Made by a program: the position numbers and the translations under genes
The notes under the pieces: generated by a model
The model's input: the letters and a program-made list of their open reading frames with translations, nothing else
Told to the model about the DNA's origin: nothing
The model's database searches: none
Shown here: piece by piece, positions 1 through 29,093 of the stretch
How the letters are laid out: each line of letters opens with the position of its first letter
How positions within the stretch are numbered: position 1 is the first letter of the stretch
From: a virus
Reading direction: 5' to 3' (one strand)
Virus record (IMG/VR): IMGVR_UViG_3300043543_000377
Span: 1 to 29,093 of that record
Length of the DNA stretch: 29,093 bases

Positions 1-21
1 TCTCTCTCTGGAGGAGAGAGA
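1..21. repeat. TC/GA hairpin at the left edge
   Basis: Inverted repeat with 8-base arms (TCTCTCTC at 1-8, GAGAGAGA at 14-21) and a 5-base loop at the very first base of the window. It could be a hairpin in a longer intergenic region or the true end of an assembled contig. Nothing else identifies it. Confidence 0.4.
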
Positions 22-48
22 CTTCTTCTACCGTCATGAATAGATGAC

Positions 49-91
49 GCAGCGCGTCAAAAGGAAACTCGAGCAGCGTGTCAAGAGGAAA
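49..91. repeat. Imperfect 19-bp direct repeat, 24-bp period
   Basis: Two copies of GCAGCGYGTCAARAGGAAA start at 49 and 73. They differ at two positions and are spaced 24 bp apart. The stretch 1-164 holds no credible gene, so this is non-coding repeat DNA, possibly protein-binding. The function is not determined. Confidence 0.45.
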
Positions 92-129
92 GTGGGGGGC
101 GGGCTGTCAGCGGGGCGAGGGTGAGGCTC

Positions 130-155
130 GGGGGCGGGCTGGAGGGCCCGCCCCC
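130..155 (-). terminator. GC-rich hairpin after the leftward gene
   Basis: Perfect 10-bp stem (GGGGGCGGGC at 130-139, GCCCGCCCCC at 146-155) with a 6-base loop. It lies about 10 bases past the stop codon at 165 of the leftward reading frame. There is no T-run, so it would be a strong non-canonical terminator or pause rather than a classical rho-independent one. Confidence 0.45.
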
Positions 156-164
156 GCGCCGTGA

Positions 165-487
165 TCAGATCATGCCGAGCGCGCGACCCCACCGGACCGC
201 CGCGCGCATGTCGGATCCGTAATACTCGCGCGCCAAAGCATCGGCCAGCACGTCAAGTTCCTCCACGTAGGGATCCCCATGGAGGCGCGGGGATCCAGGC
301 CACGTGCTGACGTGCGGAGCCCCTTGCGGCCGCGGACAGCCGCACGGATAGCCTGTTCGTCTGGTGGAGGGAACGTCCCTCGTCCGTGGCACGAGTAGCA
401 CTGGCGGTCGTAGTACTTGTTGCTATATACATAGGCGAAAGAATCGTGCCAACTATCGCCAGTTTCAGCCAGTTTCAGCACGCACAC
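165..487 (-). pseudogene. Frameshifted small phage protein with CxxC motif
   Basis: Two overlapping minus-strand frames each look like half of one protein. The frame opening at 487 carries a CYSCHGRGTFPPPDEQAIRAAV segment, with a CxxCxGxGT motif like a small zinc-binding protein. The frame closing at 165 carries the C-terminal part, with HGDPYVEELDVLADALA followed by an acidic/aromatic helix and WGRALGMI. Joined, they resemble a small phage protein family I recall (CxxCxGxGT near the N-terminus, GDPxxEELDxLAD later); this recollection is unverified. The switch would fall around 270-330. Part of the N-terminal frame (447-487) overlaps the promoter arm, so the true start is unclear. It may be a real pseudogene, a base error or programmed frameshifting. 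Function unknown. Confidence 0.45.
424..452 (-). promoter_or_regulatory. Leftward sigma70-type promoter candidate
   Basis: On the minus strand, TTGGCA (452-447) is followed after 17 bases by TATATA (429-424). The predicted start is near 417. The -35 box is part of the repeated TTGGCACGA half site. Confidence 0.45.
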
Positions 488-526
488 ACTAATCCGTTGA
501 AATTCCTGTCTCGTGCCAATTCGCGC

Positions 527-555
527 TTGGCACGATTTTCTCGCCTATATATCTA
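527..555 (+). promoter_or_regulatory. Rightward early promoter candidate
   Basis: TTGGCA (527-532) is followed after 17 bases by TATCTA (550-555), in the mirror-image arm of the inverted repeat. It would drive the plus-strand recombination operon. The hairpin 511-535 overlaps its -35 box and is followed by TTTT, so it could alternatively be a terminator. The operator reading is preferred because the half site recurs in the other arm. Confidence 0.45.
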
Positions 556-636
556 GTAGTAGTCATCATGATGATGGACGGAGGATCACGACGTGATGGT
601 CCATCAGTTCTAAGAGGAGGGAAAGGAGTGAACACC

Positions 637-894
637 ATGCGGTACTACTACCAACCTGGGACGTGGTTCGACGACGACAACTATGTCTATTGGGCCGACG
701 CCGTCACGACCAAGCGGCGAGACGTGGTGCGACTCGCTCGCGCCATGGCACGTGAGCGTGGCGGCATCCCGGTCTATGGGTACTGGCGCCGGCGCCAGGG
801 CCCCTCACCCGGGCCGGACGCCGTGATCGACGTCGTCGTATGCGGCAGGGAGCGACATCGCGCAAGCCGCGTCCGAGTACCGTGTCCGAAATGA
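637..894 (+). CDS. Hypothetical protein, first gene of early operon
   Basis: 85-residue protein of unknown function. The ATG at 637 is chosen because a GGAGGGAAAGGAG Shine-Dalgarno-rich stretch lies just upstream. An in-frame ATG at 568 would add 23 low-quality residues and has no ribosome site. The N-terminus is rich in Tyr and Asp (MRYYYQPGTWFDDDNYVYWADAV); the middle is basic (TTKRRDVVRLARAMARERGG) and the C-terminus Arg-rich. No membrane segment or known motif is seen. It is the first gene after the rightward promoter candidate, a typical place for a small host-interaction protein, but that is only position. Confidence 0.6.
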   Translation: MRYYYQPGTWFDDDNYVYWADAVTTKRRDVVRLARAMARERGGIPVYGYWRRRQGPSPGPDAVIDVVVCGRERHRASRVRVPCPK

Positions 895-909
895 TGACGG
901 AGGGAATCC

Positions 910-1074
910 ATGAGCGAGCTAACCGATCTGACGGCGGCCGTGGCCGATATCCATGACCGCCTCGTCCGCCTCAACGAGCTCGACCTGCGCGAGCTGGAGC
1001 TGCTGGGCCGGATCGTGGGGGCGCTGACGGCGCTCCGGCGGGACCTCGACACGCTGGAGCGCTTGGTGTCGTGA
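910..1074 (+). CDS. Small coiled-coil protein
   Basis: 54-residue protein starting MSELTDLTAAVADIHDRLVR. The whole chain is a heptad-like pattern of Leu, Val and Ile with charged residues, consistent with one or two amphipathic helices forming a coiled coil. A CGGAGGGAATCC stretch precedes the ATG. The stop overlaps the ATG of the next gene (GTGATG at 1071-1076), implying translational coupling. Function unknown. Confidence 0.6.
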   Translation: MSELTDLTAAVADIHDRLVRLNELDLRELELLGRIVGALTALRRDLDTLERLVS

Positions 1075-1244
1075 TGCTCTTGCCACGCCTTGAGTGTCCG
1101 TGTGGCCACGCGTGGGTCCCGCGCGTGGCCGATCCGCTCCGCTGCCCCCGGTGTGGGCGGCAGCGGCTGCTGAAAGGAGGTGATGCTCGGCAGCGGAGGC
1201 CCGGGCGAGGTCGCCGCCGGCCCGCCCGGGCGACACAGACATGA
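1074..1244 (+). CDS. Small zinc-ribbon protein with basic tail
   Basis: 56-residue protein. CPCGHAWVPRVADPLRCPRCG near residues 9-28 gives a C-x-C...C-x2-C zinc-ribbon pattern. The last 20 residues are Arg/Pro-rich (RQRRPGRGRRRPARATQT), which could contact nucleic acid. The ATG overlaps the stop of the preceding gene, and its own stop overlaps the next ATG at 1241. A GGAGG inside the gene may serve a downstream start. The function is inferred only as zinc- and possibly nucleic-acid binding. Confidence 0.5.
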   Translation: MLLPRLECPCGHAWVPRVADPLRCPRCGRQRLLKGGDARQRRPGRGRRRPARATQT

Positions 1245-1411
1245 GCAGGTGGTGGGTCGAATACCAGGTAAATCCGGGTGTCAGGATCGGCTGGTGTGTG
1301 GTCGCGCTCGACCCTGATACAGCGCTGGCCATCGCAGCGCAACGCTACGCGCGGCTACTGGGCCACGCACCTGACCCTATGACGCTGCTGCGGGTGGCGC
1401 CGTGGGAGTGA
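1241..1411 (+). CDS. Hypothetical 56-residue protein
   Basis: Starts MSRWWVEYQVNPGVRIGWCVVALDPDTALAIAAQRYARLLGHAP. The pattern suggests a short beta hairpin followed by a helix. No motif is recognised. The ATG overlaps the preceding stop (ATGA, 1241-1244), and the gene stops at 1411 just before the next ribosome site. Small size, but the context of tightly packed overlapping early genes supports it. Confidence 0.55.
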   Translation: MSRWWVEYQVNPGVRIGWCVVALDPDTALAIAAQRYARLLGHAPDPMTLLRVAPWE

Positions 1412-1425
1412 CGGAGGGAAGAATC

Positions 1426-1722
1426 ATGGGCGTGCGAATCCTGTATGACCCCGAGGCGGACGTGGCCTGCCTGTACTGCTCGACGTCACAGTGGGCGTTC
1501 GGACCGCTCTTTGAGTCTCGCGAGGACGCGGCGGAGTTCGTGGCCTGGCTCCGTTCGCGGAGCGCTGGCGAGTGGGCCAAGTACGATAAGTTCAAGGTCG
1601 ATGACACAGGTCGCTGCGATCCGCGGGTGCTGACGGATCGCGGTCTGGAGCAAGCTGTCTCGGACTGGCTCGCCGCGCGCCGCGACTCTGAGAAGGCGCT
1701 GGGATGGCCTGTGGAGGGTTAG
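1426..1722 (+). CDS. Hypothetical protein with one CxxC
   Basis: 98-residue protein starting MGVRILYDPEADVACLYCST. The ATG at 1426 is preceded by ACGGAGGGAAGAATC, a good ribosome site; an in-frame GTG at 1402 would overlap the previous gene and lacks one. It contains a single CLYC pair, a helix DAAEFVAWLRSRSAGEWAKYDKF and a C-terminal helix ending in charged residues. No family is recognised. It sits immediately upstream of the exonuclease. Confidence 0.65.
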   Translation: MGVRILYDPEADVACLYCSTSQWAFGPLFESREDAAEFVAWLRSRSAGEWAKYDKFKVDDTGRCDPRVLTDRGLEQAVSDWLAARRDSEKALGWPVEG

Positions 1723-1794
1723 TCGTCGTCCATCGGCTCCACGACTGCGGCGGGTCGGTTTGTGACTGCGCGGCCGCCAACGGGAGGGCGCAAG

Positions 1795-2670
1795 GTGAAG
1801 CGCCTCGCTGACCTTGCGGCGGTCTCCTACACCGACTGGCTTGCGCTCCGCCGTCAGGGCGTGGGCTCCTCCGATGCTCCGGCGGTCGTGGGCGTCAGCC
1901 CCTACCGTACGCCGCTGGAGGTCTGGTCGGAGAAGGTGGGGCTCGCTGAACCCGAGGAGAATGAGGCCATGCGCTGGGGGCGGCTGCTGGAGCCCCTCGT
2001 CGCGGACGAGTACACCCGCGCGTCCGGCGTGGCGCTGCTCGATCCCAGGGCGATCTACCAGCACGCCACGCACCCGTGGATGCTCGCCACGCCGGACCGG
2101 CTGGCGACGCCGGACCGGCCGACGTGCGTCGTGGAAATCAAGACGCGGGCGGTCTGGAGTCGCGACGAGGACCTGCCAGCGCACTACCGCGTCCAGGTCC
2201 AGCACCAGCTCGCGGTGCTGGGCCTTGAGCGCGCGACGCTGGTCATCCTCGTCGGGGGTCAGCGCCTGCTCTGGACCGACGTGGAGCGTGACGACGGGCT
2301 GATCCGTGACCTCGTCGAGCAAGAGCGCGAGTTTTGGCGGCGGGTGGAGCTGCGCGACCCGCCGCCGCCCGTGGCCGAGGACCGCACCCGGGGCGTGCTG
2401 GCGCGCCTGTACCCGCGTGACACAGGTGCGACCATCAAGCTGCCGCCTGAGGCCGAGGCGTGGGATGAGGAACTGTGCCGCCTGCGCCAGGACCTCGGGG
2501 CGCTGGAGCGGCGCCGAGCCGAGCTGGAAGCTCGCATTCAGGCCGCAATGGGCGAGGCGGCCGTGGGCGTGCTCCCGAGCGGCGGCCGGTATACCTGGCG
2601 GGTGGTGCGGCGCGAGCTCAAACCGCAGCCGGCGCGCGTCGAAGAACATCGGGTCTTTCGGAGGATGTAG
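1795..2670 (+). CDS. YqaJ/lambda-exonuclease family nuclease
   Basis: Phage recombination nuclease expected to resect one strand of double-stranded DNA so that the RecT partner can anneal the exposed strand. The 291 residues carry the family's core: GSSDAPAVVGVSPY (24-37), RWGRLLEPLVADEY (60-73) with Glu66, a TPD motif (Asp101), VVEIKTR with Glu114 and Lys116, and YRVQVQHQLAVLG (131-143) with the conserved Gln. A coiled-coil tail follows at about 225-265 (Leu/Arg/Glu-rich). GTG at 1795 is preferred because GGGAGGGCGCAA precedes it; an in-frame GTG at 1762 adds 11 poor residues. The TPDR segment is duplicated in tandem next to the active site. RecT lies 236 bp downstream, the usual pairing. 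Confidence 0.9.
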   Translation: MKRLADLAAVSYTDWLALRRQGVGSSDAPAVVGVSPYRTPLEVWSEKVGLAEPEENEAMRWGRLLEPLVADEYTRASGVALLDPRAIYQHATHPWMLATPDRLATPDRPTCVVEIKTRAVWSRDEDLPAHYRVQVQHQLAVLGLERATLVILVGGQRLLWTDVERDDGLIRDLVEQEREFWRRVELRDPPPPVAEDRTRGVLARLYPRDTGATIKLPPEAEAWDEELCRLRQDLGALERRRAELEARIQAAMGEAAVGVLPSGGRYTWRVVRRELKPQPARVEEHRVFRRM

Positions 2671-2913
2671 ATGACGAGACCCAAGGACGTCAGACCGGTG
2701 TATGTCGAGCGGTCCACAGTGCTACGCTACGAGATGCCCACGTATGCGGGCCACACCGGACTCGTCACGCTGCTCCTGCACGCAGCCGACTTCATCCAGC
2801 GGCTCGATGACCAGTATCGCGTGAGCGATGTGGTCATCACCGCCGTCGAAAGCGGATACGACTGGGGGTTGACCATATACGTCGAGCAGCTCGGGGAGGG
2901 GAACGATGCCTGA
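2671..2913 (+). CDS. Hypothetical protein between exonuclease and RecT
   Basis: 80-residue protein starting MTRPKDVRPVYVERSTVLRYE. It directly follows the exonuclease stop, with CGGAGG just before the ATG, and overlaps the RecT start by 8 bases, so all three are probably co-translated. A helix around residues 33-46 (TLLLHAADFIQRLDD) precedes a beta-rich end (VVITAVESGYDWGLTIYVEQL). No known motif. Its position suggests an accessory role in recombination, which is inference only. Confidence 0.7.
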   Translation: MTRPKDVRPVYVERSTVLRYEMPTYAGHTGLVTLLLHAADFIQRLDDQYRVSDVVITAVESGYDWGLTIYVEQLGEGNDA

Positions 2914-3712
2914 GTTGGTGCCCGTCTCGAAACGCGTCCAGAGTCTCCGTGAGTTGTTGCAAAAGCTCGTGCCTCAGATGTCGCTGGCGCTCCCGCCCCA
3001 CATGAACGCCGAGCGGATGGCACGGATTGCGCTTACCAGCGCGTTGCGGACCCCGAAGTTGTTGGAGGCCGACCCGGCTTCGTTCGCGGGCGCCATGCTC
3101 ACGTGCGCCCAGCTAGGTCTGGAGCCTGACGGCCGGGAAGCTCACCTGGTCCCATTCTGGAACAGTCGGCGCAAGGTGACCGAAGTCCAAGTGATCCCCG
3201 ACTACCGGGGCCTCGCCAAGCTGGCGCGGCAGTCCGGCGAGATTCGGTCGCTCGACTGGCGGGAGGTTCGGCAAGGGGATCGCTTCGAGTATCAGTACGG
3301 CGCGGGCGCCTACCTCAAGCACGTCCCCGCCGACGAGCCCGCCTGGGTCAGAGACGAGTCCGGCGAGTGGCGCGAGATGCGTCCGATCACCCACTGCTAC
3401 GCCATTGCGACCCTGACGAGCGGCGAGATTCTGATCGAGGTCATGCGGCGGGAGGACATCGAGCGCCACCGCGATCGGTACGCCCGAGCGGTCGGCGAAG
3501 GCCAGCCGTGGGTCACGGAATTCGGGCCGATGGGCGCCAAGACCTGCTTCCGCCGGCTCGCCAAGCGCCTGCCGATGTCGTCAATGCTCCGGACGGCGGT
3601 GGACCTCGACGAGCGGGCGGAGGCTGGGGTGCCCCAGGATCTTGGCGCCGTGTTCGACGCCGCCGCCGAACCGCCCCACGAACCAGGCCAAGCGCCGGAG
3701 GAGGCATCATGA
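2906..3712 (+). CDS. recT: RecT single-strand annealing protein
   Basis: 268-residue single-strand annealing protein that pairs with the upstream YqaJ-type exonuclease, acting on resected DNA ends in the cytoplasm. Family signatures are clear. ALRTPKLLEADPASFAGAMLTCAQLGLEPDGREAHLVPF (46-84) contains the usual xxPxLLxxxxxSfxxAxxxcAqLGLePdgxxahLVPF pattern. EVQVIPDYRGLAKLARQSGEIRSL (93-116) matches the GykGLxxLarrSGxv block. The length is typical for RecT. The start at 2906 overlaps the previous gene and is preceded by GGGGAGGGGAACG. The C-terminus is acidic and Pro/Glu-rich. Its stop overlaps the next ATG at 3709. Confidence 0.95.
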   Translation: MPELVPVSKRVQSLRELLQKLVPQMSLALPPHMNAERMARIALTSALRTPKLLEADPASFAGAMLTCAQLGLEPDGREAHLVPFWNSRRKVTEVQVIPDYRGLAKLARQSGEIRSLDWREVRQGDRFEYQYGAGAYLKHVPADEPAWVRDESGEWREMRPITHCYAIATLTSGEILIEVMRREDIERHRDRYARAVGEGQPWVTEFGPMGAKTCFRRLAKRLPMSSMLRTAVDLDERAEAGVPQDLGAVFDAAAEPPHEPGQAPEEAS

Positions 3713-3843
3713 CCCTGGCCTACGCTTGGCTCTGCTTAGACTGTGAGTCCTTGGCGGACGTGCGGCGCACGCGGACCTGCCCGCAGTGCGGCGGGTCGGC
3801 TTGGTGGCCGATCGCGCGGTGGTTGGATCGGAGGCCGGCATGA
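3709..3843 (+). CDS. 44-residue zinc-ribbon protein
   Basis: Contains CLDC near residues 9-12 and CPQC near 25-28, giving a four-cysteine zinc ribbon spaced by 12 residues, then a Trp/Arg-rich tail. The ATG overlaps the RecT stop by 4 bases (ATGA), and a GGAGGAGG stretch upstream is a strong ribosome site. Its stop overlaps the next start. The role is unknown; it could bind nucleic acid or a protein partner of the recombination set. Confidence 0.65.
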   Translation: MTLAYAWLCLDCESLADVRRTRTCPQCGGSAWWPIARWLDRRPA

Positions 3844-4004
3844 TTGAGCTCGTGGCCGTGCTGCTCTGGCTCGGGTTGCTGTGGGCGTTGCCGTTCGTCG
3901 CCATGGGCGCGGGGATCGGTTGGCTGCTCGGCGGAGGAGTGGGCGCCATTGTCGGCGGCCTTGCGGGGTCCGTTCTCCATATCCTGATGGTGGAGACCAC
4001 CTGA
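3840..4004 (+). CDS. Small glycine-rich membrane protein
   Basis: 54 residues, almost wholly hydrophobic. Segment one is MIELVAVLLWLGLLWALPFVAMGAGIGWLL (about 1-30). A Gly-zipper-like segment (GGGVGAIVGGLAGSVLHILMV) follows at about 31-51. Two transmembrane helices are likely. The ATG overlaps the stop of the zinc-ribbon gene (ATGA). Unusual for its place inside a recombination operon. It could be a membrane-acting early protein (such as superinfection exclusion) or a holin-like protein, but the sequence does not decide this. Confidence 0.65.
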   Translation: MIELVAVLLWLGLLWALPFVAMGAGIGWLLGGGVGAIVGGLAGSVLHILMVETT

Positions 4005-4029
4005 TCAAGCGAAGAGGAGGGGTGACGCC

Positions 4030-4284
4030 ATGAGCGCGAAGAAGAGGACAAGGCGGAGTCGGCCGGCCAAGGCCGTTCAGCAGGTCGTGATGGACGCGCC
4101 GGTGCCGATGGCGCGGGTGTGGATCGAGCGGAACGCGCGGGGGATTAGCTACGGCGTCCAGGACGTCGGGCGTCAGCTTCCAGCGCTGCGGCGGCGCGTC
4201 GAGGCGGAGTTCGTGCGGTTGACCGAGTTCGTCCGAGCGCACGAGAGCCCGCCAGACGAGGAGGCCGTTGGAGGCACAGACTGA
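4030..4284 (+). CDS. Basic hypothetical protein
   Basis: 84 residues. The N-terminus is very basic (MSAKKRTRRSRPAKAVQQ). The middle contains WIERNARGISYGVQDVGRQL, and a helix (ALRRRVEAEFVRLTEFVRAHE) precedes an acidic end. GAAGAGGAGGGGTGACGCC upstream of the ATG is a strong ribosome site. Its stop overlaps the resolvase ATG at 4284. No family recognised; the basic start would suit DNA binding. Confidence 0.7.
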   Translation: MSAKKRTRRSRPAKAVQQVVMDAPVPMARVWIERNARGISYGVQDVGRQLPALRRRVEAEFVRLTEFVRAHESPPDEEAVGGTD

Positions 4285-4880
4285 TGCTCTCGATCAGCAT
4301 CGGCATTGATCCTGGGCTCTCGGGGGCGGTCGCGATCCTGGACCACCGCACCGACCCGCCGACCGTGACCGTGCACGACACGCCGACCCTGACACTGACT
4401 GGCTCACGGGGCGGCGTCAGACATGAATACGATCTCCACGCGATGGCGCGCCTGCTCCAGCCCTATGCGGGCGTCAACGGTACCCAAGCGTGCATCGAGC
4501 GGGTGCACGCCTACCCCCGGCAGGGCGTACGGAGCATGTTCACCCTTGGGTACGGAGCGGGCGCGTGGGAGGGGGTGCTGGCGGCGCTGGGGATCCCCTT
4601 CCGGCGGGTCTTACCTCGGCAGTGGCAGCAATGGATGCTCACCGGTGAGCTGAAGGGTAAGGACGCCTCTCGGTTCGTCGCCATGCGCCAGTTCCCACAA
4701 CTCGCGAGCGAGCTTCGGGCGAAACGGCATCACAATCGGGCGGACGCGCTGCTGATCGCTGTCTGGGGTCGGCGGCAGGATCCCGAGGCGGCGATAGCAG
4801 AACTGCGTGACGTTACGTACCGGGAGTTTGCGCCTCCGATCGTGAGCTGGCTGAGTCGACCCACCACGAGTGACCGCTGA
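4284..4880 (+). CDS. RuvC-like Holliday junction resolvase
   Basis: 198-residue RNase H-fold nuclease expected to cut branched recombination or packaging intermediates using two metal ions. The N-terminal strand reads SIGIDPGLSGAVAILD with Asp9. The second acidic residue is Glu72 in ACIERVHAYP. The C-terminal active-site helix is HHNRADALLIAVWG (149-162) with Asp154, and His/Lys/Arg residues precede it as in RuvC. The central GYGAGAWEGVLAALGIPF helix region is also typical. Length agrees with RuvC proteins. The ATG overlaps the previous stop. Its last 68 bases overlap a convergent minus-strand gene. Confidence 0.88.
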   Translation: MLSISIGIDPGLSGAVAILDHRTDPPTVTVHDTPTLTLTGSRGGVRHEYDLHAMARLLQPYAGVNGTQACIERVHAYPRQGVRSMFTLGYGAGAWEGVLAALGIPFRRVLPRQWQQWMLTGELKGKDASRFVAMRQFPQLASELRAKRHHNRADALLIAVWGRRQDPEAAIAELRDVTYREFAPPIVSWLSRPTTSDR

Positions 4881-5007
4881 GACAGACCCAGCGGGCGCGG
4901 TGCCCGTTGGTCTCGATCAGCGAGGTCCGGTCGATGATGCTCCGCGCGCCGCAGCGGGAACAGTCGGGTCCCCCGCCGGCTCCCACTGGGTCGGGTCGAA
5001 CGCCCAC
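4813..5007 (-). CDS. 64-residue zinc-ribbon protein, end of late operon
   Basis: The GTG at 5007 is chosen because GGGGGAG lies 8 bases upstream. The product contains CSRCGARSIIDRTSLIETNG then WVCLSGHSWW, giving a C-x2-C...C-x3-H zinc-ribbon-like pattern in a compact beta protein. It overlaps the gene at 4917-5126 in another frame and the convergent resolvase by 68 bases. An alternative is that both frames are one two-ribbon protein split by a frameshift in the GGCGGGGGA run near 4975. Function unknown. Confidence 0.5.
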   Translation of the reverse strand: MGVRPDPVGAGGGPDCSRCGARSIIDRTSLIETNGHRARWVCLSGHSWWVDSASSRSEAQTPGT

Positions 5008-5126
5008 GGCGGGGGCTCCCCCGGCTCTTGGTGGCGCAAGGATCGGCTGATCATCGCAAGGGTGAGGAGGCACCGGCCGCCGCACCGAGGACACGCGGCG
5101 GCGGCGCTTACTTGACCGTCCGGCAC
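4917..5126 (-). CDS. 69-residue CPRC zinc-motif protein
   Basis: Starts at GTG 5126 overlapping the end of the spanin-like gene, consistent with coupling. The protein opens MPDGQVSAAAACPRCGGRCLL, a clear CxxCGGxC cluster, then LAMISRSLRHQEPGEPPPWAFDPTQWEP. The last residues become low-complexity where the next gene's frame takes over. No second CxxC is present in this frame, so the zinc site may be incomplete unless the reading frame shifts into the overlapping gene. Confidence 0.45.
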   Translation of the reverse strand: MPDGQVSAAAACPRCGGRCLLTLAMISRSLRHQEPGEPPPWAFDPTQWEPAGDPTVPAAARGASSTGPR

Positions 5127-5431
5127 TCGCTCGGCGTCCCACCGCTCGCCAGACAGGCCGCTTTCAGTTCACGTTCTAGAGTCAGGTACCACTCGCGGAT
5201 CCGTTCCCAGTCCTCGGCCCAGATGAGGACGCAGATGGCGTTCGGGTCCTGCTGGACGTCCTTCCGGTCGAGCCGGCATTCCACGAAGGCGGGCATGTGG
5301 CGGAGCGTCGGCCGGTCAGGAACGGTCGGTCGGTAGACCGACGCGCCCACCACCTGGCTGCACCCGGAAATCGCTAAGAGGATCAGGACCCAGCACCACC
5401 GGGTGATCGGCTTTCCACTGAAGGGCCACAC
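5108..5431 (-). CDS. Lipoprotein, Rz1-like outer spanin candidate
   Basis: 107 residues from GTG 5431. It has a short basic N-terminus, a hydrophobic stretch WCWVLILLAISGC and a lipobox (ISGC, Cys24), so it should be exported and lipidated. The mature chain has a Pro-rich part (YRPTVPDRPTLRHMP) and a helix (AEDWERIREWYLTLERELKAACLASGG). Its 5' end overlaps the upstream gene (5316-5558) by 116 bases in another frame, the arrangement known for Rz/Rz1 spanins, and a holin-like gene lies just upstream. If it is a spanin, it would help disrupt the outer membrane at lysis, implying a Gram-negative host. The start could also be GTG 5491. Confidence 0.55.
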   Translation of the reverse strand: MWPFSGKPITRWCWVLILLAISGCSQVVGASVYRPTVPDRPTLRHMPAFVECRLDRKDVQQDPNAICVLIWAEDWERIREWYLTLERELKAACLASGGTPSECRTVK

Positions 5432-5558
5432 GCGCCAGTCGTGCCGCTTCGAGGGCGATGCGGCCTCGCTCGGCGGCGCGGAGGTCCTCACGGCGTGCGT
5501 ACCAGTCGAGAATCTCGACCGCCACGCGCGCCAGGGCCTCGGCGAGTGCCGCCCACAC
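5316..5558 (-). CDS. Helical protein, possible inner spanin partner
   Basis: 80 residues from GTG 5558, directly after the stop of the holin-like gene. The N-terminus MWAALAEALARVAVEILDWYARRE is an amphipathic or weakly hydrophobic helix. A long charged helix (REDLRAAERGRIALEAARLARVALQW) and a Gly/Pro-rich tail follow. It overlaps the lipoprotein gene out of frame, as in Rz/Rz1 pairs. It lacks a strongly hydrophobic transmembrane segment, so the spanin call rests mainly on context. Confidence 0.5.
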   Translation of the reverse strand: MWAALAEALARVAVEILDWYARREDLRAAERGRIALEAARLARVALQWKADHPVVLGPDPLSDFRVQPGGGRVGLPTDRS

Positions 5559-5561
5559 GCG

Positions 5562-5726
5562 CTATCGCTTGTTGGTCAGCCATCCCCACATGGCCATGCA
5601 CACGGCCGCAAGGTAGCCGAGCACCACCTGCCATGTAGGCATGTCCGCCGAGTGCTGGAAGTTTAGCGCGGCGGTGATGGCCGCCACCGCCAGGCCGAGC
5701 ATGGTCGTCAAGGTGTCCTTGTTCAT
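5562..5726 (-). CDS. Holin-like small membrane protein
   Basis: 54 residues: MNKDTLTTMLGLAVAAITAAL, a short polar loop (NFQHSADMPTW), then QVVLGYLAAVCMAMWGWL and a basic tail TNKR. Two transmembrane helices and a short charged C-terminus suit a phage holin that permeabilises the inner membrane to time lysis. It overlaps the upstream gene by 4 bases (ATGA) and is followed by the possible spanin pair. No endolysin lies next to it; the wall hydrolase of this genome is at 26780-27262. Confidence 0.65.
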   Translation of the reverse strand: MNKDTLTTMLGLAVAAITAALNFQHSADMPTWQVVLGYLAAVCMAMWGWLTNKR

Positions 5727-5908
5727 GAACCTTCCCTCCATGCGCCCTCGATGCCGTGATCGCTGACCGGCACGAACGTCCCGCGATCCGGCAGCTCATC
5801 TGGATAGCGCTCGGGCGGCGGCAAGCCGGGAATCTCCACGGCCTGCCGGGCCGCGCACCGGGCGATCTGCGCCAGCATGCGTAGCCGCGAGACCTCTTTG
5901 CGGCTCAC
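5723..5908 (-). CDS. Hypothetical 61-residue protein
   Basis: GTG at 5908 forms a GTGA overlap with the preceding stop and gives MSRKEVSRLRMLAQIARCAARQAVEIPGLPPPERYPDELPDRG. An N-terminal basic helix is followed by a Pro-rich segment and an acidic end. An ATG at 5947 in the same frame would overlap the upstream gene further. No family recognised. It lies just before the holin-like gene. Confidence 0.55.
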   Translation of the reverse strand: MSRKEVSRLRMLAQIARCAARQAVEIPGLPPPERYPDELPDRGTFVPVSDHGIEGAWREGS

Positions 5909-6180
5909 CACGGCCGCATCACGATCGTGCGCAGGGTCTGCCACCATGCCTCGTCCGGCTCGGCCCGTGCTGGGGCCCCGTCGTCCCGATCATAGCGCCA
6001 GCCGTCACCCTCGCGCCACCGCCGCCACGTGCGGGTCTGCAGTTCGATACGGACCTCCGTCGTGTCCTGACACCACCGCAACCTCGTCTCGGCATACCAG
6101 CCGGCGTCCAACGGCACCCGGTCGGTCCAGAGGATCACGCAGAGCGCCGCCGCGCCGAGCGCGCGCCGGGCGGCCCCCAT
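5905..6180 (-). CDS. Small protein with N-terminal signal/anchor
   Basis: 91 residues. Arg residues at the start followed by ALGAAALCVILW suggest a signal peptide or anchor. The rest is rich in Trp and Arg (AGWYAETRLRWCQDTTEVRIELQTRTWRRWREGDGWRYDRDD), probably a small beta domain outside the cytoplasm. It lies in the lysis/membrane cassette. No motif identified. Confidence 0.6.
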   Translation of the reverse strand: MGAARRALGAAALCVILWTDRVPLDAGWYAETRLRWCQDTTEVRIELQTRTWRRWREGDGWRYDRDDGAPARAEPDEAWWQTLRTIVMRPW

Positions 6181-6190
6181 GGACCACGCC

Positions 6191-6514
6191 CTAGTCGGTG
6201 ATCACCGGGAACAGGAAGATGTCCGTCGCGGCCGTGGTGATCACGATGCGAACGGTCTCCGAGCTGTCCACCCAAAAGTTCCCGCCCTGAGCGGCGGCTG
6301 TCCGCCAGGTCGTCCCGCCGTCGGTCGTGAGCTGGACCGTCACGTTGGCGGGCGTGCCGGACGCGATCGTGACCCACGCGGGCAGGAACGCGCCCAGCCC
6401 AGGGAAGTTCGTGTCGTTGATGACGTAGTTGCCGGTGGGCCTGCTGGCGAAGGTCAGCACCTTCCGGTACTGGCTGCCCATCTCACCGGCCTTCGCTCCG
6501 CTTACGGGAATCAT
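6191..6514 (-). CDS. Small beta-rich structural-type protein
   Basis: 107 residues starting MIPVSGAKAGEMGSQYRKVL. The sequence alternates hydrophobic and polar residues (NVTVQLTTDGGTTW, ETVRIVITTAATDIFLF), like small beta-sandwich decoration or receptor-contact proteins of phages. TAGGAGGAGGACGCTGAG before the ATG is a strong ribosome site, suggesting high expression. Its layout resembles the proteins at 16593-17003 and 25324-25674 in general character only. A virion role is likely but unproven. Confidence 0.65.
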   Translation of the reverse strand: MIPVSGAKAGEMGSQYRKVLTFASRPTGNYVINDTNFPGLGAFLPAWVTIASGTPANVTVQLTTDGGTTWRTAAAQGGNFWVDSSETVRIVITTAATDIFLFPVITD

Positions 6515-6529
6515 CTCAGCGTCCTCCTC

Positions 6530-6700
6530 CTAGCGCTCGTGGCTCAGATGCCAGAGCAGATGTTCATCGAGCTTTCGCTCCACCCGGTCCAGGCGGTCGT
6601 GGATGTGCCGGATGTCGTTCTGGCGCAGCCGCCAGAGCCACCCCGCCAGCCCCCCGACCGCCGGGACGAGGAGCGTCAAGCCGATCTCAGCCCAGGTCAT
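6530..6700 (-). CDS. Membrane-anchored coiled-coil peptide
   Basis: 56 residues: MTWAEIGLTLLVPAVGGLAGWLW (one transmembrane helix), then a charged helix RLRQNDIRHIHDRLDRVERKLDEHLLWHLSHER with a heptad pattern. It overlaps the upstream gene by 4 bases (ATGA). One membrane helix plus coiled coil recalls lysis-accessory (XhlA-like) proteins, although in XhlA the anchor is at the other end. It may assist holin function or be an inner-membrane spanin-type subunit. Confidence 0.6.
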   Translation of the reverse strand: MTWAEIGLTLLVPAVGGLAGWLWRLRQNDIRHIHDRLDRVERKLDEHLLWHLSHER

Positions 6701-6885
6701 GGCCCCCGACGACGGCGGCTACCACCCGTCTTGCGCTGCTCATGGGGCTCCTTGCCCTTTGGGGCGTTCCGGGCCCACCGGTAGACGCCCGGGATCTTTC
6801 CTGTCGCCCCCGGCTTGAGGTCGGCCATGGCGTCGTCCGCCAGCTCGCGCACCCACTCGGGATCGGCGATCCTCATCCGCTTCAT
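6697..6885 (-). CDS. Small basic hypothetical protein
   Basis: 62 residues starting MKRMRIADPEWVRELADDAMADLKPGATGKIPGVYRWARNAPKGK with a strongly basic end (RKTGGSRRRRGP). A GGGGGGAGGG run directly before the ATG at 6885 is the ribosome site, and the gene overlaps both neighbours by a few bases. No family recognised. Confidence 0.6.
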   Translation of the reverse strand: MKRMRIADPEWVRELADDAMADLKPGATGKIPGVYRWARNAPKGKEPHEQRKTGGSRRRRGP

Positions 6886-7160
6886 ACCCTCCCCCCCAGT
6901 TTCAGATCCCGCCAGTAGACAGGACCGAGGACGCATACAGAGTACCCTGCCGCCGCCGCCAACCGCCAGGGCTCCGGGTGGCCGATCGCGTAGGCCCAGA
7001 GGCCGGCCGCCACGGCGGTGGCGGCCCAGACCAGCGCCCGCTGCCCCAGCAGCGCCAGGCCGACGCGCACCAGTTGCGCCTGGAGCGCCTGCACCCCTGG
7101 TGGCGGTGCGACGGGGGCCGACTCCGCCAGAGGTTCCATGACCGTCCAGTCGTCGCGCAT
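6882..7160 (-). CDS. Membrane protein with two TM segments
   Basis: 92 residues from ATG 7160, which has AAAGGAG 8 bases upstream; a GTG at 7169 overlaps the previous stop but has poorer ribosome-site spacing. The N-terminal third is soluble and Pro-rich (PLAESAPVAPPPG). Hydrophobic stretches follow (RALVWAATAVAAGLWAYAIG, then RLAAAAGYSVCVLGPVYW). It may be part of the lysis cassette or an ejection accessory. Not identified further. Confidence 0.65.
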   Translation of the reverse strand: MRDDWTVMEPLAESAPVAPPPGVQALQAQLVRVGLALLGQRALVWAATAVAAGLWAYAIGHPEPWRLAAAAGYSVCVLGPVYWRDLKLGGRV

Positions 7161-7165
7161 CCTGC

Positions 7166-8740
7166 TCACTCCTTTCTCGTGCGGGTCCCTGGCGGCCGGC
7201 TGGCCTCAGTGAGGACTGGTCCGAGCACGGTCGGCGCGCCTTGGGCCCAGAGCCACTCGCCCTCTGTCCGAGGCAGCCCCCGCGTGTACAGCTTGCCGAC
7301 ATGAACACCAACCGGTAGGCCAGGCAGGTGCACGTAGATCGAGGTGCCGGCTTCTCGCTGGTGAGGCAGCCGTCCCGCTGGCAGCCGTCCCTGCCGCAAG
7401 GCCTCGAGCTGAGCCTCAGCCTCCGCCCGCTGTTCCGCAAGCTGCTTGGCATATCGCTTCGCCAGCTCACGCACCTCGGCTTGGGTGCGTTCTGGGAGCT
7501 TCTCCAGCGCTCGGCGCGCGGCCAGCTCCTGCTGTTGCGCCTGGGCCGAGACGCGCTCCCAGGGCTTTGGCTGCACGGCGAGCGGCCCCACGCCGTACTG
7601 CCGCTGCAAGGCTTCGATCGCCTCGGCGGCGCTGGGCGCTCCGACCAACTTCTCGGGCGCGCGCCGCGACGCGGACCAGAGAAAGTCGAGTAGCCGTACG
7701 CCCTCCCGGAACGTTCGGCGCGCCTCTTGTAGGGCGGCCAGTTCCGGCAGATCGCCGATCGCTCGGTCGAGGTGCCGAAGGACCACGTACCGCTGGTCGG
7801 CAGGCAGGCGGCTGAGCCCACGGACGGCATCTGCCGCGTCCACCGTGATCATCTCCGCGGCGCGGGGCTGACCCCACAGCGTACCGATCGGCACGCGCAC
7901 GGCGCGACCCTGTGCGTCGATCAAGAGCGCGTCCTTCGCGACGACTTTGGCGACGTCCCCGGGCAAGGCCACGGGCCTGCCCTTCAACGCGTCCGCCGCC
8001 TCTCGGAGGACTTCGCCATAGCGCCGGGAGAGAATCTCACGCCCCTTGGGCGTGGTCAGGATGGCGCGTCCGGCCTCGACGCCCTCGGGCAGCTCCTCTC
8101 CCCACCACGAGATGGCTCGGCGAGCCCGCTCGCCGATGTTGCGGAGGATGTCTTCGGCCGTCACTCCGGCCTCTCGGAGCTGCTCGGTCAGTCGGGCACG
8201 CGTCTCCCTGGCCCGCTCAGCGACACGTCCGACTTCTCGGGTCGCCTCTTCACGAATGGCTCGCTGGGCCTCCCGGGCAGCGCGTTCGGCTTCTGGGATG
8301 GCGGCCCGTGCGGCTTCCCGTTCGGCCCGCGCTGCGGCGCGTGTTCCCAACGGCCCAGCTCTTTGGACCAGGGCCACCGGCGCAGCAAGTGGTTCAGTCA
8401 GCGCTTGGATGGCTCCGCCAATCAACGGGTCTCGGCCGGTCATCCCCTCCCACGCTGCGGCTCCGCCGATGCGCCCGATTGCCGGCAGGAGCCAGCGCGC
8501 CGCCCACGGCGCGGCGGCGCGCATGCCGAAGAGCGGCGCCGCCCCCAGGCCGCCGCCGACCGCCACGGCGCCAAGCCCGCCCAGCAGGTCGAGCCACCAC
8601 GGGATGTCCGGCGGGGGCACCTCGGGCCACCGAACGCCCTCCGGTGGCCTTGGCGGCGGCGTGAACCCGAACTCTAGGGGCTCGGCGGGGCGCCTCGGAG
8701 GCAACGAACGCTCGCGCTCGGTCTTGTCGCGATCGCTCAC
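7166..8740 (-). CDS. Large helical internal-virion-type protein
   Basis: 524 residues from GTG 8740 (GTGA overlap with the upstream gene). A Pro-rich N-terminus (PPRRPAEPLEFGFTPPPRPPEG) is followed by a Gly/Ala-rich hydrophobic region around residues 50-85. A long Ala/Arg/Glu helix (about 125-205, AAREAQRAIREEATREVG...) comes next, then a mixed domain and a second coiled-coil stretch (about 400-450). Together with the next two large genes this looks like the DNA-ejection proteins of short-tailed phages, which are alpha-helical with membrane-active parts. This is position plus composition; no catalytic motif was seen. Confidence 0.65.
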   Translation of the reverse strand: MSDRDKTERERSLPPRRPAEPLEFGFTPPPRPPEGVRWPEVPPPDIPWWLDLLGGLGAVAVGGGLGAAPLFGMRAAAPWAARWLLPAIGRIGGAAAWEGMTGRDPLIGGAIQALTEPLAAPVALVQRAGPLGTRAAARAEREAARAAIPEAERAAREAQRAIREEATREVGRVAERARETRARLTEQLREAGVTAEDILRNIGERARRAISWWGEELPEGVEAGRAILTTPKGREILSRRYGEVLREAADALKGRPVALPGDVAKVVAKDALLIDAQGRAVRVPIGTLWGQPRAAEMITVDAADAVRGLSRLPADQRYVVLRHLDRAIGDLPELAALQEARRTFREGVRLLDFLWSASRRAPEKLVGAPSAAEAIEALQRQYGVGPLAVQPKPWERVSAQAQQQELAARRALEKLPERTQAEVRELAKRYAKQLAEQRAEAEAQLEALRQGRLPAGRLPHQREAGTSIYVHLPGLPVGVHVGKLYTRGLPRTEGEWLWAQGAPTVLGPVLTEASRPPGTRTRKE

Positions 8741-10413
8741 GGCTTCGAGCCTTGGAGGAACCTGTCGATGATCGTCGGATCGGGCTCCAGCCAGGCCCGC
8801 AGCACGTCATCATCGACCTTCCTCTTTTTCAGCATGGTGAACAATCCCGACTCCTGTGCGAGCAGCTGGCGCTCCACGATCTGCAGGAGGGTGTCCCAGT
8901 AGGCCCGCGGTGCGCGTTCGAGGCCCTCTAGCTGCGCTAGGGCGACCTTGGCGATCCGGAGTGTCCCAGCGGGCAGGCCCATCGCTCGATCGAAGCCGAC
9001 GTCGAACGCCGCCGCGAAGCGTTGGAGATAATTCAACGCGATCGGGACACGCGGGTCTCGGATCCCAACAAGATACTCACGGATCTTGGACACCGACCAC
9101 CCAAGCATGGCTGGCGCGGTCTGGAGGATGCCAGCCTTGTCCAGCACGTCGACGGCCCAACGCAGTTGCGGCAGGACCAGCTGGCGGGCGCTGGCCATCA
9201 TCTGCATGGTTTGGAGCATGTCCTGCGTATGCTTCTGCCCGAGGATTCGGGTTTGCCGTTCCTCTTCACGTTGGAGTTCCCGGGCATGGCGTTCCTCGAT
9301 TCGCTGCCCAAGCATGAGCGCGCGCATGACGGTCTGCGATTCGAGCTGCGCCTTGGCCTTCGCCAGATCAATGGCATCTCTCACCGTTTGGTGCGCGGCC
9401 GTCCGCGCCGAGTTGAGAATTGCGTCGATATCGTTGACCGACTTCTCTTGGAGTCCGAGAAAGTCCTTGAGCAGATTGTGCTCGGCGAGCTTGGTCGCCC
9501 AGCGGGTCTTCACCTGCTCCAGGTGCAGGCCCGACTCCTCACGCGCCATCTCCCAGCTCCGCCACGCCGTGTCGAGTTTCCGCGAGGCGACCGAGAGCTG
9601 CGCCTGGAACATTCGCCACGCCCGCTCCGCTCGCTCGTGGTCGCCCGCCTTCCAGCCCTCTAGGGCACCCGTCCATGCGGCCAGCGCCGCACGCGGGGCT
9701 CCGCCGAGCAGGCCGCCCATCAGCGTGGCAAGCAGGCTCAGGCCGTACGTCACGCGCGGCAGTGCGTCCTTGGCGGGACCACTGAGGAAGGGGCGGGGCT
9801 CAAGCTGCTGCGCCAGTGCTTTGGCATCGGGCAGAGCCTCGGCTGCCGTCGTCTCCCACGCTCGGCGGGCCTCCGCCAGACGCCGCTGGCGCTCCTCGCC
9901 CGCACGTTCCAGTTCCTGCTGCATCAGGGACGGGCGGCCGGGCTCCTCGCTCAGTAGCCCTGCCGCGACCGCCCCGCTTCGCAGTTCTTCACGCTTCTTC
10001 TCAAGATCCTCCCGACGGCGGCGCAGTTCCTCAGACACCTGCTCTGGCGTCTGTCCGGTCCTTGCCATGAGTTCCTGGCGGAAGTAGTCCTGCTCGATCT
10101 TGCGGAGGGTGTTGGCCTCAGCCTCGACGTCGAGCTCGGTCGCCCCGGTCTCCTCCAGCGCCTCCAGCCACGCCTCCGGTGATGGCCGGGACGGGGGTGT
10201 GACCGCTGGCCGGGCCGCCGGGGCCAGCGCAGGTGATGGCGGGGCCGCCGGAGCCTGCTGGGCTGCCGGAGCTGGCCGGGCCGCCGGGGCTGGCGCCGGA
10301 GCCGGCGTATACCTGCCAGGCACGTACTGGCCGCCGGGTTCGTACCCTGACGGGTAGCGCTGCTCTGGATCGACGGGTCGCAGCGGCAGGATGCTCGGCA
10401 CGTTGATCGGCAT
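8737..10413 (-). CDS. Coiled-coil internal-virion/ejection-type protein
   Basis: 558 residues. The N-terminus has an Ala/Pro linker (about 37-75). It is followed by long charged coiled coils (PEQVSEELRRRREDLEKKREELR, ERAGEERQRRLAEARRAWE), a hydrophobic Gly/Ala-rich stretch (SLLATLMGGLLGGAPRAALAAW) at about 225-245 and more helix (IEERHARELQREEERQTRILGQ). The end is mixed and basic/acidic (LKKRKVDDDVLRAWLEPDPTIIDRFL). Large helical proteins with one membrane-active patch, downstream of the tail genes, fit ejection proteins. It starts shortly after the previous stop without a strong ribosome site, so it is probably coupled. Confidence 0.65.
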   Translation of the reverse strand: MPINVPSILPLRPVDPEQRYPSGYEPGGQYVPGRYTPAPAPAPAARPAPAAQQAPAAPPSPALAPAARPAVTPPSRPSPEAWLEALEETGATELDVEAEANTLRKIEQDYFRQELMARTGQTPEQVSEELRRRREDLEKKREELRSGAVAAGLLSEEPGRPSLMQQELERAGEERQRRLAEARRAWETTAAEALPDAKALAQQLEPRPFLSGPAKDALPRVTYGLSLLATLMGGLLGGAPRAALAAWTGALEGWKAGDHERAERAWRMFQAQLSVASRKLDTAWRSWEMAREESGLHLEQVKTRWATKLAEHNLLKDFLGLQEKSVNDIDAILNSARTAAHQTVRDAIDLAKAKAQLESQTVMRALMLGQRIEERHARELQREEERQTRILGQKHTQDMLQTMQMMASARQLVLPQLRWAVDVLDKAGILQTAPAMLGWSVSKIREYLVGIRDPRVPIALNYLQRFAAAFDVGFDRAMGLPAGTLRIAKVALAQLEGLERAPRAYWDTLLQIVERQLLAQESGLFTMLKKRKVDDDVLRAWLEPDPTIIDRFLQGSKP

Positions 10414-10419
10414 CGACGA

Positions 10420-11151
10420 TCAGGCGTACGAGGCCAGCACCTGCTGCGCCCGCCGGATCAGCTCGTCAGTGCTGGCCAACTGGCCGGTGATCGACGGCTC
10501 CAGTCCGCGTGCGACTCCGGCGCCCGTGCCGATGGCACCCGCCGCCGCCTGCGTTGCGCCCAGACCGCTGGTCAGGAGCTGTCCGGCGAGCTGCGCCCGG
10601 ATCTGCGGCAGTTGAGCGCGCGCCCACGCCTCGGCCTGCTCCATCGCCGTCGATTCGTCGAGGCCGCTCCGCGCAAGCGCATCGCGCAGCCGAGCCACCA
10701 CGGAGCGGTACCACTCCTCGGCCTGCGCTTCCAGCGGCCCAGGCAAGCCGCCGCCCAGGAGGGCCTGCTGGCCGGCCGGCACCAGGGCCGCCGCCGCCGT
10801 CTGTGCGGGCGCCGCCGCCTCGCGAGCCTGTTCCATGGAACGCATGGACGCTCGCTGGAGCTGTTCCAGCATCCGCTGCTGGCGAGCCGACTGAAGCGCC
10901 ATCGCCCCCGTGGTGAGACCACCCAGGACGGACAGCCCGACCCCCAAGGGTCTTTCGATCCGGCTGGCCATCTGGCTGAGCCAGTCCAACCAGCCGCCCG
11001 GGGTGGCCCGATCAACGGCGGCCGCCGGACTCAGGGCGTTCAGTCCGCTGAGGTCGAGCGTCAGGCCGCCCGCCGGTCGGAGGGCCTCGGTCGCGATGTC
11101 GAGGACTTCCGGCCCCCAGTCCGGAAACTCGAACCCGAACCCATTGGGCAT
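10420..11151 (-). CDS. Ala-rich helical virion-type protein
   Basis: 243 residues from ATG 11151, which has GGTGGAGGG six bases upstream; a longer frame to 11223 would add low-quality residues. It begins MPNGFGFEFPDWGPEVLDIA. A Gly/Leu-rich hydrophobic segment (RPLGVGLSVLGGLTTGAMAL) lies near 90-110. Long Ala/Gln helices (QQRMLEQLQRASMRSMEQAREAAAPAQ; EWYRSVVARLRDALARSGLD) fill the rest. Size and position recall a small T7 gp14-like ejection protein, by analogy only. Confidence 0.6.
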   Translation of the reverse strand: MPNGFGFEFPDWGPEVLDIATEALRPAGGLTLDLSGLNALSPAAAVDRATPGGWLDWLSQMASRIERPLGVGLSVLGGLTTGAMALQSARQQRMLEQLQRASMRSMEQAREAAAPAQTAAAALVPAGQQALLGGGLPGPLEAQAEEWYRSVVARLRDALARSGLDESTAMEQAEAWARAQLPQIRAQLAGQLLTSGLGATQAAAGAIGTGAGVARGLEPSITGQLASTDELIRRAQQVLASYA

Positions 11152-11153
11152 GG

Positions 11154-11462
11154 CTATCCCTCCACCGCCAGCGACCGGAGCAGCAGGTGCTCCTGCGCGT
11201 GGGCGTGATGCCACGCCAGCCACTGCACCGGGTCGTCAAACGCCACGCTGGCGAAGTCCACCGGACCCGTCCCCCACCGGGCCGCCAACGCTCGATGCAG
11301 CGTATCATGCGGTCCCGGGTTCTCCCACAAGTCGTCCAGCGGCATGGCCGGCAGGTCACCGCTGAGACCGGCCAGCCGGCGGTGCTCCAGTTCATGGTCC
11401 CAGAGCCACGCCTGCCGGGCGTCGAGGTGCTCCTGCGGCAGATGCTGCCAGAGTTCGATCAT
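11154..11462 (-). CDS. Hypothetical His-rich protein
   Basis: 102 residues from ATG 11462, overlapping the preceding stop by 4 bases (ATGA). It starts MIELWQHLPQEHLDARQAWLW and is rich in His and Trp, ending WLAWHHAHAQEHLLLRSLAVEG. The His cluster could bind metal but matches no motif I know. It lies between two large virion-type genes and probably belongs to the same assembly. Confidence 0.65.
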   Translation of the reverse strand: MIELWQHLPQEHLDARQAWLWDHELEHRRLAGLSGDLPAMPLDDLWENPGPHDTLHRALAARWGTGPVDFASVAFDDPVQWLAWHHAHAQEHLLLRSLAVEG

Positions 11463-12916
11463 GGGCTGTATACCTGCGGCGCGTTGGCTTGGGCCCACAT
11501 CTCGCGGATCTGCTCTTCCGGCAGGTCCGGACTCACGCGGAGCAATCCAGCCCAGTACCGCGGCTCGCCGCGCCGTTTCGCCTCACGCCACTGCTCGGCA
11601 AAGGTGGGACCGAACATGGACTCGGCATAGGCGACCAACTCGTCCCCTGGTGCGGCGACCAACTGGGCCACCTGTGAGGCCACATCGCCAGCCTCCCACG
11701 CGGACAGAATCCGGCGGGCGACCTCCTCTGAGACCGTCGGCTGGCCTGCGAAGTACTCCTGAGCCAGGTCTGGGGATTCCCACAGGCTCGGCAGGGCGCC
11801 CAGCACGTGCTGCACGTACTCCTGGAGCGGACGGGCGCCTTTGGCAAGCTCACGATAGTGGATCTCGAGACCCTCGGGTGTCAGGCGCCAGCCGCGCACG
11901 CGCCGGTTGATGAGGTTCGCCAGCCACTCGACATCCTTGCGGCTCCGCGCCAGCGGCAGGACCTCGGCAATCAGGGGTGCCAGACCCTGGAGCTGTTCCG
12001 CCGCCTGCCGGCGATGCCGCCAGTATCGAGAGCGACCCCCGAGCCCGAACATGCTGGCCAGAGCTGCGCCGACGATCGGCAGGAACGCGCTCGCCCCGAA
12101 CGTAAAGGGCGTGCCCAACGCGCCGATGAGGTTCAGGGCCGTCGCGGCCTCCGGGCCGTAGGCCGAGGCGAGCGTGCGCTGGATATAGGGGTCGCTGGCA
12201 CCGATGGTCGCTGGCAAGGCAATGAGGGACGAGGCCAGCGCGCCCTGCATGGCTGGCGACAGCGTCTGGGCTCCCGCTCCAGTGGGCGTCGCTGTCGTCG
12301 CCAGCGGAATGCCCGGTGCCATGGCCTCGCGCGCCGCGGTCGTGAACAGTTCAGGGTCGAGGAACTGCGCGGCGATGTCGGGCGGCATCGAGACGACGTC
12401 ACCACGGAAGAGCGACTGGAGGGCGCTGATGTCCTGCGGCGTGAGCCGCTCGCCGATCTGCATGGGGCCGAGCACTTCCTGGGCGGCTTGGATCTGGCCC
12501 GGCGTCCAGCCCGCCGCCAGCAGGCTTTGATACTGCGGCGCAAACTCGCCGAAGCGCTGGGCCTGCCAGGCGGACTCGATCCCCGGACTCCGCTCGTGGG
12601 TCAACGGTGCGCCGACGGTCCCGCTCAACCGACGGAGCTGATCCAGCAGTCTGATGCCGCGCAGGATCTGCGGCAGGGCCCCTCCGGGTTGTACCGGGCG
12701 GGCTGCCCCGCCAGTGGGACCCGCAGGCGACGGAGCTGATCCAGAGGCTCCCGGCTCAGGAAACGGAGCACTGGGGACACCCGGGGCGGCACCTACTCCC
12801 TCTAGGGCCTGCGCGCCCGGCGCTTCTCCTGTGATGGCCAGCGCGACCTCCCGACCGAGCGGCGAGCGGCCACGGTAGAACTCCTCGGGGAAGCTGAGCT
12901 CATTGGTCATCGGCAT
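11459..12916 (-). CDS. Large internal-virion-type protein
   Basis: 485 residues. An acidic start (MPMTNELSFPEEFYRGRSPLG) leads into a long Pro/Gly/Ala-rich linker (about 32-80). A soluble domain (LLAAGWTPGQIQAAQEVLGPMQIGERLTPQDISALQSLF) follows. A hydrophobic region (LNLIGALGTPFTFGASAFLPIVGAALASMFGLGG, about 262-296) could enter membranes. The C-terminal half is helical. AAGGGGG precedes the ATG. It is the first of the ejection-type genes after the tail spike. No enzyme motif seen. Confidence 0.65.
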   Translation of the reverse strand: MPMTNELSFPEEFYRGRSPLGREVALAITGEAPGAQALEGVGAAPGVPSAPFPEPGASGSAPSPAGPTGGAARPVQPGGALPQILRGIRLLDQLRRLSGTVGAPLTHERSPGIESAWQAQRFGEFAPQYQSLLAAGWTPGQIQAAQEVLGPMQIGERLTPQDISALQSLFRGDVVSMPPDIAAQFLDPELFTTAAREAMAPGIPLATTATPTGAGAQTLSPAMQGALASSLIALPATIGASDPYIQRTLASAYGPEAATALNLIGALGTPFTFGASAFLPIVGAALASMFGLGGRSRYWRHRRQAAEQLQGLAPLIAEVLPLARSRKDVEWLANLINRRVRGWRLTPEGLEIHYRELAKGARPLQEYVQHVLGALPSLWESPDLAQEYFAGQPTVSEEVARRILSAWEAGDVASQVAQLVAAPGDELVAYAESMFGPTFAEQWREAKRRGEPRYWAGLLRVSPDLPEEQIREMWAQANAPQVYSP

Positions 12917-12941
12917 GCTGGCCCCCTTACCTCAGCCAGTC

Positions 12942-14861
12942 TCATAGCATGTGGCCAGAGAAGAAGGTCACAGAACTCGCGCCATTGATGTCTCGGGCGG
13001 TTCCCGAATTTTGCTGCACAAAGATTTCAAAATAATCAGTCGGCGCGTCCACCGTCGCGTCAACAGCAAGCGACGGCCCTTGACCAGCTGTCCCAGATGC
13101 TCCGGACATGACACTCGCCACGATAGCGCCGTTCTTTCGCAGCTGAATCTCAAGCGTGGTCGCGTCAGCGACATTGAGCCATCGCACCGCCGCGGTGACG
13201 TGAACGCGACCGCGACGCCCGGGCACCCACCGCGACGTTGTCGTGTCAAACGTGTTGCCGTCATCATAGAGTCTGGTCGTAAACATCACCTGCTGCGCCG
13301 ACCCAGAGGGAACGCCGCTTTGATTCACGCCGTTGCGGTGGACGAAACAGCGGGGCTTGACCCAACCAAACAGTCCTTCATTGTCTTTGGACGTGGACTG
13401 GTCGTTGACTGGTGTCGAGGCGGCGTTCTTGTACACGCGGAATAGGTTGCGTGCCGCACTCGACTCCAGCTTGATTCCCTCGTCAACCAGCCCCTCCCCG
13501 TCGTGGATGAGCACTTCGATTAGGTTCTCTTGCCCCCAGACCCAGAGGGCGGGGCCCGGACCCGTTCCGGGCGAGATAAACGCGCGGATGAAGTTGTTGT
13601 GGACCAGAGACGTCGCGGAGTTTCCGACTGCGACACCGATGCCGGTTGGCGCATGGACATGCAGGAGTAAGAACGTATTGAACGCGATGCTCTGCGAGCC
13701 GATGAGCCGGACGCCGTCTGTGGAGTTGCACTCCACGATGAGGATGTGGTTATTCGTGATCGCCCCTGTAGAAGCGTCGAAGACCACGCGTCCTGCGACC
13801 GTCCGCAGGTAAAAGCGGCTGTCAACGATGGTGATCTGGTTATCGACGGGCTCGGGGTTGGTCGGCTTGAATCGAACCGCGGCGCCGGTCCCCGCATAGG
13901 CGATCTGACAACGCAGGTCCATATCGACCGACATGCAGCTGTCGACCACGATGCCGTCGTTGCCGCCCAGCGAGCTGGGGAAATCGATGGTGAGCGAGTC
14001 GATGAACACCGACTTGGTGTGCATCGGCGGGAACGTGACCGTCGAGGTACAGTGCAGGACGGATACGTCCCGCGACGCGGTCCACGTCACGCTGGTGCCC
14101 CCGCCGCTGCCGGTCGCTGTCGCTGGGGTCGTCACGGTAAACGTGTACGTGTTCGCATCGATGATCGTGATCGGGTGAGCGGTCCCGGGACCGGAGTTGA
14201 TCTCACTGGCGGGGATGCCGTTTACCGCCGTAGACCCGAGGAAGTGCACTGTGATGTCGTTGTCCGTGAATCCATGACTCGGATGGTTCACGGTCACGGT
14301 CGTCGAGCCGGTCACGGTCGAGAACGGGTTCGCCGGCAGCGTGCCGCCGCCGAGCCGGAGCCCGCCGCCGCCCAGCACCTTGAGATCTCGGCCGCGCGTC
14401 CAAGCAAGATCAATCGCTTCTTGCAGCCCCGAGGTGGTCGAGCCGCTGATGTTGACTTCCGCGCCCATTTCGTCGTACAGCCGCCACTGGTTCTTGCCGT
14501 CCCGGCGCAGGGTGATTGCTTCCGGCGGATTGAGCGTGCGCACCGCCGTGCCAGTGTGGTAACGCAAGAAGCCGGCGTTGCGCTGGAGCGTTCCTGCGCT
14601 TGTCGGATCGGCACCCTGGTCCGCGAAGGCGACCCTAGCCGTTGCGCTCAACGTCTTGTTGCTGAGCGTCTGTGCGGCGTCGGTGGACACGACCGTCCGA
14701 GCCGCCGTGCCGTCATGCCATTTGATGTCGGCGCCGTGGCGAAGGAGCTCCCCGGCCTCCGTGGGCGGTGCTCCCGCATCGGGGAAGATCGCAGAAATGA
14801 TGCCGGTGGCCGTCGTTTTGAAGAAGTCGATTAGGGTGCCGGTGATTCGCACGCGACCCAT
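12942..14861 (-). CDS. Tail spike / fibre protein, beta-helix type
   Basis: 639 residues. The N-terminal region has phage-fibre repeats such as STDAAQTLSNKTLSATARV and YHTGTAVRTLNPPE, typical of short repeats near a fibre's attachment end. The central part (about 290-440) has short beta-strand turns with recurring Asn/Asp (ITIVDSRFYLRTVAGRVVFD, TNNHILIVECNSTDG, SLVHNNFIRAFIS), as in right-handed beta-helix tailspikes. The last ~130 residues form a beta-rich terminal domain ending SSVTFFSGHML, resembling C1q/TNF-like fibre tips. It probably recognises the host surface; enzymatic activity cannot be told from sequence. Confidence 0.8.
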   Translation of the reverse strand: MGRVRITGTLIDFFKTTATGIISAIFPDAGAPPTEAGELLRHGADIKWHDGTAARTVVSTDAAQTLSNKTLSATARVAFADQGADPTSAGTLQRNAGFLRYHTGTAVRTLNPPEAITLRRDGKNQWRLYDEMGAEVNISGSTTSGLQEAIDLAWTRGRDLKVLGGGGLRLGGGTLPANPFSTVTGSTTVTVNHPSHGFTDNDITVHFLGSTAVNGIPASEINSGPGTAHPITIIDANTYTFTVTTPATATGSGGGTSVTWTASRDVSVLHCTSTVTFPPMHTKSVFIDSLTIDFPSSLGGNDGIVVDSCMSVDMDLRCQIAYAGTGAAVRFKPTNPEPVDNQITIVDSRFYLRTVAGRVVFDASTGAITNNHILIVECNSTDGVRLIGSQSIAFNTFLLLHVHAPTGIGVAVGNSATSLVHNNFIRAFISPGTGPGPALWVWGQENLIEVLIHDGEGLVDEGIKLESSAARNLFRVYKNAASTPVNDQSTSKDNEGLFGWVKPRCFVHRNGVNQSGVPSGSAQQVMFTTRLYDDGNTFDTTTSRWVPGRRGRVHVTAAVRWLNVADATTLEIQLRKNGAIVASVMSGASGTAGQGPSLAVDATVDAPTDYFEIFVQQNSGTARDINGASSVTFFSGHML

Positions 14862-14864
14862 CGG

Positions 14865-16592
14865 CTAGCTCGTCCCCATCACCCATTCGCCCAACGGTTC
14901 GATCTCCAAGCTCAGCCCGCCGAGCGTCCAGCGCTCGGCCGTCGCCTGCACGCGCACGCCCAGCCAGTTACCACTGGCGGGCAACGTCAGCACCGCCAAC
15001 GAGAGACCGGATTGCGTCCACGTGATCAGCTCCCCGGTCGTGCTGTCCGTCCACGTGATCAGCTCCCCGGTCGTGCTGTCCGTCCAGGTGAGGAGCTGGG
15101 CCAACCGCGTCGATCCGGAGGCCGCCACCCCGTGGTCGTTTTCCACCTGCACGGTCAGAGGCACCTCGCCGATCTCGGACTGGCCCATGACCGCAAGGCG
15201 CAGCAGGCGCTTGCCCTGAGGGAAGTTACCGAAATCCCAGAGTTTCGTGCGCAGCTCACCCGCTGTGGCGCCGCTCACGAACAGCCGACGAAGCGCCGCA
15301 CCCGACGCCGCCCAGACCTCGATCTCGCCCGTGTCGAGGCGTGGCAGCGCAGCAATCCAGTCTACGCTCCCGACATCTGCCACCCACCACACACCCCGGG
15401 AGAACACAAGGAGTTTGTCCGCCGGTGGACCGTCCGGGTCCAGCCAGCGGATCCGGAGCACCCACGAGTAGATCGACTGAATGGTCCCCGTGGCGCCAAC
15501 AACCTGTTGACTGAAGTCGATCGCCGCCACGAGGCGGTCGATCCGCTCCGAGATTTTCTGCGGCGTCGCGCCGACGATGGCATGGGCGCCGTGCTCCGTC
15601 AGGAACAGGATGGAGCGGAAGAACGGGGTCACCGAGGCCCAGGCCGTCGTCGGGACGCCGAGGCCGCTGACGACGTTGGTGACCGTGAACAGCGTCGTGA
15701 CCGGTGTGCCGCCCGTCCGGACGTTCGTGATGGTGCTCACGGCGGCGGGGCCAAAGATCCAGAGCGCCTGGAGCGACGAGAGCACCCGCGTCACGGCTCC
15801 CGGGAAGGCCGAGTCGGTCAACGTGAACGTCACCGCCGCGTTGACGATGGCGAAATCAGCCCACGAGTTCGGCGCGCTGACCGTGAACCCGCGCGTGCCC
15901 GTCTGGAGCCACACCCGACCCTCGAAGACCGCCAGATCGTTGGCCGCCGTGGGGGCGCCCGCGCCGAACGTGAGCGTCACGCCGGTGTCCGTGGCCGTGG
16001 CATTGAGATCCAAGGTGATCTGGGTGGCCGAGTCGACCGTCAGGATGCGCGCCCCGGCCGGAATCCCGGAGCCCGACACACCGATCCCGGGCAGGAGCCC
16101 CGTCGTGTTCGGCGAGATCCCCGTGATGACGGCGCTCCCGCTGGTGGTGTCCCCCGTGCGCGTGTGCGGGTACCTGACGAGGGTCGTGCCGTCCCACGAG
16201 GCATACCCACCGGTCGGGTCGGCAATCAGGAGGAGCTGGTCCTGCCAGACGCTGAGCCGAGCGCTGGAGGAGAACGTCCCCGCCGCCTGGATCAGGGTGA
16301 CGGTACTCGTTTCTGGATCGATGGCGCGCAGTGAGCCGTCCGTGCCGACCGCAATCAGCCGGCGCAAGTTGTTGAGCACCACGCCCCAGAGGCTCGCCAC
16401 GGCCACCGGCAGGGTGACCAGCACGGGGGCGGGCGCCGGCACGGCGCGCAGCGTGCCCGGTCCGATCGGCTGGAGGTTCTCGATCCACCACGCCTCGTTG
16501 TCCTGGAGCGCAAACCGGTCCGCCGTCCGGTTGATACCCCGGCTCCAGTCGGTGACCTGGCGGGTGACGGTCGCGGCGCGGACGGCAGGCAT
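14865..16592 (-). CDS. Tail hub / DNA-stabilization-like protein
   Basis: 575 residues, strongly beta-rich throughout. It starts MPAVRAATVTRQVTDWSRGINRTADRFALQDNEAWWIENLQP, a pattern seen at the start of phage stabilization (P22 gp10-type) and related hub proteins. Repeating motifs such as LSVWQDQLLLIADPTGGYASWDGTTLVRY and DKLLVFSRGVWWVADVGSVDWIAAL suggest beta-propeller blades. It lies between the adaptor/small beta protein and the tail spike, where the hub that plugs the portal and holds spikes would be. Near residues 500-530 an 11-residue unit GELITWTDSTT is tandemly repeated at DNA level. Confidence 0.65.
   Translation of the reverse strand: MPAVRAATVTRQVTDWSRGINRTADRFALQDNEAWWIENLQPIGPGTLRAVPAPAPVLVTLPVAVASLWGVVLNNLRRLIAVGTDGSLRAIDPETSTVTLIQAAGTFSSSARLSVWQDQLLLIADPTGGYASWDGTTLVRYPHTRTGDTTSGSAVITGISPNTTGLLPGIGVSGSGIPAGARILTVDSATQITLDLNATATDTGVTLTFGAGAPTAANDLAVFEGRVWLQTGTRGFTVSAPNSWADFAIVNAAVTFTLTDSAFPGAVTRVLSSLQALWIFGPAAVSTITNVRTGGTPVTTLFTVTNVVSGLGVPTTAWASVTPFFRSILFLTEHGAHAIVGATPQKISERIDRLVAAIDFSQQVVGATGTIQSIYSWVLRIRWLDPDGPPADKLLVFSRGVWWVADVGSVDWIAALPRLDTGEIEVWAASGAALRRLFVSGATAGELRTKLWDFGNFPQGKRLLRLAVMGQSEIGEVPLTVQVENDHGVAASGSTRLAQLLTWTDSTTGELITWTDSTTGELITWTQSGLSLAVLTLPASGNWLGVRVQATAERWTLGGLSLEIEPLGEWVMGTS
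15018..15083. repeat. Two exact 33-bp tandem repeats in the hub gene
   Basis: The unit beginning CCACGTGATCAGCTCCCCGG is present twice without change (15018-15050, 15051-15083), and a degenerate third start follows at 15084. It encodes an in-frame 11-residue repeat (GELITWTDSTT on the minus strand). The perfect identity indicates recent duplication or slippage; the copy number may vary. Confidence 0.85.
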
Positions 16593-17003
16593 CTACGCCT
16601 TCATCACCACCACGCGGTACGTCCCGCCCGTGCCGTCCGGATCGGTCGCCGTACCGGCGTACTGGAGCCACCGGATCGTCACCGTGTTGGCCGCCGATAC
16701 GAAGGCGGTCAGGATGAAGTTGGCCGGGACGGCAACCGGCGCCGCCACGGCCACGGGATCGCCGATGGCCGCGCCTGTGACCGCCATCGTCACGTCGCTG
16801 CTACCCGGCACGGCGCCCGGTGCGGCGGCATTGAGCGTTGCCGTCGCAATCAGCTGCTTGCCGAGCGAGACGACCCGCGTGCCGTCGTGAAACCGCAGCG
16901 CCGCGCCGTTGAGACGCACGGCGCCCGGCTCGACGGGGTCCGCCGTGGCGTCGCGGGCAATCAGTTCGCCGAGTTCGACCTTCTTGCTGGATGTCGCTGG
17001 CAT
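16593..17003 (-). CDS. Small beta-domain structural protein
   Basis: 136 residues with AGGAGG upstream of the ATG. The start (MPATSSKKVELGELIARDATADPVEPGAVRLNGAALRFHDGTRVVSLG) contains the short VRLNGxxLRFHDGT element common at the start of phage fibre/collar proteins. The second half is a beta domain (DPVAVAAPVAVPANFILTAFVSAANTVTIRWLQY...YRVVVMK) like small phage decoration domains. Its stop abuts the hub gene start. Likely a minor virion or fibre-attachment protein. Confidence 0.65.
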   Translation of the reverse strand: MPATSSKKVELGELIARDATADPVEPGAVRLNGAALRFHDGTRVVSLGKQLIATATLNAAAPGAVPGSSDVTMAVTGAAIGDPVAVAAPVAVPANFILTAFVSAANTVTIRWLQYAGTATDPDGTGGTYRVVVMKA

Positions 17004-17015
17004 GATGTCGCCTCC

Positions 17016-17705
17016 TCAGAGCATCTCATCGAGCCACGCGCCTTCGTCACCCCACGGGTAGGGCAGGGCCATCGGGCGCGCGGCGACCTGATGCAGGGTC
17101 AGGTGTTCACGGAACATCGCGAAAAACTGGGCCGCCTCGTCGAACCGCTGGGCCGCCACCTTGGCCAGCCACGCCGCCCCGAAGGGCACCGCGTCGGCCC
17201 ACGGCGAGCCGACTGGGTCGGTGTCCGTCAGGTTGACGAGGTCCGGCAGATACCCGGCCAGCATCCACTCGGCTGGGTAGGCCTGGGCTGGCGTGGGAAC
17301 GAGCATGACCTGTCCGGGCCCATACACCGCATAGCCGTGGGGCCACGTCTGCCACGGCGGTGACTTCCGGACTTGGGCCATCGTCGCCGGGAGTCGGCCG
17401 AGGGGGTAGCGCCAGAACCCGCTGTCGCCGAGCGGCATGACGATGATGGTGTCCACGTCCACGGGCACCATGCTCGTGGTCCCCATGACCGGGGTGCCCG
17501 TGGAGGCCACGGTCGCCAGGCTGTAGACGCTCTGGCCTGCCGTGAGCGGCAGGGAGACCGTGAGCACGGCCAGGCGCGCTAGGAGGTCGCGCCGGCGCCG
17601 GGCGACGGTCACATAGCGCGTAAGCTCGGCATCGCTCCACGTCCCGGCGCTGGGATCTCGCAGGAGCTGCCGCGTCTGCGTGAGGTAGTCGCCGAGGGTC
17701 GGCAC
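17016..17705 (-). CDS. Head-tail adaptor protein
   Basis: 229 residues from GTG 17705. MPTLGDYLTQTRQLLRDPSAGTWSDAELTRYVTVARRRRDLLARL is the characteristic helical start of phage adaptor proteins (P22 gp4/HK97 gp6-like) that sit beneath the portal. A beta domain follows (LPLTAGQSVYSLAT, YGPGQVMLVPTPAQAYPAEWMLAGYLPDLV), then a C-terminal helical part (PFGAAWLAKVAAQRFDEAAQFFAMFREHL). It lies directly downstream of the coat gene, as usual. It would connect portal and hub. Confidence 0.8.
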   Translation of the reverse strand: MPTLGDYLTQTRQLLRDPSAGTWSDAELTRYVTVARRRRDLLARLAVLTVSLPLTAGQSVYSLATVASTGTPVMGTTSMVPVDVDTIIVMPLGDSGFWRYPLGRLPATMAQVRKSPPWQTWPHGYAVYGPGQVMLVPTPAQAYPAEWMLAGYLPDLVNLTDTDPVGSPWADAVPFGAAWLAKVAAQRFDEAAQFFAMFREHLTLHQVAARPMALPYPWGDEGAWLDEML

Positions 17706-17711
17706 ATCCCG

Positions 17712-18746
17712 CTACGGCGTCATGGCGCCGGTCCACCCGGTGATCCGGCTCTGGGTCGAGGGCTTGCTGCAGACGAACTCTACGAGCAGCAGGACGACGA
17801 CCACGTAGGCGAGCTGGCCCACGGACAGGAGGTCCGCCGGGCCCAGGACCGAGAAAGTGGCGTCCCGATGGACCTTGTACTGCAGATAGTCCCAGTTGAC
17901 GATGTTGGCCACCGTGTTGTCGGTGATAAAGAGGTCGCTGTACACCGGCGTGTCGGCGATCATGATGGCCGGGAAGGCGACCTCCACCCCCTCCTGGCCG
18001 TAGGCGCCCGTGGACGAGGTGACATACTGCTCGGCGCCGATGACGTCGCTGGCCAGGGTCAGCCAGAAGCCGGGGCTGACGAACACCGCGCTCGGCTTGG
18101 CCCCGCCTCCATTCTTCTGGTTGGCCACGATGGCCGCGAGCAGATTGGCGCGGGTGATCGTCGTCGACCCGCCGGTGATGGAGGTGATCGTCGCCACGTG
18201 GCCCCGCCAGACGGCCGTGGTGGTGCGGTTGATGTTGCCGTAGAAGCCCTGCGTGGGGTTCGCGGTGTTCGCAACGTCGGCAAAGCTGAACGGTTGGAGA
18301 CTCGTGTTGGCTCCCGAAGCAGCCCAGAGCCAGTTCGCAAGGTTCGTCCGGAACTGCTCGCCGACGTCATTGAATCTCGCCCAGAGCAGGGGGATGACGG
18401 CCGCGTCCTGCTGGTCGAGACCCTCCAGGAGGTAGTACGGGATCTTGCCGATGATGGCCTTGAGGTTGAACTCCGCGTTCTGAAGGCCCGGCTGAACGGC
18501 GGGCATCGTGAAGGCGCCCGCGTAGTCGATCGCCTCCACGGCCGTCATGTCACCGGTCTGCACGGGAATGGTGATCGGCGACACCCCACCGCCCACGGCC
18601 TCGGCCGCGGCCAGCGCCCCGGCCAGTCCCGGTGACGCTTTGTACTGCTGCACCACGACGGCTGGCATGAAGCGGCGCCGAGTCGTGGCGATGAGTTCCT
18701 GACCGACGGCACCGCCTGGAATCGTCCCGACATTCAGCAGCGGCAT
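17712..18746 (-). CDS. Major capsid protein
   Basis: 344 residues preceded by AAGGAGGAGAG, a very strong ribosome site as expected for a coat protein. Features typical of HK97-fold coats: an extended N-terminus (LIATTRRRFMPAVVVQQYKA), a spine region (AAVIPLLWARFNDVGEQFRTNLANWLW), a beta-rich E-loop/P-domain, and a late ADTPVYSDLFITDN and KVHRDATFSVLGPADLLSVGQLAYVVVVLLLVEF segment. The latter matches coat proteins of viruses with separate scaffolds. It follows the scaffold gene and precedes the adaptor. No protease gene was seen. Confidence 0.85.
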   Translation of the reverse strand: MPLLNVGTIPGGAVGQELIATTRRRFMPAVVVQQYKASPGLAGALAAAEAVGGGVSPITIPVQTGDMTAVEAIDYAGAFTMPAVQPGLQNAEFNLKAIIGKIPYYLLEGLDQQDAAVIPLLWARFNDVGEQFRTNLANWLWAASGANTSLQPFSFADVANTANPTQGFYGNINRTTTAVWRGHVATITSITGGSTTITRANLLAAIVANQKNGGGAKPSAVFVSPGFWLTLASDVIGAEQYVTSSTGAYGQEGVEVAFPAIMIADTPVYSDLFITDNTVANIVNWDYLQYKVHRDATFSVLGPADLLSVGQLAYVVVVLLLVEFVCSKPSTQSRITGWTGAMTP

Positions 18747-18768
18747 CGAGTGCTCTCCTCCTTACCCC

Positions 18769-19350
18769 TTACCCCGCCACGCGACGGGCCCGACGAAGCT
18801 CTGCCAAGTCCTCCAGCGCCTTGCGCTGGGCCCACTGGCCTGGCCGCCGTGACAGCTCCTTCCAATCGTCCTTCGTCAGCCCCTCCATCGGGCCGGGAGT
18901 CGCCCGTGGCGTGCCCAGGCGGGCTTGGCGAGCCTCCCAGAGTTCGTACGCCGTCTCGGCATCCGGAAGCTGTTTCTCTTTGGCCAGCTGTTCGATCTCT
19001 TCGAGTTCCTTCTCACTCAACCCCTTCTGCTGCCGCCAGGCATTGCGCGTGATGACGGCACTCAGGCTCTCGAGCTTGGATTTCACCTGATCCAGCTCGT
19101 CGACCACGGGCTTGGTCTTGGCCTCCACCTTCTTCTCGAACTGTTCCGCGAGGTCGAGCTCGGGAATTGGCACGCCGGGCACGGCGCGCCGAATCAGCCG
19201 CAGAACCTCCGGGCGAGCGTGTGGATCGGCCGCCAACTGGGCGATCAGCGAACCCAACTGCGCCAAGGCCTGCTGGGCGTTCGCCGGCATGACGGGCGGC
19301 GGCGCGTCGGCGCTCTGAGCGGGCATCCGGGTCGGCGTCTCGATCGACAT
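18769..19350 (-). CDS. Scaffolding protein
   Basis: 193 residues, highly charged and helical. A Pro/Ala-rich N-terminus precedes AQQALAQLGSLIAQLAADPHARPEVLRLIRRAVPGVPIPELDLAEQFEKKVEAKTKPVVDELDQVKSKLESLSAV, a long coiled coil, then a second helical stretch. It sits directly upstream of the coat gene, the standard position of a capsid scaffold, which drives prohead assembly and then leaves. The ATG overlaps the previous stop by one base. Confidence 0.75.
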   Translation of the reverse strand: MSIETPTRMPAQSADAPPPVMPANAQQALAQLGSLIAQLAADPHARPEVLRLIRRAVPGVPIPELDLAEQFEKKVEAKTKPVVDELDQVKSKLESLSAVITRNAWRQQKGLSEKELEEIEQLAKEKQLPDAETAYELWEARQARLGTPRATPGPMEGLTKDDWKELSRRPGQWAQRKALEDLAELRRARRVAG

Positions 19351-19556
19351 CAGATCACCTTCCGGCCGCCGCCCGCATCCTTGACGCCCTCGATGGCGTT
19401 GCGCCTGGGCTTGGCGTCGATCACCTTGTCCTCACGACCCGTCACCCCGATGTCCATGCCAGCCGGAGGCGGGCCGTAGAACATGCCGAGATGGTCGCGC
19501 TTCGTCGTCCGAGGGTCCTTGATGGGTGGGATGCGAGGTTCGTACTTGCGAGGCAT
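19350..19556 (-). CDS. Small basic protein before scaffold
   Basis: 68 residues starting MPRKYEPRIPPIKDPRTTKRDHLGMFYGPPPAGMDIG and ending RNAIEGVKDAGGGRKVI. It is basic and Pro/Gly-rich, probably largely unstructured. It abuts the previous stop (TAA then ATG) and shares one base with the scaffold ATG (TGATG). It may be a minor head protein; no family recognised. Confidence 0.65.
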   Translation of the reverse strand: MPRKYEPRIPPIKDPRTTKRDHLGMFYGPPPAGMDIGVTGREDKVIDAKPRRNAIEGVKDAGGGRKVI

Positions 19557-19934
19557 TTAGAGTCCTCCTGCCCCACCGAACATGGGGCCGATCGGTCGAG
19601 CTGGGAACTGGGCGGCGCTGGCGATCGGCCGAGGTGTCGGGCCGGGCATCCCGAGGAGCCCGGGCGCAGGCAGGCTTGGCGCCGCCGCCTTGGCGATCAG
19701 CGCAGCAATCTCGCTCTGAGAGACCCCCTCATCGAGGTCGGGGGTGACGGGTGCCAGCGTCTGCAGAGCCCGGAGCACCGCCCTCCCCTCATCAGAGCTG
19801 ACCTCTCCCATCGCCCCCAACGCATCCGTCAAGGCCCGCACCGCCGTGGCGATCTTGAGACGCACCATGTGGCGCACCCCCTCAGGCGATCCCGGCGTCA
19901 GCGGGGCAGGCCCAAGCGGCATCAGGTCAGCCAT
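19557..19934 (-). CDS. Hypothetical head-region protein
   Basis: 125 residues: MADLMPLGPAPLTPGSPEGVRHMVRLKIATAVRALTDALGAMGEVSSDEGRAVLRALQTL, then an acidic helix and a Pro/Gly/Ala-rich C-terminus with repeated GP/AP turns. The N-terminal helical bundle with a long flexible tail recalls small scaffold-associated or portal-associated proteins. It is placed between portal and scaffold genes. Function not determined. Confidence 0.65.
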   Translation of the reverse strand: MADLMPLGPAPLTPGSPEGVRHMVRLKIATAVRALTDALGAMGEVSSDEGRAVLRALQTLAPVTPDLDEGVSQSEIAALIAKAAAPSLPAPGLLGMPGPTPRPIASAAQFPARPIGPMFGGAGGL

Positions 19935-20106
19935 CTCTCAGTGGCCGGTCTAGGAATGGGCGAAGGCGCGCCGCCAGCGCTCCGGTCAGCGCGCCGGGCC
20001 CTTCAAACAGTGGGCTTACCGGTACTTCCGGCGCGCCCGACGTACCCGACGCGGCACCGTCACCACCCCCTTTCTGGTGTCACGATGGCACGCCGCTCGA
20101 TGTGTG

Positions 20107-21813
20107 TCAAGATGGCATCCGTTCCGGGGGCCGGCCGGGGCCCCGCCGCCGGGCCTGGATTTCCATCCACCGGGCCGCCATCTGGGCCCTGGCCTCGGCC
20201 ATCTGGCGGGCCCGGCGCTTGAGCGCCTCCCGGTTCGGCGGGTCCAGCAGGTCCACCAGGTCCTCACCACTCAACGCCCCCGCCCGGTGGAGCGCCAAGG
20301 CTTTGGCCATGAGCTGCTCGGCAAAAATGGGCGAGGCCGAGTGGGCGCTGACGTGAACGCCCGAGGCCGGAATCTGGGCCAGCAGGAACCGCTGGCCCGT
20401 CGGCGTGACGTGCGAGGTGGCGTCATGCCGCTGCAGGAGCACCCAGACCCGCCACGCCAAGTCACTGACGGCCTGCTCCACCTGCAAGGCCATCCGCCGG
20501 ATTCGGGTGGCTCCGATGCCGGCCAACTGGGTGAGCTGCACCCCGGCCCGAATGCCGCCCGGGACCGGCCCCCCGGCCAGAAGCTCGGGAACCCCAGAAG
20601 CCTCGGCGAAGTACCGCTCGGCGAGATCCAGCAGTCGGAACTGCTCCTCGGTCAGGGCAATACCGAGCGGCTGCAGGGCAGCATTGGGCTCCATGGCCGC
20701 GGCAATCCCACCAGGGCTCCGCAGCCGGCGCGCCACCTCCTCCAACGGGCCGATGACCTGGCCGGAGATGAATTTTGGAGGGTTCGCCTGCAGGCGCGCG
20801 ATGTAGCGCATCCGCAGCACCTGGCGGTCGATCCACCGTTGCAGGGTGATCAGGTCGTCCAGTTCGCTCCGGCCCCAGAGATAGTCCGGGCGGGGCCGAG
20901 GCACGACCGCCACGAAGGGCAGCATGGCCGCAAACTCGCGGTCCGGGCCGAGCGGGGTCCATGGCAGTTCCGGGTTGCGACGGCGATCGACGACCAGGCG
21001 GGCATCCACCATCACGGTCGTCACGCGCCAGTCTTCGAACTCGGCCGGGCGGTCCTTGCGATGGGCGGCGGGTCGTCGCCAGAGCGCCCGTTCCCAGACA
21101 TCGGCGAGCTGGACAACCGGTTCCCGCACGTCGGCTTGGCCCTCTCCCGGTTCCAGCAGCTCGCCGGTGAGCACGCCCGAGAAGGACTGGTTCGGGAACG
21201 TCCCCGTGACACCGGTCGGCAGGATGCCGCTCGACTCGCGTTCCGGCGTCGGGGCGATGGCGTGCCGCTCGGCCGCCTCGATCAGGCGCTCGGCATTCGG
21301 GTGCCGCCGGGCCCAGAACCGGAACTTGGGCAGCGACAGGGTATACCAGTGAGTCACGACGTCCTGCTCCCCGAGGGACGGCAGGTCTTCCTGACTGACG
21401 CCGAAGTCCCATGGGTTGATCCAGCCGAGCCGCGGCCCCCATGGGCTCCACTGCACCTTCAGGACCACCGTCCCCCAGACCAGCGACCACTCGACGGCCG
21501 ACGCCGTCATCAGATCGGCGCCGGACTCCTCCCAGCGCAGACGGAGTTCGTCCGCCGCGCTCAGGGCCGCCTCGCTCCACGCCCCCCGCTCGGCCGTCGG
21601 CAGGCTCAGGGAAAAGCGGAGCGTCCCGGGTGCGTAGAGAAACGACGCGAGGCGGTCGAGGTGGGGCCGGAGCCGATTGACCGCCGCGCGTGTGTCGGCG
21701 CTCCCGAGCGTATACCACCGCCGCCAGAGCATCGCATCCTTGCGACGCCGCTCACGGCTCGTCTCGCAGAGTTCCAGCTGCTCCCAGACGCGGTCCTGGG
21801 CGTCAACGGCCAT
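20107..21813 (-). CDS. Portal protein
   Basis: 568 residues, within the usual size of podovirus-type portals. The portal forms the ring through which DNA enters and leaves the head. Typical features: a helical start (ERRRKDAMLWRRWYTLGSADTRAAVNRLRPHLDRLASFLY) and a mixed domain with VEWSLVWGTVVLKVQWSPWGPRLGWINPWDFGVS, the WG-x-VVLKV and P-x-DFGV pattern seen in many portals. A stem/wing region follows (PDYLWGRSELDDLITLQRWIDRQVLRMRYI), and the C-terminal helices are Arg/Glu-rich, ending in a basic tail (ARRRGPGRPPERMPS). It lies downstream of terminase and a zinc-ribbon gene. The start overlaps the upstream gene by 11 bases. Confidence 0.85.
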   Translation of the reverse strand: MAVDAQDRVWEQLELCETSRERRRKDAMLWRRWYTLGSADTRAAVNRLRPHLDRLASFLYAPGTLRFSLSLPTAERGAWSEAALSAADELRLRWEESGADLMTASAVEWSLVWGTVVLKVQWSPWGPRLGWINPWDFGVSQEDLPSLGEQDVVTHWYTLSLPKFRFWARRHPNAERLIEAAERHAIAPTPERESSGILPTGVTGTFPNQSFSGVLTGELLEPGEGQADVREPVVQLADVWERALWRRPAAHRKDRPAEFEDWRVTTVMVDARLVVDRRRNPELPWTPLGPDREFAAMLPFVAVVPRPRPDYLWGRSELDDLITLQRWIDRQVLRMRYIARLQANPPKFISGQVIGPLEEVARRLRSPGGIAAAMEPNAALQPLGIALTEEQFRLLDLAERYFAEASGVPELLAGGPVPGGIRAGVQLTQLAGIGATRIRRMALQVEQAVSDLAWRVWVLLQRHDATSHVTPTGQRFLLAQIPASGVHVSAHSASPIFAEQLMAKALALHRAGALSGEDLVDLLDPPNREALKRRARQMAEARAQMAARWMEIQARRRGPGRPPERMPS

Positions 21814-22309
21814 GGCTCACCACCACCGGTTGAGGAACGACGCGGACCCGCTCCAGAACGGGCGCCGTATAAGCCGCCGAGGCGGCGCGCGCCGCCGGAT
21901 CGCGGGCAAGGAGCGCGGCGCCCGTGACGGGCGACGGTCCCGTGAGTGGGATGGCGCTGATCCCTTCCCGAAGGATCGTCTGGCGGTCGATCCCGAGCTG
22001 CACCTGGGCCTGCCGTTCGGCAGGGTCGGCTCGCTCCCACGCGCGATCAGCGGCTTCCTGCACGTGCTGCGCCACCCGCCGCTGGCGATCTTGGAGCGCC
22101 GTATACGCGTCGTATTGCTGCTGGAGCGGCCGATCGACGAACCGCGCGATGCGGTGTCCCCGAGTGGAGACCTGGACGGTGTTGTAGAGCCGACGCCACG
22201 TCTCGCCGCCCTCGCCACAGGACGGACAGACCGGAACGCGGACGCTCAGGTCGCGCCAAAGCGTCCGGCACGCATGGCACTCGAAGTCCGCGCGAGGCCC
22301 GCCACTCAT
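21803..22309 (-). CDS. Zinc-ribbon protein beside the portal
   Basis: 168 residues from ATG 22309, which overlaps the nuclease stop (ATGA). The N-terminal zinc ribbon has CHAC and CPSC pairs (FECHACRTLWRDLSVRVPVCPSCGEGG), resembling small FmdB-like ribbons. A helical, Gln/Arg/Ala-rich region follows (LQQQYDAYTALQDRQRRVAQHVQEAADRAWERADPAERQAQVQLG). The position between terminase and portal suggests a packaging or assembly role, but the sequence does not show what it binds. Confidence 0.7.
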   Translation of the reverse strand: MSGGPRADFECHACRTLWRDLSVRVPVCPSCGEGGETWRRLYNTVQVSTRGHRIARFVDRPLQQQYDAYTALQDRQRRVAQHVQEAADRAWERADPAERQAQVQLGIDRQTILREGISAIPLTGPSPVTGAALLARDPAARAASAAYTAPVLERVRVVPQPVVVSHGR

Positions 22310-22650
22310 GACGATCGTGGTTGACACAGGCCTTGGGCGACAAGGCCTTGGGCAAGGTGGTCCTCGGCGCCAGCGCGGGTACGCCACACATCGGCCAGCA
22401 GCCGGCCGTACTTGTCGCGTCCGTGCGTGCGGAGCTGAAAGACTCCCAGCCGCAGCCACCGGTCCGTCATGGCTCGCGCGGCCTTGGCGGCCTCCGACGT
22501 GCCCTCCGGACAGTCCACGCCCAGGAGCTGGACGTGTTCCTCGGGCGGGATGCCGACGTGGTAGAGCACGAATGTGTCGCCGTTGATCACCCGGGCGACA
22601 TGGCCCGGCGTGAGCGTCAGGATCAGGGCGGCTCCGACGGCCACGATCAT
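22306..22650 (-). CDS. SNase/thermonuclease-like nuclease
   Basis: 114 residues from ATG 22650 (ATGA overlap with the terminase stop). A hydrophobic start (MIVAVGAALILTLTPG) could be a signal or anchor. The nuclease core follows: VARVINGDTFVLY with Asp25, VQLLGVDCPEG with Asp46 and Glu49, and RDKYGRLLADVW with Arg83, matching staphylococcal nuclease positions Asp21, Asp40, Glu43 and Arg87. The residue expected to be Arg35 of that enzyme is Gln41 here, so activity may be altered. It is placed in the packaging operon; it might cut host or displaced DNA. The assignment is by motif alone. Confidence 0.7.
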   Translation of the reverse strand: MIVAVGAALILTLTPGHVARVINGDTFVLYHVGIPPEEHVQLLGVDCPEGTSEAAKAARAMTDRWLRLGVFQLRTHGRDKYGRLLADVWRTRAGAEDHLAQGLVAQGLCQPRSS

Positions 22651-24533
22651 ACGAGACTCACCACCGGCCCGCGACGCCGCAGCTGATCGAGTTTCCACCG
22701 CACGAGATTCGTGGCGTTTGGCTGGCTCCGCGTGCCCTGTGCTCGCAGCATGGGGAGCACCTGTCGCGCCCACGCCTCCACGGCCAGTGCCGCCGCCAGA
22801 ACCCGATGATCCGACGGCTGCCGGCCTTCGGGAACGATTCGCGAGCCCTCCTGGCGCAGCCGAGCGATCTGCTCCAACAGCTCAGTACTCCTCACGAGAC
22901 ACCGGCCATTGAGGAGCTGATCCTTGAGGCGGGCAAGGAGCCAGCCGCGGAACTCCGGAGTCATCTTCCAGTGCCACGCCGCTGAGGCGCCGAGCGCATC
23001 TGGCCGGCGCCAGAGGTATTCACCGAGCTGGGCGAGGGTCTGCATCGCCTCGGTCGTCGTCGTGCCCCACCCGTAGTCCCGGAACCGCCGGAGTTCCTGA
23101 AGCACACCACTGCCCAAGCCCGTCAGCTCAAGGACAAAGCCTTGGTAGAGCCCCGCATAGGTCCACGCCAGATGGGCGATAATCCACGCGTAGGGTTGGA
23201 GACCGACCTGGTGGTCCCCGTACTCCGCGACCTGGGTCAGCCGCTCGTCAGTGGCGGCCCAGACGCTCACCACCCCTTCGGGGTCCTCTTCATCGAGGAT
23301 CGGGGCCGCATACGGCGGTACGGCGGCGAGGATGTACACCGTGCCTTGCTTGGGCCCCTCCCACACCTCGAGCGTGGCGCGATCGGGGACCGTGCGGACA
23401 ATTCGAGTGGACTCGAATGTGACGCCCACTTCGACGCGGAAGCGGGACGGCGAGTGACCGTCTCGTGCTGCCTTGTCGAGGCGGGCCAGCTCTGGGGCGG
23501 GGAGAAACGGGCTTGAGGTCGCCTCGAAGCCCTCTTCGGGAAGCGTCGCCATCTCCTGGTCGGCAAGCAGCTCGTTCCCGCTCGCCTTCTCCGCCACGAA
23601 CCACCGCCGCCACACGAGCTGTTCATCGGTCAGGCGATGGCCCCACCGGCGTTCGACCTCCCGCGCCCAGTACTGCTCCCGACGTGTGCGCTTGCCCGTC
23701 CAGTACCGTTCCCAGCGCCGGTCTTCCGGGGTGACCACGTAGTCCTCGCGGAGCCACCAGCCGAGGAACACCTGGCGCGTCGTCGCCCCGTCGGCGTGCA
23801 TCCAGGTGTCATACCACCAGTTCCGGCCACGAGGCGTGGTCTCGAAGATGAACAGCGCGCCCGGGTGCCGCTCCGAGAAGCTGGCCCGGAGGTAGGTCAT
23901 CGCCTCCTCTTTGGGCCAGCGCGCGACCTCCGTGGCGTGGACGAAGGCGACTCCTCGGCCGACGCCGAGCCGGGACGAGGTCCGGAGGCCAGCCACCTGA
24001 AAGAGCAAGCGCGACTGGTTGCGCCAGACGAGCTGAACGGCATTCCGGGTCGGCCGGGTCGCCTCCTCACCAGTGACGCAGAGACACAGGGTCTCGCGAC
24101 CGAGCTGATGCGCGCACGCCTCTGACATCTGGATGAGCTGGCTGCGGAAAAACTCTCGGTTCTCGGGCGAATCCGCAATCATCGCGCCCTGGATTCCCGC
24201 CCATCGGTCCATCCAGTAGAGCGTCAGGAGCAGACAGAGCGAGCTGGCCCCGACCTGGCGGCTCTTGAGGATGTAGAACTGCCGGTAGCCGTCTCGGATG
24301 CCATCCAGCACGGTCCTCAAGAGGTACCGCTGCGTGGACCAGAGTTGAACCGGCACGAAGCCCAGATCCCGAGTTGGAACCGGAACTTCGGCGACCCAGC
24401 GCTCCACCTGTTCGGGCTGGGGAAGCTCCGGAGACGCCAAGAGCTTCGCCGGTTTACCGGTAGCCGGTCCGCGTGCCACTATGGCACTATGATAGCCGGA
24501 TGGCGGCGCGGGTGCCAGTGTGGGAGGCGCCAT
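22647..24533 (-). CDS. terL: Terminase large subunit
   Basis: 628-residue DNA-packaging motor: an ATPase followed by a nuclease. The Walker A-type motif is KSRQVGAS (90-97), and the ATPase acidic region is VAFVHATEVARW (195-206), where the Glu of TEV probably serves as catalytic base. The motor coupling motif follows as FIFETTPRG (228-236). The C-terminal RNase H-like domain starts near 399, with Glu469 in the conserved VLELTGLGSGVL strand. ATG 24533 gives the longest frame but has no ribosome site; a GTG at 24479 (54 bases in) could be a leaderless start just after a promoter-like -10. Small terminase not identified. It is the first gene of the late operon. Confidence 0.9.
   Translation of the reverse strand: MAPPTLAPAPPSGYHSAIVARGPATGKPAKLLASPELPQPEQVERWVAEVPVPTRDLGFVPVQLWSTQRYLLRTVLDGIRDGYRQFYILKSRQVGASSLCLLLTLYWMDRWAGIQGAMIADSPENREFFRSQLIQMSEACAHQLGRETLCLCVTGEEATRPTRNAVQLVWRNQSRLLFQVAGLRTSSRLGVGRGVAFVHATEVARWPKEEAMTYLRASFSERHPGALFIFETTPRGRNWWYDTWMHADGATTRQVFLGWWLREDYVVTPEDRRWERYWTGKRTRREQYWAREVERRWGHRLTDEQLVWRRWFVAEKASGNELLADQEMATLPEEGFEATSSPFLPAPELARLDKAARDGHSPSRFRVEVGVTFESTRIVRTVPDRATLEVWEGPKQGTVYILAAVPPYAAPILDEEDPEGVVSVWAATDERLTQVAEYGDHQVGLQPYAWIIAHLAWTYAGLYQGFVLELTGLGSGVLQELRRFRDYGWGTTTTEAMQTLAQLGEYLWRRPDALGASAAWHWKMTPEFRGWLLARLKDQLLNGRCLVRSTELLEQIARLRQEGSRIVPEGRQPSDHRVLAAALAVEAWARQVLPMLRAQGTRSQPNATNLVRWKLDQLRRRGPVVSLV
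24473..24487. promoter_or_regulatory. 15-bp palindromic operator candidate, copy 1
   Basis: GTGCCA-CTA-TGGCAC. It matches the two sites inside the helicase gene (27864, 28147) in both 6-base arms. It lies between the divergently read terminase and plus-strand genes and next to promoter-like -10 boxes on both strands, where a bound dimer could block transcription both ways. Confidence 0.6.
24488..24518. promoter_or_regulatory. Divergent promoter candidates for late operon and plus block
   Basis: Minus strand: CTGGCA (24518-24513), 18 bases, TATCAT (24494-24489), directed at terminase. Plus strand: TATGAT (24488-24493), one mismatch from the consensus -10, six bases before ATG 24500; no good -35 is seen, so the plus promoter is weaker evidence. 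The minus -35 contains the same TGGCAC half site as the left divergent promoters (on the minus strand, 24517-24512). Confidence 0.4.
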
Positions 24534-25180
24534 GGGGCCTGATCAAGGGGCGCTGGTGGGCCGCTCGGAACCGGTGGATGCCACCAGAGCTGACTGCCGC
24601 ACTCATGGAACTCTGCCGCCGGTACCAGTTAGCCCCGCGGTTTGTCCTCGTGGCTGCGCTGACGGAGGGCCTCCCGCGGGTGACTCCGGGAGGTCTCGAG
24701 CGGGCGCTTCGGCAGCTCAGCGCCCAGGGGCCGCTCCGGTGGGCTCCGTTCGTGGCCGGGGTGAGGTGGAGGGATCATGCCGCGTTCAAGACGAATGCCA
24801 ACGGCCTTACTCACGTGGCGGGAACGAACGGGGCGGGGGCGGATCATGCGCCCGGAGACCTTCCAGCGGATCGAACGGCAGGCTCGGGCCCGGGGGGCCA
24901 GGGACCCCCGGGCGGTCGCCGGAGCCGCCTACTGGCGGACCGCCCGCGCCAAATTCAGACGTGCCCGACGCACCGGTGGCTCGCGCAGGTCCCGTTCGTG
25001 AGGCACTGGCGGCGAGTGTCCACACCCGATCAGCGGGCGATCTTCACGCGCTGGTGGTCGGAGCCGTGCGGACCCGGTCAGCGGTGCCACGGTCTCCCGT
25101 GGCGGCACCCGGCCAAGGTGGCCGCCCGGCTCGGTCTGAGATCAAAGGGCGCCGGTCCGAGCCCCGTGTGGTGTGCATGA
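24500..25180 (+). CDS. Hypothetical open frame, possibly two fused genes
   Basis: A 226-residue frame without stops. Residues 1-95 look like a real protein (MAARVPVWEAPWGLIKGRWW, then a helical part ELTAALMELCRRYQLAPRFVLVAALTEGLPRVTPGGLERALRQL). Residues about 96-165 are low-complexity and overlap an embedded gene at 24777-25001 in another frame. The last 60 (from GTG 24998) look real again, with RHWRRVSTPDQRAIFTRWWSEPCGPGQRCHGLPW; GTG 24998 makes a GTGA overlap with the embedded gene's stop. It may be two cistrons whose intervening frame lacks a stop. No homology recognised. It starts just past a -10-like box. Confidence 0.45.
   Translation: MAARVPVWEAPWGLIKGRWWAARNRWMPPELTAALMELCRRYQLAPRFVLVAALTEGLPRVTPGGLERALRQLSAQGPLRWAPFVAGVRWRDHAAFKTNANGLTHVAGTNGAGADHAPGDLPADRTAGSGPGGQGPPGGRRSRLLADRPRQIQTCPTHRWLAQVPFVRHWRRVSTPDQRAIFTRWWSEPCGPGQRCHGLPWRHPAKVAARLGLRSKGAGPSPVWCA
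24777..25001 (+). CDS. Small basic protein embedded in a second frame
   Basis: 74 residues with GAGGTGGAGGG just before the ATG, the best ribosome site in this block. The N-terminus is basic; MRPETFQRIERQARARGARDPRAVAGAAYWRTARAKFRRARR forms a helical, Arg-rich domain that resembles small phage proteins ending in a DPRA-x-A...Y pattern (from memory). Codon third positions are mostly G or C in this frame, supporting real coding. It is wholly contained in the frame at 24500-25180. Confidence 0.55.
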   Translation: MPRSRRMPTALLTWRERTGRGRIMRPETFQRIERQARARGARDPRAVAGAAYWRTARAKFRRARRTGGSRRSRS

Positions 25181-25320
25181 GCATCTGGACGGCCATCGCG
25201 ATCCTCGCTGCTGCGGGTTGCCTCGGCGCCATGATCGGGGCCTGGCTGGGTTGCCGATGGCTCCAGCGCCGTGCCGCTCGCTGGATGCCACGGGAGTTCA
25301 CGAGCGAGAGAAGGAGATAA
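25177..25320 (+). CDS. 47-residue single-span membrane protein
   Basis: The ATG overlaps the preceding stop (ATGA). MSIWTAIAILAAAGCLGAMIGAWLGCRWLQRRAARWMPREFTSERRR has one membrane helix with a Gly-rich face followed by a strongly basic cytoplasmic tail, so the N-terminus probably faces out. The type is common among phage small membrane proteins; the role is unknown. Confidence 0.65.
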   Translation: MSIWTAIAILAAAGCLGAMIGAWLGCRWLQRRAARWMPREFTSERRR

Positions 25321-25323
25321 CCG

Positions 25324-25674
25324 ATGCCAGTCGTCGTCCGCCAGAGCGTTCTCGATGCCAACGCCCTGTCCCAGTCCACTTTCGTGAATGCCACGGCGGC
25401 AGGGGATACGCAGGTCGTCGCAGCTCAGCCGGGCCTTCGCATTGCCCTGCTCGGGGCCATCATCGTCGCCGACGCAGCCGTCAAGCTTCACTTCCGCTCC
25501 GAGACGACGCCCATTACGGCAACCTGGTCTTTTGCCGCGAACGGCGGGTATTCATTCCCGGCCAGCGACAAGCCCATTGCGGTGACTGCCACCGGGCAGG
25601 CCCTCAACGTCAATCTAAGTGCAGCCGTCCCCGGCGGCGTCGGGGTTCAGGTCATCTACGCGGTGATCCCGTGA
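25324..25674 (+). CDS. Small beta-domain protein, decoration-like
   Basis: 116 residues preceded by AGAAGGAGATAACCG, a strong ribosome site. Beta strands alternate with small residues (GLRIALLGAIIVADAAVKLHFRSETTPITATWSFAANGGYSFPASDKPIAVTATGQALNVNLSAAVPGGVGVQVIY). The ATGQALNVNLSAA element is common in phage decoration or surface domains (from memory). If it is a virion protein, it lies outside the late operon on the opposite strand. Confidence 0.6.
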   Translation: MPVVVRQSVLDANALSQSTFVNATAAGDTQVVAAQPGLRIALLGAIIVADAAVKLHFRSETTPITATWSFAANGGYSFPASDKPIAVTATGQALNVNLSAAVPGGVGVQVIYAVIP

Positions 25675-25916
25675 CCGTGTTTCCCGTGCTCGGACGCCTG
25701 GAGGACTGGACGCCACGCCGAGTCCTTCAGGTCATCATGCGGATAGTGGAGTCGTGGATCGGCGTGGGGATCGGCGCGGGGGTGGCGCTCATGGGCTGGC
25801 CGATCTGGTTCGCGTTCCTGGTCGGCCCCCTAGCCGAGTTCCTCGTGTACGAGTTCTTTCTGGAGCCCGTCGGGCTCGCCGGGCACTACTGGGAACGGGA
25901 GCCACGGACTGATTAG
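25671..25916 (+). CDS. Membrane protein, 81 residues
   Basis: GTG at 25671 overlaps the previous stop (GTGA). The chain has RRVLQVIMRIVESWIGVGIGAGVALMG (amphipathic then hydrophobic) and PIWFAFLVGPLAEFLVYEFFL, two likely membrane segments, then an acidic tail WEREPRTD. Its last 87 bases overlap the methyltransferase reading frame on the opposite strand. Function unknown. Confidence 0.65.
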   Translation: MTVFPVLGRLEDWTPRRVLQVIMRIVESWIGVGIGAGVALMGWPIWFAFLVGPLAEFLVYEFFLEPVGLAGHYWEREPRTD

Positions 25917-26777
25917 GGCTGCTGATAGGAGCTCTTGAATCGCTAGAGCTGCTTGGGCCGGGGCGACTGCGTTCCCAAGGGCGCGAAGTCGGTCCACCCG
26001 ACGGGCAGCCCCATCAACCACTCGACGAACCGAGGGTTCAAGCGTGGCCGGGGCGAGATGGGGCCACCGGGCGAGGATAGTGGCCCAACGATCCCGCTCC
26101 TCGGGGCCTGGCGGCCAAGCAGGGAGTTCGTCGGCGCCTTCCGGCTCGGGCCTGATCCGTCCTTCCAGTCTCGGGCGGTCGGGGTCGCCCACTTCTTGGC
26201 CACACCCGTCAGCTTGAGCACGGGTCGGTCGTGGTTCCCTTGACTGTAGCAGTAGCCCGATCCGCTTGCGTCGTCGGCAATCGGCGTCGGCCACGACGAA
26301 GAGGCGCTGCCGGCGGTGCGGCGCGCCGACTTCAGCCGCCATAAACAGTCCCGCCTGAGTCCAGTAGCCCAGCGCTTGTAGCTCGGGCAGGACGACATGG
26401 AAGAAATATGGCAGCGCCCCGGGCACATTCTCCAGAATGACAATTGAGGGTCTGGATTCATCAATGACTCGCCTGACATCGGGCCAGAGGTTTCTCGGGT
26501 CGGCCGGTCCCCTGCGTTTCCCAGCGATTGAGAATGGCTGGCACGGGAAGCCCGCAGCCACGCAATCCACGACGCCACACCACTGTCTGGCGTCGAAGGT
26601 CCGGAGGTCTCCCCAGATGGGAGCCCGATCAAGGACTCCATCCTCCATCCTTGCGAGGAGGATACGTTGACAGAACGAGTCGATCTCGACATAACACACC
26701 GTCCTTGCTGACGGGATTGCGCGCTTGATCCCGAGGTCCAGACCTCCGATTCCAGAGCAGAGTGAGAGAAGATACAC
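25830..26777 (-). CDS. C5 cytosine DNA methyltransferase
   Basis: 315-residue methyltransferase that adds a methyl group to carbon 5 of cytosine using S-adenosylmethionine, probably to protect phage DNA. Motifs in order: SLCSGIGGLDLGI (motif I, residues 5-17), EID (II, 31-33), GFPCQPFS with catalytic Cys79 (IV), ILENVPG with ENV (VI, 114-120), GAPHRRQRLF (VIII, 151-160) and RVDRLRALGNAVAPAQAALAI (IX/X, 260-280). The region between VIII and IX is short and Pro/Arg-rich, a small target-recognition part. Its 3' third is also open in a +1 frame with strong protein-like sequence. The 3' end overlaps a convergent gene; the stop is 110 bases past the alternative frame's stop. Confidence 0.88.
   Translation of the reverse strand: MYLLSLCSGIGGLDLGIKRAIPSARTVCYVEIDSFCQRILLARMEDGVLDRAPIWGDLRTFDARQWCGVVDCVAAGFPCQPFSIAGKRRGPADPRNLWPDVRRVIDESRPSIVILENVPGALPYFFHVVLPELQALGYWTQAGLFMAAEVGAPHRRQRLFVVADADCRRRKRIGLLLQSREPRPTRAQADGCGQEVGDPDRPRLEGRIRPEPEGADELPAWPPGPEERDRWATILARWPHLAPATLEPSVRRVVDGAARRVDRLRALGNAVAPAQAALAIQELLSAALISPWLPFPVVPGEPDGLQKELVHEELG
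25930..25950. terminator. Short hairpin between convergent genes
   Basis: AGCTCT (25930-25935) and AGAGCT (25945-25950) with a 9-base loop, just past the plus-block stop (25916) and at the alternative methyltransferase stop. Only a 6-bp stem and no T-run, so a weak bidirectional terminator candidate. Confidence 0.25.
25943..26293 (-). other. Second coding-like frame inside the methyltransferase 3' end
   Basis: In the +1 frame relative to the methyltransferase, 117 codons from WPTPIADDASGSG to the stop at 25943 read like a recognised C-terminal type of phage methyltransferases. That type has WPTP/WATPTARDWKDG repeats and a LNPRFVEWLMGLPVGWTD end (recollection). Many codon third positions in this frame are G/C. 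It has no good start of its own, so it would be reached by frameshift after motif VIII or be a relic of an alternative C-terminus. Confidence 0.45.
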
Positions 26778-26779
26778 CC

Positions 26780-27262
26780 TCAGCCCCGCAGGAACTCGTG
26801 CCGGCCGATCACGACCGTCACCTTGGCCGGGTCATACCAGGAGGGGAGTGACCCGCCCCTGATCCTCAGGGTCAGGGGCCGGTTGAGATAGAACGTGGCC
26901 CCCCCCGCCGGGTCCGCCCGCAGAGCCCAGAACGCACTCGCCGCTGCACGCCACGCAGGCTCCAAGGAGGCGTCCTGCGCCGCCGCTAGCCTAGCCTCGG
27001 CCCGCTGGCGGTAGTCGTCGTTCCAGCAACTGAAGACCTCGAACGGCCGCTGATCTCCCCACGCCCGTCGGTCAGGCCCGAGGATGACGGTGTGGACGTC
27101 TGTGAGCCGCCAGAGCCGGAGACGGTTCATCACGACCCAGCCGACGGCGAGCTGCCCCTCCTCCGGCTCCCCCTCGGCCTCCAGGAAGATCGTGGCCGTC
27201 AGGAGGGTCAGCTCGTCCCAGTCACCGGGGTCAGTAACGACGAGGAAGCGTGGGACTCGCAT
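26780..27262 (-). CDS. SleB/CwlJ-type cell-wall hydrolase (endolysin)
   Basis: 160 residues. LLTATIFLEAEGEPEEGQLAVGWVVMNRL (20-48) is the diagnostic start of the SleB/CwlJ hydrolase family, with Glu28 in the place of the catalytic Glu. FEVFSCWND (74-82), AAASAFWAL and ADPAGGATFYLNR are the later family blocks, ending VVIGRHEFLRG. It lacks an obvious signal peptide, so it needs a holin to reach peptidoglycan. It starts inside the end of the previous gene (55-base overlap) and its stop is 2 bases before the methyltransferase ATG. As the only peptidoglycan-hydrolase candidate seen, it is probably the lysin, though it sits far from the holin-like gene. Confidence 0.82.
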   Translation of the reverse strand: MRVPRFLVVTDPGDWDELTLLTATIFLEAEGEPEEGQLAVGWVVMNRLRLWRLTDVHTVILGPDRRAWGDQRPFEVFSCWNDDYRQRAEARLAAAQDASLEPAWRAAASAFWALRADPAGGATFYLNRPLTLRIRGGSLPSWYDPAKVTVVIGRHEFLRG

Positions 27263-27774
27263 CGAGCTGCCTTCAGGATGTCGGCTAACGTCCGTCTCTC
27301 ACCGATGACCACTAATGTGGTGTACCCGGGATAGTGCCACGAGCGATCCGGAAGGACCGCCCAGGTGATGCGACGTTGGCGGCTCGAGACAGAGGTACAC
27401 CACAGTTCCATATCGACCGGGCGGGGATCGTCCGGTTCCTCGCCCCACTCGTACGGCTCGGACGTGAGCACGAACTGCTCGGTCGGCCTCCGGCGGTACC
27501 ACCAGCGATGATGGTCCAGCCAACGGCTGACCGACCGGCCATATCTCACACCCGGATGCAGCCCCTTGGTGAAGAGCCGCCACTCGAACTCCTCATCGCC
27601 CACCGTGCCGAGACATTGACCCTCAAGAAGTCCCACCAGACACATGTGCGTCAGCTCCCGCCACCCTTGGTCGAGCCACCATCGGAGACGGTCCGTCGCC
27701 TGCTGTCTCAGCCGCTTCCCGGATAGGCGACGGACGACCTCACCAATGGTCTCGTCATCTGTGTAGGTCTTCAT
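27208..27774 (-). CDS. Hypothetical Trp/Arg-rich protein
   Basis: 188 residues from ATG 27774 (ATGA overlap with the helicase stop). It starts MKTYTDDETIGEVVRRLSGKRLRQQATDRLRWWLDQGW, a helical part. GLLEGQCLGTVGDEEFEWRLFTKGLHPG and many Trp/Tyr residues follow (SVSRWLDHHRWWYRRRP, EPYEWGEEPDDPRPVDMELWCTSVSSRQRR). No recognised motif. Position next to the helicase suggests a replication role, which is not shown by sequence. Its last 55 bases are shared with the hydrolase start. Confidence 0.65.
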   Translation of the reverse strand: MKTYTDDETIGEVVRRLSGKRLRQQATDRLRWWLDQGWRELTHMCLVGLLEGQCLGTVGDEEFEWRLFTKGLHPGVRYGRSVSRWLDHHRWWYRRRPTEQFVLTSEPYEWGEEPDDPRPVDMELWCTSVSSRQRRITWAVLPDRSWHYPGYTTLVVIGERRTLADILKAARCESHASSSLLTPVTGTS

Positions 27775-29093
27775 CCTTGGCCCCCTTCCAGGCAGGTCTC
27801 ACACCAGCCAGCCCCCTGGGTCTCGATACCGCAGATCTGGCATCGCGTGGTCCCCGACCCCTCGTGCCATTCTGGCACACCAGCCTCCTCCCGAAGGCCA
27901 GCAGTAGCCTCTGGCGAAGATGTTACGGATCTACCCGTCATCTGATCCGTAACATCCGTAACATCAGCGATTTCATTGACGTTTTTGGCCCACGCGACAT
28001 CCGTAACGCCGTCCCCGCTGCCTGCGCGCATCTCACTGATTTCATTGACTTGTAACGGTGTTACGGATCTTGGGACCTGTAGATCCGTAACACACTCCTC
28101 TACACCCCCTCCCTGTACGATTTTGACACTTTTCGACCCCTCTCCTGTGCCATTCTGGCACTGACCGCTGGCAAGGTACCGGCTCCAGGCATCCTGAAGA
28201 TCGGCCGCTGAGTACCCCTTCGCCAGCTTGTCAGCAAAGCGCAGTGTCCGGGGCCGGACCTCGAAGGTGGCCAGCAACCTAGCCAGGTCCCGGGCGGTCA
28301 TGGGCCTGCCCCGGTGCAGGGTCGCCCAGGGCCGATCCTCCAGCTCCACCAGCCGTTGGACCAGCGTGACGCTGGGCAACTGCTCATACGCCTCGGCAGC
28401 AAAGATCTCCCGGAGGTCCCGCAGCAGCTCGATGGGCAACACCTCCTCATCGGCCTCGCCCCCGCTCAGCTGGATGGCCACTCGCCGGGCTGTCTCCGGC
28501 CAGTGCCCACCCGCCACATCGGCGATGGCGATCAGCGGCCGCCAGTTGTCCTGAGCGCGGTCGTTCAGCGCCTCCGGCAGTGGCGGGTCCCCGTCCCGCT
28601 GAGCCTCCAGGTCCTGCCAGTGGTCCTGGACCCAGCGCATGGCGCACTGACGGATCGGCTCAAGCTCGCCATGGATCTTGGCGCGCCGGAGCCGCTCGAT
28701 GACCTCGGCTGGCGCGCGGCGCCGGAGGCGCACGGTGATACTGCGGTCGGCTAGGGTATCCGGAAGCCGGCCGATCATGCCGATCGCCTTGGCACACCAC
28801 GTCCGAAACGCGCGGAGCTGATGGTCCTCACCCACGCAGCGGATGACCTTGGCGTTGTTGCGCGTCGTGCTGGCGTTCAGGATGGCCCTCAGCTCCTCGG
28901 CGCGCTCGTTCTTCCCGCCCGAGAAGATGGTGTCGGCTTCGTCGATCAAGAACGTCGGCTGGCTCTGATGGGACGCCCGGTAGATCGCTGGTGCGGTCAT
29001 GTCCAGCGTATTCTGTGGTCGGCGGACCAACGCATCCAGCACATCCAGCGTTCGGGTTTTCCCGCAGCGATGGACCGGAGAGAGTACCGCCAG
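27771..29093 (-). CDS. DUF3631-type helicase/primase, 5' end missing
   Basis: 440 residues visible; the start lies beyond 29093. The first residues read LAVLSPVHRCGKTRTLDVL, a Walker A-like GKT motif. FLIDEADTIFSG with Asp-Glu (Walker B) and LRAILNASTTRNNAKVIRCVG...RTWCAKAIGMIGRLPDTLADRSITVRLRRR match the DUF3631 region found in phage and plasmid replication helicase/primase proteins. It probably unwinds DNA at phage origins; a primase domain would be in the missing part. The C-terminus has a linker with VTD/VNEI repeats and a final zinc ribbon (CQIC...CETC). The linker DNA carries two palindromes and an ATCCGTAAC cluster. Confidence 0.8.
   Translation of the reverse strand: MAVLSPVHRCGKTRTLDVLDALVRRPQNTLDMTAPAIYRASHQSQPTFLIDEADTIFSGGKNERAEELRAILNASTTRNNAKVIRCVGEDHQLRAFRTWCAKAIGMIGRLPDTLADRSITVRLRRRAPAEVIERLRRAKIHGELEPIRQCAMRWVQDHWQDLEAQRDGDPPLPEALNDRAQDNWRPLIAIADVAGGHWPETARRVAIQLSGGEADEEVLPIELLRDLREIFAAEAYEQLPSVTLVQRLVELEDRPWATLHRGRPMTARDLARLLATFEVRPRTLRFADKLAKGYSAADLQDAWSRYLASGQCQNGTGEGSKSVKIVQGGGVEECVTDLQVPRSVTPLQVNEISEMRAGSGDGVTDVAWAKNVNEIADVTDVTDQMTGRSVTSSPEATAGLREEAGVPEWHEGSGTTRCQICGIETQGAGWCETCLEGGQG
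27864..27878. promoter_or_regulatory. 15-bp palindromic operator candidate, copy 2
   Basis: GTGCCA-TTC-TGGCAC inside the helicase gene, identical in all 15 bases to copy 3. On the minus strand it is read in frame as VPEWH. It flanks the ATCCGTAAC cluster on its left. Confidence 0.6.
27922..28089. repeat. Cluster of six ATCCGTAAC repeats (iteron-like)
   Basis: The 9-mer ATCCGTAAC occurs on the plus strand at 27945, 27954, 27999 and 28081, and inverted (GTTACGGAT) at 27922 and 28058. Two copies are exactly adjacent (27945-27962). A second element, GATTTCATTGAC, appears twice (near 27968 and 28036). In the helicase these encode VTD and VNEI peptide repeats, so both protein and DNA explanations are possible. 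The density suggests an origin-like protein-binding array. Confidence 0.55.
28147..28161. promoter_or_regulatory. 15-bp palindromic operator candidate, copy 3
   Basis: GTGCCA-TTC-TGGCAC inside the helicase gene on the right of the repeat cluster. On the minus strand it falls in a different reading frame from copy 2 (here it contributes CQNGT), so the shared 15 bases are not explained by shared protein sequence. Confidence 0.6.

Follow-up and report, generated by a model that had tools for sequence, protein, structure and literature searches.

The window analysed here is the whole 29,093-base stretch of an IMG/VR phage record, with matches to a terminase, a portal and a major head protein, and its minus strand carries a C5 cytosine DNA methyltransferase gene that lies open in two overlapping frames, designated A and B (Table 1). 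Directly before the methyltransferase is a gene for a cell-wall hydrolase (26780–27262, minus; PF07486, E=7e-12), with a DUF3631 protein further upstream (27771–29042, minus; E=2e-49), and a 116-amino-acid open reading frame (ORF) without a Pfam match adjoins it on the plus strand (25324–25674).

Table 1 Features of the two-frame methyltransferase gene, in positions of the window
Feature	Positions	Strand	Remarks
Frame A: catalytic (alpha-like) C5 cytosine methyltransferase	25830..26777	minus	315 aa, GTG start
Frame B: nested +1 open frame; putative second (beta-like) subunit	25943..26776	minus	stop codon at 25943 end
Candidate B coding sequence, ATG 26641, 232 aa	25943..26641	minus	cctcctcgcAAGGAtggagg-ATG; presumed start
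Alternative candidate B start, ATG 26692, 249 aa		minus	
Candidate Shine–Dalgarno (SD) sequence AAGGA	26648..26652	minus	6 nt before ATG 26641
Motif IV (PCQPFS)	26529..26546	minus	frame A; translation
Target-recognition region (WPTPIADD...WATPTARDWKDG...NSLLGR)	26043..26291	minus	probably coding in B; linker in A
Motif IX (LNPRFVEWLMGLPVGWTD)	25988..26041	minus	frame B
Motif X (RALGNAVAP)	25959..25985	minus	frame A

Frame A matches PF00145 (E=4e-33, the match being confined to residues 3–163) and phrog_363 (E=1e-61). It contains motifs I, IV (PCQ), VI (ENV), VIII and X of C5 cytosine DNA methyltransferases, and thus motifs I–VIII and X without a canonical motif IX. Residues P78 and C79 of motif IV are invariant among 43 relatives, while in motif X G268 is invariant in the A frames of relatives and N269, V271 and P273 are nearly so. 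In an AF2 model of A, motifs I–VIII and the motif X helix are folded with high confidence, and the model aligns with M.HhaI (2i9k) at Z 22.4 with 202/327 residues aligned. Residues 180–258, which occupy the place of the recognition domain in other enzymes, mostly have pLDDT <60, except for a helix at 228–237, and this stretch is predicted to be a largely disordered linker.

The preliminary description of this DNA had reported two coding frames at the 3' end of the gene, and both minus-strand readings are as it described them: A ends in ...LEPSVRRVVDGAARRVDRLRALGNAVAPAQ... and the +1 frame reads WPTPIADD...WATPTARDWKDG...LNPRFVEWLMGLPVGWTDFAPLGTQSPRPKQL up to its stop codon. The overlap is real but larger than claimed, because B stays open along the entire gene (from 26776 down to the stop at 25943) and spans nearly all of A. 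Searched separately, as had been proposed, each frame returned homologues, those of B through phrog_1008 (PHROG 1008, E=5e-21), which matches B residues 51–181 and the LNPRFVEWLMG stretch and thereby includes the part facing motifs IV–VIII. Whole B matched 53 phage records by tblastn, whereas its C terminus alone matched none; there was no convincing match of B in Pfam, and the B profile gave only chance matches among PDB sequences. An AF2 model of B alone has a mean pLDDT of 58 and found no match at a Z of at least 2 in the structure library; such a poor fold would fit a protein that folds with a partner, though it proves nothing.

Selection on the two frames

A scan of viral contigs using B as the query yielded 239 relatives. 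For a sample chosen independently of B, the motif IV pattern of A selected 597 stretches encoding a relative, and in the best 80 of these by A similarity a B ORF was matched by the B profile in 80/80, at GC contents from 0.32 to 0.71. Some loci seemed to have B without A, an arrangement that was rejected when Hidden Markov Models (HMMs) found A in every one of them, with a GYPCQ variant of the motif.

Stop codons in the +1 frame were compared with synonymous codon shuffles in which the amino acids and codon usage of A were held fixed over the full A span, using the 66 of the best 80 loci with an uninterrupted A and counting up to motif IX. These A-selected relatives contain 44 stops against 345 expected and, in the part facing motifs IV–VIII on the same strand, a single stop against 124 expected; the window's own gene has 0 against 2.9. 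No deficit was seen in the +2 frame of the 66 relatives (964 versus 948 expected) or in the +1 frame of 340 neighbouring ORFs (3,684 versus 3,634 expected). With both controls clean, the deficit in B indicates that selection keeps this frame open.

Long spurious ORFs are frequent in high-GC genes, and the +1 frame might be a by-product of GC content and of the conservation of A, or a fossil of frame-switch evolution, the latter being one of the options in the preliminary description. We regard this as next to impossible, since it is contradicted by the codon shuffles, the +2 frame and the neighbouring ORFs, by the open B of AT-rich members (L150, locus GC 0.32; L165, locus GC 0.35) and by the conservation of B above A in its own region; the selection data rule out the fossil. 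A codon-bias artefact as the source of the open +1 frame was likewise rejected on the neighbouring ORFs. To our knowledge, same-strand overlaps that cover nearly a whole gene and conserve both proteins are rare in prokaryotes.

In the phase relation of the two frames, third codon positions of A are second positions of B, and first positions of A are third positions of B. GC contents at A positions 1/2/3 in 25944–26294 are 0.85/0.61/0.62; the third positions of B are thus the GC-richest, in agreement with the preliminary description. Differences at A positions 1/2/3 were counted in 32 independent pairs, giving 330/193/683 in motifs I–IV and 308/157/554 in motifs IV–VIII, a first-position-dominated 687/297/335 in the recognition region, 114/39/46 in motif IX and a third-position-dominated 62/35/173 in motif X. 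Between motifs IV–VIII and the recognition region the position pattern differs with a Fisher p=7e-43. This substitution phase points to motifs I–VIII and X being coded mainly in A, and the recognition region and motif IX mainly in B.

Compared with 130 relatives, the window has identities over motifs I–VIII of 0.49 in A and 0.31 in B, and over the recognition region and motif IX of 0.45 in B and 0.35 in A, with B higher in 124/130. Taken alone, the pair that it forms with its nearest relative (L001, d=0.295) has 21/11/21 differences at A positions 1/2/3 of the recognition region, with as many at first as at third positions. The same pattern as in the 32 pairs is found in a second, divergent set comprising Escherichia coli prophages, epsilon15, KpV2811 and Salmonella phage W5_chr3, where KpV2811 and W5_chr3 differ at 31/3/4 A positions in the recognition region.

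Conservation is seen in both frames and B stays open, with selection working through A on motifs I–VIII and X, and through B on the recognition region and motif IX. The preliminary description had held that substitutions preserving one frame only would refute its proposal; A is preserved in the former segments and B in the latter. The dual coding that it had proposed is thereby supported, B being conserved, depleted of stops and, between motifs VIII and X, under stronger purifying selection than A.

Motif IX and a recognition domain are expected in the same chain of a C5 methyltransferase, and here they are absent from A and lie in B. The relevant B stretch was aligned by hhalign, at a probability of 96.8 and E=2.5e-10, with methyltransferases in which a single frame holds both IX and X, whereas the control comparison with the A profile gave a probability of 0.1. 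In relatives with both motifs in one frame the homologous stretch directly precedes motif X, and HMMER placed it against motif IX of M.HhaI, though weakly (-0.2 bits). On these alignments B appears to hold the motif IX homologue missing from A, and the predicted motif order of the two frames together is that of a canonical C5 methyltransferase. With neither motif IX nor a confidently folded recognition domain in A, and with motif IX and a constrained recognition region in B, the two readings complement each other rather than giving one protein a choice of ends.

Motif partition and the start of B among relatives

The recognition region lies in B across every class analysed, while motifs IX and X shift between frames. 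The window and most loci have the recognition region and motif IX in B. At L164 and L166, B carries the recognition region only (14/4/1 and 10/1/0 differences at A positions 1/2/3), with IX and X in A (3/1/13), and in L122, L113 and the L048 group A stops after motif VIII, the recognition region, IX and X all being in B. Three loci, L035, L093 and L094, have many stops in the A linker and an intact B; there, motif X is a separate third ORF in the A frame with its own candidate start (gaggaggaaaaatc-ATG in L093), and the last 30 codons of L035 and L094, with 1/0/8 differences, indicate conservation of X in the A frame. They look like three-ORF enzymes, with motifs I–VIII in the first frame, the recognition region and IX in +1, and X back in the first frame, a layout that would make little sense if the pieces did not cooperate as separate chains. 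We found no convincing natural single-frame gene joining motifs I–VIII to a W-x-TP recognition region and motif IX; L057 and L058 look frameshifted.

This partition bears on two other roles for B. As a distinct ORF that is at times annotated alone, and whose partnership with A we infer, B could be a separate protein, such as a regulator or an anti-restriction factor, overlapping a methyltransferase complete in A. That is very improbable given a motif IX present in B and missing from A, the movement of IX and X between frames in different relatives and the lack of a confidently folded recognition domain in A. Alternatively, A alone might be the active methyltransferase and B an accessory subunit changing or adding specificity, as would suit the majority of relatives, in which no stop breaks A across the recognition region and motif X is retained in it; the stop-filled A linker beside an intact B in L035, L093 and L094, together with the first-position-dominated substitutions of the recognition region, makes this highly improbable.

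In L001, L013, L035, L071 and L078, B contains several copies of the W-x-TP unit, recalling the multi-specific phage methyltransferases that have several recognition modules. Between motif VIII and the recognition region, L002 and L017/L018 carry (TC)n and (CA)n dinucleotide repeats, in which a slip would change the frame after motif VIII; in L017/L018 the frames are switched past the repeat, which could be phase variation or sequencing error. L024 (3259–3261) and L039 (3286–3288) each have one B stop, placed before motif IX and the greater part of the recognition region, beside an intact A; B may start later there, the allele may be inactive or the sequence may contain an error.

The start proposed for B in the window, ATG 26641, is a candidate and a guess, as the start position varies across the family. 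An SD–ATG pair just upstream of motif IV occurs in 14 loci against 5.6 expected, the loci being partly non-independent. In epsilon15 and BcepC6B, AAAGGAG stands 8 nt from an ATG within the DERSIEDV-coding stretch, and this ATG opens B; the SD–ATG of B in E. coli prophages is identical or a near variant, and B also has its own SD–ATG in the unrelated loci L165, L179, L188, L157, L122 and L113. A B-frame TGA separates SD and ATG in L198 (E. coli), a B-frame stop lies just ahead of B's ATG in L086, and W5_chr3 has a stop immediately before the annotated B start, which excludes an upstream translation start in these cases. Most likely, judging from these contexts, B is started from its own ribosome-binding site inside A, without frameshifting.

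The preliminary description had offered programmed +1 frameshifting after motif VIII as another option, with a slippery site to be looked for near 26293. A shift there would fuse the N terminus of A to the C terminus of B and, once a further shift had restored the A frame for motif X, would give the canonical motif order in one line. We consider it very improbable: B is open far upstream of any such shift, and its near freedom from stops opposite motifs IV–VIII would be unneeded for a shift at VIII; B has its own SD and ATG in several relatives, with B-frame stops just ahead in L198 and L086; the A stops of split relatives are scattered, without a common position, slip or stop context; and motif X requires the second shift. 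The window itself has no slip-prone run at the motif VIII exit.

A probable split methyltransferase and its known counterparts

We consider it highly probable, on the sequence evidence above, that the locus is one C5-cytosine DNA methyltransferase encoded as two overlapping genes, a catalytic A and a nested +1 B. Frame A would give the catalytic subunit, with motifs I–VIII, a largely disordered linker and motif X, and the nested gene, if translated as we propose, a second subunit that bears motif IX along with the target-recognition region. Joined together, the two chains would form an enzyme whose motifs stand in the usual order and which may methylate phage DNA, probably for escape from host restriction.

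The small chain of M.EcoHK31I is reportedly encoded within the gene of the large one, in a different reading frame, as Lee, Kam and Shaw are said to have described in 1995, and the putative small chain of the window is nested in a large gene in a like manner. M.EcoHK31I has motifs I–VIII and X on its larger subunit and IX on the smaller polypeptide, with the predicted recognition domain assigned to the large subunit; in M.AquI the split lies within the recognition region (PMC3404938). The window resembles M.EcoHK31I in that A has motifs I–VIII and X without IX, which B carries. It differs in being a phage gene, for a putative enzyme, and in a recognition region that the substitution pattern assigns to B, the placement in the larger chain of M.EcoHK31I being itself a prediction. 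If the recognition region of M.EcoHK31I also proved to be in the small chain, the window locus would simply be a new member of that kind. M.AquI is likewise a two-chain enzyme, and L122, L113 and the L048 group have nearly its division (I–VIII against recognition region, IX and X), but in the window motif X stays in A and the two frames overlap along almost all of the gene. Single-chain M.HhaI and M.HaeIII have the motif order that the two frames of the window give combined, whereas the window enzyme is encoded in two frames and probably in two chains.

PHROG 1008, labelled 'DNA methyltransferase', has a profile that matches B over 47–175 and in the motif IX stretch, yet B lacks catalytic motifs I–VIII, and the end of the profile (288–321) matches motif X, which in the window is in frame A. 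The ShiLan element, an out-of-frame HNH gene inside phage methylases (PMC11855218), offers another example of a phage DNA methylase gene that conceals a further protein; that protein is a homing endonuclease inserted in the third frame, whereas the second frame here appears to be part of the methyltransferase. In the open-access literature, which leaves many journals uncovered, we found no description of the two-frame arrangement in phages. The kind of enzyme is thus already known; what seems new is the location of the recognition region in the nested frame, together with the shifting partition and the wide occurrence.

Breadth and annotation

Bacterial genome contigs yielded no relative when scanned with the window's A, and 28 loci, all from metagenome-assembled genomes (MAGs) of many groups, when scanned with B of phage C72C1; these include Bacteroidetes (GC 0.36) and Nitrospirales (GC 0.34). 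The two-frame arrangement is accordingly found in phages and in bacterial MAGs, across many phyla and GC contents from 0.32 to 0.71. We lean towards regarding these loci as a large and as yet undescribed lineage of C5 methyltransferases from phages and bacteria whose recognition module would sit in an independently started nested +1 gene, where W-x-TP units could change or multiply, with mobile motifs IX and X and two or three chains. Were this so, the recognition modules would be free to vary, the catalytic chain reading the same DNA as linker only, and annotation would show one frame or call the gene broken.

Should B prove to be the recognition subunit, many of the proteins annotated as 'DNA cytosine methyltransferases' would be half an enzyme, cloning the annotated frame in codon-optimised form would abolish the other half, and any specificity predicted from the 'recognition region' of A would be meaningless. 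The locus also offers a clean natural case in which two frames share one enzyme and the boundary of constraint is visible per codon.

Public annotation usually shows one of the two proteins. For the E. coli copies examined, RefSeq lists A alone. An E. coli prophage locus (L202, NZ_CP041110.1 1933222–1934391) appears in RefSeq as two incomplete pseudogene pieces, with A and B both open. Four phage records (L086, L204, L205 and L208) have B annotated and A omitted, and B-only annotations bear names such as 'putative Mte8-like protein', 'methyltransferase' and 'hypothetical protein'.
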